From assembly GCA_022821985.1 (NCBI GenBank), contig JAJECP010000003.1, forward strand, positions 1 to 64,000: a DNA stretch of 64,000 nucleotides, written 5' to 3'. The translations under genes and the position numbers were made by a program. Positions 1-64,000 of the stretch are shown here, piece after piece. Each line of letters begins with the position of its first letter. Positions within the stretch are counted from its first letter, which is position 1. The notes under the pieces are model-generated. The model did not search any database, was not told where the DNA came from, and was given only the letters and a program-made list of their open reading frames with translations. The stretch comes from Acidimicrobiia bacterium (lineage in GTDB: Bacteria; Actinomycetota; Acidimicrobiia; Acidimicrobiales; Poriferisodalaceae).

Positions 1-3000
1 CCCGGACCCCACGGCTGGGCGCTCGCGTACGCACTGGCGTGGCTGTCGGTCTCCGGGGGCAGCTCGGTGATGCCTCCCTGGGTGCGACACCAGTTCCCGG
101 AGGCGGGGCGGTTGGTGCGCGAGCTGCGCGATACCGCCTGCACCGCTCCCGACTGTGGCTGGTGCCGGGAACGGCACGACGCGCGCAAGGAGCTCACCCG
201 CTGGTTCCGCTTCGAGGACTTTCGTCCGGAGCCGCTGGACAAGGACGCGCGCCAGCCCATGCAGCGCTCCATCGTGGAGGCCGCGATGGCCGGCAAGCAT
301 GTTCTGGGGATTCTCCCCACCGGCACCGGCAAGTCGCTCTGCTACCAGATCCCGGCCCTGTCCCGCTTCGACAAGACCGGCGCGCTCACGGTGGTGATCT
401 CGCCGCTCGTCGCGCTCATGGCCGATCAGGTGGCGGGGCTGGAGGCGCGCGGCATCGTCTCCTGCGTCGCCATCAACGGATTGCTGTCCCTGCCCGAGCG
501 GGCCGACGCGCTCGACCGGGTCCGGCTCGGGGACGCGGGCATCCTCATCGTCTCGCCGGAGCAGCTCCGCAACCCGCGCCTGCGCCGGGTGCTCGACCAG
601 CGCGAGGTCGGCGCCTGGGTGCTGGACGAAGCGCACTGCCTGTCGAAGTGGGGCCATGACTTTCGGCCCGACTACCGCTACGTGGGGCGCTTCATCCGCG
701 AGAAGGCGGGAGAGGAACCAATTCCACCGGTACTGTGCCTGACCGCGACCGCCAGACCCGACGTGGTGGAGGACATCTCGTCCCATTTCCGCGACGAGCT
801 CGGTATCGAGCTGGCGGTCTTTAACGGCGGCGCCAGGCGCGACAACCTGGAATTCGCGGTGGTGCCAACCACCGGGGGCGAGAAGCTCGCTCACCTTCAC
901 CAGATACTGATGTCGGATCTTCCGCCGGACACCCCCGGTGGCGCCATCGTCTACTGCGCGACGCGCCGGCAGACCGAGGAGGTGGCGGAATTCCTCCAGG
1001 AGAAGGACGTCTCGGCGGATTACTTCCATTCCAAGCTTTCGCCCGAGATCAAGAAGAGCGTGCAGCAACGCTTCATCGAGGGCGAGCTGCGGGTCATCGC
1101 GGCCACCAACGCTTTCGGCATGGGGATCGACAAGCCGGACGTGCGGCTGGTCATCCACGCCGACATTCCCGGGTCGCTGGAGAACTATCTTCAGGAGGCG
1201 GGGCGGGCCGGGCGCGACCGGGAGGCGGCGCGTTGCGTGTTGCTCTACACGCCGGAGGACGTGGAGCGCCAGCTCGGCATGTCGGCGCGCTCGCGGCTCA
1301 CCCGGCGCGAGATCCACGGTGTGCTGCGGGCGCTGCGCAACCTCGACCGGAAGAAACGCCACGGCGGCGAGGTAGTCGCCACTGCCGGCGAGATCCTCGG
1401 CGAGGACGACGAGAACGCGTTCGAGCGGGATTCGACCACCGACGATACTCGGGTGCGAACCGCCATCTCCTGGCTGGAGGAGTCGGTTCTGCTGACCCGC
1501 GAAGAGAACCGGACGCAGGTGTTTCCGTCGTCGCTCCGAGTGAGCTCGATGGAGGAGGCGCGCTCGAAGCTCGACCGTGCTTCCATCACGGACGACTACC
1601 GCCGCAAGCTCCTGTCCATTGCCGAGACGCTGATCGACGCCGACCCGGACGAGGGCATCTCCACCGACGAGCTGATGGGTGTCTCCGGCCTGAGCCCGGA
1701 AGGCGTGCGAGCCGCCCTCCACGACCTGGAGCGGCTCGGCATCGCCAGCAACGACACCGCTCTGACCGCATTCGTCCATGCTGGGATCGAGCGCAGCTCC
1801 AGGAAGCGGCTGGAGGAGGCCGACAGTCTGGAAGCCTCCCTCATCGCGCATCTGCGTACCGCGGCGCCGGATCTGGAAAAGGGAGACTGGTCCACGCTGC
1901 ATCTGCGCGTCGCGTCGCAGGCCCTGCGGGACTCCGGGGAGGCCGATCCGCTGCCCGAACGGCTCTGGCGCATCCTGCGCAGCATTTCGATCGACGGCCG
2001 CGGCGAGGGCAGCGGCGGCGGCAGCCTGCGGGTGCGCAAGACCGACGCCGAGACGGTGCGCGTGACGCTGCTACGCACGTGGAGCGCGTTGGAGGAGACT
2101 GCCTCGCTGCGGCGGGAAGGGGCGCATCGTCTTCTGGAGCACCTGCTCGCCTGCCTGCCGCCCGGCAGCCGGGGGACGGACCTGCTCGCCGAGACCACGT
2201 TCGGCCGATTGCTGGTCGCACTCGAAGAGGACCTGGTGCTGAAGAGCAGGGTGAGGAAGCCCGACAAGCTCCTTGACCGCGCGCTGCTCTGGCTGCACGA
2301 GCAGGAAGTCATCCGCCTGCACAAGGGTCTCGCCGTGTTCCGTCCCGCGATGACCATCAAGCTGGAACAGGAGACGCCGCGGCGCGGCTTCGCCGCCGCC
2401 GACTTCGAGCCCCTCAAGCTCCACTACCAGGGGCAGGTGACGCAGATCCACGTGATGGTGGAGTACGCCCGGCGCGGTCTCGAGGCCACGGCCGACGCCC
2501 TGCATCTGGCCATGGACTACTTCAGCCTGGGGCAGGAGGATTTCCTTCGCCGGTGGCTGCCGGACAGGGACAAGGAGATCGAGCGCCAGACCACGCCCGA
2601 ATCCTGGCGGGCCATCGTCGAGAGCCTGAACAACCCCGCCCAGCAGCGCATCGTCGCCGACGACCGGGAGCAGACCAACGTGCTGGTGCTGGCCGGCCCC
2701 GGCTCCGGCAAGACCCGGGTGCTCGTGCACCGTATCGCCTACCTGGTGCGCGTCCGGCGCGAGAACCCTCGCGGCATCCTCGCTCTCGCCTACAACCGGC
2801 ACGCCGCGGCCGAAATCCGGCGCCGCATCGCGGACCTGATCGGAGACGACGCCCGGGGGGTGACGGTGCTCACCTGCCACGGTCTCGCCATGCGGCTGGC
2901 CGACGCGAGCTTCAGCGCGCGATCGGAGCGGCCCGACGGCGAGGTGTTCCAGGAGGTGCTGCGGCAGGCGGTGGCGCTGCTGCGCGGCGAGGGCCTGCCA

Positions 3001-4581
3001 CCGGAGGAGGCGGACGAGCAGCGCGATCGGCTCCTCGCAGGCTTTCGCTGGATCCTGGTCGACGAGTACCAGGACATCGATGCGGATCAGTACGAGTTGA
3101 TCTCGGCGCTGGCCGGCCGGACCCTGGACGACGGAGACCGCAAGCTCACCCTCTTTGCGGTCGGCGACGACGACCAGAATATCTACGCCTTCAACGGCGC
3201 ATCGGTGGAGTTCATCCGCCGCTTCGAGGCGGACTACGGCCCGAAGCCTGCCTTCCTGACCGCCAACTACCGCTCCATGGGGCACATCATCACCGCCGCC
3301 AATGCGCTGATCGAGCCGGCGCGAAACCGCATGAAGACCGGGCATCCCATCCGGATCGACCGGGCGCGTGCGAAGGACCCGCCCGGAGGCGAATGGTGCG
3401 AGCTGGACCCCGTCGCGCAGGGTCGCGTGCAGATTCTCCCGGCGCAGAGCGACCCCATCGCGCAGGCGCATGTTGCGATGACGGAACTGGTTCGTCTCTC
3501 CGGGCTCACGCCGAGCTGGGACTGGTCCAAGTGCGCGGTGATTGCGCGCGAGTGGAAGTACCTAGAGCCGGTCCGCGCTTGGTGCGAGGTTCACCACATC
3601 CCGGTACAGATGGGGAACGAGGAGATTCCGAGGTTCTGGCGGCTGCGGGAGACGCAGGCGCTGGTCGAATGGCTGCGTGGGCGCGAGAGCCGGTTGGTGG
3701 CCGGCGCGGACCTGCACGGCTGGCTGGGTGAACGCCGCCCCGGTCGCTGGATCGAGCTGCTGCGCGAAGCCATGGACGAGCATGCGTTGGAAACCGGCGG
3801 TGGAGCGGAAGTGCCGGTGGACCACTTCATCGAGTGGCTGGCCGAGTGGGGACGGGACGTGCGCCGCCGCCAGCGCGCACTCCTGCTCTCGACCGCGCAC
3901 CGGGCCAAGGGGCTGGAGTTCGACCACGTGGCGGTGCTCGACGGCGGCTGGGACCGCTTCGGCGAGGACGAAGACCCGGACGCTCCGCGAAGGCTCTACT
4001 ATGTGGCCATGACCCGTGCGCGGCGGACGCTGGCTCTTGCGCGTCTCGTGGAGTCGCGTCTGCCGTTATCGCCCGATGCTGGATGGCGGGACTTCGTTCG
4101 CGAACCGCCGCATCCCGAGTATCTGGCGCAATTCCATCCGCTCCAGCAAGCCATTGAGAATGGTTCCTCGGTGTTGCGGCGCCAGTCCGGCAACGCGTCG
4201 CGGGAAGCCCCGGAGCCGATGCCGGAGCTTGCCCGGCGCTACCGGCGTCCGAGTCTGGATGAGATCAACCTGGGCTTCGCCGGGCGCCGGCGGTCCCGTC
4301 ACCCGGTGCATCGCGCGATTGCAGCGCTGGAGCCCGGAGATCCGATCGAGGTCCGGATGGACGCGCACGAACGATGGGAGTTGCTGGACCGGTCCGGAGC
4401 GGTGGTGGGGCGCCTGGCACGGGCCTTCGAACCCCCGGCTGGGATGCGGTGCGTCTCCGCCGCGGTCCATGCCGTAGTCACCTGGAGCCGCAAGGCATCC
4501 GAGCCTGCCTTCCGGGACGGGCTGAATTGCGACCTCTGGGAGGTGGTGGTGCCCGAGCTGATCTTCGAGCCTGATGTGTAG
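1..4581 (+). CDS. RecQ-UvrD fusion ATP-dependent DNA helicase (5' truncated by window)
   Basis: The frame is open to the first base of the window and the residues before the GTG/ATG at 67-72 look coding, so the true start lies outside. The N-terminal half is a RecQ-type SF2 helicase: Walker A PTGTGKS near visible residue 106, DEAH box near 209, helicase C-terminal domain with the GRAGRD motif, then winged-helix-like segments. The C-terminal half is a UvrD/Rep SF1 helicase: GPGSGKT near 898, VDEYQD near 1021, GDDDQNIYAF near 1055, HRAKGLEF near 1300 and a VAMTRAR motif. Two complete motors in one chain suggest a role in DNA unwinding for repair or recombination; the exact substrate is unknown. 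A long antisense open frame inside it is a high-GC shadow. Confidence 0.9.
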   Translation, partial: PGPHGWALAYALAWLSVSGGSSVMPPWVRHQFPEAGRLVRELRDTACTAPDCGWCRERHDARKELTRWFRFEDFRPEPLDKDARQPMQRSIVEAAMAGKHVLGILPTGTGKSLCYQIPALSRFDKTGALTVVISPLVALMADQVAGLEARGIVSCVAINGLLSLPERADALDRVRLGDAGILIVSPEQLRNPRLRRVLDQREVGAWVLDEAHCLSKWGHDFRPDYRYVGRFIREKAGEEPIPPVLCLTATARPDVVEDISSHFRDELGIELAVFNGGARRDNLEFAVVPTTGGEKLAHLHQILMSDLPPDTPGGAIVYCATRRQTEEVAEFLQEKDVSADYFHSKLSPEIKKSVQQRFIEGELRVIAATNAFGMGIDKPDVRLVIHADIPGSLENYLQEAGRAGRDREAARCVLLYTPEDVERQLGMSARSRLTRREIHGVLRALRNLDRKKRHGGEVVATAGEILGEDDENAFERDSTTDDTRVRTAISWLEESVLLTREENRTQVFPSSLRVSSMEEARSKLDRASITDDYRRKLLSIAETLIDADPDEGISTDELMGVSGLSPEGVRAALHDLERLGIASNDTALTAFVHAGIERSSRKRLEEADSLEASLIAHLRTAAPDLEKGDWSTLHLRVASQALRDSGEADPLPERLWRILRSISIDGRGEGSGGGSLRVRKTDAETVRVTLLRTWSALEETASLRREGAHRLLEHLLACLPPGSRGTDLLAETTFGRLLVALEEDLVLKSRVRKPDKLLDRALLWLHEQEVIRLHKGLAVFRPAMTIKLEQETPRRGFAAADFEPLKLHYQGQVTQIHVMVEYARRGLEATADALHLAMDYFSLGQEDFLRRWLPDRDKEIERQTTPESWRAIVESLNNPAQQRIVADDREQTNVLVLAGPGSGKTRVLVHRIAYLVRVRRENPRGILALAYNRHAAAEIRRRIADLIGDDARGVTVLTCHGLAMRLADASFSARSERPDGEVFQEVLRQAVALLRGEGLPPEEADEQRDRLLAGFRWILVDEYQDIDADQYELISALAGRTLDDGDRKLTLFAVGDDDQNIYAFNGASVEFIRRFEADYGPKPAFLTANYRSMGHIITAANALIEPARNRMKTGHPIRIDRARAKDPPGGEWCELDPVAQGRVQILPAQSDPIAQAHVAMTELVRLSGLTPSWDWSKCAVIAREWKYLEPVRAWCEVHHIPVQMGNEEIPRFWRLRETQALVEWLRGRESRLVAGADLHGWLGERRPGRWIELLREAMDEHALETGGGAEVPVDHFIEWLAEWGRDVRRRQRALLLSTAHRAKGLEFDHVAVLDGGWDRFGEDEDPDAPRRLYYVAMTRARRTLALARLVESRLPLSPDAGWRDFVREPPHPEYLAQFHPLQQAIENGSSVLRRQSGNASREAPEPMPELARRYRRPSLDEINLGFAGRRRSRHPVHRAIAALEPGDPIEVRMDAHERWELLDRSGAVVGRLARAFEPPAGMRCVSAAVHAVVTWSRKASEPAFRDGLNCDLWEVVVPELIFEPDV

Positions 4582-4747
4582 CCCCGCGGCGGGACCTTGT
4601 TCGTCGCCGTCCGGTTCCGGCCCTCCCTCGACGCCGGCGCGCATTGCCCCCGTCGACGCCGAACCGCAGGATGCCGCGGGCGCGTTCTCCGGATTGGTCA
4701 GGGCAGGAGCTTGCCTTGCGTGTCCAATGGGACGACACTGTGCCCAA

Positions 4748-4753
4748 TACAAT
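4748..4753 (+). promoter_or_regulatory. candidate -10 element for the toxin-antitoxin pair
   Basis: TACAAT lies 14 bases before the antitoxin ATG in an AT-rich pocket (4748-4770) that contrasts with the very GC-rich flanks. No convincing -35 hexamer sits 17 bases upstream. The neighbouring imperfect inverted repeat (TGGGAC ... GTGCCCA, about 4729-4747) could be an autoregulatory operator, as is usual for AbrB-fold antitoxins. This is inference from position and composition only. Confidence 0.3.
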
Positions 4754-4766
4754 TCGATATGACACG

Positions 4767-5042
4767 ATGGAAACAAAAGTGGCATATTCCAAGCTGCATG
4801 CCGACGTTCAGTTCGGAGCCCAGGGACGGGTGGTGGTTCCTGCCCCGATGCGCAAGGCGCTCGGGTTCCGGCCCGGCGATACGCTGGTAGCCCGGGTCGA
4901 GGACGATCACCTCGTAATCGAGAAACCGGAATCGGTGGAGCGCCGGATACGGGATCGCTTTCGCAAGTCCCGCAGCCGCAGTCTCGCCGACGAGCTTCTC
5001 GCCGAGCGCCATGAGGAGGCGCGGCGCGAGAACGAGTCGTGA
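4767..5042 (+). CDS. AbrB/MazE-fold antitoxin (VapB-like)
   Basis: A 91-residue protein with the SpoVT/AbrB swapped-hairpin signature: GAQGRVVVPAPMRKALGF followed by a GDTLVAR strand, then a charged C-terminal helix rich in Arg and Glu. This fold binds operator DNA as a dimer, and the tail usually occludes the partner toxin. ATG 4767 was chosen because upstream in-frame sequence has no family similarity. It overlaps the next gene by four bases (GTGA), so the two are translationally coupled, as expected for an antitoxin-toxin pair. Confidence 0.85.
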   Translation: METKVAYSKLHADVQFGAQGRVVVPAPMRKALGFRPGDTLVARVEDDHLVIEKPESVERRIRDRFRKSRSRSLADELLAERHEEARRENES

Positions 5043-5419
5043 GCGTGGTGCTCGACGCGTCGGCGCTCCTCGCGTACCTGCAGGACGAGCCGGGCGGCGA
5101 ACGGGTGCGAGAGGTCCTCGCGAACTCGGTCATGTCCACCGTGAACTGGGCGGAAGTCATCGGAAAGGCCCGGGACGATGGAGTCGACACACGGGGACTG
5201 CGCGAAGACCTCTCATCCCTCGGACTGGCTCTCGAGCCACTCTCGGCCGCTCAGGCCGAGATCGCGGGACAGCTCAAGGAACGCACGAGACGATTCGGGC
5301 TCTCTCTTGGCGACCGCGCGTGTCTCGCGCTCGGGAGCGACCGCGGCGAGACCGTCTACACGGCGGACCGCGCCTGGCTGCGCCTCGATCTCGGACTCGC
5401 TGTCCAGGCGATTCGATAG
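5039..5419 (+). CDS. PIN-domain ribonuclease toxin (VapC family)
   Basis: A 126-residue PIN domain. The acidic residues expected to bind Mg2+ are visible: Asp in VLDASALLAYL (residue 6), Glu in NWAEVIGK (near 40), Asp in LGDRACLALG (near 95) and Asp in YTADRAW. VapC toxins cleave tRNA or rRNA when released from the antitoxin. The GTG start lies inside the antitoxin stop codon (GTGA overlap). Pairing of an AbrB-type antitoxin with a PIN toxin is a known type II arrangement. Confidence 0.88.
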   Translation: MSVVLDASALLAYLQDEPGGERVREVLANSVMSTVNWAEVIGKARDDGVDTRGLREDLSSLGLALEPLSAAQAEIAGQLKERTRRFGLSLGDRACLALGSDRGETVYTADRAWLRLDLGLAVQAIR

Positions 5420-5523
5420 TCTCCGATGCATCGGAGCGAGCCGGCGACGGCCCGCCCGGAACCGGGGGCGGGGGGAAATGCTGGCAGCCCGGTGCGCCGG
5501 ACGGGGTGCTTGCCTTGGTTGTT

Positions 5524-5562
5524 ACCATGAAAATAGAATTCTAATAGTTCGATTTTCATGGT
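5524..5562. repeat. perfect 11-bp inverted repeat upstream of the DUF4143 ATPase
   Basis: ACCATGAAAAT at 5524-5534 and its exact reverse complement ATTTTCATGGT at 5552-5562, separated by a 17-base AT-rich spacer. The right arm ends 11 bases before the ATPase start codon at 5574. It could be an operator for a dimeric regulator, or an RNA hairpin masking the start. The AT-rich patch stands out against roughly 70 percent GC surroundings. Confidence 0.6.
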
Positions 5563-5573
5563 GAATCATCGAA

Positions 5574-6731
5574 ATGCTGGAACGTCCCGCTGCTGTTGAA
5601 GCGATCCGGAAGGCGCTCGGCCGTGCTCCGGTCGTGGTGCTGACCGGGCCTCGCCAGTGCGGCAAGACGACTCTGGCCCGGTGCTTCCTCGAACCGGATT
5701 CCGTCAACTACTTCGATCTCGAGTCGCCTCCGAGCCTCTCGCGTCTGGACGAGCCCATGACGGCACTGGCGCCGCTGCGCGGTCTGGTGGTGATCGACGA
5801 GGTGCAGCTCAGGGCCGATCTGTTCCCCGCGCTCCGGGTGCTGGTGGATCGGCCGGATTGTCCGGCCCGGTTTCTCATCCTCGGCAGCGCCTCCGGCAAC
5901 CTCCAGCGGCAGACCTCCGAAAGCCTGGCCGGCCGCGTGGAGCGCGTCCTTCTCGGCGGGTTCACGGCACCCGAGATCGCCGGCCATGCCACGGACGCGC
6001 ACGCCACCCTGTGGCGTCGCGGCGGCCTGCCGCGGTCGTTTCTGGCCGCGACCGAGGAGGACAGCGTGGTCTGGCGGCGCGAGTACATCCAGACCCTCCT
6101 GGAGCGCGACTTCCCTCAGTGGGGGGTGCGGGCACCGGCGGCGGCCATGGGACGCTTCTGGACCATGGTGGCGCACTACCATGGTCAGACCTGGAACGCG
6201 GCCGAGCCGGCGCGGGCTCTGGGTGTGAGTCCCGGCGTGGTTCGCCGTTACCTCGACATCCTCACCGACGCCCTGACGGTACGCCAATTGCACCCGTGGT
6301 TCGCCAACGTGAAGAAGCGCCAGGTGAAGGCGCCCAAAGTCTACGTCCGCGACTCCGGACTGCTGCATCGGTTGCTCGGCATCGGCACGCAGAGGGAGCT
6401 GCTGACCCACCCTCGGGTCGGCGCATCCTGGGAGGGGTTCGTGGTCGAGCAGGTGCTGGCCACCGAACCCCACGACGAGGCGTACTTCTGGGCGACGCAC
6501 CAGGGAGCGGAGATCGACCTGGTTCTGCGCCGCGGCGGCGTCCTGTACGGCGTCGAGTGCAAGTTCGCCGACGCTCCCCGCATGACGCCGTCGATTCGGA
6601 ACGCTCTCGACGACGTGGGGCTGGACAGGGTGGCCGTCGTCAATCCGGGGGATCGGCGCTTTCCCCTTTCGGACCGCGTCGAAGTCGTGCCGCTGTCGGC
6701 CCTGGACCGAGGCGAGGCGCTGTTCGCGTAG
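5574..6731 (+). CDS. AAA ATPase with DUF4143 C-terminal domain
   Basis: A 385-residue protein. The N-terminal AAA_14 domain has Walker A TGPRQCGKTT (about residues 25-34), a Walker B-like LVVIDEVQ segment and an ILGSAS sensor segment. The C-terminal DUF4143 half includes the YVRDSGLLHRLLG and GAEIDLVLRR segments, the latter resembling a degenerate PD-(D/E)XK nuclease core (GVECKF follows). Such stand-alone ATPases are widespread in mobile or accessory regions, and their cellular role is not established. The gene follows the toxin-antitoxin pair with its own inverted-repeat leader. Confidence 0.85.
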   Translation: MLERPAAVEAIRKALGRAPVVVLTGPRQCGKTTLARCFLEPDSVNYFDLESPPSLSRLDEPMTALAPLRGLVVIDEVQLRADLFPALRVLVDRPDCPARFLILGSASGNLQRQTSESLAGRVERVLLGGFTAPEIAGHATDAHATLWRRGGLPRSFLAATEEDSVVWRREYIQTLLERDFPQWGVRAPAAAMGRFWTMVAHYHGQTWNAAEPARALGVSPGVVRRYLDILTDALTVRQLHPWFANVKKRQVKAPKVYVRDSGLLHRLLGIGTQRELLTHPRVGASWEGFVVEQVLATEPHDEAYFWATHQGAEIDLVLRRGGVLYGVECKFADAPRMTPSIRNALDDVGLDRVAVVNPGDRRFPLSDRVEVVPLSALDRGEALFA

Positions 6732-6779
6732 ACCGGCGCAGCGCATCTCCCGAAGGCGGCGGCCGAGTCCGTCCCGACA

Positions 6780-9206
6780 CTACCCCCTCATCACCGCCCC
6801 GCCCGGGTCGTACGGACTGCTCTCGATGATGCGCGCCCCGCGCTCCACTCCCACCACGTGGGTGTGCAGCTCCTCGCCGACCTGCGCGTGCTCGACGTCG
6901 ACGAGCGCCATGGCGAGGCTCTTGCCCACGTGGTGGCCGAATCCGCCCGAGGTGACGAAGCCTACCCTGCGCCCGGCCTTCCACACCGGCTCGTAGCCGG
7001 AGGCGTCCGCATCGAGCGCGTCCACCTCCAGCGTGACCAGCTTCTGCGGCGCGGTGTTCCTCTCGCGCTCGGCCAGCGCCGCCTCGCGGCCGACGAACTC
7101 GCCCTTGTTCCACGCGATCCAGCGGTCCATGCCGGTCATCCCCGGCGTGTAGCCCTGGGTGAACTCGCAGCTCCAGATCCCGAAGCTCTTCTCGAGCCGC
7201 AGCGAGTTCATCGCGTAGAAGCCCCACTCGCGGATCCCGAGGTCTCGGCCCGCTTCGAGCAGCATCTCGCGCAGCACGATGTGCTCCGCGGCGCTCACGT
7301 TGATCTCGTATCCGAGCTCGCCCGCCACCGACAGGCGGCCGACCTTCGCGCGCAGGAGACCGACGTCGAGCGTCGCGCACCCCATGAACGGCATCGCCTC
7401 GTTGGAGACGTCCTGGTGGGTGAGCTTCGCGAGCACTTCGCGCGAGCGGGGCCCGGCGAGCCCGAAGCCCACCGTCGCGTCGGAGATGTCCCGCACCGAG
7501 ACGTCTCCCGCTCCGAGCTCCGCGATGCGGTCCGAGAACCAGCGCATGTGCCACTGGCGGAGGTAGTACGAGCCCATGATCCACCAGGTGCCGTCGCCCC
7601 AGTTGAAGACCGTGAGGTCGCCCTTGAGCCGGCCGTCCGAGGCGAGCATCGGCGCGAGCTTCGCCCGCCCGGGCGCGGGAAGGCGCGAGGCCATGACCCG
7701 GTCCAGCCACGCTTCCGCGCCGGGCCCGGTCACTTCGTAGCGCGAGAACCCGGAGATGTCGACGAGGCCCACCCGCTCGCGCACTGCCTCGCACTCCTCG
7801 GCCACGACGGGGAACGCGTTCGAGCGCTTGAGCGTAGGCGTCTCCTCGAAACCCGGGGGCGCGAACACGAGCGGCGTCTCCAGCCCCCAGGTGCAGCCCC
7901 ACAGGCACCCCGCGGCGCTCATCGCGTCGTGGGCGGGGGCCTTGCGCAGCGGCCGCCCGGCTGGAAGCTGCTCGTTGGGGTAGGTCATCACGAAGCGGCG
8001 CGAGTAGAACTGCCCGGTGGTCTGGCGGATGTATTCCCGGTTCGACGTGAACGGCCCGTAGCGCGCGATGTCCATCGGCCACACGTCGGCCTCCGCCTCG
8101 CCGTGGATCATCCACTCCGCGAGCGACTTGCCGACCCCGCCGCCCTGCAGGAATCCGGCCATCACCCCGCAGGCGAGCCAGTAGTTGCGCATCCCCGGCA
8201 CCGGTCCGACCAGTGGATTGCCGTCCGGGGAGAAGGTGAAGGCGCCGTTGACCCACCGCTTCACGCCGACGCGCTCCAGCACCGGGTACCGGCGCCACGC
8301 CATCTCCAGCTCGCCGGCGATCCGGTCGATCTCCTCGGGGATGAGGTCGAAGCCGTAGTCCCACGGCGCGCCGTCGATGTTCCAGTGCTTGTGGTCGACC
8401 TCGTAGATCCCGACGAGCACCCCCTGCTGGTCCTGTCGGATGTAGGTGAAGCCTTCGAGGTCCACCGTCATGGGCACCTCGAAGTCGAGCGCCGCCACCT
8501 CGGGGATGGTCTCGGTCACGAAGTAATGGTGCTGGAGCGGCGAGAGCGGCAGGTCGAGCCCCACCATCCGCCCCACCTGCTTGGCCCACAGGCCGCCCGC
8601 GTTGATCACGTGCTCGGCGTGGATGAGGCCTTTCTCGGTCACCACCTCCCAGGTGCCGTCTGGGCGCTGGTTCAGCGCTTCCACCTTGTTGTGCTCGATG
8701 ACCGTGGCACCCCGCTTGCGGGCGGCGCCCGCGTAGGCGTGGACGGTGCCGGTGGTGTCGAGGTAGCCCTCGCGGTCCGCCCACAGCCCGCCGATGACCC
8801 CGGTCACGTCCATGATGGGGCACTTCTCGCGGATCTCCTCCGGGGTCATGAGGTGGCAGTCCTCGATCCCGATGGTCTGGAAGATCCGGTACGCCGCCTG
8901 CAGCCACTCCCAGCGTTCCGGCACGGAGGCGACCGTGATTCCGCCCGTCATGTGCAGCCCGATGTCCTGACCGGATTCCTTCTCGATCTCGGACAGCAGA
9001 TCGATGGTGTACGCCTGGAGCGCGGCCATGTTCGGGTCCGCGTTGAGCGCGTGCACGCCGCCCGCCGCGTGCCACGAGGAGCCGGCCGTGAGCACCGAGC
9101 GCTCGACCAGCGCCACGTCGGTCCAGCCGAGCTTGGCGAGGTGGTAGAGCACCGACGCGCCGACCACGCCGCCGCCGACGATGACGACCCGATACTGCGA
9201 TTTCAT
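6780..9206 (-). CDS. dimethylglycine/sarcosine dehydrogenase-type FAD oxidoreductase with GcvT domain
   Basis: An 808-residue two-part enzyme. The N-terminal FAD oxidoreductase starts with a dinucleotide motif (GGGVVGAS, residues 11-18) and has SSWHAAGG with His46, the position that carries covalent FAD in the family. The C-terminal half is an aminomethyltransferase (GcvT) fold with GLAGPRSREVL and GYEINV segments, which passes the released one-carbon unit to tetrahydrofolate. It removes a methyl group from dimethylglycine or sarcosine; which one cannot be decided here. The start at 9206 is fixed by a strong AAGGAGG. It overlaps the GST stop by ATGA, so it is coupled to that gene. Confidence 0.88.
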   Translation of the reverse strand: MKSQYRVVIVGGGVVGASVLYHLAKLGWTDVALVERSVLTAGSSWHAAGGVHALNADPNMAALQAYTIDLLSEIEKESGQDIGLHMTGGITVASVPERWEWLQAAYRIFQTIGIEDCHLMTPEEIREKCPIMDVTGVIGGLWADREGYLDTTGTVHAYAGAARKRGATVIEHNKVEALNQRPDGTWEVVTEKGLIHAEHVINAGGLWAKQVGRMVGLDLPLSPLQHHYFVTETIPEVAALDFEVPMTVDLEGFTYIRQDQQGVLVGIYEVDHKHWNIDGAPWDYGFDLIPEEIDRIAGELEMAWRRYPVLERVGVKRWVNGAFTFSPDGNPLVGPVPGMRNYWLACGVMAGFLQGGGVGKSLAEWMIHGEAEADVWPMDIARYGPFTSNREYIRQTTGQFYSRRFVMTYPNEQLPAGRPLRKAPAHDAMSAAGCLWGCTWGLETPLVFAPPGFEETPTLKRSNAFPVVAEECEAVRERVGLVDISGFSRYEVTGPGAEAWLDRVMASRLPAPGRAKLAPMLASDGRLKGDLTVFNWGDGTWWIMGSYYLRQWHMRWFSDRIAELGAGDVSVRDISDATVGFGLAGPRSREVLAKLTHQDVSNEAMPFMGCATLDVGLLRAKVGRLSVAGELGYEINVSAAEHIVLREMLLEAGRDLGIREWGFYAMNSLRLEKSFGIWSCEFTQGYTPGMTGMDRWIAWNKGEFVGREAALAERERNTAPQKLVTLEVDALDADASGYEPVWKAGRRVGFVTSGGFGHHVGKSLAMALVDVEHAQVGEELHTHVVGVERGARIIESSPYDPGGAVMRG

Positions 9207-9901
9207 TGCTGCCTCCTTGCGTACTGTCTCGCTCCGAACATGTTCGCTCGTGCCTCCGCGCTCAAGGGACCGGCACGGCGCCTGTCCGCGAGCACCTGCA
9301 CGCCGCGTTCGACCGCGGGGCGTCGCTCGATGGCGCGGGACCATCGCTCCACGTTGGGGAATTCGGAAAGCGTCTGTCCCTGGCGCTCATGTGGCCGGAG
9401 CCACGGAAACGTGGCGATGTCCGCGACGGAGTATTCGCCCGCGAGGTACTCGCGATCCGCGAGGCGATTGTCGAGCACGCGGTAGATGCGGCCCGCCTCG
9501 TTGGTGTAGCGGTCGATCGCGTATTCGATTTTCTCCGGCGCGTACCCCCGGAAGTGATGGGCCTGACCGAGGAGTGGCCCGACGCTGCTCATCTGGAACA
9601 TCAGCCACTGCATGACCTCCCAGCGCCCGCGTGCATCCTGTGGCAGGAGCCGGCCATGCTTCTCGGCAAGGTAGAGGAGAATCGCACCGGACTCGAAGAC
9701 CGAGATCGGCGCTCCATCCGGGCCGTCGTGATCGACCAGGGCCGGCATCTTGTTGTTGGGGCTGATGTGCAGGAAGTCCGCCGAGAACTGCTCGCCGGCC
9801 CAGATGTCGACGGGGATCACGTTGTACTCGACCCCGAGCTCCTCGAGCATGATGTGGACCTTGTGGCCGTTGGGGGTCGGCCAGGTGTAGAGGTCGAGCA
9901 T
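9203..9901 (-). CDS. glutathione S-transferase family protein (YfcG/GstB-like)
   Basis: A 232-residue protein beginning MLDLYTWPTPNGHKV, the N-terminal thioredoxin-like fold typical of YfcG-type GSTs, with Thr/Asn replacing the classical Ser/Tyr. NKMPALVD carries the cis-Pro and FESGAILLYLAEK the gamma-glutamyl binding segment. An all-alpha C-terminal domain follows (YSVADIATFPWL). Start 9901 is preferred because GGAGG lies 10 bases upstream; ATG 9922, which overlaps the hydantoinase stop, is an alternative. It is the middle gene of a three-gene minus-strand operon and may reduce disulfides rather than conjugate glutathione. Confidence 0.85.
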   Translation of the reverse strand: MLDLYTWPTPNGHKVHIMLEELGVEYNVIPVDIWAGEQFSADFLHISPNNKMPALVDHDGPDGAPISVFESGAILLYLAEKHGRLLPQDARGRWEVMQWLMFQMSSVGPLLGQAHHFRGYAPEKIEYAIDRYTNEAGRIYRVLDNRLADREYLAGEYSVADIATFPWLRPHERQGQTLSEFPNVERWSRAIERRPAVERGVQVLADRRRAGPLSAEARANMFGARQYARRQQ

Positions 9902-9918
9902 CGCGTCTGATCCTCCGT

Positions 9919-12900
9919 TCATCGGTCGTTGTTCGCGGGCAGTGCGCGCCGCTTCGCACACCGCTGTCGCGCCGTTGCATCGCCATCGACCCGCTTTCCG
10001 CCCGGAGCGATGACCACACCGTGGAAGTCACGGGCGGCCTCGACGGAGACGACCCCGTCGCGCACATCCCGAAGCACCAGCTCCGGGTCCCGGTCGAGGG
10101 GGTCGCCGAACCCTCCGCCTCCTGGCGAGGACACCACGAGCCGGGCCGGCCCGAGCTCGCGCAGTCCGAACTTCGGGGCCTCGAACGCCGACGCATCGGC
10201 CGGATGCACCTCCATCTCGCCACCTTCGCCGTCGAGGCCCGAGGCCGCGCCGTACCCGCTGCGGTAGCGCAGTCCCTCGCCCCGGAACGACCAGGTGCCC
10301 TCGGTGTGGACATCGATCTCGTACTCGACGCCGGTGCCGCCCCGCCACTCCCCGGCACCGCCTCCGTCGCGGCGGAACTCGCAGCGGCGGTAGCGCACCG
10401 GGTAGAGCTGCTCGTAGACCTCCAGGCTCGGCATCACCAGCCCGCCCAGGGTGCAGAGGTGGCCGATCTGGTTGAAGCCGTCGCGCCCCTCCACCGCGCC
10501 GGCCCCGGCCGCGGCGAGCCCGTGGTAGAGGACGTAGCGCCGGCCGTCACCGTGCCGGCCGGTGGTAATGCCGAAGACGTTCTTGGCCCAGCCCGCGCAG
10601 GCCCGTTCGGGGCTCGCGGCGCCGAGCGCCTTCCAGCAGGCGTGGATGATCTCGTGGGCGACGAACACGGTGCACATGGTGGTGGCGGCGCCCTCGGTCG
10701 CGTTGACGATGCTGCCCTCGGGCGCGACGAGCTCGATGGCCCGGAAGGTGCCCTCGTTGCGGGGAATGTCCGGCTCGAAGAACGAGGCGAACGCGGTGTA
10801 GACGCTGGAGCAGGTGTTCGCCCAGGTGCTGTTCTTGAAGCCGCGGATCTGCGGGCTCGACCCGCTGAGGTCCACCGTGGCGCCGTCGCCGTCGATGGTG
10901 AGCCGCGCCCGCACCGCCAGGTCGTACGGCTCGAAGCAGTCGTTGTCGGAGTGGTCGGCGCCCTCGTAGACCCCGTCCGGGAGAGCGGCCAGCGCGGTCC
11001 GCATCCGGCGCTCGGCGTGGTCGAGGATGCCGTCGAAGAGCGCGAGCGCCCGCTCGACGGTGACCTCCTCGGCGAACTCCGCCACCCGCTCGGCCCCGAT
11101 GCGGGTGGCGCCGATCATCGCGCGCAGATCGCCGTCCTGAAGCTCCGGCGTGCGCGAGTTCGCGAGCAGCAGCCGCCACAGGTCGCGACGGGTCTCGCCG
11201 CGCGAGACGAGCTTCAGGGCCGGAAGGCGGACCCCTTCCTGCCAGGTGTCGTTCGCGAGCGGGTTGTAGGCGCCGGGTGCGCCGCCGCCGATGTCCGACT
11301 GGTGGGCGCGGTTGCAGCAGAAGGCCACGCGTCTGTCGTCGACGAACACCGGGCGCGCGATGACCCAGTCGGGCAGGTGGTTGCCGCCGGCCACATAGGG
11401 GTCCGACAGCAGATACACGTCCTCGGGCTCGATGCGGCCGCCGTACTTGGCCAGCAGCGCTCGCACGGCGAAACCGCCGCCGCCGGTGTGAATCGGGATG
11501 CCGTCGGCGTTGGCCACCAGCGTCCCGTCGGGAGTCGTCACGAAGCATGAGAAGTCGTGGCTCTGGCTGAAGATCGTGCTGCGGGCGGTGCGAGTCATCA
11601 CCCAGCCCATGTGGCGGCTGATCTGGTCCAGACGGTTCTGCATGACGGCCAGCACGACCGGGTCGAGATCGCCGCCCGCACGCGTCGTCGTGGCGCGACC
11701 GTTCGTGCCGCCCTCGGCCTCGCTGGGTGCGAGATCGATGAACAGGTCGCCGCTGGCGTCCACCCAGAGGCGGTCGCCGGGGCGGGCGACGATCGTGGTG
11801 GTCAGCTCCTCGACGAGTGCCGGCCCGACGATCTGGTGACCCGAGCGCAGCGTCTCGCCGTCGTACACCGGCGTGGGGCACCAGCCCGATGCGCCGTGCC
11901 ACACCGACCTTGTCTCGAACGGCTCAGGGTCGGCAACTGCGAGCGGCGCAGCCGTGGGGACGACGTCGCCCGTCGATGCGCGGGCGATCAAGCGCAACGA
12001 GGCGATCATGATCGTGCCGTCGGTCTGCACGTGGCCGTACAGGCGCTGGTACTCGGCTTCGAACGCCGAGCGCACGGCGGCGACGTCGACGGTTGCAGCG
12101 CTGCCGACGAACGCCGGCACCCGGATCGACCACAGCTGGCCGGGGTGGTGAAGCTCCAGCTCGCAATCCAACGTCACGGCGGATTCGTCAAAGCCTTCGG
12201 CACCCATGACGTCGAGTGCGTCCGCTTGCAGCTCGGCCAGCCCGGCCTCGATCTCCGCTGTGTCCAGCTCGTCGAGCGAGCCCATCAGGAAGCGGGTGAA
12301 GTCCTGGCGGACATCGGCGTGGAGCATCCCGATGGCGCACAGCGCACCGGCGTCTCGGGGCACATAGACACGCTCGCAGCCGAGGCCCGCAGCAACAGAT
12401 GCGCCGTGCATCGGGCCGGCGCCGCCCGCGGCAACCATCGTGAACCGCCGGGGTGAATGGCCCCGTTCGATCGAGATGTGCTCGGTGGCGCTGAGCAGAT
12501 GCTGCTCGACGACTTCCACGATTCCTGCGGCGGCCTCCTCGATGGTCATCCCGAGCGGCTCGGCCACGTGGACCTCGATCGCCTCGCGGGCGGCGTCGAT
12601 GTCGAGGTCCAAGGTGCCGCCGGCCGACTTGCCGGGACGCAGTCGGCCCAGCACGAGCTGGGCGTCGGTGACAGTGGGGAGCTCGCCGCCGTTGCCGTAG
12701 CAGGCAGGACCGGGGACAGCACCGGCGCCCTGGGGTCCCACGTAGAGCAGGCCGGCCTCGTCGACGCCGGCGATCGTGCCGCCGCCTGCGCCGATCGTGT
12801 GGATGTCGATGGCCGGGGTGGAGACGTGGTAGCCGGCGATCATGATCTCGTCGCGGGTGTCCACTTCGCCGCCCGACATCAGCAGCACGTCGCACGACGT

Positions 12901-13893
12901 GCCGCCGATCTCCATCGAGACGAGATTGCCCGGCTGCGCCGCAGTGCGTGTCGCGGAGCTGTCCAGTGCGGTGTCGACCGCCTCGCGGTACAGGTTCAGT
13001 GCACCCACGGCAGCAGCGGGTCCGCTCAGCAGCAGGTTCACCGGTCGCTCGGACAGATGGTCAACAGAGGCAGCACCGCCGTTGGACTGCACCAGCAGGA
13101 TCGAGTGACGCAGACCGGCGGCCGCCAGATCGTCGTTCAGCGATTGCAGGTACGACACGATCTTCGGCGAGAGCGCCGCATTGACCACCGCCGTGGACGT
13201 CCGCTCGTACTCGCCCATCAGCGGCGACACGGCTGCCGATGCGGTCACCCAGTCGCCGTCCCACTGCTCGCGCACCGCTTCGGTTGCGGCTTGCTCGTGT
13301 GCGTCGTTGACGAAGGAGTTCATGAAGGCGACTGCCACGGCCTCCACGCCGTGGCTGTCGAATTGGTCGAGGATCTCGCTGAGGCCGCCCAGGTCGAGCG
13401 GAGCGTGCTCGGTGCCGTCGGCGTCGATGCGGCCCGGCACCGTGGTCCGCAGGTAGCGAGGCACCAGCACGGGGGCGTAGGGAGCGCGGTGATTCCACTG
13501 GTCCTCGCGCAGCCCGCGGCGGATTTCGAGCGTGTCACGGAATCCGTCGGTGCCGATCAGGCCGACAGTGGCACCGGTTCCCTCCAGCATCGTGTTGGTG
13601 GCCACGGTGGAACCGTGCACGAACAGCGAGCAGTCGGCCAGCACCTCATTGAGTGGCAGGCCCGCATCGACTGCGACGCGTGCCAGCGCGGCATGCACGC
13701 CACGGCTCGGGTCGGCCGGCACCGAGGGCACTTTCGCCACCCAGGTGTCGCCGTGGTCGTCGGCCAGCACCAAGTCGGTAAAGGTGCCCCCGACGTCCAC
13801 ACCGATGCGCCACGGCGCCACCGGCCGTCGCTGCGAGCGGTCGGCCCCACCGGTAGTGCCGTTGGGGCCAGGCGTGGTTGTGGACTCGCTCAT
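9919..13893 (-). CDS. fused hydantoinase / 5-oxoprolinase (HyuA-HyuB)
   Basis: A 1324-residue fusion. The N-terminal HyuA half has the actin/ASKHA-type phosphate loop GVDVGGTFTD (residues 31-40), MEIGGTSCDV and GAGGGTIA. The C-terminal HyuB half opens at DPVVLAVMQNRLDQIS and carries HDFSCFV, SDPYVAGGNHLPDW and the terminal SPGGGGFGDP. The family performs ATP-dependent opening of hydantoins, 5-oxoproline or N-methylhydantoin; the substrate cannot be assigned. ATG 13893 aligns with the family start, and the open frame upstream of it does not look coding. The HyuB half has almost no A/T-ending codons, whereas the HyuA half has more. Confidence 0.88.
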   Translation of the reverse strand: MSESTTTPGPNGTTGGADRSQRRPVAPWRIGVDVGGTFTDLVLADDHGDTWVAKVPSVPADPSRGVHAALARVAVDAGLPLNEVLADCSLFVHGSTVATNTMLEGTGATVGLIGTDGFRDTLEIRRGLREDQWNHRAPYAPVLVPRYLRTTVPGRIDADGTEHAPLDLGGLSEILDQFDSHGVEAVAVAFMNSFVNDAHEQAATEAVREQWDGDWVTASAAVSPLMGEYERTSTAVVNAALSPKIVSYLQSLNDDLAAAGLRHSILLVQSNGGAASVDHLSERPVNLLLSGPAAAVGALNLYREAVDTALDSSATRTAAQPGNLVSMEIGGTSCDVLLMSGGEVDTRDEIMIAGYHVSTPAIDIHTIGAGGGTIAGVDEAGLLYVGPQGAGAVPGPACYGNGGELPTVTDAQLVLGRLRPGKSAGGTLDLDIDAAREAIEVHVAEPLGMTIEEAAAGIVEVVEQHLLSATEHISIERGHSPRRFTMVAAGGAGPMHGASVAAGLGCERVYVPRDAGALCAIGMLHADVRQDFTRFLMGSLDELDTAEIEAGLAELQADALDVMGAEGFDESAVTLDCELELHHPGQLWSIRVPAFVGSAATVDVAAVRSAFEAEYQRLYGHVQTDGTIMIASLRLIARASTGDVVPTAAPLAVADPEPFETRSVWHGASGWCPTPVYDGETLRSGHQIVGPALVEELTTTIVARPGDRLWVDASGDLFIDLAPSEAEGGTNGRATTTRAGGDLDPVVLAVMQNRLDQISRHMGWVMTRTARSTIFSQSHDFSCFVTTPDGTLVANADGIPIHTGGGGFAVRALLAKYGGRIEPEDVYLLSDPYVAGGNHLPDWVIARPVFVDDRRVAFCCNRAHQSDIGGGAPGAYNPLANDTWQEGVRLPALKLVSRGETRRDLWRLLLANSRTPELQDGDLRAMIGATRIGAERVAEFAEEVTVERALALFDGILDHAERRMRTALAALPDGVYEGADHSDNDCFEPYDLAVRARLTIDGDGATVDLSGSSPQIRGFKNSTWANTCSSVYTAFASFFEPDIPRNEGTFRAIELVAPEGSIVNATEGAATTMCTVFVAHEIIHACWKALGAASPERACAGWAKNVFGITTGRHGDGRRYVLYHGLAAAGAGAVEGRDGFNQIGHLCTLGGLVMPSLEVYEQLYPVRYRRCEFRRDGGGAGEWRGGTGVEYEIDVHTEGTWSFRGEGLRYRSGYGAASGLDGEGGEMEVHPADASAFEAPKFGLRELGPARLVVSSPGGGGFGDPLDRDPELVLRDVRDGVVSVEAARDFHGVVIAPGGKRVDGDATARQRCAKRRALPANNDR

Positions 13894-14063
13894 CGCCCCA
13901 GTCTCGCAGCATTGCCCAGCGCACAGCTTGTGCAGTCGTCGATTGGGGTCCAAACAGCCGCGATTGCTCTCGCCGTTGGGGGTGCCGCAGCGCTGAAAAC
14001 GCACGCGCGGTTTGCGAGACTGAGCCGACGCCGGGACGATCCCGGCCCGATCGGGGAGGCCAG

Positions 14064-15380
14064 ATGCGGGAGCAGGGCTGGAGCGCACCGCAGTCGGCGG
14101 CGCTCTATGAGCGGGCCCAGCGCTCCATTCCCGACGGCTCGTCGCGGTCGATGCTGCTGCGGCGCCCCCATCCCATCTATGTCGACCATGCCGCCGGTGC
14201 GTGGGTCACCGATGTGGACGGCAACCGCTACCTCGACTGCAACAACAACTTCGCCTCGATCATCATCGGCCATGCCGACCCGGGCATCTCAGCAGCCGTT
14301 GCGGTGCGGATGGCGCGGGGCTCGGCCTTCTCGCTTGCCAACGATGTGGAGATCGATCTGGCCGAACTGCTCTGCGAGCGCGTGGAGAGCTTCGAGCTGA
14401 TCCGCTTCTGCAACTCGGGCACCGAGGCCGTGATGGCTGCGCTGAAAGCAGCTCGCGGGTTTACGGGACGCCCCAACGTGATCAAGGTGGAAGGCGCCTA
14501 TCACGGCACCTACGACCATGCCGAGGCCAGCCTCGGGGCCGACCCCAGCAACTGGGGAGATGCCGCGGCGCCCCAAACGGTGCCGTACGCGTTCGGCACG
14601 CCCACCTCAGTCGCCCACGAGGTCGGCATCATCGCCTACAACGACGCCGAGGGCGCCCGTGCAGCCATCGAGCACGCCGGGGATCAGCTCGCCGCTGTGC
14701 TGCTCGACCCGATGCCGAACCGGGTCGGGATGCCCGACCTCGAACCTGAGTTCATCGCAGCCGTGCGCGACACCACTCGCGAGGTCGGGGCGCTGCTGGT
14801 GCTCGACGAGGTGATCACGTTCCGGCTGGGCCACGGCGGGATGCAGACGCTGGCAGAGATCGACCCCGACCTGACCACGCTGGGCAAGATCATCGGCGGG
14901 GGATTCCCGGTGGGAGCGATCGCTGGGCGCACAGGTCCGATGGAGACCTTTGTGCGGATCGACGGCGACCGGGCCAAGGTGCCCTCCGGCGGCACGTTTT
15001 CGGCCAACCCCATCACGATGGCTGCCGGCCACGAGACGATGACTCGACTCGACCACGACGCGTTCGCCCGGCTCGACTACATCGGTGAAGCGGTGCGCTC
15101 GGGCCTGGGGGAGCTCTTCGACCGTGCGGGCCTGGAGTGGCAGGTGACGGGCCGGGGCAGCCTGTTCCGGGTGCACCCCCACCAGCGACACATTCGCAAC
15201 TACCGCGACTCCTACCAATCCAGCGACGAGAAGGCGGTCGTCGAGCAGTTCGGCCTGCGCATGCAGGCCAACGGCGTGTACTTCATCGGCGACAGCCTGG
15301 GTTCGCTGAATCTGGCCACCACCGACGACGACATCGAGCACTTCCTGATGGCCGCAGCGGCCTCGCTGCCGGGGGGATAA
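14064..15380 (+). CDS. PLP-dependent class III aminotransferase / aminomutase-like, copy 1
   Basis: A 438-residue fold-type I PLP enzyme annotated in many genomes as glutamate-1-semialdehyde aminomutase-like. Visible are NSGTEAVMAALKAARG (cofactor phosphate binding), EGAYHGTYDH (aromatic stacking), LLVLDEVITFR (Asp to the pyridine nitrogen) and Lys275 in GKIIGGGFPVG, the Schiff-base lysine. The start at 14064 follows GGGGAGG by four bases. It is divergent from the hydantoinase and 9 bases from the Rieske gene. A close paralogue lies at 16594-17928. Authentic HemL motifs are not well matched, so a catabolic amino donor is more likely. Confidence 0.87.
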   Translation: MREQGWSAPQSAALYERAQRSIPDGSSRSMLLRRPHPIYVDHAAGAWVTDVDGNRYLDCNNNFASIIIGHADPGISAAVAVRMARGSAFSLANDVEIDLAELLCERVESFELIRFCNSGTEAVMAALKAARGFTGRPNVIKVEGAYHGTYDHAEASLGADPSNWGDAAAPQTVPYAFGTPTSVAHEVGIIAYNDAEGARAAIEHAGDQLAAVLLDPMPNRVGMPDLEPEFIAAVRDTTREVGALLVLDEVITFRLGHGGMQTLAEIDPDLTTLGKIIGGGFPVGAIAGRTGPMETFVRIDGDRAKVPSGGTFSANPITMAAGHETMTRLDHDAFARLDYIGEAVRSGLGELFDRAGLEWQVTGRGSLFRVHPHQRHIRNYRDSYQSSDEKAVVEQFGLRMQANGVYFIGDSLGSLNLATTDDDIEHFLMAAAASLPGG

Positions 15381-15389
15381 TGCGGGGCA

Positions 15390-16535
15390 ATGCCGACGAC
15401 GCCGCTTGACCACGACGCTCCCGTCAACATCGCTGCGGGCTTCGACGCCGACCCTGCCAACTCGATGTCATTGCACGCCGATGCGTACATCTCCCAGCGT
15501 TGGCACGACATCGAGCAGCGTGAGGTGTTCGCTCGCAGCTGGCAGTGGGTGTGCCACGTCGAGTCGCTGCGCAACCCCGGCGACTACGTGGCGCTGGAGG
15601 TCGCTGGCATGCCGGTCGCGCTGGTGCGAGGCAACGACGGCGAACTGCGGGCGTTCTACAACGTCTGCCAGCACCGGGCGCACCATGTGCTCGCCGGGGC
15701 CGGCAACACCGGCAGCATCGTGTGCCCGTACCACGGCTGGGCCTACGACTTGTCCGGCCAGTTGCACCGGGCCCGCGAGACGGACCGGGTGCCGGGGTTC
15801 GACCCGTCGCAGATCTGCCTGCAGGCAGTCCGGGCGGAGGAGTTCGGCGGCTTCGTCTACGTCAACCTCGACCCCGATGCCGAGTCGCTGGCGGTCCAAT
15901 CCGGTGGCTTCGGCGCCGAGATCGCGCGCTGGGCGCCCGACGTGGCCGAGCTGACCCACGTCCGGCGCTTCAGCTACGAGATCGCCTCCAATTGGAAGAA
16001 CGTCGTCGACAATTTCCTCGAGTGCTACCACTGCCACATCGCCCACCCCGATTTCGTGACGCTGGTGGAGATGGACACCTATCGGGTCACCACGCACGGC
16101 ATCTATTCCAGCCACATGGCACGGGCGGGCCACTCGGACAACTCGGCCTACGACGTCGAGGGCTCCAGCGTGAAGGATCTCGCCGTGTGGTGGCTGTGGC
16201 CCAACACCTGCCTGATGCGCTACCCGGGTCGAGGCAACTTCAGCATCATGCAGATGGTGCCCACCGGGCCCGAGACGACTCACGAGACGATCGACTTCTA
16301 CTTCGAATCGGCGGAGCTGGATCCAGGGGACATCGAGTCGATGCGCTACATCGACGAGATCCTCCAACCCGAGGACATCGGCATCGTGGAGAGCGTCCAG
16401 AACGGGATGCGCACGCCGGCGTTCACCCAGGGCCGCATCGTGTGCGATCCAGACGGCTCCGGGCTCTCCGAGCACGGTGTGCACCACTTTCACGGGCTCG
16501 TGTTGGACGCCTACCGCCGCGCCGGCGCCATCTAG
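15390..16535 (+). CDS. Rieske non-heme iron oxygenase, large subunit (choline/betaine/carnitine-type)
   Basis: A 381-residue protein. The Rieske [2Fe-2S] ligands are Cys93-x-His95 and Cys112-x2-His115 (CQHRAHH ... CPYHGW). The mononuclear iron site is in ECYHCHIAHPDF with His214 and His219. Overall length and the DNFLECYH pattern resemble quaternary-ammonium oxygenases such as GbcA, stachydrine demethylase and CntA, which remove a methyl group or cleave C-N bonds. No reductase is adjacent; the small ferredoxin at 49290 is far away. The flanking aminotransferase paralogues suggest a nitrogenous substrate. Substrate assignment is inference. Confidence 0.85.
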   Translation: MPTTPLDHDAPVNIAAGFDADPANSMSLHADAYISQRWHDIEQREVFARSWQWVCHVESLRNPGDYVALEVAGMPVALVRGNDGELRAFYNVCQHRAHHVLAGAGNTGSIVCPYHGWAYDLSGQLHRARETDRVPGFDPSQICLQAVRAEEFGGFVYVNLDPDAESLAVQSGGFGAEIARWAPDVAELTHVRRFSYEIASNWKNVVDNFLECYHCHIAHPDFVTLVEMDTYRVTTHGIYSSHMARAGHSDNSAYDVEGSSVKDLAVWWLWPNTCLMRYPGRGNFSIMQMVPTGPETTHETIDFYFESAELDPGDIESMRYIDEILQPEDIGIVESVQNGMRTPAFTQGRIVCDPDGSGLSEHGVHHFHGLVLDAYRRAGAI

Positions 16536-16593
16536 CTATCTAGCCGCCGCAGCATTCCGTCCGCCGTTGCGGCGGCTCTGCGACACTGAGCCG

Positions 16594-17928
16594 ATGACGG
16601 AACGGATCGGGCCACACGCGGGTGGCCAACGCTCAGAGTCGCAGTCGGCTGCGCTGTATGAGAAGGCGCACCAGTGGATTCCCGACGGCGTGTCGCGGGC
16701 GACGCTGTTGCGGCGGCCGAACCCGATCTACGTGGATCACGGCCAGGGTGCCTGGGTCACCGACGTCGACGGCAACCGCTACCTCGACTGCAACAACAAC
16801 TTCACCTCGATCATCGTCGGGCACGCCAATCCGGCGGTGACGCAAGCCGTCAGCGCGCAGATGGCCCGCGGCACTGCGTTCGCGATGGCCAGCAACGTAG
16901 AGATCGATCTCGCGGCGCTGCTGTGCGATCGGGTGGAGAGCTTCGAGCTGATCCGCTTCTGCAACTCGGGCACCGAGGCGGTCATGGGGGCGCTCAAGGC
17001 GGCCCGGGCGTTCACCGGGCGGCCGAACGTCATCAAGGTGGAGGGCGCGTACCACGGCACCTATGACCACGCCGAAGCGTCGCTGGCGTCGAACCCCACC
17101 AACTGGGGCAATGCGGCAGCACCGGTGACGGTGCCGTACTCGGTCGGCACGCCCGATTCGGTGACCGAGGAGGTCAGCGTCATCCACTTCAACGATGCCG
17201 ACGGGGCTCGGGCGGCGATCCGACGCCAGGGCGACCGCTTGGCCGCGGTGCTGCTCGACGTGATGCCGAGCCAGGTCGGGCTACCTGCCATCGAACCCGA
17301 CTTCATTGCCGCGGTGCGGGAAACGACGCGCGAGGTGGGTGCGCTGCTGGTGCTAGACGAGGTGATCTCGTTCCGGCTGGGCTTCAGCGGGGCGCAGACG
17401 TTGCTGGGCATCGACCCCGACATCACCGCGGTGGCCAAGATCGTCGGCGGGGGCTTCCCCGTGGGCGGGGTTGCGGGGCGCGAGGGGCCGATGTCGACCT
17501 TTGCCCGGTCGGGGAGCGCCCGTGCCAAGGTGCCCTCGGGCGGGACGTTCACGGCGAATCCCGTCACCATGGCCGCCGGGTTCGCGACCATGAACCAGCT
17601 CGACCACGACGCCTTCGTCCGCCTGGATTCGCTGGGTGACGCGGTGCGCGACGGCCTGCGGTCTGCGATCGATGCAGCAGGTGTGGATTGGCAGGTGACC
17701 GGCCGGGGGAGTCTGTTCAAGGTGCATCCGCACACTAGGCACATCCGCAACTACCGCGACGCGCATCTCAGCAGCGACGAGGCAGCCGAGCTGGAGCGCT
17801 TCGAGCACGCGATCCAAGCGGCTGGCGTCTATCTCTCCGGAGGGGGATTCGGCAGCATCAGCCTGGCTGCCACCGACGATGACATCGCCTTTCTCTTGGA
17901 CGGCGCCGCGGCTGCGTTTGCGGCCTGA
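16594..17928 (+). CDS. PLP-dependent class III aminotransferase / aminomutase-like, copy 2
   Basis: A 444-residue paralogue of the enzyme at 14064-15380, matching through most of its length (for example WVTDVDGNRYLDCNNNF and KVPSGGTF in both). The PLP lysine is Lys282 in AKIVGGGFPVGG. The N-terminus and C-terminus differ most, and internal changes lie around the substrate-side loops. This suggests an old duplication with divergence in specificity, not a recent copy. It sits 58 bases after the Rieske gene and is likely co-transcribed. ATG 16594 aligns with the copy 1 start. Confidence 0.87.
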   Translation: MTERIGPHAGGQRSESQSAALYEKAHQWIPDGVSRATLLRRPNPIYVDHGQGAWVTDVDGNRYLDCNNNFTSIIVGHANPAVTQAVSAQMARGTAFAMASNVEIDLAALLCDRVESFELIRFCNSGTEAVMGALKAARAFTGRPNVIKVEGAYHGTYDHAEASLASNPTNWGNAAAPVTVPYSVGTPDSVTEEVSVIHFNDADGARAAIRRQGDRLAAVLLDVMPSQVGLPAIEPDFIAAVRETTREVGALLVLDEVISFRLGFSGAQTLLGIDPDITAVAKIVGGGFPVGGVAGREGPMSTFARSGSARAKVPSGGTFTANPVTMAAGFATMNQLDHDAFVRLDSLGDAVRDGLRSAIDAAGVDWQVTGRGSLFKVHPHTRHIRNYRDAHLSSDEAAELERFEHAIQAAGVYLSGGGFGSISLAATDDDIAFLLDGAAAAFAA

Positions 17929-18005
17929 GTCGAGGCCGAGCGGCAGGACCGTGCCGCAGAATCGAGCCCCGGCGCGGACTCAAACTGGCTTCTAGTCTCA
18001 GCGCG

Positions 18006-19478
18006 ATGACGGGCCAAACCGACACAGATCCGAACCTGCTGCCAGCCGTCGAGCTGGCCTCGCTGATCCGCCAAGGTCGCGTGTCGGCCGCCGAGGCGCT
18101 GGAGGGCGCGATCAGCCGCTACGAGCGATTCAACCCTGCGGTGAACGCGGTGATCGTGACCAAGATCGACGAGGCGCGCCGGCGGGCGGCCGAGGCCGAC
18201 GCGGCGCTCGCAGCCGGGGAGTGCTGGGGACCCCTGCACGGCGTGCCGATGACCATCAAGGAGGCCTTTGACTGGGTCGGCACGCCTTCTACCTGGGGCA
18301 ATCCGGCATGGGCCGACAATGTGGCCGACACCGACGCTGTCACGGTGACCCGATACCTGGATGCCGGCGCGGTGATCTGGGGCAAGACCAATGTGCCGCT
18401 CATGCTGGGCGACTGGCAGAGCTTCAACGACATCTACGGCTGCACCAACAACCCGTGGGACCTGACCCGTGTGCCTGGCGGTTCGTCGGGGGGCTCGGCT
18501 GTGGCGCTCGCGACCGGCATGGCCTCGCTGGAACTGGGCTCCGACATCGGTGCGTCTATCCGAAACCCCGCGCACTACTGCGGCGTGTTCGGCCACAAGC
18601 CGACCTTCGGATTGGTGCCCGATGGCGGTCACGCTGTGCCCGGTGCGCTGGTGGGCAGCGATATCGCCGTGTGCGGGCCGCTGGCGCGCAGCGCTGCCGA
18701 CCTGGATGTGGCGCTGGATGTGCTCGCTGGGCCGGCCGGCCTGGACGCGAACGGCTACCGCGTGGCGCTGGAACCCGAGCACCGCGACACGCTGGGGGCT
18801 TTCCGGGTGGGCGTAATGCTCGACACGCCGGTGATCCGCAACTCGACGGCCATGATCGACACGCTGCAGCGGGCCGTGGATGCGCTGGCAGCCGCTGGCG
18901 CCGATGTCAGCGAAGCCACGCCCGCCATCGACCAGCACGAGTTCCACGAGAACTACCTGATGCTGCTGCGCGCAGCCACCGGCGCGCTGGCCGACGAGGC
19001 GATGTGGAGCGACGCGCAGTCCCGCGCCCACCGGTACAACGACGGCGAGGGCGACTACCAGTCGCTGGTCGACTACGCGATGACGATGAGCCACCGCGAG
19101 TGGTTCATGCATCACAACAAGCGCGAGGGCTACCGGGCCGCGTGGGCGAGATTCTTCGATGATTACGACCTGCTGCTGTGCCCGATCGCCGCATCGGCGG
19201 CATTCGTTCACGACCACACCGGCACCCGTCCCTCTCGCACCATCGACATCGACGGCCGCCAGGAGCTGGGCGTCGACCAGCTCTTCTGGGCCGGCTGGAG
19301 CTGCAGCGTGTACCTGCCTGGCACCGTCGCTCCCGTCGGGCTGACGGCCGACGGGTTGAACCTCCCGGTCGGCATCCAGGTCGTTGCGCCGCACCTGGGC
19401 GACCGGCGTGGCATCCGTTATGCGTCGCTCATCGAGCGCACGCTCGGCGGTTTCGTCTCGCCTCCGGGCTACGAATAG
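18006..19478 (+). CDS. amidase signature family hydrolase
   Basis: A 490-residue amidase-signature enzyme with the Ser-cisSer-Lys triad: Lys85 in TIKEAF, the GGSSGGSAVAL stretch around residues 158-168 and the nucleophile Ser184 in SDIGASIRNP. The usual GGS before the nucleophile is GAS here. It hydrolyses a carboxamide, but whether it acts on an aryl-, acyl- or amino acid amide is not visible. A second, more distant amidase lies on the minus strand at 22511. No GatB or GatC is nearby, so it is not the tRNA amidotransferase subunit. Confidence 0.87.
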   Translation: MTGQTDTDPNLLPAVELASLIRQGRVSAAEALEGAISRYERFNPAVNAVIVTKIDEARRRAAEADAALAAGECWGPLHGVPMTIKEAFDWVGTPSTWGNPAWADNVADTDAVTVTRYLDAGAVIWGKTNVPLMLGDWQSFNDIYGCTNNPWDLTRVPGGSSGGSAVALATGMASLELGSDIGASIRNPAHYCGVFGHKPTFGLVPDGGHAVPGALVGSDIAVCGPLARSAADLDVALDVLAGPAGLDANGYRVALEPEHRDTLGAFRVGVMLDTPVIRNSTAMIDTLQRAVDALAAAGADVSEATPAIDQHEFHENYLMLLRAATGALADEAMWSDAQSRAHRYNDGEGDYQSLVDYAMTMSHREWFMHHNKREGYRAAWARFFDDYDLLLCPIAASAAFVHDHTGTRPSRTIDIDGRQELGVDQLFWAGWSCSVYLPGTVAPVGLTADGLNLPVGIQVVAPHLGDRRGIRYASLIERTLGGFVSPPGYE

Positions 19479-19507
19479 CGGTGCGTGGTCTGCTAGAGAA
19501 CTAGGCC

Positions 19508-20413
19508 GTGACAGACACCCCCGGGACAGACACCCCCGCGACAAACGACACGGCGGCCGTCAACGCGGCCTTGGACGAACTGTTGGACCTGCTGGACCTG
19601 CAGCACAACGGCGATAGTGCTGACACGTTCCGTGGCAAGGGCTCCGGCTTCGACGAGTTCGGGCTGTACGGCGGCCATGTGCTGGCGCAGGCGGTGGTCG
19701 CAGCGCAGCGCACCGTGGACGCGGGCCGGCTGATGAACTCGGTGCACGCCGTGTTCCTGCGGGGCGGCGACGGCATGGCCGATGTCGAGTACACGGTCGA
19801 CCGAGTACGCGACGGCCGGGCGTTCTGCAGCCGTCGGGCGCAGGCCCACCAGTTCGACCGGCTCATCTTCGAGCTCATGGCGACGTTCCATGTTCCCGAG
19901 ACGGGCAAAGTCGACATCGAGTGCCCGGTGCCTGACGACGCGCCACCGCCCGAGTCGCTGCCCACCTTCCAGGAGTGCATCGCCGAGGTGGGCCCGATCT
20001 TCGGCGAGCAGTGGTCGTACATGACCCGCCCCGTGGAGTTCCGGCTGGCCCATGCGCCGTGGGCGCCGACCGGGCCCTCGCCACGCGGCGGCATCGACTA
20101 CTGGTTCCGGGCGCCCCGCCGGCTGCCTGACGATCCGGCCATCCACGAAGCGGTCATCGCGTACATGAGCGACGACTGCCTCGCCGACAACGTCATCGTG
20201 CCCTACGGAGTCACCTGGCTGGACAGCGAAGTGCAGGTGGCCAGCCTCGATCACGCCATGTGGTTCCACGCCCCGGCCCGCGCCGACGAGTGGATCTACT
20301 GCGAGCAGCGTCCGCTGATGGCAGGCGGCAACCGCGGCACTGCTGAGGCTCGCTTCTGGCAGGACGGCCGCCTCGTGGCCACCGCGGTCCAGGAGGCCCT
20401 CGCCCGCCTCTAG
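19508..20413 (+). CDS. acyl-CoA thioesterase, TesB-like double hotdog
   Basis: A 301-residue protein with two hotdog domains. The first has GGHVLAQAVVAAQRTV; the second has ASLDHAMWFHAPARADEWIYCEQ, a classic TesB/acyl-CoA thioesterase II segment, with RGTAEARFWQDGRLVATAVQEAL at the end. It would release free acids from acyl-CoA, fitting the surrounding CoA-transferase and ligase genes. GTG 19508 immediately follows an in-frame stop, so no longer start is possible. The N-terminus contains a short Thr/Asp-rich repeat (TDTPGTDTP). Confidence 0.82.
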   Translation: MTDTPGTDTPATNDTAAVNAALDELLDLLDLQHNGDSADTFRGKGSGFDEFGLYGGHVLAQAVVAAQRTVDAGRLMNSVHAVFLRGGDGMADVEYTVDRVRDGRAFCSRRAQAHQFDRLIFELMATFHVPETGKVDIECPVPDDAPPPESLPTFQECIAEVGPIFGEQWSYMTRPVEFRLAHAPWAPTGPSPRGGIDYWFRAPRRLPDDPAIHEAVIAYMSDDCLADNVIVPYGVTWLDSEVQVASLDHAMWFHAPARADEWIYCEQRPLMAGGNRGTAEARFWQDGRLVATAVQEALARL

Positions 20414-20462
20414 GGCCAACCGGCCTGCCCGGCACGCAGGTGCGACCGGCAGTCGAAGCCGC

Positions 20463-21626
20463 TCAGGCGACGATGCCGTCGTTGCGGAGTTGGGCGATCT
20501 CGGCGGGGGAGCGGCCTAGCTCGGCCAGCACCTCGTCGGTGTGCTCGCCCTTGGTCGGAGCCAGGCGCTCGAGCTCGGTGGGCGTCTTGCTGAACCGGGC
20601 CGGAAAGCGGGTAGTGCGGACCTGGCCCGCCACGGGGTGATGGTGGGTCAGCACCGTCTCGTTGTGCTTCACCTGGGGGTCATCGAACACTTCGGTGATG
20701 TCCAGCACGGGCGCACACGGAACGTCGGCGCTCTCGAGCAGCTTCAGCGCTTCGGCCGTGGTGAACTCGCCGAGCAGCTCGGCGAATTCCTGCTGGTGCT
20801 CATTGGAGTTGCGTATCCGGGCCTCGCGAGTGGCGAAGCGAGGATCGTCGGCCAGGTGCGGCACATCGAGCGCGAGGCACACGCGGCGGTATTGGTCGTC
20901 TGACGGCCAGATGGCGCCCACCGCGCCGTCAGTGGTCTCCCAGGGGCTGTACCACTCGCTGTAGGACGGTGTGGGCGTTGCGTCGGGCACCGACTCGTTC
21001 CAGAAGTAGTCGAGCCACATCCACGACAGCGTGGAATCGAGCAGGTTGACCTCGACGTGCTGGCCGCCCGCGCCGTTCGCCCGGGCCAGCAAGGCCCCGA
21101 GGACAGCGTTGGCGCCCGTCATCGCCGTGGTCTTGTCGGCCGTGGCCGATTTGACGAAATCGCCGCCCTGCGCTTCCGTCATGCCCGACAGCGACTGGAT
21201 GATCGGGTCGTACACCGGTTGGTGCGCATAAGGCCCGTCGGGGCCGAAACCCGACACCGACAGGTAGACGAGATCGGGGTTGACAGCGCTGAGATCGTCG
21301 TAGCCGATGCGCAGGCGCTCGGCCACCCCCGGTCGGAAGTTCTGGACGAACACGTCGGCACCCTCGACGAGCTGCAGCAAGATCTCGCGCCCGCGCTCGT
21401 CGCGGATGTCGAGGTCGATGCCGCGCTTGTTTCGGTGCATCTGCACCCAGCAGCCCGATTGATCACCCACGATCGCGCCGGTCAGGCGCATGACGTCGGA
21501 AGCGCCCACCTTCTCGATCAGCACCACGTCGGCACCCATCTCGGCAAGTTGCGTCGACACCCACGCGCCTGCGACTGCGCTGGAGACGTCCACGACGGTG
21601 ATGCCTTCGAGCGGTCCTGTCCCCAT
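20463..21626 (-). CDS. CaiB/BaiF family CoA-transferase (class III)
   Basis: A 387-residue class III CoA-transferase: N-terminal LEGITVVDVSSAVAG, MGADVVLIEKVG, NKRGIDLDIRDERG (CoA binding), FVQNFRPGVAERL and SGFGPDGPYAHQPVYD, then a smaller C-terminal segment ending DEVLAELGRSPAEIA. It moves CoA between a thioester and a free acid. The start at 21626 is fixed by GAGGAGG five bases upstream. Together with the downstream-facing hydrolase and amidase genes it forms a minus-strand run from 23965 to 20463. Confidence 0.87.
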   Translation of the reverse strand: MGTGPLEGITVVDVSSAVAGAWVSTQLAEMGADVVLIEKVGASDVMRLTGAIVGDQSGCWVQMHRNKRGIDLDIRDERGREILLQLVEGADVFVQNFRPGVAERLRIGYDDLSAVNPDLVYLSVSGFGPDGPYAHQPVYDPIIQSLSGMTEAQGGDFVKSATADKTTAMTGANAVLGALLARANGAGGQHVEVNLLDSTLSWMWLDYFWNESVPDATPTPSYSEWYSPWETTDGAVGAIWPSDDQYRRVCLALDVPHLADDPRFATREARIRNSNEHQQEFAELLGEFTTAEALKLLESADVPCAPVLDITEVFDDPQVKHNETVLTHHHPVAGQVRTTRFPARFSKTPTELERLAPTKGEHTDEVLAELGRSPAEIAQLRNDGIVA

Positions 21627-21637
21627 GTGCGCCTCCT

Positions 21638-22447
21638 CTAGCGGGCGTGAAGTGTGTCGGCGTGTTGCCGGATGAACCTGGTGGCAGCGGCGTTCCATCC
21701 TGCGGGGTCCTGGGCGTTCACCGCGTGAGACGCGGGCAGTTCGGCCATCTCCAGGCCGGGAATCTGGTTCGCTCTCGGCAGGAGGTGCTGGAAGCGGCCC
21801 TCCTCGGTGCCGTTGGTGAGCAGCACGGGAACGGCAACATCCGCCAGGCGGTCCCCGAGAGGCACTCCCGCATTGGTGAAGCGAAACGAGTTGACGAGCC
21901 CCGTCGCGTTGTGCTCAGAGAACTCGCCTGCCAGCTTGGCGCGCACGGCAGGCGAGATGCGCTTCGATCGCCCCGGGTTGATCCAGCTGTCGCGCAGCAC
22001 TTCGATGCCATGCGCTTCGACTTCGAGCGCCCGCTCTTCCACCATCGTCTCGGTTCGCTCCGCCCACGCTGCGGGCTCGCTGAAGGCGGAAGAAGAGTTG
22101 GTGAGCACCGCGCCGATGACGTGAGCGGGGTGCGCGAGCACGTAGTGCAGAGCAAGTGCCGCTCCCAGCGACTGTCCGATCATCCAGATCCGCTCAGCGC
22201 CGAGTTCGATGCGCAGCCGCTCGAACTCGGCCACGTAGCTGTGAGGCCGGTACCGCTCGGGATCGGCAGGGCTGGGTGATCTGCCGTGCCCCCACAGCTC
22301 GATCACGACCGGGCGGCAGACCGCCTGCAGCGCGCCGAGGTTGTCATCCCAGTACGAGCGACTGCCCAGCGCACCGTGCACCAGCAGCGCCAGCGGACCG
22401 TCGCCGTCGTGGACGGCTGCGTGAAGACGTTCTTCGTCCGCGGTCAT
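21638..22447 (-). CDS. alpha/beta hydrolase
   Basis: A 269-residue alpha/beta hydrolase. Features are the oxyanion HG motif LLVHGALGSRSYW, an ELWGHGRS loop, the nucleophile elbow IGQSLGAALALHY with Ser, and a late ASHAVNAQDP segment supplying the catalytic His. No lid or lipase features can be used to name a substrate. It could be an esterase, lactonase or C-C hydrolase. It lies between a CoA-transferase and an amidase in the same orientation, with 11 bases to the next start. Confidence 0.85.
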   Translation of the reverse strand: MTADEERLHAAVHDGDGPLALLVHGALGSRSYWDDNLGALQAVCRPVVIELWGHGRSPSPADPERYRPHSYVAEFERLRIELGAERIWMIGQSLGAALALHYVLAHPAHVIGAVLTNSSSAFSEPAAWAERTETMVEERALEVEAHGIEVLRDSWINPGRSKRISPAVRAKLAGEFSEHNATGLVNSFRFTNAGVPLGDRLADVAVPVLLTNGTEEGRFQHLLPRANQIPGLEMAELPASHAVNAQDPAGWNAAATRFIRQHADTLHAR

Positions 22448-22510
22448 GGCGCGCTGCGACGGGTTCGCAAGCTGTGCTGGCTCTTGGCTGGAGAACGAGC
22501 GCTGCGTGGC

Positions 22511-23965
22511 TCAGAAGCCGGTCGGCCGCTGGAACCCACCGAGCGCCTCGTTCAGGAAGCGGCCCACGGCCAGCGTGGTGCGGTCTTCCAGGAATGGTCC
22601 CGCGATCTGCACCCCGACCGGCAGATCGCCCCCGGCCGTCGGCACGGTGCCCACCGGCACCACGGTGGCGGGCAGCCATGACACGCCGGTGAGCCCCATC
22701 CACTTGATGATGTCGAAGTACGGCCGGCTGTCGCCGTTCACCGTGATGCGGCGGTTGGTGGCCGGGCGGCTGTGGTCGTGGCGGACCGCAGCGGTGGGCG
22801 TCACCGGCAGCAGCACCACATCCCAGTCGGTGAAGAACTCCTCCCAGCGCCTGCGCTGCTGCAGCCGGCGCTCGTGCCAGCTCAGCCATTCCCGGTGGCG
22901 CATCGCGGCGTACCAGATGCCCAGGTCGCCCTGAGGCTCGTCGCTCGACGAGGCGATCTCCTCCAGCTGGGCGAGCGTCCACGTGCCGGCCTCGGCCGCG
23001 GAGAGCAGGTGCAGGAACGTGTCGACGGCCTTCTCGAACGTGAACGACGGTCGAGCCTCGGTGTCCACCCGGGCCCCCGCCTGCTCCAGTGCGCTGGCCA
23101 CTCCCAGCAGCAGCTCCCGGTACTGGCTGTCGATCGGGCACAGCTCCTCGTCGAGCCACACCGCCACCCGGAAGTCGGAGATGTCGCTGTGGCGGGCCGG
23201 CGGCAGGTCGAGCGAGTACGCCTTGGAGTTCCACGCGTCGGGCCCGGCGAGGATGTCGAGGGCCATCTCGAGATCGTCGACGTCACGTGCCATCGGCCCT
23301 GCAACTGCGATGTCGGCCTGGCTGAGCGTGCCGGGCATGCCGGGGATCTGGCCCAGTGCCGACACGACGCCGTAGCTGGGCTTGTGCCCGGTGACGCCCG
23401 ACCAGTGCGACGGGATGCGGATGGAGCCGCCGATGTCGGAGCCGAGTTCGAGCGGGGTGTAGCCCGCTGCCAGCGCCGCGCCCGAGCCGCCCGACGATCC
23501 GCCGGGGGTGTGCTCGACGTTGTACGGGTTGGCGGTGGTGCCGTACACCTCGTTGTACGACTGCGCGTCGCCTGCGAACAGCGGCAGGTTGGTCTTGGCG
23601 AACACCACCGCCCCCGCAGCCTTGTAGCGAGCGACGGGATCGGCGTCGCGCTCGGGCACGAAGTCGGCGAGTGCCGGCGCGCCGGAGGTGGTGACCAGTC
23701 CCTCGGTCTGGAACGAGTCCTTGATGGTGACGGGAACGCCGTGCAGCGGCCCCAGCTCGTCTCCGCGGACCACTGCTGCGTCGGCAGCGTCGGCTGCGGC
23801 CCGCGCCCGTTCAGCATCGAGTGCCACCACCGCGTTGATCGGACCGTCGAGACGGTCCACCCGTGCGAGGGCCGCTTCGAGCAGTTCCCTAGAGGAGACG
23901 TCGCCAGCGGCGATGGCGGCCGCAGTCTCCGCAGTCGTGGCGTAGGCAAAGTCATCCGCGGCCAT
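22511..23965 (-). CDS. amidase signature family hydrolase, second copy
   Basis: A 484-residue amidase with Lys in TIKDSF, GGSSGGSGAALAAG and the canonical nucleophile segment GSDIGGSIRIPSHW. ATG 23965 is preceded by CAGGAGG at an 8-base distance. It shares overall architecture with the amidase at 18006 but is clearly a separate lineage. It heads the minus-strand run with the hydrolase and CoA-transferase and is divergent from a small secreted protein gene. Confidence 0.87.
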   Translation of the reverse strand: MAADDFAYATTAETAAAIAAGDVSSRELLEAALARVDRLDGPINAVVALDAERARAAADAADAAVVRGDELGPLHGVPVTIKDSFQTEGLVTTSGAPALADFVPERDADPVARYKAAGAVVFAKTNLPLFAGDAQSYNEVYGTTANPYNVEHTPGGSSGGSGAALAAGYTPLELGSDIGGSIRIPSHWSGVTGHKPSYGVVSALGQIPGMPGTLSQADIAVAGPMARDVDDLEMALDILAGPDAWNSKAYSLDLPPARHSDISDFRVAVWLDEELCPIDSQYRELLLGVASALEQAGARVDTEARPSFTFEKAVDTFLHLLSAAEAGTWTLAQLEEIASSSDEPQGDLGIWYAAMRHREWLSWHERRLQQRRRWEEFFTDWDVVLLPVTPTAAVRHDHSRPATNRRITVNGDSRPYFDIIKWMGLTGVSWLPATVVPVGTVPTAGGDLPVGVQIAGPFLEDRTTLAVGRFLNEALGGFQRPTGF

Positions 23966-24132
23966 GTGCCGGACCTCCTGCACTGACAAGTCGATGGTGG
24001 CCGGGCTCTTCCTGGCCACGTTCGAGTTGAACGGTGCAGGCAACCTAGTTCGCCGCATCCGCCCGCTGCCTGCCCGGCGCGGCATCTCGAAAATCGCTTG
24101 TCTGCGGCGTGCTGCCGTACGACGGTGGGCAT

Positions 24133-24813
24133 ATGCGAAACATCACGAAATTCATCATGTTGGGCGCGAGCCTGGGACTGCTGAGCCTTCCCATGGCACC
24201 GGCGGCGTCGGCGGGGCCCGCCCTGTCACTGCGGGGCGGCAGTTCAGCGCTATCTGAGCGGCCACCAGCACGCGATCCGGTGCTGGGCGACCTGCACATC
24301 GAGGTGGAGAGCCGCGAACCTGCCCACAAGGCCGAGCGTGTCGGCAAGGCCGCCAACTTGGGCCTGTCATCGTTGTCGTTCCCGCGCCCGGTGCCGTTCT
24401 TCGCACCGCCGGCGCAGAGGGCGCGCACACTGGTCGGCATCGACACGTGGTTCTGGGTGTCGGCGGCGAGCTGGCGGCCCATCGTGCGCGTCGTCGCCGC
24501 CGGGAACGTTGTGGTCACTCTCGTTGCTACGCCGGTGACCCTGCAGATGGTCCCCGGTGATGGATCACCGCTGGTGTCGTGCCCGGGGCCAGGCCTGCCG
24601 TGGCTCGCGCCCGGCACCCGCTCGCTGTGCAGTCACGTCTTCCAGCGTGCTTCCACTGCAGGGCTGACTGGCCGTTTCCGCGGCATCGTGCAGACGGTCT
24701 GGACAGTGCGCTGGACGTCGAACACCGGGCTCGCGGGCACCGTCGGGCCCGTCGTGGTGCCGACACCCGTGTCGATGCGAGTGGTGGAGGCACAGCCGGT
24801 GCTGGGGCGCTGA
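24133..24813 (+). CDS. small secreted protein of unknown function
   Basis: A 226-residue protein that I do not recognise. It opens with a Sec signal peptide (MRNITKFIMLG, hydrophobic core, PAASA cleavage site around residue 25). The mature part has a low-complexity linker, then a region with TWFWVSAASWRPI, ATPVTLQMVPGDGS and two Cys residues that could form a disulfide. The distal part resembles the PKD-like exported proteins encoded beside secretion genes in actinobacteria, but this is a weak impression. ATG 24133 gives the cleanest signal peptide. Confidence 0.6.
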   Translation: MRNITKFIMLGASLGLLSLPMAPAASAGPALSLRGGSSALSERPPARDPVLGDLHIEVESREPAHKAERVGKAANLGLSSLSFPRPVPFFAPPAQRARTLVGIDTWFWVSAASWRPIVRVVAAGNVVVTLVATPVTLQMVPGDGSPLVSCPGPGLPWLAPGTRSLCSHVFQRASTAGLTGRFRGIVQTVWTVRWTSNTGLAGTVGPVVVPTPVSMRVVEAQPVLGR

Positions 24814-24871
24814 TCAGCGGCCTCCCGCAGCCGAACTAGGTTCTGCGCGCAACCAACGGAAGGGCGTCGTC

Positions 24872-27322
24872 GTGCTGGGCTGTCGAGTACTGGACCTGTC
24901 GGATCATCGAGGCCAGATGGCGGGAGCGCTGCTGGCTGATCTGGGAGCGGACGTGATCCTGGTGGAGCCGCCCGGCGGGTCGGCAGCGCGCGCCGTCGGC
25001 CCGTTCGTCGCAGGGCGCGAGGGCGACCCCGAAGCGTCGCTGTGGTTCTGGTCGTACAACCGCGGCAAGCGCAGCGTCGCGCTCGATCTCGACGATCCCG
25101 GCGATCAGCAGCGGCTGCGTGACCTTGCAGCTACGGCAGACGTGCTCATCGAATCCGACGCCCCGGGTGCTATGGCCGCCCGTGGCCTGGGCCCGAATGA
25201 CATGGCCGACGTCAATCCTGGGCTCGTCTATACGTCAGTGACGGCGTTCGGCCAGTCCGGGCCGAAGGCGGACTGGGCGGCCACCGACCTCATCGTCTCG
25301 GCAGCAAGCATGCTGTCCAACGTGGTCGGCGACGAGGATCGCCCCCCGCTGCGCATCCCGCTCGATCAATGCTTCCTGCACGCCTCCGCCGAGGCGGCAG
25401 TCGCGTCACTGATCGCCTTGCGGGAACGCAAGCGCAGCGGTCTGGGCCAGCACGTCGACGTGAGCGCCCAGCAGGCCGTCACCCAAGCCACCCAGTCGGC
25501 CACGCTGTGCCACCTGTACAACTCGCCCGAGTTGCTCCGCATGAGCGGCGGCGCCCGTCTGGGGCCGTTCCGGGTGCGGCTGCGCTCGCCTGCTTCCGAT
25601 GGCTACGTGTCGGCAACGATCCTGTTCGGCGAGTCCATCGGGCCGTTCGGGGCCCGCTTGTTCGAATGGATGCACTCCGAGGGCGGCTGCGCCGACAGCG
25701 ATCTCGAGATCGACTGGATCAACTTCGTGGAAGGCGTGATCACCGGGCGCATCCCGCCCACCGAGTACGAACGCATTCAGCAGGTCGCCGCCGACTTCAC
25801 CGCCACACGCACCAAGGCAGAGCTGCTGGAGGTGGCGTTGGACAAGCGCCTGCTGATCGTGCCGATCACCACGGTCGCCGACGTGGTGGAGGCGCCCCAG
25901 TACGCCGAGCGGAACTTCTGGCGTGATATTCCCACTGGCGGCCTCGACTCTGTGCGCTACCCCGGCCCGTGCGCTCGATTCAGCGCCGCGCCGTTGGATA
26001 TCTCGACGCCGCCGCCAACGGTCGGCCAGCACACCGATGAGGTGCTGGCCGAGGTGGGGGCCCCGGTCTCGGTGGCGACCTCCGAAGGTCTGGTGGCTGC
26101 TGCCGCCGCAGGTCACCGCGACCCGGCACTGCCGCTGGCAGACGTCAAGATCCTGGACTTCATGTGGGTGATGGCCGGGCCGGGCTCGACCCGCGAGCTC
26201 GCCGACTGGGGCGCCACGGTGGTGCGTGTGGAGTCCACCCACAAGGTGGAGGCGGCCCGCACCATCCAGCCGTTCCTCAACGACGAGGCGGGTGCGGAGA
26301 ATGGCGGTCTGTACCAGAACATGAATGCCAGCAAGCTCGGCATCACCATCGACATCTCCAAGCCGGAGAGCCGCGACCTCATCCTGGACCTGGTGCGCTG
26401 GGCCGACGTTGTCACCGAGTCGTTCTCGCCCCATGCGTTGGCCGACCTCAACCTGTCCTATGACGACCTGCGAGCGGTCAAGCCCGACATCATCATGGCG
26501 TCGAGCTGCCTGTTCGGCCAGAGCGGACCGCTGTCGTCGCTGGCCGGTTTCGGCACGATGGGTGCGTCCATGTCGGGCTTCTATGAGATGACCGGTTGGC
26601 CCGATCGCGACCCTGCGGGCGTGTTCGGCGCCTATACCGACTACGTGTCGCCCAAGTTCCTGAGCGCTGCTCTGCTGGCTGCCTTGGATCATCGGGATCG
26701 CACCGGCGAGGGCCAGTACATCGACCTGTCGCAAGCCGAGTCGTCAATGACCTTCCTGGCGCCGGCAGTGCTCGACTACGACGTCAACGCGCACCTGCCC
26801 GACAAGATGGGCAACGACCATCCCGCGATGTCGCCTCATGGGGTGTTCGCATCGGCAGGCGAGGACCGCTGGATCGCCGTGGCATGCGAGAACGACGACC
26901 AATGGGCTGGCCTGTGCGGTGTGATCGGTGCCGACGACGTGGCTGGTCTGGGTGTCGAGGAGCGGCGCGAACGAGCGGCCGAGATTGCCGACCGGATTAC
27001 GGCGTGGACCTCGGAGCGAGACAACGTCGAAGCGCACGTCGAGCTGCAGGCCGCCGGCGTGCCAGCCCACGCCGTCGCCAACTCCGAAGTGATGACCAAC
27101 GATCCGCAACTGGCGCACCGCAACCACTTCCGCAACGTGCCGCACGGCATCAACGAGACGATGTGGGTCGAGGGAGCGCGATTCGCCATGTCGCGCAGCT
27201 CAGACGGCATCGACCACGCGGGCCCGACCTATGGCGAGCACACCTTCGTGGTGCTGGAGCAGCTGCTCGGCTACGACCAGGATCAGATCTCCGAGCTGGC
27301 CGTGGCGGGCGTGCTCGAATAG
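24872..27322 (+). CDS. double-domain CaiB/BaiF family CoA-transferase
   Basis: At 816 residues, about twice the usual family length. Domain 1 (about 1-395) opens GCRVLDLSDHRGQ and contains NRGKRSVALDLDDP; domain 2 (about 415-816) opens ADVKILDFMWVMAGPG and contains NASKLGITIDISKPE and SSCLFGQSGPLSSL. Both end in a conserved THTDEVL or GEHTFVVLEQL tail. Class III CoA-transferases work as interlocked dimers, so the fusion may be a tethered heterodimer. Domain 1 has a degenerate N-terminus, so only one active site may be functional. GTG 24872 follows GGAAGGG. Confidence 0.85.
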   Translation: MLGCRVLDLSDHRGQMAGALLADLGADVILVEPPGGSAARAVGPFVAGREGDPEASLWFWSYNRGKRSVALDLDDPGDQQRLRDLAATADVLIESDAPGAMAARGLGPNDMADVNPGLVYTSVTAFGQSGPKADWAATDLIVSAASMLSNVVGDEDRPPLRIPLDQCFLHASAEAAVASLIALRERKRSGLGQHVDVSAQQAVTQATQSATLCHLYNSPELLRMSGGARLGPFRVRLRSPASDGYVSATILFGESIGPFGARLFEWMHSEGGCADSDLEIDWINFVEGVITGRIPPTEYERIQQVAADFTATRTKAELLEVALDKRLLIVPITTVADVVEAPQYAERNFWRDIPTGGLDSVRYPGPCARFSAAPLDISTPPPTVGQHTDEVLAEVGAPVSVATSEGLVAAAAAGHRDPALPLADVKILDFMWVMAGPGSTRELADWGATVVRVESTHKVEAARTIQPFLNDEAGAENGGLYQNMNASKLGITIDISKPESRDLILDLVRWADVVTESFSPHALADLNLSYDDLRAVKPDIIMASSCLFGQSGPLSSLAGFGTMGASMSGFYEMTGWPDRDPAGVFGAYTDYVSPKFLSAALLAALDHRDRTGEGQYIDLSQAESSMTFLAPAVLDYDVNAHLPDKMGNDHPAMSPHGVFASAGEDRWIAVACENDDQWAGLCGVIGADDVAGLGVEERRERAAEIADRITAWTSERDNVEAHVELQAAGVPAHAVANSEVMTNDPQLAHRNHFRNVPHGINETMWVEGARFAMSRSSDGIDHAGPTYGEHTFVVLEQLLGYDQDQISELAVAGVLE

Positions 27323-27353
27323 TCGGCTGCGGCCTGGGCCGGGGCGCCGGGGC

Positions 27354-28358
27354 TCAGCTCTCGAACGTGCCGACCTTCTCGCCGGTGACGTTCTCATAGT
27401 TCCGATTCAGGAACCAGCGCTGGTAATCGCCGTAGGTGATCGGCTCGTGGCGGGCCGGGCGTTCGTCGCTGACCGTGGTGGGCACCGGGTCGACCACTGC
27501 GTCGTCGCGGGCTCCGTAGAAGAACGGCACCGCGTACCGGTCGCCGGCCGACAGGTTGCGTGCGCGGTGCGCCGTTGACAGATACACGTTGTTCGTCCAG
27601 CGCTTCAGCATGTCGCCGCTGTTGACGAGGTAGGAGCCGGCCATCTGCGGCGGCTTGATCCAGTCGTAGCCGGCCGGGCGGATCTCCAACCCCGGCACAT
27701 CGTTGGCCGGCAGGAACGTGAACACCGAGCTGTCCGTGTGCGGTGCGAGGCCCCACTCGTTGTCGTCGTAGTCCATCGGCGGGTAGTGCGACATGCGCAG
27801 CGTCACGCTGGGCTTGTCGAAGTGCGGGTCGAAGTAGTCGCGGGGCAGGTCGAGCGACAGCGCCAGGATCGGCAGCATCCGTGAGCCCAGGGCGATGAGC
27901 TGGTCGATATAGCTCTCGCAGCTCTGCGCGAAGTCGTCGAGCGGCGGGAACTGATTCTCGGTGTGGTAGCCGTGCCGATGGCAGAAGAACGCCTCGTTCT
28001 GGTTGGGTTTGCGCACCGGCCCCGCGATGTCGGAGGCGTACGACGTGCCGCCGCCCATGCCGAGATAGCCGCCTGCCAGCTTGCCCATCGGGATCGAGTC
28101 CTTCACCGGCTGCGGGAGCGCATGCAGGCGGCGGGCCTCGTCGAACATGTGCTCGATGGTCTCGGCCGGCACACCGTGGTTCACGATGAAGAAGAAGCCC
28201 ACCTCGGTAAGGGCGTCGCGCAGTTCGGCGGCGAGGGCAGCTTGAGCTGCGGCGTCGGGCACCGCGTCGTTGAGCGGCGCCAGGTCCAAGACCGGAATGA
28301 CGTCTGCTGTGTCGGCCGTCGGCCCTGCCGTGCTGCGGTCCTGCGTCGTGAGCGCCAC
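27354..28358 (-). CDS. 2-oxoglutarate/Fe(II)-dependent dioxygenase, isopenicillin N synthase-like
   Basis: A 334-residue protein with the N-terminal DIOX_N region (IPVLDLAPLND ... VGFFFIVNHGVP) and the jelly-roll core. Iron ligands are His and Asp in APHTDSSVFTF and a distal His in LSTAHRARNLS, where the following Arg/Ser pair binds the 2OG C5 carboxylate. GTG 28358 is preceded by AAGGAGG. It is divergent from the quinone oxidoreductase. The substrate is unknown; the family includes amino-acid hydroxylases and enzymes of small-molecule catabolism. Confidence 0.85.
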   Translation of the reverse strand: MALTTQDRSTAGPTADTADVIPVLDLAPLNDAVPDAAAQAALAAELRDALTEVGFFFIVNHGVPAETIEHMFDEARRLHALPQPVKDSIPMGKLAGGYLGMGGGTSYASDIAGPVRKPNQNEAFFCHRHGYHTENQFPPLDDFAQSCESYIDQLIALGSRMLPILALSLDLPRDYFDPHFDKPSVTLRMSHYPPMDYDDNEWGLAPHTDSSVFTFLPANDVPGLEIRPAGYDWIKPPQMAGSYLVNSGDMLKRWTNNVYLSTAHRARNLSAGDRYAVPFFYGARDDAVVDPVPTTVSDERPARHEPITYGDYQRWFLNRNYENVTGEKVGTFES

Positions 28359-28520
28359 GGTGCCTCCTTGTGCTCTCCCGAGCGTACGCGTGCGACGGCT
28401 CGTGTGTCGGAGGGGCTGAGCCCCTGAACGTGTGACGGGCCATTGGTACGGTTCTGCCGGTTCGGAGGGGTTGCATCGAGCCCGCCCGACCAGCGATACG
28501 AGCGATTGCAAGGGGAACCG

Positions 28521-29507
28521 ATGAGAGCGTGGCGACTGAACGAGTTGGGCTATCCGTGGGATGTGCTGGAGCTGGGCGAGTACGACTCACCCGAGCCGGG
28601 TCCGGGCCAGGCGCGCATCACCGTGGAGGCCACCGATCTCAACTTCGCGGACATCCTGCACTGCCAAGGCACCTACCAGGAGCGGTGGGACCCGCCGTTC
28701 ACGCCCGGGATGGGAGCGTCCGGCACCGTGACCGCGGTCGGCCCCGAGTGCGACTTGACAGTCGGTGACCGGGTCATCGGCTCGGGTGTCGGCAGCTGGG
28801 GCGGCTATGCCAGCGAAGCGCTCATCAGGGGCGCCACGGCACGGCACGTGCCCGACGATGTGTCGATCCCAGATGCGTGTGCAGCCAACGTGATCTACGG
28901 CACGGCGTGGTTCTCGCTGTACCGGCGCGGGCAGATGCAGGCCGGTGAGACGGTGCTGGTGCTCGCTGCGGCGGGTGGCGTCGGCTCGGCTGCGGTGCAG
29001 ATGGCCAAGGCTGCGGGCTGCACCGTGCTCGCTGCCGCAGGTGGACCTGCGAAGGTGGAGACCTGCCGCCAGCTCGGCGCGGACATCGTCATCGACTACG
29101 ACAACGACGACCTGTACCAGTCAGTGATGGATGCCACCGGCGGGCGGGGCTGCGACATCATCTACGACCCCGTCGGCGGCAAGTACTTCGATGTCGCCCG
29201 GCGGCTGGTGGCATGGGAAGGCCGCCTGCTCGTGGTCGGTTTCGCCAGCGGCACGATTCCGCAAGCGCCGGCGAACCACCTGCTGGTCAAGAACTACTCG
29301 GTGGTCGGCGTGCACATGGGCGGCTACCGCGGCCGCAAAGACGAGGTGCTCGACGAGTGCTACGCCGAGATCTGGCCGCAGGTAGCCGACGGCAGGCTCG
29401 ACCCGCTCGTCAGCCAGGAGCTGCCGCTCGAAGGCCTGATCGACGGTCTGCAGGCGTTGCACCAGCGCAAGACCACCGGCCGGGTCCTGCTCCGCCCCGA
29501 CCTGTAG
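28521..29507 (+). CDS. NAD(P)H:quinone oxidoreductase-like medium-chain dehydrogenase
   Basis: A 328-residue zinc-independent MDR protein. It has DLNFADILHCQG near the N-terminus, GMGASGTV, the cofactor-binding LVLAAAGGVGSAAVQMAKAAG and YDPVGGKYFDVARRL. Zn-ligand cysteines of classical alcohol dehydrogenases are absent. The closest architecture is quinone oxidoreductase or crotonyl-CoA reductase-like enzymes. ATG 28521 follows AAGGGGA. Confidence 0.83.
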   Translation: MRAWRLNELGYPWDVLELGEYDSPEPGPGQARITVEATDLNFADILHCQGTYQERWDPPFTPGMGASGTVTAVGPECDLTVGDRVIGSGVGSWGGYASEALIRGATARHVPDDVSIPDACAANVIYGTAWFSLYRRGQMQAGETVLVLAAAGGVGSAAVQMAKAAGCTVLAAAGGPAKVETCRQLGADIVIDYDNDDLYQSVMDATGGRGCDIIYDPVGGKYFDVARRLVAWEGRLLVVGFASGTIPQAPANHLLVKNYSVVGVHMGGYRGRKDEVLDECYAEIWPQVADGRLDPLVSQELPLEGLIDGLQALHQRKTTGRVLLRPDL

Positions 29508-29526
29508 ACGATCCTGATCTGCCCGC

Positions 29527-31212
29527 TCAGCTGCGTGCGACGGTGTAGCCGACTGACTCCCGATCCCACAGGTCCGCGGTGACGCCTGCGTCCCGGATGG
29601 CCTGCTTGCGGATCTTGCCCGAGGCGGTCTTGTCGAGCTCGCGCACGAATTGCAGGTAACGCGGCACGCTGTGGCGGGGCATGCGGGGCACGCACCAATC
29701 CAGAAAATGGACCGGATCGGGCGCCGGCCCGCTGACAGCGACGACGGCCAGCACTTCGTCCTCCCCACCGGCACCCTCGACGCGCAAGCCGACGACGGCG
29801 CACTCGATCACGCCGGCGTAGCCGTTGATCACCGTCTCCACCTCGTAGCTGGAGATGTTCTCGCCGCGCCGGCGGATGCGGTCGTTCAGCCGGTCCACAA
29901 AATGCAGCCGCCCGGATTCATCGAGCCTTCCTGCATCGCCGGTGTGGAACCACAGGTTCCGCCACGCCGCCACGGTGCGTTCGGGCATGCGGTGATAGCC
30001 CACGTTGAAGCAGAACGGCACCTTGGGACGCACCAGGATCTCGCCGGTCTCATCGGGCGCAACGGGTAGGTCAGTCTCGGGGTCGGCCACGATGACGTCG
30101 AAGAAGTCGGCCAGCGGCCGCCCCGCGCAGCCCGACATCACCGGGTCGTCGAAGCTGGTGTAGGCGACCATGTTGACCTCGGTCATCCCGTAGCCCTGCA
30201 TGATCCGCACGCCGAACCGCTCTTCGAACGCTGCGGCCCATTCCGCCGCCACCGGCAGGGCGATGACGGCTCGCAGCTGATGGTCACGATCGCCGTCGGT
30301 CGGCGGGCTGCGCCAGATGAACTCGGGCATGACCCCGAGGGCATTCGTCAGGGTGATCTGGTGCCGCCTCACCGTGTCGAGCCACTTGCCGGCGCTGAAC
30401 CGCTTCTCCACGTAGACCGAGGCGCCGGCGTGGAGTGACGCAAAGACCTGCATGAACAGGCCGTTCGCGTGGAACATCGGCATGCAGCAGTAGAAGCGGT
30501 CCTCCGGTGCGATCTGCAGGCTCCGGGCGGTGCCGAGGCCGAACAGGTAGCAGTGCGCCTGGGGCATCAGCACGCCCTTGGCGGGACCGGTGGTGCCCGA
30601 GGTGTACATGATCGTGCACACATCGCTGGGTTCGGCTGCCAGCACCGCTTCGGGACGCACCTCGGTCTCCAGCAGCTCTTCGATGGAGACCTCTGCCGAG
30701 CCCATGAGCACACCGCCGGCACCGGCGCCGTAGTCGCCGTCGTCGACCAGGATCGTGGCCTGAATCTCGGTTTCGGACGGGTCGAGTGAGCCGGGCTCGA
30801 TGTCATCGAAGCGCTCCAGCAGCCCGTGGTCGACGGCCACGATGCGGGGCTCTGAGTTGTTGACCTGATGCTCCAGGAAGGCACCGCGCAAGTCGGTGTT
30901 GATCGGCACGAAGATCGCCCGCCGCTTGTGGGTGGCGATCATCAGCAGCATGAACTCGAGGCTGTTGGTGAGCAGCCCCAGCAGCCGGTCGCCTGGCCGG
31001 AGGCCGAGATCGGCTAGAGCGGCAGCGAGCCGGTCGGTGTGGCTGTCGAGCTCGGCGAAGCTGAGCGTGCGACCGTCTTCGAACGCGAGAAATTCGCGGT
31101 CGGCATGAGTGACCGCCGCGTGACGCACAAGCGTTGGCAATGTCCAGCCGACGGTGCTGACGCCGCCTGCTTCTGCTGCGTCGCCGTTGGTCCCCTGGTC
31201 ACGGGTGCCCAT
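29527..31212 (-). CDS. AMP-forming acyl-CoA synthetase (CaiC-like)
   Basis: A 561-residue ANL-superfamily ligase. It has the P-loop YTSGTTGPAKGV near residue 195, GYGMTEVNMVAYTSF, the hinge region FHTGDAGRLDESGRLHFVDR and the C-terminal catalytic Lys in KTASGKIRK. It activates a carboxylate as acyl-AMP and transfers it to CoA. Architecture is close to crotonobetaine/carnitine-CoA ligases, which fits the nearby CaiB-family genes and the betaine-type Rieske oxygenase, but the substrate is not proven. Confidence 0.85.
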   Translation of the reverse strand: MGTRDQGTNGDAAEAGGVSTVGWTLPTLVRHAAVTHADREFLAFEDGRTLSFAELDSHTDRLAAALADLGLRPGDRLLGLLTNSLEFMLLMIATHKRRAIFVPINTDLRGAFLEHQVNNSEPRIVAVDHGLLERFDDIEPGSLDPSETEIQATILVDDGDYGAGAGGVLMGSAEVSIEELLETEVRPEAVLAAEPSDVCTIMYTSGTTGPAKGVLMPQAHCYLFGLGTARSLQIAPEDRFYCCMPMFHANGLFMQVFASLHAGASVYVEKRFSAGKWLDTVRRHQITLTNALGVMPEFIWRSPPTDGDRDHQLRAVIALPVAAEWAAAFEERFGVRIMQGYGMTEVNMVAYTSFDDPVMSGCAGRPLADFFDVIVADPETDLPVAPDETGEILVRPKVPFCFNVGYHRMPERTVAAWRNLWFHTGDAGRLDESGRLHFVDRLNDRIRRRGENISSYEVETVINGYAGVIECAVVGLRVEGAGGEDEVLAVVAVSGPAPDPVHFLDWCVPRMPRHSVPRYLQFVRELDKTASGKIRKQAIRDAGVTADLWDRESVGYTVARS

Positions 31213-31312
31213 TGGCGGAATCGTAGACTTCGCCCGGGCTTCGTGGCCCGAACGGGGTGCGCCCCCTCAGCGGGCGCATGGGGAATTGGGCACCTGCTCG
31301 GGAGGTGACCGG

Positions 31313-32425
31313 ATGCTGATCGGATTGCCTCGTGAGCTCAAGGCGGGCGAGCAACGCGTCGGGCTGACGCCGCACGCCGTGCGCGAGCTGGTGCTGCACG
31401 ACCACCAAGTGCTGGTCGAGAGCGGTGCCGGTGCTGGCATCCGTGTGTCCGATGCCGAATACGAAGCTGCCGGTGCTCTCATTCGAAGCTGCAGCGAGGT
31501 GTGGGACAAGGCTGAGCTGGTTGTCAAGGTCAAGGAGCCGCAGGCGTCTGAACGCAAGATGCTCGGCTCGGGCCAGATTCTGTTCGCCTACCTGCACCTG
31601 GCACCAGACCCCGACCAGACGGCCGATTTGGTGGAGTCGGGTGCGGCCTGTGTCGCATACGAGACCGTGACCGACTCGCGTGGCGGCTTGCCGCTGCTGG
31701 CGCCGATGTCCCGGGTTGCCGGGAGACTTGCCGTGCAGGCGGGGGCGTGGGCGCTCGAAACCGCACACGGGGGCATCGGCCTGCTGATCGGCGGGGTGCC
31801 CGGCGTGCCGCCGGCCAGGGTGGCGATCATCGGCGGGGGAGTGGTCGGCGAGAACGCCGCCGAGATCGCCATCGGCATGGGTGCCGATGTGCGGGTGCTC
31901 GACATCGACCCCGCCGCGCTCGACCACCTCGAGCAGCGCTTCGGTGCGTCGGTCGTCACGGTGACGTCCACCCGGGCGACCGTCGAGACCGAAGTGCAGA
32001 ACGCCGACTTGGTGATCGGCGCCGTGCTGGTGACCGGTGCCCGGGCGCCGAAGCTCGTGACGGCCGACTTGATCAAGCAGATGCGTCCCGGATCGGTGGT
32101 GGTCGACGTGGCCATCGACCAAGGCGGCTGCTTCGAGACATCCAAGCCCACGACCCATGCCGAGCCGACGTTCGTGGTCGACGGCGTGGTGCACTACTGC
32201 GTCGCGAACATGCCTGGCGCCGTGCCGGTCACCTCAACCCGAGCACTCAGCGACGCCACCCTGCCGAGAGTGCTGGCCATCGCCGAGAACGGCCTCGACG
32301 CCCTCCGCACTGACCCCCACCTGCGGGCGGGCCTGAACGTCTACAAAGGCCGCGTCACCGAGCCCCACGTAGCCGCCGCCCTAGACCTCCCCTACACCGA
32401 CCCCCTCACCGCCTTGAGCGCCTGA
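31313..32425 (+). CDS. ald: alanine dehydrogenase
   Basis: A 370-residue NAD-dependent alanine dehydrogenase: LPRELKAGEQRVGLTP at the start, substrate Lys in VKVKEPQ (near 74), His in YLHLAPDPDQT (near 96), the Rossmann motif IGGGVVGENAAEIAIGMGADV and Asp in VDVAIDQGGCFET. It interconverts L-alanine with pyruvate and ammonium, and could recycle amino groups from the aminotransferases upstream. ATG 31313 follows GGGAGGTGA. Divergent from the acyl-CoA ligase. Confidence 0.93.
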   Translation: MLIGLPRELKAGEQRVGLTPHAVRELVLHDHQVLVESGAGAGIRVSDAEYEAAGALIRSCSEVWDKAELVVKVKEPQASERKMLGSGQILFAYLHLAPDPDQTADLVESGAACVAYETVTDSRGGLPLLAPMSRVAGRLAVQAGAWALETAHGGIGLLIGGVPGVPPARVAIIGGGVVGENAAEIAIGMGADVRVLDIDPAALDHLEQRFGASVVTVTSTRATVETEVQNADLVIGAVLVTGARAPKLVTADLIKQMRPGSVVVDVAIDQGGCFETSKPTTHAEPTFVVDGVVHYCVANMPGAVPVTSTRALSDATLPRVLAIAENGLDALRTDPHLRAGLNVYKGRVTEPHVAAALDLPYTDPLTALSA

Positions 32426-32598
32426 TGGCGTAGCGAAGCGACCGCGGGAGCAGTGTCACACCCCGCGAGCACCATCGGCACATGGAACGGACATCGACCA
32501 CGGTGGATCTGCGCTTGCGTAACGGCGAGCATCACGAGTCCAGGCAGCAGGCGTCGTTAGGGTTCGCTCATGCCCCCAGCTCGCAGTCGGACCATCGC

Positions 32599-33528
32599 GT
32601 GAACACTGTGCGCCAGTTGCGCGTCGTGGAACTCTGCGCTGGTGCGGGCGGACAGGCACTCGGCTTCGAGGCCGCAGGATTCGCACACGATGCCCTCGTG
32701 GAGATTGATCCGCTCGCCTGCGACACCCTGCGACTGAACCGGCCTTTGTGGACCGTCGTCGAGGCTGACCTGAACGAAGTTGATCTACAGCGCTGGGCGG
32801 GCGCTGACGTGATCGCAGCGGGTCTCCCGTGCCCGCCGTTCAGCGTCGCGGGCAAGCAACTCGGTGCGGGAGACGATCGGGATCTCTTTCCTGCTCTCTT
32901 GGCTCATGTGGCGGCCCTGCGTCCTCGTGCTGTGTTGGTGGAGAACGTGCGCGGCCTGATGGCCAAGCGCTTCAATGCATTCCGACACAATGTCGAACAG
33001 AGTCTCATCGAGATCGGCTACACGGTGACATGGGGAATGCTGGACGCACGCGACTTCGGTGTGCCCCAGACACGCACTAGGTCGTTCATGGTCGCCGTCC
33101 AAGGGCGTGCCTTCTCGTTCCCGCCGCCCAGCAGAACAGGACATTCGACCGGCGCAGCCATCGGTGATCTCATGGCCCAAGGCGGATGGCCCTGGGCTGC
33201 AGCCTGGGCAGAACAGGCTGACGACGTTGCTCCGACCATCGTCGGTGGCTCAGCCAAGCATGGTGGTCCCGATCTCGGCCCCACCCGGGCGCGCGCAGCG
33301 TGGGCGACGATGGGCGTCGATGGCCTCGGTCTCGCGGACGCACCGCCATCGGAAGGGCACATGGGCATGCCGCGTCTCACTATTCCCATGGTTGCCCGAT
33401 TGCAGGCGTTCCCGGACGAATGGAAGTTTGTCGGCGGCAAGACGCGTCAGTACCGACAGATCGGCAATGCGCTTCCCCCACCTCTCGCCGAGGCGATGGC
33501 TCGCGCTTTGGCTGCATGTTTGACCTGA
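32599..33528 (+). CDS. C5-cytosine DNA methyltransferase of a NaeI-like system
   Basis: A 309-residue m5C methyltransferase. Motif I is VELCAGAGGQALGFEAAGF, the catalytic Cys78 sits in motif IV as PCPPFS (in place of the usual PCQPFS), ENVRG is motif VI, QTRTRSF motif VIII and RQIGNALPPPLAEAM motif X. The target-recognition region is short. GTG 32599 gives a family-like N-terminus; an in-frame ATG at 32482 would add 39 unmatched residues. It overlaps the restriction gene start at 33516. By pairing with a NaeI homologue it should protect GCCGGC. Confidence 0.9.
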   Translation: MNTVRQLRVVELCAGAGGQALGFEAAGFAHDALVEIDPLACDTLRLNRPLWTVVEADLNEVDLQRWAGADVIAAGLPCPPFSVAGKQLGAGDDRDLFPALLAHVAALRPRAVLVENVRGLMAKRFNAFRHNVEQSLIEIGYTVTWGMLDARDFGVPQTRTRSFMVAVQGRAFSFPPPSRTGHSTGAAIGDLMAQGGWPWAAAWAEQADDVAPTIVGGSAKHGGPDLGPTRARAAWATMGVDGLGLADAPPSEGHMGMPRLTIPMVARLQAFPDEWKFVGGKTRQYRQIGNALPPPLAEAMARALAACLT

Positions 33529-34466
33529 CTGGCGAACTTGGCGTGGGCGAGACTCACGACATGGAGGCCGACGAAGATCCAGCATTGACTGCCGTTGCGG
33601 CTGCGCTGTGCTGTGCTGACACCGATGGTGGCCGCACTGCAGGCGTCCTCCGGGCAACGCTTGATCAGCTCTATGACGGGGTGCGGACGGGTCGGTATCG
33701 CTGGCATGAGCTGCACAAGACCGAGAAGACCCACTGCGGGACGCTGGTCGAGATCAACATGCAGCGCGAGTTCGGCTTCGCCGATGGCAAGAACCTTGAC
33801 TTCCGCATCGCAGGCGTAGAAGTCGACTGCAAGTACTCGCAAACAGATGGTCGTTGGATGATCCCGCCCGAAGCGCGCGACGAGATCTGCATGGTGCTAT
33901 GGGCGAATGATGAGGAGTCGCGCTGGAAACTGGGGGTCGTCCGGGCCAAGGCCGATCTATTGGGCGACGGTACGAACCGAGACGCCAAGACGACACTCAA
34001 TAAGGAGGGACGCGAGGCGGTTAGCTGGATTTTCGCCTGCGGCCGGCTAGCGGAGAACACGCTGCTTCACCTGCCTGAGGGCGTCGCGGAGCAGATCATG
34101 GAGGGCGGGTCTGGGGCTGAGCGCATTCGCCGTCTGTGCCGTCTCGTGCAGCGCCGCATTATTCGGCGCGAAATCGTCGCAACCGTGGCCCAACAGGCGG
34201 ACTACATGAAGCGGCTGCGAGGCAATGGCGGTGCCCGGAGCGATTTGCGGCCCGAAGGCATCATCATCTTGGGCCAGTACGAGCGCCACCGAATGGTCGC
34301 AAGGGCGCTGCACCTGCCGGTTCCAGGGCCAAGCGACACCGTCACCGCCCGAGTGCATCCTGCGTTGCCTGGCGAGAATCCAAGTGTCGAGATCGACGGG
34401 TCATTCTGGCGCTTGGCTCGCGATGCCGACCCAGTCGTGCCCGCGCCGAGACTGCCTCAGAGATAA
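33516..34466 (+). CDS. NaeI-family type IIE restriction endonuclease
   Basis: A 316-residue protein matching NaeI along its whole length (NaeI is 317 residues). The nuclease residues Glu79, Asp95, Asp104 and Lys106 have the same spacing as NaeI Glu70, Asp86, Asp95 and Lys97. GRTAGVL, HKTEKTH and the C-terminal ATVAQQADYMKRLRG and LRPEGIIILG segments of the allosteric DNA-binding domain are present. Leu52 in LYDG corresponds to NaeI Leu43, the site known for resembling a ligase active site. Recognition of GCCGGC is inferred. Start 33516 overlaps the methyltransferase by 13 bases; ATG 33561 is an alternative. Confidence 0.93.
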   Translation: MFDLTGELGVGETHDMEADEDPALTAVAAALCCADTDGGRTAGVLRATLDQLYDGVRTGRYRWHELHKTEKTHCGTLVEINMQREFGFADGKNLDFRIAGVEVDCKYSQTDGRWMIPPEARDEICMVLWANDEESRWKLGVVRAKADLLGDGTNRDAKTTLNKEGREAVSWIFACGRLAENTLLHLPEGVAEQIMEGGSGAERIRRLCRLVQRRIIRREIVATVAQQADYMKRLRGNGGARSDLRPEGIIILGQYERHRMVARALHLPVPGPSDTVTARVHPALPGENPSVEIDGSFWRLARDADPVVPAPRLPQR

Positions 34467-34523
34467 TCGATTGAAGCGCTAGCGCTCGGGGACATGACTG
34501 TCACACCTCCATGGAAGGCTCAT

Positions 34524-34547
34524 CGGCACTGACGCGCGTCGGTGCCG
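34524..34547. terminator. near-perfect GC-rich palindrome, possible terminator or operator
   Basis: CGGCACTGAC, four-base GCGC, then GTCGGTGCCG. The two 10-base arms are reverse complements except for one T/G pair, which is a wobble in RNA. It lies 58 bases after the NaeI-family stop codon. No U-tract follows, so intrinsic termination is uncertain; a dimeric control protein could also bind it. Confidence 0.4.
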
Positions 34548-34584
34548 CTCACCCTGCGCGAACTTCAACCGGGGAGCACTGCGT

Positions 34585-34635
34585 ATGTCTGAATCCAAGA
34601 CTCGCCGGCTACGTCCCTTGGAGTGGTGGGCCTAG
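34585..34635 (+). other. 16-codon open frame with Shine-Dalgarno, possible leader or gene remnant
   Basis: ATG 34585 is preceded by GGGGAG at an 8-base distance and encodes MSESKTRRLRPLEWWA before TAG. It directly precedes the 23-bp repeat array. It could be a leader peptide or the 5' stump of a gene disrupted by the repeats. There is no homology evidence. Confidence 0.2.
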
Positions 34636-34650
34636 ATGGAGATGACGTCG

Positions 34651-34788
34651 ACTACCGATTCTGCACAGTCGCGAAGGCGCATTTCATACATCTGGGACTA
34701 CCGCTTTTGCACACTCGTCACTGCACATTTGGCGCGGTGTAAAATACCGGTTTTGCACACCGTCGACTACCGATCTCACACAACGGCG
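34651..34788. repeat. six-unit direct repeat array with 23-bp period
   Basis: Units begin at 34651, 34674, 34697, 34720, 34743 and 34766. Four carry a well-conserved 17-base core: ACTACCGATTCTGCACA (34651), ACTACCGCTTTTGCACA (34697), AATACCGGTTTTGCACA (34743) and ACTACCGATCTCACACA (34766). The units at 34674 and 34720 are degenerate. Spacing is exactly 46, 46 and 23 bases between conserved cores. A 23-base period places cores on nearly the same helix face about every two turns, as in iterons or multimeric operator arrays. Confidence 0.7.
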
Positions 34789-34896
34789 AGTGCAGCGGTT
34801 AGCAGGCGCGCTGATCGGCCGCGCGGCGCGACGGTCCCATAGAGCGCCGCGTTCCCGGCCAGCCCGGTGCGTTTGGTGGCAATACTCCACGAGCTC

Positions 34897-35055
34897 CTAT
34901 GCGTCCTCGAGGATCATCGAGATGACTTCCCTGAGGTTCTCGTTGAGCTCTTCGAGTGTCGCGCCTTGGGAGTGCGCACCTGGAAACCCCGGGATGTAGC
35001 CGACGAAGAAACCGGTGTCGGGGCAATGCTCGACAACGGCAGTGAAGTTCTGCAT
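34897..35055 (-). CDS. short HicB-like antitoxin, solitary
   Basis: A 52-residue protein with the HicB partial RNase H fold signature: MQNFTAVVEHCPDTGFFVGY, then IPGFPGAHSQGATLEEL and NENLREVISMILEDA. Typical HicB proteins have the pattern of a strand, a GxxxxPxxPGxxSxG loop and a helix, which is matched. It ends before any DNA-binding RHH or HTH tail. No hicA is seen: the 93 bases upstream run into vsr, and the downstream strand shows no double-stranded RNA-binding-like frame. It is probably an orphan or remnant antitoxin. Confidence 0.72.
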   Translation of the reverse strand: MQNFTAVVEHCPDTGFFVGYIPGFPGAHSQGATLEELNENLREVISMILEDA

Positions 35056-35148
35056 CGGCACGACCTCAACCTTGCTTTCAAGCAGCGATCATAGGCGTGC
35101 CCGCTTCTCGGATCGGCTCTGCCGCCAACGGCATCGACGTGCAGGCCG

Positions 35149-35613
35149 TCATTCAGCGCGCTGTGCGCGGCGATCAGAAGTTGGCGATTCGGCGAGGCGG
35201 CGGGCTCGGTTGCGGATGAGCTGTTCTATTTCGTCGGCGGCTTGGTCGGGGGGTTCGTGTTCCCAGATGCGAACTGGGGTCCAGCCGGCTGCTCGTAGGC
35301 GGGCGTCGGTGTCGGCGTCGCGGGCTCGGTTGCGGGCGATCTTGGTTTCCCAGTACTCGGCGTTGCGGCGGGGCTTGGTGCCGTGCTCGGGGCAGCCGTG
35401 CCAGAAGCACCCGTCCACGAAGATCGCCACTCGTAGGCGGGGGAACACCACGTCGGCTTCGCGGCGTACATCGGGCAACGGCCGGCGGTGCACGAAGAAG
35501 CGCAGGCCACGGCGGTGCAACGCTGAGCGCAGGAGCCGTTCCGGTCCCGTGTCGCGGGATCGCTGCTTCGACATGCGCTCCGATGCAGGTCCCGGCAGCG
35601 CCTTCGGCTCCAT
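35149..35613 (-). CDS. vsr: Vsr very-short-patch mismatch endonuclease
   Basis: A 154-residue Vsr-type endonuclease with SERMSKQRSRDTGPE at the N-terminus, an Asp in READVVFP, VDGCFWHGCPEHGTKP with catalytic His and zinc Cys residues, and NRARDADTDARLRAAGW. It nicks 5' of T in T:G mismatches produced when 5-methylcytosine deaminates, and is a natural companion of the m5C methyltransferase 1.6 kb away. ATG 35613 is chosen; a GTG at 35634 would add seven residues. Confidence 0.92.
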   Translation of the reverse strand: MEPKALPGPASERMSKQRSRDTGPERLLRSALHRRGLRFFVHRRPLPDVRREADVVFPRLRVAIFVDGCFWHGCPEHGTKPRRNAEYWETKIARNRARDADTDARLRAAGWTPVRIWEHEPPDQAADEIEQLIRNRARRLAESPTSDRRAQRAE

Positions 35614-35773
35614 GTGAGCGGTTCTACCAGTCACGTGCGGGTTGTGGGATATGCGCAGGACATGGGGCCAGCAGGGCCAGCATGAACAGCACAGGGTGCC
35701 GCGTCGCCGTCCTGCTCATACCCTGCCGACCGGCTATGAGGCAGCAACTCTGCCGCAGGCCGGAGGCTTGGAC

Positions 35774-37021
35774 ATGAGTCGATCTCGACTTCCCACACCG
35801 TGGCGGCGCATTGCTCGCACAGCAGCAGCGGTCACGGCGGCAGTTTTGCTGGCGGCGGCTTGCACCGGCGGCGGCGACGGCGACGGCGCCGATGACGGCT
35901 TCGACGGCACGGTCCGCATCGGCGCGGCGCTGAGCGAAACGGGCCGATTCGCTGCCGAGGGCAAGGCTGTGCGCCAAGGCTACGACACCTGGCTGCAGTG
36001 GGTGAACGAGGAGCACGGCGGGATCCACGTCGGCGCTGGCCGCTACCGGGCCGAGATCATCTATTACGACGACGAGTCCGATCCCGACCGGGCAGCCGCT
36101 CTCATCGAGCAGCTCATCGACGAGGACCACGTCGACTTCTTGCTCGGTCCGTACTCCAGCACGCTCACCGGGCCGACCAGCGCTGCGGCGGAGGCCCGTG
36201 GCGTGATCATGGTGGAAGGCAACGGCGCGTCCGACAGCCTCTTCGAGCGGGGCTATCGCAACCTGTTCTATGTCGGTGTCGTCGCCTCGGACTACACACG
36301 CTCGAGCATCGAGCTGCTCGCCGAGCGCGGTGCGACCACCGCTGTGGTGGCTCACGAAGACACTCCGTTCGCCACGTCGGTGGCACAGGGAGCGCAGCGC
36401 CACCTTGAGGCCAACGGCGTCGAGGTGCTGGCGATGAAGAGCTACCCGGTCGGCGTCGAGAGCGTCGACGATCTCATGACCGAGCTTGCGGCACTCGAGC
36501 CCGACATCTTCGTGGGCGGCGGCCACTACGACGATGCCGTGCTGTTCCTGCGCTCAGCACAAGAGCAGGGCTTCCGCCCCGACGCGATGCTCATCACCGT
36601 CGGCCCGGCCAACCCGCAGCTGATCTCCGACATCGGCAGCGGCGCCGACGGCGTGCTCGGCCCGACGGGGTGGGAAGCGGTGATGGCCTATGAGGGCCCG
36701 AGCTTCGGCACGGCGAGTGCCTACGCCGACACCTACCAGAGCCTGTGGGATGAACCGCCCATCTATCAGGCAGCGGGGGCAACTACGGCCGCGATCGCGC
36801 TGCACCGCGCCATCGAGGCTGCCGGCAGCCTCGACACCGATGCGGTGCGCGAGGCGCTGCGAGACCTCGACATCGACACCTTCTACGGCCCGGTTCGTTT
36901 CGACGAGCGCGGCGTCAACGTTGCCAAGCCGATGGGGATCGTGCAGGTACAGGACGGCCGGATTGTGCTGGTCGCCCCTGCCGATGCGGCCGAGGGCGAG
37001 CTGGTTTACCCGGCGCGCTAG
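35774..37021 (+). CDS. ABC transporter substrate-binding lipoprotein (LivJ / amino-acid type)
   Basis: A 415-residue extracellular ligand-binding receptor of the branched-chain amino acid type. It has an Arg-rich n-region, a hydrophobic stretch and LLAAACTGGG as lipid-attachment Cys (the -3 residue is Ala, slightly off consensus). The mature part has VRIGAALSETGRFAAEGKAVRQGY, LLGPYSSTLTGPTSAAAE and a C-terminal DIDTFYGPVRFDERG, all typical of periplasmic binding fold type I. No permease or ATPase genes adjoin. ATG 35774 follows GGAGG. Confidence 0.87.
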   Translation: MSRSRLPTPWRRIARTAAAVTAAVLLAAACTGGGDGDGADDGFDGTVRIGAALSETGRFAAEGKAVRQGYDTWLQWVNEEHGGIHVGAGRYRAEIIYYDDESDPDRAAALIEQLIDEDHVDFLLGPYSSTLTGPTSAAAEARGVIMVEGNGASDSLFERGYRNLFYVGVVASDYTRSSIELLAERGATTAVVAHEDTPFATSVAQGAQRHLEANGVEVLAMKSYPVGVESVDDLMTELAALEPDIFVGGGHYDDAVLFLRSAQEQGFRPDAMLITVGPANPQLISDIGSGADGVLGPTGWEAVMAYEGPSFGTASAYADTYQSLWDEPPIYQAAGATTAAIALHRAIEAAGSLDTDAVREALRDLDIDTFYGPVRFDERGVNVAKPMGIVQVQDGRIVLVAPADAAEGELVYPAR

Positions 37022-37587
37022 CGCCCCATCGTGAAGAACTCGTCGTTGGGCCGCATGGACGTCAGGTGGGCCATGCGGTTCGACAGGGCGAACAGTCCCG
37101 TGATGGCGCCGATGTCCCAGATGTCATCGTCGCTGAAGCCGTGGGCCTGCAGATCCTCATGATCTGTGGCCGAAGCTGACCACGGTTCGCTGCACATCTT
37201 GAGGGCGAAATCGACCATCGCCCGTTGCCGGTCGGTGAGATCGGCCTTGGACGGGTCGACAGCGAGCTGATCGGCCAGCAGCGGATCCTTGGCGCGGATG
37301 CGCAGGATCGCGCCATGGGCCACTACGCAATACAGGCAGTTGTTGGCCCCGCTGGTGGCCACCACGATCATCTCCCGCTCGGCCTTGCTGAGCCCGCTCG
37401 GACCCTCCATGAGCGCGTCGTGGTATGCCATGAATGCCCGCATCTCCTCGGGCCGGTGCGCCAGCGCAAGGAACACGTTCGGCACGAAGCCGGTCTTGGA
37501 CTGGATGAGCTCGATTCGCTCTCGCAGGTCGTCGGGCATGTCCGCGATGTCGGGCACAGGGAAGGTCGAGATGGCTGGCTCGGTCAT
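37018..37587 (-). CDS. AhpD-like peroxidase-related protein (carboxymuconolactone decarboxylase fold)
   Basis: A 189-residue protein of the uncharacterised peroxidase-related family: KTGFVPNVFLALAHRPE, AFMAYHDALM, then the AhpD-type redox motif NNCLYCVVAHGA with a Cys-x-x-Cys and a downstream His. The family reduces peroxides or disulfides with a CxxC proton relay. It converges with the binding-protein gene with a 4-base overlap and is divergent from a second protein of the same fold. Confidence 0.85.
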   Translation of the reverse strand: MTEPAISTFPVPDIADMPDDLRERIELIQSKTGFVPNVFLALAHRPEEMRAFMAYHDALMEGPSGLSKAEREMIVVATSGANNCLYCVVAHGAILRIRAKDPLLADQLAVDPSKADLTDRQRAMVDFALKMCSEPWSASATDHEDLQAHGFSDDDIWDIGAITGLFALSNRMAHLTSMRPNDEFFTMGR

Positions 37588-37661
37588 GCCCGCAGCCTAA
37601 GCACGGCGGCGCATGGGCGACCCTCCTACAGTCGCGGGACTGACGAGAGGACTGCCCGCCG

Positions 37662-38231
37662 ATGCACCTGCCACGACCCACTTCCCGACGCCTTGAGCCG
37701 ATCCCCAAGGTGGCCGAGCGAGCCCGCGAGGCCATGGAGAGTTCATTCGCCAACGCCGTCAACGTCATTGCGACCATCGCGCACAGCCGTCCCATCTCCA
37801 AGGCGTTCGGCGAGTACGCGCTGGCCATCTTGTACAAGGGCGATCTGTCGCGTCGCGACGTCGAGATTGCCGTGCTGCGCATGGGCTGGAACTGCCAGTC
37901 GGTCTACGAGTTCGGCCAGCACACGCTGATCGCCCAAGCCGAGGGCATGACCGACGAGGACGTCTACCTCGTCACCCGGCCGATTGCCGAGGGCAACTGG
38001 ACGCCGGCCGAGGCGGCGCTGCTGCAGGTGGTGGACGACCTGTACTCCGACGACTGCGTGTCCGATGCCACTTGGGCCGAAGCGGTTGCCCACTTCAGCG
38101 AAGCCGAGATGGTGCACCTCATCGCGGCATCGGGCTGCTACCGGATGGTGAGCGGGCTGCTCAACAGCACCGGAGTGGAACGCGACGAAGGGGTCCCCGG
38201 CTGGCCCACCGCGCCGACCGCTACTGGCTGA
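37662..38231 (+). CDS. carboxymuconolactone decarboxylase family protein
   Basis: A 189-residue all-helical CMD-fold protein with VEIAVLRMGWNCQSVYEFGQH, the decarboxylase-type pattern (single Cys, Tyr-Glu and His) in place of the AhpD CxxC. It would bind a small lactone or acid, or act in an unknown redox reaction. Its 3' end overlaps the convergent carbonic anhydrase gene by 11 bases. Confidence 0.82.
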   Translation: MHLPRPTSRRLEPIPKVAERAREAMESSFANAVNVIATIAHSRPISKAFGEYALAILYKGDLSRRDVEIAVLRMGWNCQSVYEFGQHTLIAQAEGMTDEDVYLVTRPIAEGNWTPAEAALLQVVDDLYSDDCVSDATWAEAVAHFSEAEMVHLIAASGCYRMVSGLLNSTGVERDEGVPGWPTAPTATG

Positions 38232-38769
38232 GCGCTGCCACCTCGTCGAGCAGGCCGGTGTCGACGTCGTAGATGAAGCCGCGCACGGCGGTGTCGTGCT
38301 CGATGAACGGCGAGGCTCGCAGCGTTGCGATGGCGGCGCGCACGTCGTCGGCGGGGTCCGCGAACGAACAGATAGGCCAGCTTGGCCGGGCGCCCAGGCG
38401 CTGGCCGAGGACGTTGCTGAAGGCTGCTTCGTCGAGCCCGCACATGCCGCACTTCGTGTGGTGTATGACCAATATCTCTCGCGTGCCGAGCAACTGCTGG
38501 GAAATGCACAGCGAGCGCATGACGTCGTCGGTCATCACACCGCCTGCGTTGCGGATGACGTGCGCTTCGCCGACCGTCAAGCCCAGCTCTTCCAGCGGAT
38601 CCATCCGGGCATCCATGCAGGTGACGATGGCCACCTGACGGCTGGGTGGCGCCGCCATGCCGGGCGTCTTGACGGCGTCTGCCACCTGCCGGTTGTGCTC
38701 GATCAACTCATCGGCCGAAGGGTGGAATTCGGACGAATCCGGTTGGCTGGCTTCGCTGTCGTTGCCCAT
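38221..38769 (-). CDS. beta-class carbonic anhydrase
   Basis: A 182-residue beta-carbonic anhydrase. Zinc ligands are Cys in VTCMDARMDP and His/Cys in IHHTKCGMCGL, with the Asp-Arg dyad in the first motif and IRNAGGVMTDDVMRSL between them. It catalyses reversible CO2 hydration in the cytoplasm. It is adjacent to a tRNA-Lys gene on the same strand. Confidence 0.92.
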   Translation of the reverse strand: MGNDSEASQPDSSEFHPSADELIEHNRQVADAVKTPGMAAPPSRQVAIVTCMDARMDPLEELGLTVGEAHVIRNAGGVMTDDVMRSLCISQQLLGTREILVIHHTKCGMCGLDEAAFSNVLGQRLGARPSWPICSFADPADDVRAAIATLRASPFIEHDTAVRGFIYDVDTGLLDEVAALSQ

Positions 38770-38792
38770 CTGACGACCTCATCGGTGCATCG

Positions 38793-38808
38793 GCCGGAGC
38801 GCTCCGGC
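38793..38808. terminator. 16-bp perfect palindrome between tRNA-Lys and carbonic anhydrase
   Basis: GCCGGAGCGCTCCGGC is exactly self-complementary. On the minus strand it lies 11 bases beyond the tRNA-Lys 3' end and 24 bases before the carbonic anhydrase start, so it may be a tRNA terminator hairpin or an operator. There is no T-tract. Confidence 0.35.
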
Positions 38809-38818
38809 AGGCCAGTAG

Positions 38819-38892
38819 TACGCCCCCTGGGACTTGAACCCAGAACCTGCGGATTAAGAGTCCGTTGCTCTGCCAAATTGAGCTAGAGGCGC
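38819..38892 (-). tRNA. tRNA-Lys (CUU)
   Basis: The cloverleaf can be drawn by eye: 7-bp acceptor (with G1-U72 and U6-G67 wobbles), D stem GCTC/GAGC, anticodon loop CTCTTAA with anticodon CTT, T stem CTGGG/CCCAG around TTCAAGT. No CCA is encoded. Confidence 0.92.
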
Positions 38893-38948
38893 ATGGTGCC
38901 CCGCAAGGCTAACGACGCCCCCCGACACAAGCGGTCGGCGAGCGGCGG

Positions 38949-39023
38949 GCGGATCGAGGGGATTCGAACCCCCGGCCTCCAGTGCCACAAACTGGCGCTC
39001 TAACCAACTGAGCTACGACCCGC
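38949..39023 (-). tRNA. tRNA-His (GUG)
   Basis: The cloverleaf has anticodon loop TTGTGGC (anticodon GTG), D stem GCTC/GAGC and T loop TTCGAAT. An extra G at position -1 opposite C73 is the identity element of tRNA-His. It is 56 bases from tRNA-Lys, on the same strand. Confidence 0.93.
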
Positions 39024-39129
39024 ACGGGGTGGTCAAGGATGCCACGGTCGCGGGGGCCTCGCTACCGAATTTCGGGCGTCTGGTGCCCGTCTTCTGCCAG
39101 CAACTGCGCTGACCGCGTACCGTAGGGAC

Positions 39130-40149
39130 GTGAGCGCTGAAACTGTTGCTGCCCGCCAGCCGCCCGTGGAGTACATCCCCAGGATCACTGCCCAGTACAT
39201 CGGACTCGGTTACGGCGAGTACCGCTGGGTGCACAGCGAGACGCCGCCGCCGTGGACACCGCTGACCAAGCCGATCTCGGAGTGCCGCGTCGGACTGATC
39301 GCGACCGGCGGCGTCTATGCCGTCGGCCAGACGGCGTTCCACTACCGCGACGACGCGACCTATCGGGCGATCCCGACCGACGTCGATACGCCCGAACTGC
39401 GAGCGACGCACTTCGCCTATGACCTGACCGATGCCCGCTCCGACATCAACTGCGTGTTCCCCATCGAGGCTCTGCGTGCCCTGCGAGACAGCGGCGAGAT
39501 AGGCGAGCTGGGCCCGAACGCCTACACCCTCATGGGCGGTATCTACAGCACCCGGCGTGTGCGTGAGGAACTGATCCCCGAGCTGGCGAAGCGCTGCGTG
39601 GCCGACGAGCTCGACGTGGTGCTCCTGGTGCCGGTGTGACCGGTCTGCCATCAGACCGGGGGTCTGATCGCCAGGGCCATCGAGGCCGAAGGAATCCCGA
39701 CGCTGTCGATGTCGAGCGCACGCGACATCACCCGGGCGGCCTGGCCGCCCCGGTCGGTCTATCTCGACTACCCGCTGGGCCACACCTCGGGTCGTCCTCA
39801 CGAGCCGGAGCTCAACCAGCAGATCCTGCGTGACACGCTGGCCGCCTTCGAGAACTTGCGCGTGCCGGGTTCCATGGCCCACTTGCCGTACCGCTGGTCG
39901 GACACTGACCGGTGGAAGGACCGGGTGTTCGCGCCATCCACCAAGGCCGAGGAGCTGCCCGAGTGCGCCGTGCCGACCGCAGACGACTCCGCCGAGGCGA
40001 GCGCTGAGTCAAGCGGTAACGGCGGCTACGAGGACGACCGTGTCGAGCGCCACCCGACGCCGCAATACCAGTCTGAAGACGACGCAGCAGCGGCTCGCGC
40101 CAGCCATGACGGGGAAGAGTGCCTCGTCTGTGCGGGCATCGACTACTGA
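39130..40149 (+). CDS. GrdB/PrdB-like selenoprotein with in-frame UGA (Sec170)
   Basis: A 339-residue protein of the glycine/sarcosine/betaine reductase selenoprotein B superfamily, read through TGA 39637-39639 as selenocysteine. Before it: CRVGLIATGGVYAVGQ, ATHFAYDLTDARSDINCVFP, LMGGIYSTRRVREEL, DVVLLVPV. After it, in the same frame: PVCHQTGGLIARAIEAEG and YPLGHTSGRPHEPELNQQIL. The active motif is Sec170-Pro-Val-Cys173, and Cys-containing relatives carry Cys at this position. The C-terminus adds an acidic tail ending in Cys331-x-x-Cys334. Stem-loops at 39640-39668 fit a bacterial SECIS. GTG start at 39130. The substrate is unknown; a selenol reductase role is inferred. A Nudix gene follows 18 bases later. 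Confidence 0.85.
39640..39668 (+). promoter_or_regulatory. candidate bacterial SECIS element
   Basis: Two perfect, mutually exclusive hairpins begin right after the UGA. Stem A is CCGGTCTG (39640-39647), loop CCAT, CAGACCGG (39652-39659). Stem B is ATCAGACC (39650-39657), loop GGG, GGTCTGAT (39661-39668). Stem B places a 3-base G-containing apical loop 18 bases after the UGA, within the usual bacterial SECIS limits (loop about 16-37 bases downstream with a G among its first two bases). SelB would bind it during translation. Confidence 0.75.
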
Positions 40150-40167
40150 GCCGGATTTCGGCCGCCG

Positions 40168-41106
40168 ATGAGTGAGCAACCCGAGCGTCGCGCCTCGGTT
40201 GGCGCCAAGTCGCCCGGGAGCGGGGGCGACTACGACCCCGAAGCCGTTCCCGTGCGCGATGCAGCGACGGTGATGATCCTGTCCGACGAGAACGATCCCC
40301 ATGTGCTGATGCTGAAGCGCAACTCCAGGTCGATCTTCGTGGGTGACATGTGGGTGTACCCCGGCGGCGCTGTCGACCCCGAAGACGCCACCCAGGTCGC
40401 CGACGAGACCGTGTCGGGTCTGACCGATGACGACGCCTCGTTTCAGATCGGCATCGACCGGGGCGGCATTGCGTTCTGGGTCGCGGCCCTGCGGGAGACG
40501 TTCGAGGAAGCGGGCATCTTGCTCGCCCATCACGACCACCCGGTTGGTGTGGAGGATCCCCGGGATCTGCCCTCAGGCATCATCGACCTCTCGCCGCCCG
40601 ATGTGGCAGAGCGGTTCTCGCAGTACCGGGACGAGGTCAATGCGGGCGAGCGTGACTTCATCGAGACGGTGCGCAGCGAAGACCTGCTGCTCGACGGCGA
40701 CAACGTCTATTTCATCGGCCGCTGGGTGACGCCGCTGGGTTCCCCTCGCCGCTACGACACGCGGTTCTTCCTCACCGCCATGCCTGACGGCCAAGTGCCG
40801 CTGCCCGATCACGACGAGGCGGTCGAGCACCAGTGGGTTCGCCCTGCGGATGCCATCCGGCGCAACGACACCGGCGACATGGTGATGATGACGCCGACCA
40901 TCGGCATGCTGCACCGACTTGCCAGATTCGGAACGGTGGCGGAGGCAGTAGCGGCGGCCGGCAGGGGAACGCCCGACGACGACGAGCACGTGCGGATCCG
41001 CTACGACAACGAAGGGCCGGACCGGATCGCCTTCCCCGGCGACCCCGACTACCTCGAAGCCGACGGCCGCACCGAGACCGGCATCCTGCGCTGGCCCTCC
41101 TCCTAG
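40168..41106 (+). CDS. Nudix hydrolase, NUDT7/NUDT19-like
   Basis: A 312-residue Nudix protein. Its N-terminal strand AATVMILSDENDPHVLMLKRN leads to WVYPGGAVDPED, and the Nudix helix is AALRETFEEAGILL, separated from the glycine loop by an insertion as in NUDT7 and NUDT19, which hydrolyse CoA and acyl-CoA pyrophosphates. The C-terminal EHQWVRPADAIRR segment closes the fold. It lies 18 bases after the selenoprotein gene and is probably co-transcribed. Confidence 0.83.
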   Translation: MSEQPERRASVGAKSPGSGGDYDPEAVPVRDAATVMILSDENDPHVLMLKRNSRSIFVGDMWVYPGGAVDPEDATQVADETVSGLTDDDASFQIGIDRGGIAFWVAALRETFEEAGILLAHHDHPVGVEDPRDLPSGIIDLSPPDVAERFSQYRDEVNAGERDFIETVRSEDLLLDGDNVYFIGRWVTPLGSPRRYDTRFFLTAMPDGQVPLPDHDEAVEHQWVRPADAIRRNDTGDMVMMTPTIGMLHRLARFGTVAEAVAAAGRGTPDDDEHVRIRYDNEGPDRIAFPGDPDYLEADGRTETGILRWPSS

Positions 41107-41174
41107 CCATTCGATCGCCAATATCGGACATATCCACAGCGTTGAACTGCGCTCGAAGGATTGGGGAGCAAGAC

Positions 41175-42278
41175 GTGTCGATGCCCGGAATCTGGACGGA
41201 AGACGATGACGGCTGGGCGCTGAGCCCACCGGCTGGCTTTCCAGACGAGGCCACTCTGCACGATCTGATCGAACAAGCGCCTGAGATGTTGCCGTTGTCC
41301 GGCGCACCCCAACTTCTGATCCTCGGAAAAGAAGTGCCACTCGGCTCGGGCTTCGCGGATCTCGTTGGCGTCGAGACCTCAGGTCGGCCGGTCATCATCG
41401 AAGTGAAGCTTGCCCAGAACAATGAGGCCCGGCGGGCCGTGGTCTCGCAGATTTTGGCGTATGCGGCGAGTTTGCACGGAACGAGCGGGGAGCATCTTGA
41501 AGAGCGCTTCGGCAATTACCTGAAGGTCCGCGGCCATGATTCGCTGGAAGCGGCGGTGAGCGCCACCGAAGGCGGCGCCTTCGATTCCGACGAGTTCACG
41601 GAGTCACTCGATGAGCATCTTCGCGAGGGACGATTCCGGCTTGTCTTCGTCCTGGACTCGGTACCGCCGGAACTGATGACGCTGGTGGCGTACTTGGAAC
41701 ATGTCACCGACAAGCTGGTCATTGATCTAGTTGCAGTCAACGCGTTCGACATCGGCGGAAGTTCGGTCGTGCTCCCTCAACGCGTGACGCCTGAACGGCA
41801 CGAGGTGACTGTCGAACGGACTCGCCGCCAGGATTCCGGCACGCTGCACACCGGAAGCGAGCGATTTGAAGCCACCATCAGTTCGGCTCCTGTTGAATCG
41901 CAGGCAAGGTTGCACCGCTTGCTTGAGTGGGCACGCGACCTAGAGCGACAAGGCCTTGTCAGGCTCTCAACGTACGAAGGAAAGGGAGCGAAGCGGCACA
42001 CCCTCCTGCCGCGACTCAAGGGCGACAACGTCGGGTTGGTCACGATCTGGAACGACGGTGGGGCATCGCTTCAGTTCTGGCGCAGCGTGTTCGAGAAGAA
42101 AGCACCGCATTTCATAGGACAGATTGAAGAACTCGCCGACGTCCGGATCGGGAAGGGCAACACCGTTCGGGACTTCAACGACGAATTGTTGTCGGCGCTC
42201 ACCGAGGCGTACCGCGACGCGTCACTGGCGGAGATGTCGAGTCCCCCGGAGAGCACATCTAGTCCGGGCCGGCGATGA
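41175..42278 (+). CDS. PD-(D/E)XK nuclease-like protein of unknown role
   Basis: A 367-residue protein. A nuclease-like core is visible near residues 55-100: Glu in LLILGKEVPLGSGFADLVGV, then PVIIEVKLAQNNEARRAVVSQILAYAASL. This matches the D-x(n)-E-x-K order of NucS/DUF91-like and Card1-like nucleases. The rest, including a Trp-rich C-terminal segment (VTIWNDGGASLQFWRSVFE), is unassigned. GTG 41175 is 6 bases after GGGGAG; ATG 41181 is an alternative. It may act on damaged or foreign DNA, but this is not shown. Confidence 0.7.
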   Translation: MSMPGIWTEDDDGWALSPPAGFPDEATLHDLIEQAPEMLPLSGAPQLLILGKEVPLGSGFADLVGVETSGRPVIIEVKLAQNNEARRAVVSQILAYAASLHGTSGEHLEERFGNYLKVRGHDSLEAAVSATEGGAFDSDEFTESLDEHLREGRFRLVFVLDSVPPELMTLVAYLEHVTDKLVIDLVAVNAFDIGGSSVVLPQRVTPERHEVTVERTRRQDSGTLHTGSERFEATISSAPVESQARLHRLLEWARDLERQGLVRLSTYEGKGAKRHTLLPRLKGDNVGLVTIWNDGGASLQFWRSVFEKKAPHFIGQIEELADVRIGKGNTVRDFNDELLSALTEAYRDASLAEMSSPPESTSSPGRR

Positions 42279-42558
42279 GCCATTCGTCGCCGAATCGCAC
42301 TGCTTTGGGGTCGGGTCGGCCAGATCCGCCGATGCTGCCGTCGGGCAAGACGAATCGGTGAGCGACTGCAATCCGCTCTCCGCCATCGAGGTACACGATC
42401 CGCTCGCTACGGGTACCGGGCGGCTGCCCCGAGGACGGGCTGGCTGCACCGCTGCTTTGCACCAACTCAGCCACTTCGCCTGACTCAACGCGAGGCAGCA
42501 CGTAGTTGTTGAAGACGGCCCGGACCTCGGTGGGCGACGTGTGTGAGTTCTCTGTCAT
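42259..42558 (-). CDS. small conserved hypothetical protein
   Basis: A 99-residue protein of unknown function. Its C-terminal half, YLDGGERIAVAHRFVLPDG and DPKAVRFGDEWLIAGPD, has the look of a small beta-rich domain, while its N-terminal half has a helix and a Ser/Pro-rich linker. It converges with the nuclease-like gene with a 20-base overlap. ATG 42558. Confidence 0.6.
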   Translation of the reverse strand: MTENSHTSPTEVRAVFNNYVLPRVESGEVAELVQSSGAASPSSGQPPGTRSERIVYLDGGERIAVAHRFVLPDGSIGGSGRPDPKAVRFGDEWLIAGPD

Positions 42559-42711
42559 GGCTACGAGTAGGAGAAGGCGCGCACCTGGCGGTTCCGACTT
42601 GCGGGCGATGCGTCCTGTGAGCGCCCGGCGAACATCCTGTTGCAGCGACGGCTAGCAGCGAAATCGTTTTTCGGTGGGAGCCGGTGTGCAGAGCCGGTTA
42701 CCGTTGGGTTC

Positions 42712-43005
42712 GTGACTGGCTCGGCTCCTCGATCGCCAAACAGCCTGAACACTCCGGAGGGCGGCACGCGCGATGTTGTCGAGGCGTGGCTACGGGCAGG
42801 AGCTTCCGATCCTCTCGCGCTTCAAGCAGATTTGACGGCGACGTTCATCGCTGGCGATGACACAGCGCTGGGCTTCGAAGCGTGGCGATTGGTGTGTGAG
42901 GCCATCGAGACCGGATGGGCGGACGAACGGCTGCGTGAAGCTCTGTCAAGCGCGCTGGCTGATGACGTGCAACAGGCAACGGCGGGAGCAATCCTGAGCG
43001 ATTGA
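42712..43005 (+). CDS. small hypothetical protein
   Basis: A 97-residue frame from GTG 42712, divergent from the small gene before it. After a disordered N-terminus it is helical and acidic (VVEAWLRAGASDPLALQADL, LGFEAWRLVCEAIETGW, LREALSSALADDVQQ). No family is recognised. Amino-acid composition is plausible for a real protein, but the GC-rich context makes spurious frames common. Confidence 0.45.
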   Translation: MTGSAPRSPNSLNTPEGGTRDVVEAWLRAGASDPLALQADLTATFIAGDDTALGFEAWRLVCEAIETGWADERLREALSSALADDVQQATAGAILSD

Positions 43006-43041
43006 CGCGTCCTTTGTGTCGATTCGCAACGACAACGAGGG

Positions 43042-43515
43042 TCAGCTTGCGAATTCGCGGGCCTGTTCCCTGAAGGACTCGATGGTGGTCTCGGCCAGGA
43101 TGTTGTGGTCGGCGTCGAGCACCTCGAACATCCGCCCGGTGGGCTCGTGCATCGAGAACAGCACCAGTGAGCCCTCGGGGCCGCCCCGCTCCATGTGCAC
43201 GTCGCCGCCCGGGCCGCTGCAGTAGGTACCGGCGGGCCGGACATCGTGGTTCACCTCATTGCCGTCCTCATCGATGTCGATGACGTGATGTTCACCTTCG
43301 AGTACCAGCGAGGTGGTCGTTGCCACGTGTCGGTGGAAGTGGCAGTAAGCGTCTGGCGCCCAGCGAATGAGCAGGTCCAGCCGCCCGATGTCTTCCTGGT
43401 GGCCGAGCACGGCGATGTCGTAGTCGATCGGGTAGTCGAACCGTGGCCCGCCCTCGTAGTGGATCCACTTGAGTTCGTTGGTGTCGAAGCGGAAACCAAG
43501 ATCCTGCTCGGTCAC
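43042..43515 (-). CDS. cupin-fold protein, ChrR-like
   Basis: A 157-residue cupin. The first motif contains a His cluster CHFHRHVATTTSLVLEGEH with Glu, and the second motif lies around GGDVHMERGGPEGSLVLFSMHEP. The metal-binding His/Glu pattern is complete enough for an Fe or Zn cupin. It could be a dioxygenase or a sensory ChrR-type domain; the substrate is unknown. Confidence 0.78.
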   Translation of the reverse strand: MTEQDLGFRFDTNELKWIHYEGGPRFDYPIDYDIAVLGHQEDIGRLDLLIRWAPDAYCHFHRHVATTTSLVLEGEHHVIDIDEDGNEVNHDVRPAGTYCSGPGGDVHMERGGPEGSLVLFSMHEPTGRMFEVLDADHNILAETTIESFREQAREFAS

Positions 43516-43651
43516 GTTCGGTCTCCCTTGAGCGTCGAGGCCATCTGAAGGCCGGTCTCAGAAATGTACCGAGCAGGCCATCGTTGTGCCGCTGATCCCT
43601 TGGACCAGCGCCAGTTGGGTGGCAGGATGGCTCGGGGCCTGCGTGGCCCAC

Positions 43652-43725
43652 GCCCCCGTGGCGCAACTGGACAGCGCAGCGGGCTTCTATCCCGCCGGTT
43701 GCAGGTTCGAGTCCTGCCGGGGGCG
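43652..43725 (+). tRNA. tRNA-Arg (UCU)
   Basis: The cloverleaf has perfect 7-bp acceptor GCCCCCG/CGGGGGC, anticodon stem GCGGG/CCCGC with loop CTTCTAT (anticodon TCT), T loop TTCGAGT. It stands alone between the cupin gene and folE. Confidence 0.94.
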
Positions 43726-43794
43726 CATCGGTTGCCGCAGGTCGCGATCGCAAATCGCGATGCTGTCCGCGGTTGACGCGGGTAGGTTCAGCGG

Positions 43795-44463
43795 ATGCCG
43801 CAGGGCTCAGTTTCTGACACGAACGCTGCTGTGACGCCCGCGGTCGCCGATGGTGCGATGTCGATCGCTGAGACGAATGGTGCCGTGACCGACCAGCAAG
43901 TGGACACGGACCGGATCGAGAAGGCAGTCCGGGAGATCCTGCTCGCCATCGGCGAGGACCCTGACCGGGACGGCCTGCAGAAGACGCCCAAGCGCGTCGC
44001 TCGCATGTATGCAGAAGTGTTCGCTGGCCTGCAGGAAGACCCCGAGCATCACCTGAAGGTGCAGTTCGAGACCGGCCATGACGAGATGGTCATGGTGCGT
44101 GACATCCCCTTCTATTCGATGTGCGAGCACCACCTCATGCCATTCGTAGGCCGTGCCCATGTGGCGTACATCCCCGGCGAGCGGGGCATGATCACGGGGC
44201 TGTCGAAGCTCGCCCGGCTCGTGGAGGCATACGCCCGCCGGCCGCAGGTGCAAGAACGGCTCACCACCCAGGTCGCCGACAAGCTGATGGAAGTGCTGGA
44301 GCCGCGGGGAACGCTCGTGGTCGTCGAAGCCGAGCATCAGTGCATGTCGATGCGAGGCGTGCAGAAGCCGGGGTCGCTCACGATCACGTCGGCGGTTCGC
44401 GGCCAGTTCCGCAACACCGCTACCCGCGCGGAGGCGATGCACCTCATCGGCGTCGGCCGCTAG
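43795..44463 (+). CDS. folE: GTP cyclohydrolase I
   Basis: A 222-residue type I GTP cyclohydrolase that opens GTP to 7,8-dihydroneopterin triphosphate, first step of folate synthesis. It has [23 protein letters not shown] with the zinc Cys and the catalytic His pair, [23 protein letters not shown], and the second zinc Cys in [12 protein letters not shown]. About 35 N-terminal residues precede the core; Met22 is a possible alternative start. A folC gene lies at 57936. Confidence 0.95.
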
Positions 44464-44544
44464 CGGGCCGCATGCTGAGCCACAGGCCGAACTGCGGGCA
44501 CGGTGCTGTGCCCAGGCCACGTTCTGCGTGAGCGCAAGTCGCGC

Positions 44545-47463
44545 ATGAGACTGACCGCGGACGCACTCGCCGGCCCACCCGAGCTAGGACGCAGCGTTCT
44601 GGTGCGGCCGGGCGACGCGGCGCCTGGCGCGTGGGCCGACTGCGAACGCGTGCACGTCAGCCTCGGCGAGTTCAGCGCGGCGGCTGGCCGCCGTTTGCGT
44701 GACGCATGGTTGCAGCGGACCCGGCTGGTCATCGAACTCGACGGTGAGTTTCCCGAACCGTCGCCGGTCTGGCAGTCACCGTGGTGGGAACTGTCGCCGG
44801 GACTGACCATGCGATCGGAAGTGCTGGCGCACCTGATCACCGCCAACGCCGTCGACGCACGGCAACCCGAGCAAGCCCGCTTCGCTCCCGTCGAGGCGGC
44901 GCTACGGCTCGGCGCCGCGCCCGCGCGCAGGTCAAACATGCCTGGCGAGAGCGACGGCGATGTGGTCACCGATGCCGGACCGGTGTGGTGCGACGGCGGT
45001 CCGCTGGAGACGTTCGAGCTGGCTGCACCGGTGGTGCCTGCGGCAAATCTGGCGGCGGGAAGCCTGCGCGGGGTGCAGCCGGCCTTGCCGCAAGCCGATC
45101 TGGCATCGGATCAACATGCGGCTGTCGGCCACCTGGGCGGGGCCGCGTGCATCGTTGCGCCAGCCGGCTCGGGCAAAACCCGGGTGCTCACCGAGCGGGC
45201 GCGCTATCTCGTGAGGGATCTGAGGGTTGCCGCCGAGGCGGTGTGCCTGGTGGCCTTCAACGTTCGGGCCCGCCGCGAGATGGAAGAGCGCACGAAGGAC
45301 CTGACGGGCTTGCAGGTGCGCACGCTGAACAGCCTCGCCCTGGCCATCTGCAACGGCACCGGGCCCTTCGTTCGCCCGGCAGGCCGAAGCCGGGTCGAAG
45401 TCATCGACGAGATGGGCGTGCGAGACCGCCTTGACGGCCTCGTCAAGCGCCGCCGGCGCGCCATGACCGATCAGCTCGCACTGTGGCTGGAGGCGCTGAG
45501 TGCGTCACGGCTGGGATTGCGCGACCCGGCAGATGTCGAAGGCGACTTCCAGCCTGACGTACCAGAGTTCTCGACGTTGGCGCCGCGCTATGTCGCGGAA
45601 CTGTCTGCCAGCGGACTGGTCGACTTCGATCAGCAGATCATCGGGGCGATCGAGATCCTGCTGGTCGACCCTGCAGCCCGCGCAGCCGCACGCCGTGCCT
45701 GCGGCGTGCTGCTCGTGGACGAATTCCAGGACCTCACGCCGGCACACCTGCTGATGATCCGGCTGCTGGCGGGTCCCCGCGCCGACGTGTTCGCTGTCGG
45801 CGACGACGACCAGACGATCTACGGCTACGCCGGCGCATCGCCGCAGTGGCTCATCGACTTCGACAAGTACTTTCCTGGCGCAGCACGCCACCACCTGAAC
45901 GTGAACTATCGCTGCCCGCCGCCCGTGGTGGGCGCCGCAGTCAACCTGCTGTCGCACAATCACCGCCGCATCGACAAACAGATCACTGCGCCAAGGGAGA
46001 GCGTCGGCGACGCTGTGGAGTCGTCTGCCGGCGAGTCAGCGTCGACGACGATGCCGGACGCTGGACACGACAGCGGCCCGAGCGCCGCCGGCAACCGTGA
46101 CGACACGGCACTCGCCATCAAAGCCGGGCCGGAGACGGCTGCGGCGCTGCGCGAGACCGTGACGGCCCTGATCGACAGCGGCATCCAGCCTTCCGACATA
46201 GCGGTGCTGACGCGGGTCAACAGCACGCTGCTTGTGCCGCAGATCGTGCTTGGGGAGATGGGCGTGGCGGCAGATGCACCGCTGGGTCGCGGGTTCATGG
46301 AACGCACCGGTGTCGCGGGCGCGCTGGCGTGGCTCAGATTGGCCGTCGCGCCCCGTCAGGCGCTGCCCGGCGGAGCGCTATCGGACGCGGCGCGCCGGCC
46401 GCCGCGTGGAGTCTCTCCTCGCGTGATCGAGTGGATCGGCGAACAGCGCAGCCTCGGCGCGCTGCGTGCGCTTGCGGCCCGACTCAGCGACGACCGCACA
46501 GCGACCAAGATCGACGAGTACGCGGACGACATCGACATGCTGCGACAGCGAACCGCGAACGAGCAGCTCACCACGCAAGCCATCTTGGAAATTGTCCGCG
46601 ATGAGCTGGGCTTGGGTTACAGCCTTGACACCCGCTTGGATGCCTCGCGCCGCTCCGTAGACAGATCCGCTCACGGTGATGACCTACGGGCGCTGATCTC
46701 GGTGGCCCACCTGCATCCCGACCCGGCCAGCTTCGCCACGTGGCTGGCTGACCGCCTGTCAGGTTTCGGCTCCTCCGACGCAGTCGGCTTCGGCAATGAC
46801 GAGGCTCGTTCGCCAAGCGGCGCTGCCCCGGCCGATCTGACGCGGCAGACAGGTGTACGGCTCGCGACCGTCCACCGGGTGAAGGGCCTCGAATGGCCCC
46901 ACGTCATGGTCTATGAGGCCTCGGCAGGCCTGATGCCTCACCGTCTCGCTCACGACACCGAGGAAGAGCGCCGCGTCTTCCACGTGGCGCTAACTCGCTG
47001 CTCGCAATCTGTGACCTTCGTCAGCGACGATCCGCCGTCGCCGTTCTTGGTCGAGCTCAGCGAACTAGCGCCACCGCTGCCCGTAGAGCCCGAATTGACG
47101 CGAGATGGCGGGTTGTTGGGAACGCCGCCGGGCAGTGCCGGTTCCCCGGATGGAGTCGGCGCCGACGGTCCAGCGGCGCCGCCGGGCACCGGAGCGCGGC
47201 CAGCGACCCGTCGATCCAAGCCCGAACCGCCGACCGATCCGAGTGATGCGGCACTGTTCGAAGCACTGCGCGCGTGGCGCCTCCAGCGCAGCCGCGGCGA
47301 CGGCGTACCGGCGTACGTCGTGGCCCCGGACGCAGTCCTCATTGCACTCGCAAAACAGCGTCCCCGCACCGACACAGAGCTTCTCGCGGTACCGGGCATC
47401 GGGCCGGCCAAGCTGGAGTCCTACGGCAGCGCGATGCTGGCCCTCATTGCCGAGCACGCCTGA
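44545..47463 (+). CDS. UvrD2-like SF1 helicase with HRDC domain
   Basis: A 972-residue SF1A helicase. An unusual N-terminal segment of about 190 residues precedes Walker A APAGSGKTRVLTERARYL; then VDEFQDLTPAH, GDDDQTIYGYAGASPQWL, NYRCPPPVV, TVHRVKGLEWPHVMVYEAS and HVALTRC. The C-terminus is an HRDC domain (RTDTELLAVPGIGPAKLESYG), the architecture of mycobacterial UvrD2. A disordered Pro/Gly/Ser linker joins the two. It unwinds DNA 3' to 5' in repair or replication. Confidence 0.9.
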   Translation: MRLTADALAGPPELGRSVLVRPGDAAPGAWADCERVHVSLGEFSAAAGRRLRDAWLQRTRLVIELDGEFPEPSPVWQSPWWELSPGLTMRSEVLAHLITANAVDARQPEQARFAPVEAALRLGAAPARRSNMPGESDGDVVTDAGPVWCDGGPLETFELAAPVVPAANLAAGSLRGVQPALPQADLASDQHAAVGHLGGAACIVAPAGSGKTRVLTERARYLVRDLRVAAEAVCLVAFNVRARREMEERTKDLTGLQVRTLNSLALAICNGTGPFVRPAGRSRVEVIDEMGVRDRLDGLVKRRRRAMTDQLALWLEALSASRLGLRDPADVEGDFQPDVPEFSTLAPRYVAELSASGLVDFDQQIIGAIEILLVDPAARAAARRACGVLLVDEFQDLTPAHLLMIRLLAGPRADVFAVGDDDQTIYGYAGASPQWLIDFDKYFPGAARHHLNVNYRCPPPVVGAAVNLLSHNHRRIDKQITAPRESVGDAVESSAGESASTTMPDAGHDSGPSAAGNRDDTALAIKAGPETAAALRETVTALIDSGIQPSDIAVLTRVNSTLLVPQIVLGEMGVAADAPLGRGFMERTGVAGALAWLRLAVAPRQALPGGALSDAARRPPRGVSPRVIEWIGEQRSLGALRALAARLSDDRTATKIDEYADDIDMLRQRTANEQLTTQAILEIVRDELGLGYSLDTRLDASRRSVDRSAHGDDLRALISVAHLHPDPASFATWLADRLSGFGSSDAVGFGNDEARSPSGAAPADLTRQTGVRLATVHRVKGLEWPHVMVYEASAGLMPHRLAHDTEEERRVFHVALTRCSQSVTFVSDDPPSPFLVELSELAPPLPVEPELTRDGGLLGTPPGSAGSPDGVGADGPAAPPGTGARPATRRSKPEPPTDPSDAALFEALRAWRLQRSRGDGVPAYVVAPDAVLIALAKQRPRTDTELLAVPGIGPAKLESYGSAMLALIAEHA

Positions 47464-47478
47464 GCGACCGGCTCGGCC

Positions 47479-48141
47479 TTAGACGGCGAGCGGGCCTTGG
47501 CCGGCGAGGAATCGCTGGGCCATCACCATCAGCACCACCCAGTACTCGGCACCCGGCACGAAGTCGTCGAGCGTCACTTCGAACGTGACCTCGCTGGCGT
47601 CGGGATGCCCGGCCGACGAGACGCCCTGCACCGTGAGCGAGGGGGAACCGCCGAATAGCGCGAGTAGGTCGGCGATTGGCGCGTCGAGCACTGCGTCGAC
47701 CTCGTCGCGAGCCAGCACGTAGTCGGCGAGCGGGCGGTCGTCGCGCAGCAGGAACACGCTGGTCAGCTCGCAGTTCAGCGTGCCCTCGCCGCTGTCATCG
47801 GCCAGCCGGCGAACGCCCAGCGGCACGAGGTCGCTGCCGGCGGGGGTCACGCCGAGTTCTTCTTCGAGTTCCCGCACCCCATCGAGCGGTGTCTCGCCGG
47901 CGGCAAGATGCCCGGCCGCACTGACGTCGATCAGCCCCGCAAAGGCCGCCTTGGCGCGAGAACGCTGCTGCAGCACCGCGGTCGGCACGCCGTCACGCAG
48001 CGTCACGATCTGGCAGTGAAACACCCGGTGCCACTCGCCGCGTTCGTGCACCTCGTCGCGTGGGGCGGTGCGCACGAAGCGCCCCACCTCGTCAACAACA
48101 TCGAGATGCTCCACGCCGGGCGCGCTGTCAGTCACCGCCAC
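47479..48141 (-). CDS. Nudix hydrolase, isopentenyl-diphosphate isomerase-like
   Basis: A 220-residue Nudix protein with the box GHLAAGETPLDGVRELEEELGV (its Gly, Glu and Arg-Glu-x-x-Glu-Glu are all in place) and the IDI-like entry segment EWHRVFHCQIVTLRDG with QQRSRAKAAFAG. Start is uncertain: GTG 48141 or GTG 48135; upstream in-frame sequence is Arg/Ala-rich and looks non-coding. The family includes Nudix enzymes acting on unidentified pyrophosphates. Confidence 0.82.
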   Translation of the reverse strand: MAVTDSAPGVEHLDVVDEVGRFVRTAPRDEVHERGEWHRVFHCQIVTLRDGVPTAVLQQRSRAKAAFAGLIDVSAAGHLAAGETPLDGVRELEEELGVTPAGSDLVPLGVRRLADDSGEGTLNCELTSVFLLRDDRPLADYVLARDEVDAVLDAPIADLLALFGGSPSLTVQGVSSAGHPDASEVTFEVTLDDFVPGAEYWVVLMVMAQRFLAGQGPLAV

Positions 48142-48212
48142 ATTGTTCCCGCTGGCGCGGCCGGCAGTGTGCAATCCCGCAGGCCTGAGGCCCGCGGCGG
48201 AACATGAAGCTG

Positions 48213-49055
48213 CTACAGCAGCGCCGTGTACTTGTCGAGGATCGGTAGCACCGTGTCGGCGTCGGCCGGCGGGAGCCCGAGCACCACGCGGGTGCAACCC
48301 GACTCCGCCAAGCTCTCCAGGATCTCCGGCTTGGGGGGCGTGCCGAACTGGCCGAACTCGATCTCATCGGGGTCGCGGCCGGCTTCTATCGCCGACTCAC
48401 GGATCTGCTTCATCGGCACGTCGAAGTCGTAGCGGCCCGAGATCGGCATCCAGCCGTCGCAGAACTCGACGATGTCGGCGATGGTCTTCGGCCCGGCGGC
48501 ACCGCCGAGGATGACCTTCGGGCCGCCTTCCTGCACCGGCTTCGGCCACGCCCACGACGAGTCGAAGTTCACCCAATCGCCGTGGAACTCGGCCTCGTCA
48601 TTGGTCCACAGCTCGCGCACTGCCAGCATCATCTCGCGGGTGATCGCGCGCCGGTCGGTGTATTTCACGCCGTGGTTCCGCAGCTCTTCCTTGTTCCAGC
48701 CGTAGCCGATGCCCAGGATGAACCGGCCGTTCGAGATCCGGTCCACCGTGGCGGCTTCCTTGGCCAGCCAGATCGGGTCGCGCTGGGCAACGAGCGTGAT
48801 GCCGGTGCCGAGCATGATGTTCTCGGTGACCGCTGCAGCGGCGCCCAGCGACACGAACTGATCGTGAGTGCGCCAGTATTCCTCGGGCAGCGGCGGCGCG
48901 CCCTCGTTGCCGCCCCAGGGCGTTTCGCGGCTCGTGGGAATGTGGCTGTGCTCGGGGAACCACAGCGACTCAAAGCCTCGTTCCTCAACAGCCTTGGCCA
49001 ACTCGACCGGCCCGATGGCCTTGTCGGTGGGGAACATCATCACGCCGATCTTCAC
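48213..49055 (-). CDS. LLM-class (F420-dependent) oxidoreductase
   Basis: A 280-residue luciferase-like TIM barrel: KIGVMMFPTDKAIGPVELAKAVEERGFESLWFPEH, TGITLVAQRDPIWLAKEAATVD, RFILGIGYGWNKEELRNHG and VILGGAAGPKTI. This is the F420-dependent actinobacterial subgroup in layout, although the cofactor (F420 or FMN) is not visible from sequence alone. GTG 49055 is set by AGGAGG six bases upstream. It is divergent from the ferredoxin gene. Confidence 0.87.
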   Translation of the reverse strand: MKIGVMMFPTDKAIGPVELAKAVEERGFESLWFPEHSHIPTSRETPWGGNEGAPPLPEEYWRTHDQFVSLGAAAAVTENIMLGTGITLVAQRDPIWLAKEAATVDRISNGRFILGIGYGWNKEELRNHGVKYTDRRAITREMMLAVRELWTNDEAEFHGDWVNFDSSWAWPKPVQEGGPKVILGGAAGPKTIADIVEFCDGWMPISGRYDFDVPMKQIRESAIEAGRDPDEIEFGQFGTPPKPEILESLAESGCTRVVLGLPPADADTVLPILDKYTALL

Positions 49056-49289
49056 GTCGGTCCTCCTGGTAGATGGGGGAGCGCTTGCGCTCGTGGCCGA
49101 TCGCGGCCGCCGCTGAGAGTAACGGGCACGAGTCGCCGATGCCCGACTGCTGGGAGGTGCGGGCGCGGGCCGAAGCGGCGCCGTTCCCGCAGCGACGTGG
49201 CGTAGCGTTGCGCTGACGCATCGGGAGCAAGCGTTCGGCTCGCAAGAATGGGAGCCGGCAACCAGGAAGCCTGACGAGCTGGAGGCACA

Positions 49290-49481
49290 GTGAAGATCAC
49301 CATCGACGTCGACAAGTGCATCGGCAGCGGTTCGTGCGAGATGATCGCTCCGGGCATCTTCGAGGTGGGCAACGACGGTCTCGTACAGCTCCTCGAAGAC
49401 AGCCCCAGCGCCGAACACCACATCGCGGTGCGAACCGCAGCCGCGAGCTGCCCCACCCAAGTCATCTCAGTGGACGACTGA
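49290..49481 (+). CDS. small [3Fe-4S]-type ferredoxin
   Basis: A 63-residue ferredoxin. Cys10 and Cys16 in DKCIGSGSCE and a later Cys in AASCPTQVI leave only three cysteines, with Gly/Ser in the position of a fourth ligand, the pattern of [3Fe-4S] ferredoxins that feed P450s and oxygenases. GTG 49290 follows GGAGG. No oxygenase is adjacent; the Rieske protein at 15390 is a possible client but is distant. Confidence 0.88.
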   Translation: MKITIDVDKCIGSGSCEMIAPGIFEVGNDGLVQLLEDSPSAEHHIAVRTAAASCPTQVISVDD

Positions 49482-49486
49482 CCGTA

Positions 49487-49531
49487 CGGCACCGCACCGT
49501 TCGGCACGGCACGGCATCGCATCGCACCGCC
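49487..49531. repeat. degenerate pentanucleotide tandem repeat
   Basis: Nine 5-base units, mostly CGGCA, CCGCA or TCGCA, begin six bases after the ferredoxin stop. Three consecutive CGGCA units (49502-49516) are perfect. It is non-coding and lies between ferredoxin and tRNA-Pro. It could be slippage-generated; no function is evident. Confidence 0.55.
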
Positions 49532-49657
49532 GACCGGCGACGCCAACCGCTGGCTTCGGCCCGATAATCGACGCAGGTCGTCCGTACCTCCACCGGTACG
49601 ATCGATCTTCGAAGTCGAACCGTCAGCCCTGCTGACTCAGTTCTCGCTCTTCAAACT

Positions 49658-49731
49658 CGGGAAGTGGCGCAGCCTGGTAGCGCACCTGCTTTGGGAGCAG
49701 GGGGTCGTGGGTTCAAATCCCGCCTTCCCGA
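49658..49731 (+). tRNA. tRNA-Pro (UGG)
   Basis: The cloverleaf has acceptor CGGGAAG/CTTCCCG, anticodon stem-loop CTGCT TTGGGAG (anticodon TGG) and T loop TTCAAAT. It ends four bases before the mmsA stop codon on the opposite strand. Confidence 0.94.
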
Positions 49732-49735
49732 CTGC

Positions 49736-51232
<1,497 letters not shown>

Positions 51233-51382
51233 GTGAGTCCTCCTTGCCGGCAGCGCTCAGCGTCGGGCGAGCGCGCCGAATACCCGTCTCCAATAGGCCC
51301 TGATTTTCGCAGCCTTGCGGGGTGGGTGGGAACGCTCAGCGGCGGCATCGCGGCCAGCAGGCCGTGGCTAGAGTCCGCGCCC

Positions 51383-51895
51383 ATGAGTGATGTGAATCCG
51401 ATTCCTGCAGATCGGCCTTTCGTCGTGCCCTACATGACCATCGGAGCCCGAACCGACGGATCTCCCGGAGGAGCGGCCGATGCCATTGAGTGGTACGCAG
51501 CCGCCTTCGGTGCCCAGGAGACCAACCGCCAGATGGCGCCGGGCGGCGACAAGGTGATGCACGCCGAGTTGGTGCTCGGCGACGGCTTGCTCTTCCTGGC
51601 CGACGACTTCCCGGAGTGGGGAGGCGAACCCTCTGCGCCTGCGGCACTGAACGGTTCGACCGTGACGATGCACCGTTACGTTCATGACTGTGACGCGACC
51701 ATCGAGAAAGCGGTGGCGATGGGCGCGGAGGTGCTGATGCCGCCCGAGGACATGTTCTGGGGCGACCGCTTCGGCAGCATCCGCGACCCGTTCGGGCACA
51801 AGTGGTCGATCGCGACCCACATGCGAGATGTGAGCCCAGAGGACATGGAAGCCGCGGCTGCGGCGATGTTCGCTGATGGGCCTCCGGAGGGCTGA
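51383..51895 (+). CDS. VOC-family glyoxalase-like protein
   Basis: A 170-residue vicinal-oxygen-chelate protein of the PhnB-like type: VVPYMTIGARTDG, ADAIEWYAAAFGA, MHAELVLGDGLLFLADD, VHDCDATIEKAVAMGAEV and the terminal DRFGSIRDPFGHKWSIATH. The C-terminal HKW motif is typical. It may be a lyase, an isomerase or a binding protein. It precedes the SDR gene by three bases, so it is coupled to it. Confidence 0.83.
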   Translation: MSDVNPIPADRPFVVPYMTIGARTDGSPGGAADAIEWYAAAFGAQETNRQMAPGGDKVMHAELVLGDGLLFLADDFPEWGGEPSAPAALNGSTVTMHRYVHDCDATIEKAVAMGAEVLMPPEDMFWGDRFGSIRDPFGHKWSIATHMRDVSPEDMEAAAAAMFADGPPEG

Positions 51896-51898
51896 GCA

Positions 51899-52849
51899 AT
51901 GGCAGTAACTGACTTTGCGGGATGCATCGCCGTGGTGACCGGCGGCGGCACGGGCATGGGCCGCGAGCTGGTTCGCCGGCTGGCAGCTGCCGGGGCGCAT
52001 GTCGCGGCGTGCGACCTGAACGCCGAAGAGCTGGCACGAACCGCAGAGCTGGCCGCCAGCGGCGCAGGCAGCGTGCGCATCACTACACACGACTGCGATG
52101 TGACCGACCCCGACGCCGTGGCGGCATTCGCCGTCGAAGTTGCTGCCCAGCACGACACCGACCACATCAACCTGCTGTTCAACAACGCCGGCGTCGGCGG
52201 TGGCGGCAGCTTCGTGATCGACGATCAGCGAGCCGCCTGGGACAAGACCTTCGAGGTGTGCTGGAACGGCGTGCTGAATTGCGCCCGGGCGTTCATGGAC
52301 ATGCTCGTGCGCTCCGAGGCGGGAGCGATGGTCAACACCAGCAGCATCAACGGCTTCTGGGCGACGGTCGGCCCCGGCCTGCCGCACACGTCGTACTGCG
52401 CAGCCAAGTTCGCGGTAAAGGGCTTCACCGAGGCGCTGCAGGTTGATCTGGCCCTGCACGCACCGCATGTCAGCGCCCACGTGGTGATGCCGGGGCACAT
52501 CGGCACCTCGATCGCGCTGAACAGCTTCTCCGCCCACGGGGTTGACATTCCCCTTATCCGCAAGAACATGGCGGCTCGGGGGGTCGACCTCGATGCCTTC
52601 AGCGATGAGCAGGTCGAAGCGATGCTCAACGACCGCAACACCCGGTTCCGTGACGACGCGCCGACCAGTGCTGGGCAGGCGGCCGAGATCATCCTGACCG
52701 ATGTCCTGGCCGGCCGCTGGCGCATCCTGGTTGGAGATGACGCCTACGCCATCGACCAAGCGGTGCGAAACGACCCCGAAGACGCCTACACCGAAGCGTT
52801 CATCGAGCGCTTGCGCGACCAAGGGCACTTGCAGGTGCTCGGCCGCTAG
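51899..52849 (+). CDS. short-chain dehydrogenase/reductase
   Basis: A 316-residue classical SDR. Its cofactor motif is TGGGTGMGRELVRRL; NNAGVGGGG and the active-site Ser in NTSSINGF with Tyr-x-x-x-Lys in SYCAAKFAVKGF are all in place. An extended C-terminus (about 60 residues past the usual end) is unassigned. It lies between the VOC protein and the DmdA-like gene on the same strand. Confidence 0.88.
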   Translation: MAVTDFAGCIAVVTGGGTGMGRELVRRLAAAGAHVAACDLNAEELARTAELAASGAGSVRITTHDCDVTDPDAVAAFAVEVAAQHDTDHINLLFNNAGVGGGGSFVIDDQRAAWDKTFEVCWNGVLNCARAFMDMLVRSEAGAMVNTSSINGFWATVGPGLPHTSYCAAKFAVKGFTEALQVDLALHAPHVSAHVVMPGHIGTSIALNSFSAHGVDIPLIRKNMAARGVDLDAFSDEQVEAMLNDRNTRFRDDAPTSAGQAAEIILTDVLAGRWRILVGDDAYAIDQAVRNDPEDAYTEAFIERLRDQGHLQVLGR

Positions 52850-52855
52850 CACCAG

Positions 52856-54007
52856 GTGGAGTTGATCGTCGGCCCAAGAACCAGGGTCACCCCATTCACC
52901 GATCGCGCCGCGGCGGCGGGCATGACCAAGGCGATGGTGTACAACCACACAGTCCTGCCGATCGGCACCGACGATCCCGCGGCCGAATACCGGGCGCTCA
53001 CCCAGGCGGCAGCGATCTGGGATGTGGGCTGCGAACGGCAGGTGCAGATCACGGGGGCGGACGCCCACCGGTTGACCACCTACCTCTGCGCCCGCGACCT
53101 GCGCGACCTGCCGGTAGGCGTGGCCCGCTATGCGCCGATGTGCGATCACGACGGCCGCTTGGTGAACGACCCGATGGCGCTGCGAATCGACGAGACGACG
53201 TTCTGGCTCTCGATTGCCGACAGCGATGTGTTGCTGTGGGCACGGGCGGTGGCCGGCGAAGGCGGCTATGACGTCGAGGTCACCGAGCCCGATGTCTGGC
53301 CGCTGGCGATCCAGGGCCCTCGAGCCACCGATGTTGTCGCCGCCGCACTGGGGGAGTGGGTACGCGACATCCGCTTCTTCCGTTTCGTCCGCCACGACCA
53401 CTGCCCCCAAGGCGGCAGCGAAACCGACAGCATCCCCCTAGTGGTGTGCCGCTCCGGCTGGTCCGGCCAGGACGGCTTGGAGCTCTTCCTGATGGACGGC
53501 ACCAAAGGCGAGCAGCTCTGGGACCTGCTGTGGCAAGCAGGCGAACCCTTCGGGCTCGGCGTAGGAGCGCCGAATAACTCTGAACGCATCGAGAGCTTCC
53601 TGCTGTCATTCGGCGGCGACACCGATCCCGAAACCGACCCCGACGAAGCAGGCATCGGCCGCTTCGTCAGCCTGGACGACGTTGACGGCAGCCGTACAGG
53701 CCACGACTTCATCGGCAAGGCGGCACTGCAGGCCCGCCGCGCATCGGGCAGCCAGCGACGCCTCGTCGGTCTTGTGATCGAAGGCGACCCCCCGTCACCA
53801 CTGCGATCACCACGCTCGATTCAAAGCCCCGAAGGCCACCCCGTCGGCACGCTGCGAGCCCTCGCACGCTCCCCGCGCTTCAAAGCCAACATCGGCCTAG
53901 CACTGCTCGATCCACCCTGGTTCGAACCCGACACCGACCTGCAAGTCACGCTCGACGGCACCAACCGAGCCGCCGCCACCACGCCCCTGCCCTTCAACAT
54001 CGACTGA
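52856..54007 (+). CDS. dmdA: DMSP demethylase-like protein (DmdA/GcvT family)
   Basis: A 383-residue GcvT-fold protein that lines up with DmdA from end to end: RTRVTPFTDRAAAAGM, YNHTVLPIGTDDP, IWDVGCERQVQITG, RDLRDLPVG, LVNDPMALRI, WLSIADSDVLLWA, VEVTEPDVWPLAIQGP, CRSGWSGQDGLELF and ERIESFLLSFGGD. DmdA moves a methyl group from dimethylsulfoniopropionate to tetrahydrofolate, giving methylmercaptopropionate. GTG 52856 has no clear ribosome binding site. A related methylated-sulfur or -nitrogen substrate is possible. The tail beyond residue 300 (SPEGHPVGTLRALARSPRFK) is also DmdA-like. Confidence 0.78.
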   Translation: MELIVGPRTRVTPFTDRAAAAGMTKAMVYNHTVLPIGTDDPAAEYRALTQAAAIWDVGCERQVQITGADAHRLTTYLCARDLRDLPVGVARYAPMCDHDGRLVNDPMALRIDETTFWLSIADSDVLLWARAVAGEGGYDVEVTEPDVWPLAIQGPRATDVVAAALGEWVRDIRFFRFVRHDHCPQGGSETDSIPLVVCRSGWSGQDGLELFLMDGTKGEQLWDLLWQAGEPFGLGVGAPNNSERIESFLLSFGGDTDPETDPDEAGIGRFVSLDDVDGSRTGHDFIGKAALQARRASGSQRRLVGLVIEGDPPSPLRSPRSIQSPEGHPVGTLRALARSPRFKANIGLALLDPPWFEPDTDLQVTLDGTNRAAATTPLPFNID

Positions 54008-54043
54008 CCGTGCCGCCGCGCGCCGCTACCCTCGGCGCCCCAC

Positions 54044-54118
<75 letters not shown>

Positions 54119-54120
54119 GA

Positions 54121-54202
54121 GAACCTCAGCCTTCCGAGCTGATGATGCTGGCAGCACATGGTGTGCTGCGGGGGGCTCAGTGATTCCCGTCGTCCGCTCC
54201 AG
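54121..54202 (+). pseudogene. partial tRNA-Gly copy with its T-arm replaced by a hairpin
   Basis: 54121-54147 repeats tRNA-Gly 54065-54091 with one A-to-G change, and 54182-54202 repeats 54099-54119 exactly. The 34 bases between them (54148-54181) replace 7 bases of the real gene and contain the hairpin GCAGCACA, TGG, TGTGCTGC (54151-54169). The acceptor 5' half is missing, so it is not a functional tRNA. It abuts the clpP stop codon. Confidence 0.8.
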
Positions 54203-54895
54203 CTAGGCGGCGCGGATCGGACCGTCCTCGAGCACCTGGCGGTTCGCGATCACCTCGTCGATGATCCCGTACTCCTTGGCAGCATCAGCATCCATGATGA
54301 AGTCACGCTCTGTATCGGTGTGGATGCGCTCAAGATCCTGGCCGGTGTGGTGCGCAATGATCCGCTCGAGACGCTCACGCATCCGGTCGATCTCCCGGGC
54401 CGCCAGCTCGATGTCGGTCGCCTGACCTATCGCCTGCCCGTAGGGCTGGTGCAGCAGCACTCGCGCATTGGGCAACGCCATCCGCTTGCCCGGAGTGCCC
54501 GCAGCCAGCAGCACTGCGGCGGCCGACGCCGCTTGTCCTAGGCAGATCGTGGTGATGTCGTTGCGGATGTACTGGGTGGTGTCGTAGATGGCGAACAGCG
54601 AGCTGATGTCGCCGCCCGGCGAGTTGATGTAGATGTTGATGTCCTTGTCGGGGTTCTCCGACTCGAGGTGGATCATCTGTGCGCACACCAAGTTGGCCAC
54701 GACGTCGTCGATCGGCGTGCCCAGGAAGATGATGTTCTCCTTGAGCAGCCGGGAGTACAGGTCGTACGCCCGCTCGCCCCGATTGGTCTGCTCCACCACG
54801 GTGGGCACCAGGTAGTTGCTGGCGCGGTATCGATCGACGCTGTGGTCTCCCTGAGGACGAGCGTCATGCGAACTTGCGGAGAATTCGGCTGTCAC
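54203..54895 (-). CDS. clpP: ATP-dependent Clp protease proteolytic subunit
   Basis: A 230-residue ClpP. The catalytic Ser is in [16 protein letters not shown] (most relatives have Met-Gly after the Ser), His in [10 protein letters not shown] and the Asp in [21 protein letters not shown]. The N-terminal axial-loop region follows a longer than usual 30-residue leader. GTG 54895 overlaps the trigger-factor stop by GTGA, so the two are coupled. It pairs with ClpX encoded at 56674. Confidence 0.94.
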
Positions 54896-56460
54896 GGTGT
54901 GTCCCCTTTGTCGTCAGAGTCTGTGCCGTCAAGATCGTCGTCGGTGTCGTCTGTACCGTCGGTGCCCCCGGCAGCGTCAGCCGTGGGCAGTTCGAGCGCC
55001 GAACGCTCGATGGTGTCGCCGTCCGGTCCGATGAGTGTGGCGGCTTCTATGGCCCATTGCAGCGCCTTGCTCTTGCAAATGGCTGAGCTCAAGTGTGCAA
55101 GCCCGTCGGTGTCGGCGATGACCTCGCGCAGCTGGGCGGCGCTGCGGCCATCGGTCGTCGCCATGCGTTCCAGCTCTCCGTCAATGTCATCGTCGTCGGC
55201 TTCCAGCGATTCGGCCGCTGCCACGGCGCGCAGCGCCAAGTCGAGACGGACGCCGCGTTCAGCATCGTCTCGCAGCTCCCCGATGAACGATGCCGGCTCC
55301 TGACCCGTTGCCTCGAGCCACTCCTCGATCGTCATGTTCCGCTGCTGCAGCCCGCTGCCCAGCTCCTGCATGCGATCCGCGATCGCCCCGCTGATCATGG
55401 CGTCGGGAACCGGTCCCTCCACGAGGTCCGCAATCTGTTTCTGCGCCTCATCCCGCAGCACCATGTTGGCCTGCATGATGCGGCCGAAGCTCAGTTGGCG
55501 GGCGGTGGCGTCGCGCAATTCGGCAACGCTGTCGTGCTCGGTGTTCTCATCCACCCAGTCGTCGGTGAGTTCGGGCAGCACCAGCTCCGACACCGTGTTG
55601 ACGGTGATCTCGAAGTCGATCTCCATCTCCGGTTGCACCGGATGCGGTGCGCTGAACGACAAATCGGTGCCGGCCTCGCAGCCAGTCAGATGCTCGTCGA
55701 CCTCAGGAACTATGCCGCCGCTGCCGACCTCGTAGAGATAGTCCTGCGCCGCGAGCCCGGGAAGCGGTTCTCCCTCCACCGATCCCTCGATATCGATCGT
55801 GACGCGATCGCCTTGCGCCGCACCACGATCCACCTCGGCGATATCGGCGAACTGGCGGCGCGTCTCGTCGATACGGGCGTCGATCTCCTCGTCGGTCGGC
55901 ACTGGGCTGGGAATCTCGATCTGCAGGTCCTCGTAGCCCGAGACCGACACCACCGGCCGGATCTCGACGGTCGCTTCGAACGCCACTGGCCCGTCGCTGC
56001 CGTCAAGGGTGAGCTCCAGCTCGGGCTGGTTCACCACGTCGACATGGTTGTCACGCACCGCTTCGGCGTAGTACCGGGGCACCGCCTCTTCGAGCGCTTG
56101 AGCCCGGCCGATCTCGGATCCGAAGTGCGACTCCAGCACACGACGCGGTGCCCGGCCCGGACGGAAACCAGGAATGCGCACCTCGCGAGCAAGCTTGCGG
56201 AACGCAGCTTCGATGTCGGCGTCAAATGTGTCGGCGTCAACTTCGACGGTCAGCTTGACGCGAGGTCCGATGAACCTCTCGTTCGCGGCCTCGCCGTCGT
56301 CTGGGCTGTCCTCGCCCGCCGAGATGTCGGCATTCTCGTCGCCTGCGCTGCCGTCGTCGTCGCCCGCCGATGTGTCGTCGGGGAGGGACGGATCAGGTTC
56401 AGTAACTGGCGCGGGCCCGATGAAATCCGCTGGATCGAGCGGCGTCAGCGTCGTCTTCAC
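54892..56460 (-). CDS. tig: trigger factor
   Basis: A 522-residue ribosome-associated chaperone. The ribosome-binding domain has the signature GFRPGRAP; the PPIase domain starts around [19 protein letters not shown], followed by the helical C-terminal arms. The protein opens with an extra 60-residue acidic segment rich in Asp, Glu, Gly and Ser (residues 15-60), flanked by two FIGP motifs, and ends with an Asp/Thr-rich tail. These acidic ends make it longer than typical trigger factors (about 430). Upstream of clpP, divergent from clpX. Confidence 0.92.
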
Positions 56461-56673
56461 GAAGCGCGGAGCCTACCGGCGCACCGGCAGAGCCCCGTTC
56501 GGCGCGAGGCACAATGCCTCGTCGCGACGCGTCGTGCCACCGCCGCAGCGGCTCAACGCATCACGTGTTATCGCGCGTGCTGTGCCATCCTTGGCGGACG
56601 ACTCGGGTGAACGCCCCGGTGTTGCACAGCTGTGCAAGAGTCGGCAAGCTCATTCGCAGGAGGGAGGTGCAGC

Positions 56674-57935
<1,262 letters not shown>

Positions 57936-57939
<4 letters not shown>

Positions 57940-59360
57940 ACCCTGGGCCGTCAGACACTGGTCAGCCAGCATCAGCAGCTGGCCCGCTGCGCGACTACGA
58001 GGCCGCTGTCGACTGGTTGGATTCCCACATCGATCTTGAGCGGCTGCTCGGCAGCCCCGAGGCGACGCCGCCCACACTGGATCGCATGTGGACGCTCATG
58101 GGTGTCCTGGGCGACCCGCAGGACAGCGTGCCTGCGATTCACATCACCGGAACCAACGGCAAGGGCAGCACGGCACGGCTGGCTGTAGCACTGCTCGGGG
58201 CGTGCGGCCTCGCTGCGGGCAGCTACACCTCGCCGCACATCAACCGTGTCAATGACAGGATCGCAGTGGCCAACGAGCCGCTCGACGACGACTCGTTCAC
58301 GATGGCGGTCAGCGAGATCGCCGTCTTCGAGCCGATGGTGATCGAGCGCTGCGGCGAACGGCCGAACTACTTCGAGGTGATGGCCGCGGCCGCGTACAAC
58401 TGGTTTGCCTCCGCTGCACATGTCAACGTGATTGAGGTCGGCATGGGCGGGCGCTGGGATGCGACCAACGTGGTGGACGCTGCGGTGGCGGTCATCACCA
58501 ATGTGGGTGCCGACCATCTCGAGATCATCGGGCCCACGCTGGCAGACGTGGCTCAGGAGAAGGCAGGGATCATCTCCGCCGGAGCCACCGTGGTCTGCGG
58601 CGAGACGACACCGGAGCTCAGCGACATTGTGGCTGCCGCCGCCAGGCAGGCGGGTGCCGAGCTGTGGCAGCGCGGCGTTGACTGGGATGTCGCCGAGCGC
58701 CGGCCTGCTGTCGGAGGTCAGCTGGTGACGGTTCGCACGCCGTTCGGCGAGCACGCCGAGCTCTTTGTGCCGCTGCACGGTGCCCACCAGGCAACGAATG
58801 TCGCCGCCGCCATCAGCTCGGTCGAAGCATTCTTCGGACGGAGTCTGGACGGCGACGTGGTTGCGGCTGCGCTGGACGACGTCTCGCTGCCAGCCCGCTT
58901 CGAGATCGTCGCCCGGCAGCCGACGGTGGTCATCGATGGGGCGCACAATCCCGCCGGTGCCGCTGCATTGCGTGACACGCTGGCGGAGTCGCTGCTGGTC
59001 GATTCGGACGGTGCCGGCAGCGCCAGGGTGCTGGTCATCGGGGCGAACAGACCGCACGATCCCGCTGCGTTCTGCGAAGCACTCGGCCTCGACCAATTCG
59101 ACGCAGTAGTAGCTACCGCGGCCGACTGGCCGCGCGCCCTGCCGCCTGCGGACATCGCTGCGGCCGTGGAAGCTGCTGCGGGTGCTGACGGCGAGACCAC
59201 TGGTCACCGGCGCCCGCCGGAGATCATCAACACGCCCAGTGTTTCGGAAGCTGTGCACGCCGCGTGTGAAAGGGCCGGTTCCGACGGGATCGTGGTGGTG
59301 AGCGGCTCGCTGTACGTTGCCGCTGAAGCGCGGCGACTTCTGGGGGTTGACCCGCATTAG
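57936..59360 (+). CDS. folC: folylpolyglutamate synthase / dihydrofolate synthase
   Basis: A 474-residue Mur-ligase-family enzyme that adds glutamate to folates. It has [11 protein letters not shown] (P-loop), [47 protein letters not shown] and [16 protein letters not shown]. The start is TTG 57936 inside the clpX stop codon (TTGA), an unusual initiation codon that couples the two genes. Confidence 0.92.
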
Positions 59361-59422
59361 CCTCGGACGCGCAGCCGATGGCGCATCGCGCCACGACGCG
59401 AGCCAGGCCGAGGGAGACAGCG

Positions 59423-59911
59423 ATGCGGCAAACGCTGGTGATCTGCAAGCCCGACGCTGTCGAGCGCGGCCTCGTCGGCGAGATAGTTGGCAGATTCGAG
59501 CGCAAGGGGCTCGCCATCGCGGCCTTGGAGCACGGGGTCATCGAGCGCGACACGGCCGAGCAGCACTACGCCGAACACGCTGGCAAGAGCTTCTACGCGC
59601 CGCTGCTGGAGTTCATCACGCGCTCGCCGTCAGTGGTCATGGTGCTTGAGGGTCCCGCCGACGCAGGAGACGACGTGTTCGCGGTGGTGCGCACCCTCGT
59701 GGGTGCCACCAATCCCGCCACGGCGGCGCCCGGCACCATCCGGGGCGACTACGGGCTGTCTCCGACCGAGAATCTCGTGCACGGCTCCGACAGCGAAGCC
59801 TCTGCCCAGCGGGAGATCGCCCTGTTCTTCCCGTCGCTTGCGCAAGCCAGCAACACAGCGAGTAACGGCGCAGCCGAGAGTGCTGCGTCGATCAGTGAGG
59901 TGAGCGGCTGA
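59423..59911 (+). CDS. ndk: nucleoside diphosphate kinase
   Basis: A 162-residue NDP kinase. [19 protein letters not shown] opens the fold, and the active-site His is in NLVHGSDS after GTIRGDYG. The C-terminus carries an extra Ala/Ser-rich tail of about 25 residues. ATG 59423 follows AGGGAGA. It overlaps mreB by one base (TGATG). Confidence 0.94.
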
Positions 59912-60969
59912 TGGCGTCGAACGGGTCATCCCGACCCCGCCGGCGCGGTTCGGTGTTCGGCGGCCGGGACATTGCTGTCGATCTCGGAACTGCGAACACG
60001 ATTGTCTTCGTCCGCGGCAGGGGCATCGTGCTCAATGAGCCCTCGGTGGTCGCTGTCGACTCCAAGACCGGCAACTCGCTGGCCGTCGGCCTCGAAGCCA
60101 AGCGGATGATCGGTCGCACTCCCGGCAACATCACTGCGATCAGCCCCCTCAAGGACGGCGTGATCGCAGACTTCGACATCTGCGAGAAGATGCTCCGGCA
60201 CTTCATCAACGAGGTCAGCCAGACGCGCTGGCCCAAGCCGCGCATGGTGATCTGCGTACCATCGGGGATCACTGGCGTGGAGCAGCGCGCGGTGCAGGAA
60301 GCCGCCGAGTACGCGGGCGCCCGCCGCGCCTACATCATCGAGGAGCCGATGGCCGCGGCGATCGGCGCCGGCCTGCCGGTGCAGTCGGCGCAGGGAAGCA
60401 TGATCGTCGACATCGGCGGCGGCACCACGGAAGTGGCGGTGATCTCGCTCGGCGGCATCGTGACGGCTCGCTCGGCACGCATCGGCGGCAACATGATCGA
60501 TGCGTCCATCAGCGCTCACGTCAAGAAGGAGCACGGTCTGGTCGTGGGCGAGCGCACCGCGGAGGAGATCAAGCTCGCACTCGGGTCGGCGTGGCCGCTG
60601 CAGCAGGAGATCTATGCCGAGGTCCGTGGCCGCGACATGGTCAGCGGGCTGCCCGAATCGGTCAGCGTCGACAGCCAGGAGATACGCGAAGCGATCGCGG
60701 GCCCGGTCAGCGCCATTGTCGACTCGGTGAAGGCGACGCTCGATGACACGGCGCCGGAGTTGGCAGCCGATGTCATGGACTACGGCATCACGCTTGCGGG
60801 CGGCGGGGCGATGCTGCGCGGACTGCCGGATCGACTGCGCTCGGAGACAGGCGTTGCAGTCCACATCGCGGAGGACCCGCTGTTTGCCGTCGTGCGCGGT
60901 TCAGGCCAGACGCTCGAAGAGTTCGACGTCCTCCACGGAGTGCTGTACTCCTCCACCGAGGGGCGCTGA
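59911..60969 (+). CDS. mreB: rod-shape determining protein MreB
   Basis: A 352-residue bacterial actin. It has DIAVDLGTANTIVFVRG (phosphate 1), VDIGGGTTEVAVISLGG (phosphate 2), EEPMAAAIGAGLPV and GITLAGGGAMLRGLPDRL. It polymerises under the membrane to guide lateral wall synthesis. The arginine-rich N-terminus could assist membrane binding. Followed by mreC, mreD and mrdA. Confidence 0.96.
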   Translation: MASNGSSRPRRRGSVFGGRDIAVDLGTANTIVFVRGRGIVLNEPSVVAVDSKTGNSLAVGLEAKRMIGRTPGNITAISPLKDGVIADFDICEKMLRHFINEVSQTRWPKPRMVICVPSGITGVEQRAVQEAAEYAGARRAYIIEEPMAAAIGAGLPVQSAQGSMIVDIGGGTTEVAVISLGGIVTARSARIGGNMIDASISAHVKKEHGLVVGERTAEEIKLALGSAWPLQQEIYAEVRGRDMVSGLPESVSVDSQEIREAIAGPVSAIVDSVKATLDDTAPELAADVMDYGITLAGGGAMLRGLPDRLRSETGVAVHIAEDPLFAVVRGSGQTLEEFDVLHGVLYSSTEGR

Positions 60970-60980
60970 CGCCCCCGGCC

Positions 60981-61865
60981 GTGGCCCGCCGCGCCGGCAT
61001 TCGGAGACGCACCTGGCTCCGCTTGGCCCTGCTCGTCGTGACGGCCATCGCATTGCTCACGCTCGACGCGCGCGGTTCGGGCGGTGTGCTGGACACTGCC
61101 CGCGGCGCGACCTTGGATCTTCTGGGACCGGTGCGGACGTTCGGCGACTGGGTGGCCGAACCGTTTCGCAACGCCTGGCGCGGGATCGTCAGCTACGACG
61201 ACTTAGAGGCTGAGAACGCGCAGCTGCGCGGCGAGTTGGCTGAAGCCGAGGCATCGGTGCTGCGTGTCGGCGAGTTGGAACGGGATCGCCAGGAGTTGCT
61301 TGCGCTGGTGGGCGCCCGCGACGCTGCCCCGGCAATCCCCCGTGTCACGGCGCGGGTCATCGACGCACCTGTGTCCAACTTTGAACGCACGATCGAGCTA
61401 GCGAAGGGGCGACGTGACGGCATCCGGGAGGGCATGCCAGTGGAGAGCGGCGACGGACTGGTCGGACGGGTGGTGCAGGCCAGCACCACCCGTTCGCGCG
61501 TCGAGCTGCTGACCGATCCCAATTTCGACGCTGGCGTGCGCATCGTCCGATCCGGCGACGACGGCTTGGCTTCGGGACGGGGGCCGGGCCGCGATCTGGA
61601 GGTCAGCTATATCGAGCTGGAGACCGTCGTCATCCCCGGCGAGACCGTGGTGACGAGCGGCTTTGCGGGCAGCACGTTCCCGGCGGGGCTGTTGGTGGGC
61701 ACGGTCACCGATGTTGAACCGGATGCAGTGCGGGGCGCGCAGCGAGTCACCGTGCACCCTGCTGCGGATCTTGAGCGCCTTCGCTGGGTACAGGTGCTGC
61801 TCTACGAGCCCAACGTTCCCGAGCCGGTGATCGTGGATCGCGAGCCTCCAGAGGCTGAACAATGA
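60981..61865 (+). CDS. mreC: cell-shape protein MreC
   Basis: A 294-residue bitopic protein: one N-terminal membrane segment (LRLALLVVTAIALLTL), a coiled coil (EAENAQLRGELAEAEASVL) and two beta barrels (IREGMPVESGDGLVGRV, VVTSGFAGSTFPAGLLVGTV). It links MreB to the wall synthases outside the membrane. GTG 60981; its stop overlaps the mreD start. Confidence 0.92.
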   Translation: MARRAGIRRRTWLRLALLVVTAIALLTLDARGSGGVLDTARGATLDLLGPVRTFGDWVAEPFRNAWRGIVSYDDLEAENAQLRGELAEAEASVLRVGELERDRQELLALVGARDAAPAIPRVTARVIDAPVSNFERTIELAKGRRDGIREGMPVESGDGLVGRVVQASTTRSRVELLTDPNFDAGVRIVRSGDDGLASGRGPGRDLEVSYIELETVVIPGETVVTSGFAGSTFPAGLLVGTVTDVEPDAVRGAQRVTVHPAADLERLRWVQVLLYEPNVPEPVIVDREPPEAEQ

Positions 61866-62398
61866 TGGCCGGCGCCGGGCCGCTGGCCCGGTCGACGCTG
61901 GTGCTGGCTGTTGCCGTCGTCGTTCACGTGGGCTTGCTGGCACACATCACCCCGGCGGGAGTCATCGTCGATCCGCTGGTCTTGCTGGCCGTCGCCGGTG
62001 GGATGATGGGCGGTCGCAGTACGGGGGCATCCTTCGGCGGCGGCTGCGGGCTTGCTTCCGATCTCATCCTTCACACGCCGTTCGGCATGTCGTTGCTCGT
62101 GCTCACGCTGGTGGGGTATCTGTCGGGTGCCATCACCGAGCAGATCCCTTCGGCCGGCAGGCTCGCTCGCGCTGCCATCGCGTCACTGCTGGCAGCGGGC
62201 GGGATTGGCCTGTTCGCGGGCGCTGGCTGGCTGATGGATCTCGTCTATGTGACGGAGGCACCGATCGTTCGCATCGCCATCGTGACCGGCGTTGCGTCCC
62301 TGCTGACCAATCCGCTGCTCGAGCGAGCGACTCGCTGGGCCCTCATCATCCGTCCGCGCATGACCGTCAGTCCAGAAAGCGGCGCGCGCGGTGGATGA
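61862..62398 (+). CDS. mreD: cell-shape protein MreD
   Basis: A 178-residue integral membrane protein with about five hydrophobic helices (for example STLVLAVAVVVHVGLLAHI and SLLVLTLVGYLSGAI), small and Gly/Ala-rich as is usual for MreD. It overlaps mreC by four bases and mrdA by eight, which marks the operon. Confidence 0.85.
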   Translation: MMAGAGPLARSTLVLAVAVVVHVGLLAHITPAGVIVDPLVLLAVAGGMMGGRSTGASFGGGCGLASDLILHTPFGMSLLVLTLVGYLSGAITEQIPSAGRLARAAIASLLAAGGIGLFAGAGWLMDLVYVTEAPIVRIAIVTGVASLLTNPLLERATRWALIIRPRMTVSPESGARGG

Positions 62399-64000
62399 GC
62401 GGGTCCGCCGCCGGATGGCCTTCATCGGCATCGTGATAGTGGGCCTGTTCGGAGCGCTGTTCACCCGCCTGTGGTACCTGCAGGTACTCGAAACGGAGCA
62501 GTTTGCGGTGGCTGCCGAGTCGAATCAGGTCCGCATCATCATCACGCCGCCGACGCGCGGCCGCATCCTCGACCGCCATGGCGTGGTGCTCGCGGACAAC
62601 GTCCGCACCGGCGTGGTGACCTATGACCACTCGAGATACAGCGAGCAGCACACCGAAGCCGTGCTGACCGAACTGGCTGACCTGCTCGATGTGCCTGCTG
62701 AGCGTCTCAGCCAGGGTTTTGCAGACCAGCGCACCCACCCGCTCGCCCCGAAAGTGGTCGCGACGGGTCTCGATGAAGACGGCCTGCTGAGGGTGGCGGA
62801 GCGCTCGATTGCCGGAGTGGAGGCCAGGTGGGATTGGGTGCGGGTGTACCCCCAGAACGAGGTGGGCGCGCACATCGTCGGTTACGTCGGTGCGATGTCG
62901 GAGCGCCAGCATCGCGAGCTGATCGATGACGGCTACCTGCCGTACGAGCGGGTCGGCAGGGCTGGCATCGAGGGTCTCTTCGAAGCGGAGCTCCACGGCG
63001 AACCCGGGCGCACCAAGCTCGAGGTCGACCGGCAAGACCGCGTGCAGCGGATATTGGCCGATGTCCCCCCCGAACCGGGAGACGACATCGTGCTGTCCAT
63101 CGACGTCGAATTGCAGGCCGCCGCCGAGTCATACCTGCGGCAGGGACTCATCGCCGCTCGCAAGACAGTGAGCGAGGACTCCGGCTTCTTCTACCCGGCG
63201 CTCACCGGGGCTGCTGTCGTGATGGACGTGCGCAACGGCGACGTGCTGGCCATGGTGTCGCACCCGACCTACGACCCCACGTGGATGGTCGAGGGACTGT
63301 CGTTGGCGGAGTACCGGTCGGTATTCGAGAATCCCTACGCTCCCGGCGCGCTCAACAACCTCGCCGTGCAAGGCACCTACTCGCCCGGGTCGGTGTTCAA
63401 GCCGGTGACGGCGCTCGCCGGTCTGGACGCGGGGCTCATCTCGCCGCGGGCGGCCTTCCACGACGTGGGCTACTACAGGATCCCCGATGCGCGTGGCTGC
63501 ACCGGCCGCTGCACGTTCTTCAATGCCGATAGGGCTGCCCTCGGCACCTTGGACCTCTCCGGGGCATTGACCCGATCGAGCGACGCGTACTTCTACAAGG
63601 TGTCCGACGACCTGTTCTGGATCGATGGCCCTGAGCAGTGGGCAATCCAGGACATGGCCCGCTCGCTCGGTTTCGGATCCCCGACCGGCGTGCAGCTGCC
63701 GTTCGAGAAATCGGGCCGGGTGCCCGACGGTGACGTCAAGCAGACCCTCTTCGAGCTGAGCCCCGAGGCCTACAACCCCTACGACGAACCAGCGCGATGG
63801 TTCCCGGGCGACAACATCAACACCGGTATCGGCCAGGGGCTTGTCGCCGTGACACCGATGCAGCTCGCCAACGCCTACGCCACGATGGCCAATGGCGGGA
63901 CGCTCTTCTCGCCGAACATCGTCGAAGCGGTGGTTTCGCGCCGCGCCGAGTCGTTCGGCGAGCCGGTACTGACCTTCGAACCCCGGGTGCTCGATGTGGT
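62391..64000 (+). CDS. mrdA: penicillin-binding protein 2, elongation transpeptidase (3' truncated by window)
   Basis: 537 residues are visible from GTG 62391. It opens with a short cytoplasmic tail and a membrane anchor (IGIVIVGLFGALFTRLWYL), then TPPTRGRILDRHG, the PBP dimerisation region, GRAGIEGLFEAELHG, and the transpeptidase with nucleophile Ser334 in SPGSVFKPVTA (SxxK), TRSSDAYFY, and NTGIGQGLVAVTPMQLANAYA near the window edge. The KTG box lies past the end. It crosslinks peptidoglycan with the Mre complex. Confidence 0.93.
   Translation, partial: MDERVRRRMAFIGIVIVGLFGALFTRLWYLQVLETEQFAVAAESNQVRIIITPPTRGRILDRHGVVLADNVRTGVVTYDHSRYSEQHTEAVLTELADLLDVPAERLSQGFADQRTHPLAPKVVATGLDEDGLLRVAERSIAGVEARWDWVRVYPQNEVGAHIVGYVGAMSERQHRELIDDGYLPYERVGRAGIEGLFEAELHGEPGRTKLEVDRQDRVQRILADVPPEPGDDIVLSIDVELQAAAESYLRQGLIAARKTVSEDSGFFYPALTGAAVVMDVRNGDVLAMVSHPTYDPTWMVEGLSLAEYRSVFENPYAPGALNNLAVQGTYSPGSVFKPVTALAGLDAGLISPRAAFHDVGYYRIPDARGCTGRCTFFNADRAALGTLDLSGALTRSSDAYFYKVSDDLFWIDGPEQWAIQDMARSLGFGSPTGVQLPFEKSGRVPDGDVKQTLFELSPEAYNPYDEPARWFPGDNINTGIGQGLVAVTPMQLANAYATMANGGTLFSPNIVEAVVSRRAESFGEPVLTFEPRVLDV

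Follow-up and report, generated by a model that had tools for sequence, protein, structure and literature searches.

In the Stickland enzymes, the selenocysteine (Sec) nucleophile is contributed by PrdB or GrdB, and the amine substrate is bound by a second, pyruvoyl-type subunit. GrdB, GrdF and GrdH, the selenoprotein B subunits of glycine, sarcosine and betaine reductase, act with a pyruvoyl partner and with GrdA. For D-proline reductase, a UxxC motif and a prdB-prdC operon are noted in the accessible part of a 2026 review (PMC13188914), which, like the accessible part of a review from 2022 (PMC9312934), places PrdB under D-proline reductase. A GrdB-like selenoprotein of Cloacibacillus, FarB, has been proposed to defluorinate fluoroacetate by attack on the C-F bond, and the same source, as far as its text is accessible, discusses Schiff-base chemistry and Sec as a nucleophile (PMC10838667). 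Counts of selenoproteins in seawater metagenomes also place PrdB-type proteins among the most frequent. In excerpts of the two surveys, ‘proline reductase PrdB’ with a UxxC motif was the third most abundant selenoprotein family of the 2005 Sargasso Sea set, with 42 genes (PMC1088965), and the PrdB family of the GOS metagenomes, pfam07355, comprised 235 Sec members and 110 Cys homologs (PMC2398784).

Here we describe what we judge to be a real, widespread and apparently partnerless variant of the PrdB family, encoded in a 64,000-nucleotide stretch of actinobacterial DNA (hereafter, the window). According to the same excerpts, PrdB-type proteins are named after clostridial amino-acid fermentation, for which the window’s genome shows no partner genes. 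The host is likely marine or sponge-associated, the link to sponges being inferred, and we infer that the marine PrdB selenoproteins of the Sargasso Sea and GOS sets very likely include the window’s group. Because PrdB-family selenoproteins have been known from the sea since 2005, a record that an earlier, sequence-only reading of this locus missed, the selenoprotein kind itself is not new.

The gene, its in-frame UGA and the selenocysteine machinery

The sequence-only reading had proposed one selenoprotein gene of the GrdB/PrdB superfamily, in a single frame broken only by one TGA, and the sequence bears out this frame (Table 1). Read as U, the TGA yields a 339-residue product with U170 and C173 in the context LLVPV-U-PVCHQT. 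P171, V172, C173, H174 and Q175 are invariant across 63 aligned Sec, Cys and Thr relatives; outside this alignment, two loci (L043 and L044) have UPLDHQ in place of UPVCHQ. The protein scores above the cut-off of the Pfam GRDB model (PF07355, 29.9 bits against 22, residues 44-167), in keeping with the proposed superfamily. The best NCBIfam model is PrdB (TIGR04483, residues 38-256), at 168.3 bits short of its cut-off of 300, and TIGR01918, TIGR01917, NF040794 and NF040795 give 44.9-50.4 bits against cut-offs of 65.45-800, none of them reached. The protein is therefore a superfamily member that scores above the cut-off of no listed NCBIfam family.

Table 1. Features of the PrdB-like locus, in window positions.
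Feature	Position	Strand	Remarks
PrdB-like selenoprotein gene, 339 residues	39130..40149	+	GTG start, TGA stop 40147-40149
In-frame TGA, residue 170, very likely selenocysteine	39637..39639	+	TGA at aligned codon in relatives
Cys173 of Sec-x-x-Cys, in UPVCHQ	39646..39648	+	Conserved in aligned relatives
SECIS-like hairpin	39650..39668	+	8-pair stem 39650-39657 / 39661-39668, loop 39658-39660
C-terminal extension, residues 257-339	39898..40146	+	Beyond end of TIGR04483 match (residue 256/339)
C-terminal CLVC, Cys331 and Cys334	40120..40131	+	Five residues from protein end

We searched 61 genomes, the window’s own (G000) and 60 relatives. A homolog at E <= 0.001 was present in 43, each with at least one match bearing an in-frame TGA. 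Close orthologs, defined by E <= 1e-80 and counting the window itself (identity 48-100%), occurred in 25 of the 61, each carrying a single TGA, at the window’s codon, with the downstream part conserved in frame, as expected if coding continues past the TGA. Among the best 80 of at least 578 relatives from named genomes, the aligned codon was TGA in every case; being best matches, these provide no measure of the Sec:Cys ratio of the family. Among them are Acidimicrobiia, Gammaproteobacteria, Binatia, Deltaproteobacteria, Myxococcota, Chloroflexi and acidobacterial lineages. Alignment at residue 170, the position singled out by the sequence-only reading, shows that close relatives have U there and other relatives C or T. 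A sequencing error or a reassigned UGA was rejected, since the TGA recurs in 25/25 close orthologs and the gene’s own stop is TGA; judging from these alignments, chance or sequencing error is no workable explanation of the in-frame TGA.

The protein catalogue breaks such sequences in two at the UGA. All 88 short proteins P0118-P0205, from a list of 120 out of 1269, have VPV as their last residues, as does the part before the TGA in the window, these proteins being known as protein sequences only. The downstream halves are entered as ‘hypothetical protein’, some under Candidatus Poriferisodalis, a genus of Acidimicrobiales near which the window’s genome probably belongs. Five full-length proteins (P0005, P0012, P0017, P0020 and P0107) carry Thr at the Sec position and keep the rest of PVCHQ, a combination whose function is puzzling. 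In P0054 and P0060, of 443 residues each, an alpha/beta hydrolase is fused to an N-terminal PrdB-like part ending in VPV; these fusions look natural, the UGA would fall at the VPV end, and they are a possible clue to the substrate. Fusions with CoA-transferase or TRAP genes (P0076 and P0077) are joined mid-domain and were judged by eye to be chimeras.

A predicted hairpin of the bacterial SECIS type is found directly behind the UGA. Counted from the T of the TGA, the stem joins bases 13-20 to bases 24-31 and encloses a three-base loop, which begins 18 bases past the UGA; bacterial SECIS loops are expected 16-37 bases from it. Across 76 distinct sequences (the 80 relatives and the window, less five repeats), 582 of 608 cells are paired, and none of 2000 shuffles, which ignore the kinship of the sequences and average 535 paired cells, reaches that number. 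Sliding the register by 1-4 bases leaves at most 49% paired, versus 96% in the true register (75 sequences, window omitted). Compensatory changes occur at two pairs. Pair (18,26) is T-A in 44 and A-T in 29 of the 76 sequences, so that the third base of a codon that is mostly GGA or GGT (Gly) changes in step with a Ser/Thr codon at its first base. At pair (17,27), G-C occurs in 58, A-T in 13 and G-T in 5, which links the synonymous changes CAG/CAA and CTG/TTG. In 31 relatives (the window and 30 of the 80 loci), the five hairpin codons have a normalized diversity of 0.41, compared with 0.78 for 102 other codons. In the window itself, a competing hairpin (CCGGUCUG/CAGACCGG), which cannot form at the same time as the first, gives the better isolated fold. 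Only 2/80 relatives keep all eight of its pairs and the other 78 keep 4-7, so this alternative is not the conserved hairpin.

The genome also encodes the machinery for Sec insertion. A tRNA-Sec was found at 66.3 bits against a cut-off of 47, with anticodon TCA by ARAGORN, and profile searches recovered selA (383 bits), selB (274 bits) and selD (355 bits); with the same models, 5, 1, 2 and 2 of 14 known control genomes came out above cut-off for tRNA-Sec, selA, selB and selD, respectively. All four components that the sequence-only reading had proposed looking for are thus present. A second match to the tRNA-Sec model, on contig C1, is barely above cut-off at 48.4 bits. selA exceeded its cut-off in 42 of 43 genomes with a UGA-bearing homolog versus 7 of 18 without one (Fisher p 8e-7 for 61 mutually related genomes, with kinship ignored), and in all 25 genomes holding a close ortholog; the single UGA-homolog genome without it (G037) is 84% complete.

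The window’s genome holds two further UGA-bearing paralogs, absent from the sequence-only reading. One, L132 (G000:C6:47547-48419, minus strand), is PrdB-like, with an in-frame TGA (UPVCHQT), no terminal CxxC and 93 bits to TIGR04483; the other, L133 (G000:C23:49615-50181, plus strand), is GrdB/PrdB-like, with an in-frame TGA (UPLCTRT) and 107 bits. As selD itself contains an in-frame TGA (L135, G000:C10:4396-5349, GUACK), the genome has at least four predicted selenoproteins. In G003, a genome of the same genus that is 98% complete, selA and weaker UGA paralogs are present and a close ortholog was not found, which reflects either recent loss or an assembly gap.

Taken together, codon conservation, the RNA hairpin, the Sec machinery and the co-occurrence with selA indicate that the UGA at residue 170 is almost certainly decoded as selenocysteine. 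This supports the earlier proposal of one selenoprotein gene read through a UGA.

A cysteine pair near the C-terminus

The match to the PrdB model stops before a stretch of about 83 residues, which includes a DxR..R..TPQYQ region aligned in relatives and ends in SHDGEECLVCAGIDY. The CxxC in this ending was missed by the sequence-only reading; with catalogue entries broken at the UGA, this tail and its association with Sec easily go unnoticed. A CxxC lies within the last 45 residues of 79/81 Sec forms (the 80 relatives and the window) and of 0/56 full-length non-Sec forms (52 Cys, 4 Thr), the Sec set having been taken from the best genome matches and the non-Sec set from a protein catalogue, so that the two were not sampled alike. 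Eleven further full-length proteins from the non-Sec search also have no CxxC tail, with the site unparsed in three. Left out of the count were P0030, P0051, P0059 and P0074, in which the site is misparsed or unusual and CxxC is absent from the last 70 residues, as well as proteins shorter than 280 residues and proteins ending at the UGA. For L116 and L127, the sequence counted was that up to a second TGA, taken as the real stop, and L034 was scored as tailed with one masked residue within the motif.

The placement of the pair is also conserved. Exactly five residues follow the CxxC in 39 of the 79 tailed Sec forms and at most 12 in 77, the two outliers having 14 and 25. C-terminal fragments drawn from the protein catalogue, whose genomes overlap those of the 80 relatives, show the same feature: 115/120 (the best 120 of 207, the window’s included) have a CxxC, followed by exactly five residues in 115/115. 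Judged from where they start, these fragments would sit behind a UGA. By eye, three of the remaining five look cut short and two look frame-shifted. The flanks and inner letters of the motif vary across phyla and the cysteines are kept (CLVC, CPTC, CPGC, CEVC, CRAC).

Across these alignments, then, CxxC near the C-terminus tracks Sec. Sec does not require the tail, since three Sec forms (L100, L120 and L042) and the Sec paralog on contig C6 of the window’s genome are tailless. In L043 and L044 (UPLDHQT), the vicinal Cys of UxxC is Asp and the tail CxxC is absent, leaving no obvious resolving thiol. On a tree, three changes are needed for Sec and three for the tail, with a single independent pair on starred branches; the association is thus strong by number of rows and thin by number of independent events.

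Partner searches and gene neighbourhoods

The window’s genome assembly is 89.9% complete. PF09338 (Gly_reductase), which we take to cover the pyruvoyl-type partner B subunits, had no match in 36 of 37 genomes searched (G000 and 35 of 36 relatives), including all 19 searched genomes with a close ortholog. The search itself works, as shown by a clear match in G045 (7e-98). In that genome, from a relative of the same taxonomic order (contig C77, L136), the PF09338 subunit is followed after about 0.8 kb by a weak GrdB-like match containing a UGA, an arrangement that looks like a GrdE-GrdB pair. Neither PrdA (TIGR04480) nor GrdA had a match in G000, and neither search found anything in any control genome; for PrdC, G000 gave two weak matches below 31 bits against a cut-off of 490. 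The earlier statement that no prdA or grdA partner is near the gene is consistent with the lack of a PrdA, PF09338 or GrdA match in G000, with the reservation that the PrdA and GrdA searches were silent in the controls. A COX1-type oxidase in G000 (512 bits) agrees with the description of the host as an apparently aerobic actinobacterium.

Neighbouring genes were surveyed at the 80 loci, in flanks of up to 8 kb, with the 40 largest clusters listed and 10 proteins scanned. Among those 10, the neighbours recurring across phyla were enoyl-CoA hydratase (16 of 80 loci), acyl-CoA dehydrogenase (11) and SDR (9), which we take to be common families. A NUDIX gene follows in 14/14 of the nearest loci; FolE, further on, is kept in 13/14 as well, so the NUDIX gene reflects general synteny, and neither was found in the other 66 loci. 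We therefore set aside the neighbours as a guide to function, and no clue to the substrate was seen among them at the 80 loci. Two divergent AhpD-like CMD proteins are encoded at 37018-38231 of the window, 0.9-2.1 kb upstream of the gene; such genes occur in only 5-6/80 loci, the nearest ones. With no match to PrdA or PF09338, PrdC matches under the cut-off and common families among the scanned neighbours that recur across phyla, we agree with the sequence-only reading that the PrdB-like selenoprotein probably acts alone.

Proposed mechanism, alternatives and known systems

We lean, by a modest degree, towards reading the protein as a Sec-containing, PrdB-like small-molecule reductase that works without PrdA, PrdC or GrdA and whose site is re-reduced by its own Cys331-x-x-Cys334 arm. 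This reading draws from the sequences the UGA, the hairpin, the Sec machinery, the superfamily, the CxxC tracking Sec and the lack of a PrdA or PF09338 match in G000; the arm’s role, the substrate and the redox steps are its conditional part. The Sec170 selenolate would attack an activated carbon-heteroatom bond (C-N, C-S or C-halogen), and each turnover would leave a Sec170-Cys173 selenenylsulfide. The terminal dithiol of Cys331 and Cys334 would then resolve this bond, taking over the part of PrdC or GrdA, and could itself be re-reduced by thioredoxin or a comparable donor. That the terminal dithiol re-reduces the Sec-x-x-Cys site is a step we consider probable. For the substrate class we favour, tentatively, reductive cleavage of an activated carbon-heteroatom bond, with FarB as precedent. 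An already activated substrate appears more likely than D-proline, as no pyruvoyl partner to bind an amine was found. The retained Sec, the missing partners and the terminal dithiol together suggest a concrete mechanism and point to a new selenium-dependent reaction in oxidase-bearing bacteria.

Some of the same evidence could be read differently. The gene might encode an ordinary D-proline reductase PrdB whose PrdA was lost in assembly gaps or has diverged too far to be seen. The best curated model is indeed PrdB, but its 168 bits are far below the 300-bit cut-off, PF09338 is absent from 36 of 37 genomes, including all 19 with a close ortholog, PrdA has no match in G000 (though no control responded) and some 83 residues ending in CxxC extend past the model; we rate this as very unlikely. 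Still less credible, to the point of being negligible, is a UGA that acts as a true stop, with a functional 169-residue product and the remainder a relic or separate gene. The splitting of the catalogue proteins in two would fit such a stop, but the downstream part is conserved in frame in 25/25 close orthologs, the hairpin covaries and the genome has the Sec machinery.

The greater competition for the small-molecule reductase comes from a thiol-disulfide or peroxide-defence selenoprotein, in which Sec-x-x-Cys and the tail dithiol would reduce peroxides or protein disulfides. Sec-x-x-Cys with a terminal dithiol resembles a redox relay, the genome bears an oxidase and the AhpD-like proteins are encoded close upstream; however, the known members of the GrdB/PrdB superfamily cleave substrate bonds, and AhpD-like genes are confined to the few nearest loci, which makes this role unlikely, if the most plausible of the alternatives. 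Rather less plausible is a terminal CxxC that binds metal or serves as a docking tag, with no redox role. CxxC pairs often bind zinc, and the window’s protein has a His five residues ahead of Cys331, as do many Acidimicrobiia at a similar place. Against this, there are only two cysteines, tails such as GECPGCVFL and EVCEVC have no such His, and the role is disfavoured because it leaves unexplained why the CxxC is missing where the site is Cys or Thr.

If the small-molecule reductase with its own arm is the right reading, it may be one example of a broader, self-sufficient class: a partnerless PrdB-fold found in several phyla, with Sec-x-x-Cys and its own dithiol arm, Sec and arm gained and lost together, that reductively cleaves activated small molecules (halogenated or quaternary ones, for example) aerobically. 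We regard this generalization as doubtful, a speculation prompted by the pattern as a whole.

In their accessible parts, the marine PrdB surveys name their set by family, with no mention of an actinobacterial host, partner status or tail, and give no function beyond D-proline reduction (PMC1088965, PMC2398784); the C-terminal dithiol, the missing partners and Acidimicrobiia hosts are likewise not mentioned in what is accessible of these papers or of the reviews. We did not find a description of the partnerless, dithiol-tailed PrdB variant in the literature searched. That search, whose scope left most subscription journals outside and which leaves absence unproven, returned no account of PrdB with a C-terminal CXXC, and none on selenocysteine or selenoproteins with the term Acidimicrobi- or for Poriferisodal-. 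Solved structures gave no relevant match to the window protein.

Compared with known systems, the protein resembles D-proline reductase PrdB of Stickland clostridia in its superfamily, its Sec-x-x-Cys and an alignment over residues 38-256. It differs from PrdB in its score (168 versus 300 bits), in its C-terminal extension ending in CxxC and in its setting, an oxidase-bearing actinobacterium whose genome has no PrdA match and no PrdC above cut-off. With FarB it shares the GrdB superfamily, Sec and a proposed carbon-heteroatom attack on a compound other than an amino acid, whereas FarB, in the accessible text, comes from an anaerobe and from a four-gene operon with a GrdE-like partner, farE (PMC10838667). 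With GrdB, GrdF and GrdH it shares PF07355 and the Sec site, but their models span 431-435 positions versus 339 residues here, its scores are far below their cut-offs, and neither a pyruvoyl partner nor GrdA was found in G000, the GrdA search having responded in no control. Thioredoxin reductase, ribonucleotide reductase R1 and mercuric reductase pass electrons to a buried site through a pair of thiols or selenols at the C-terminus. The PrdB-like protein is unrelated to these enzymes, to which we liken it from general descriptions, and its parts are placed differently: here Sec is internal and the dithiol is terminal.
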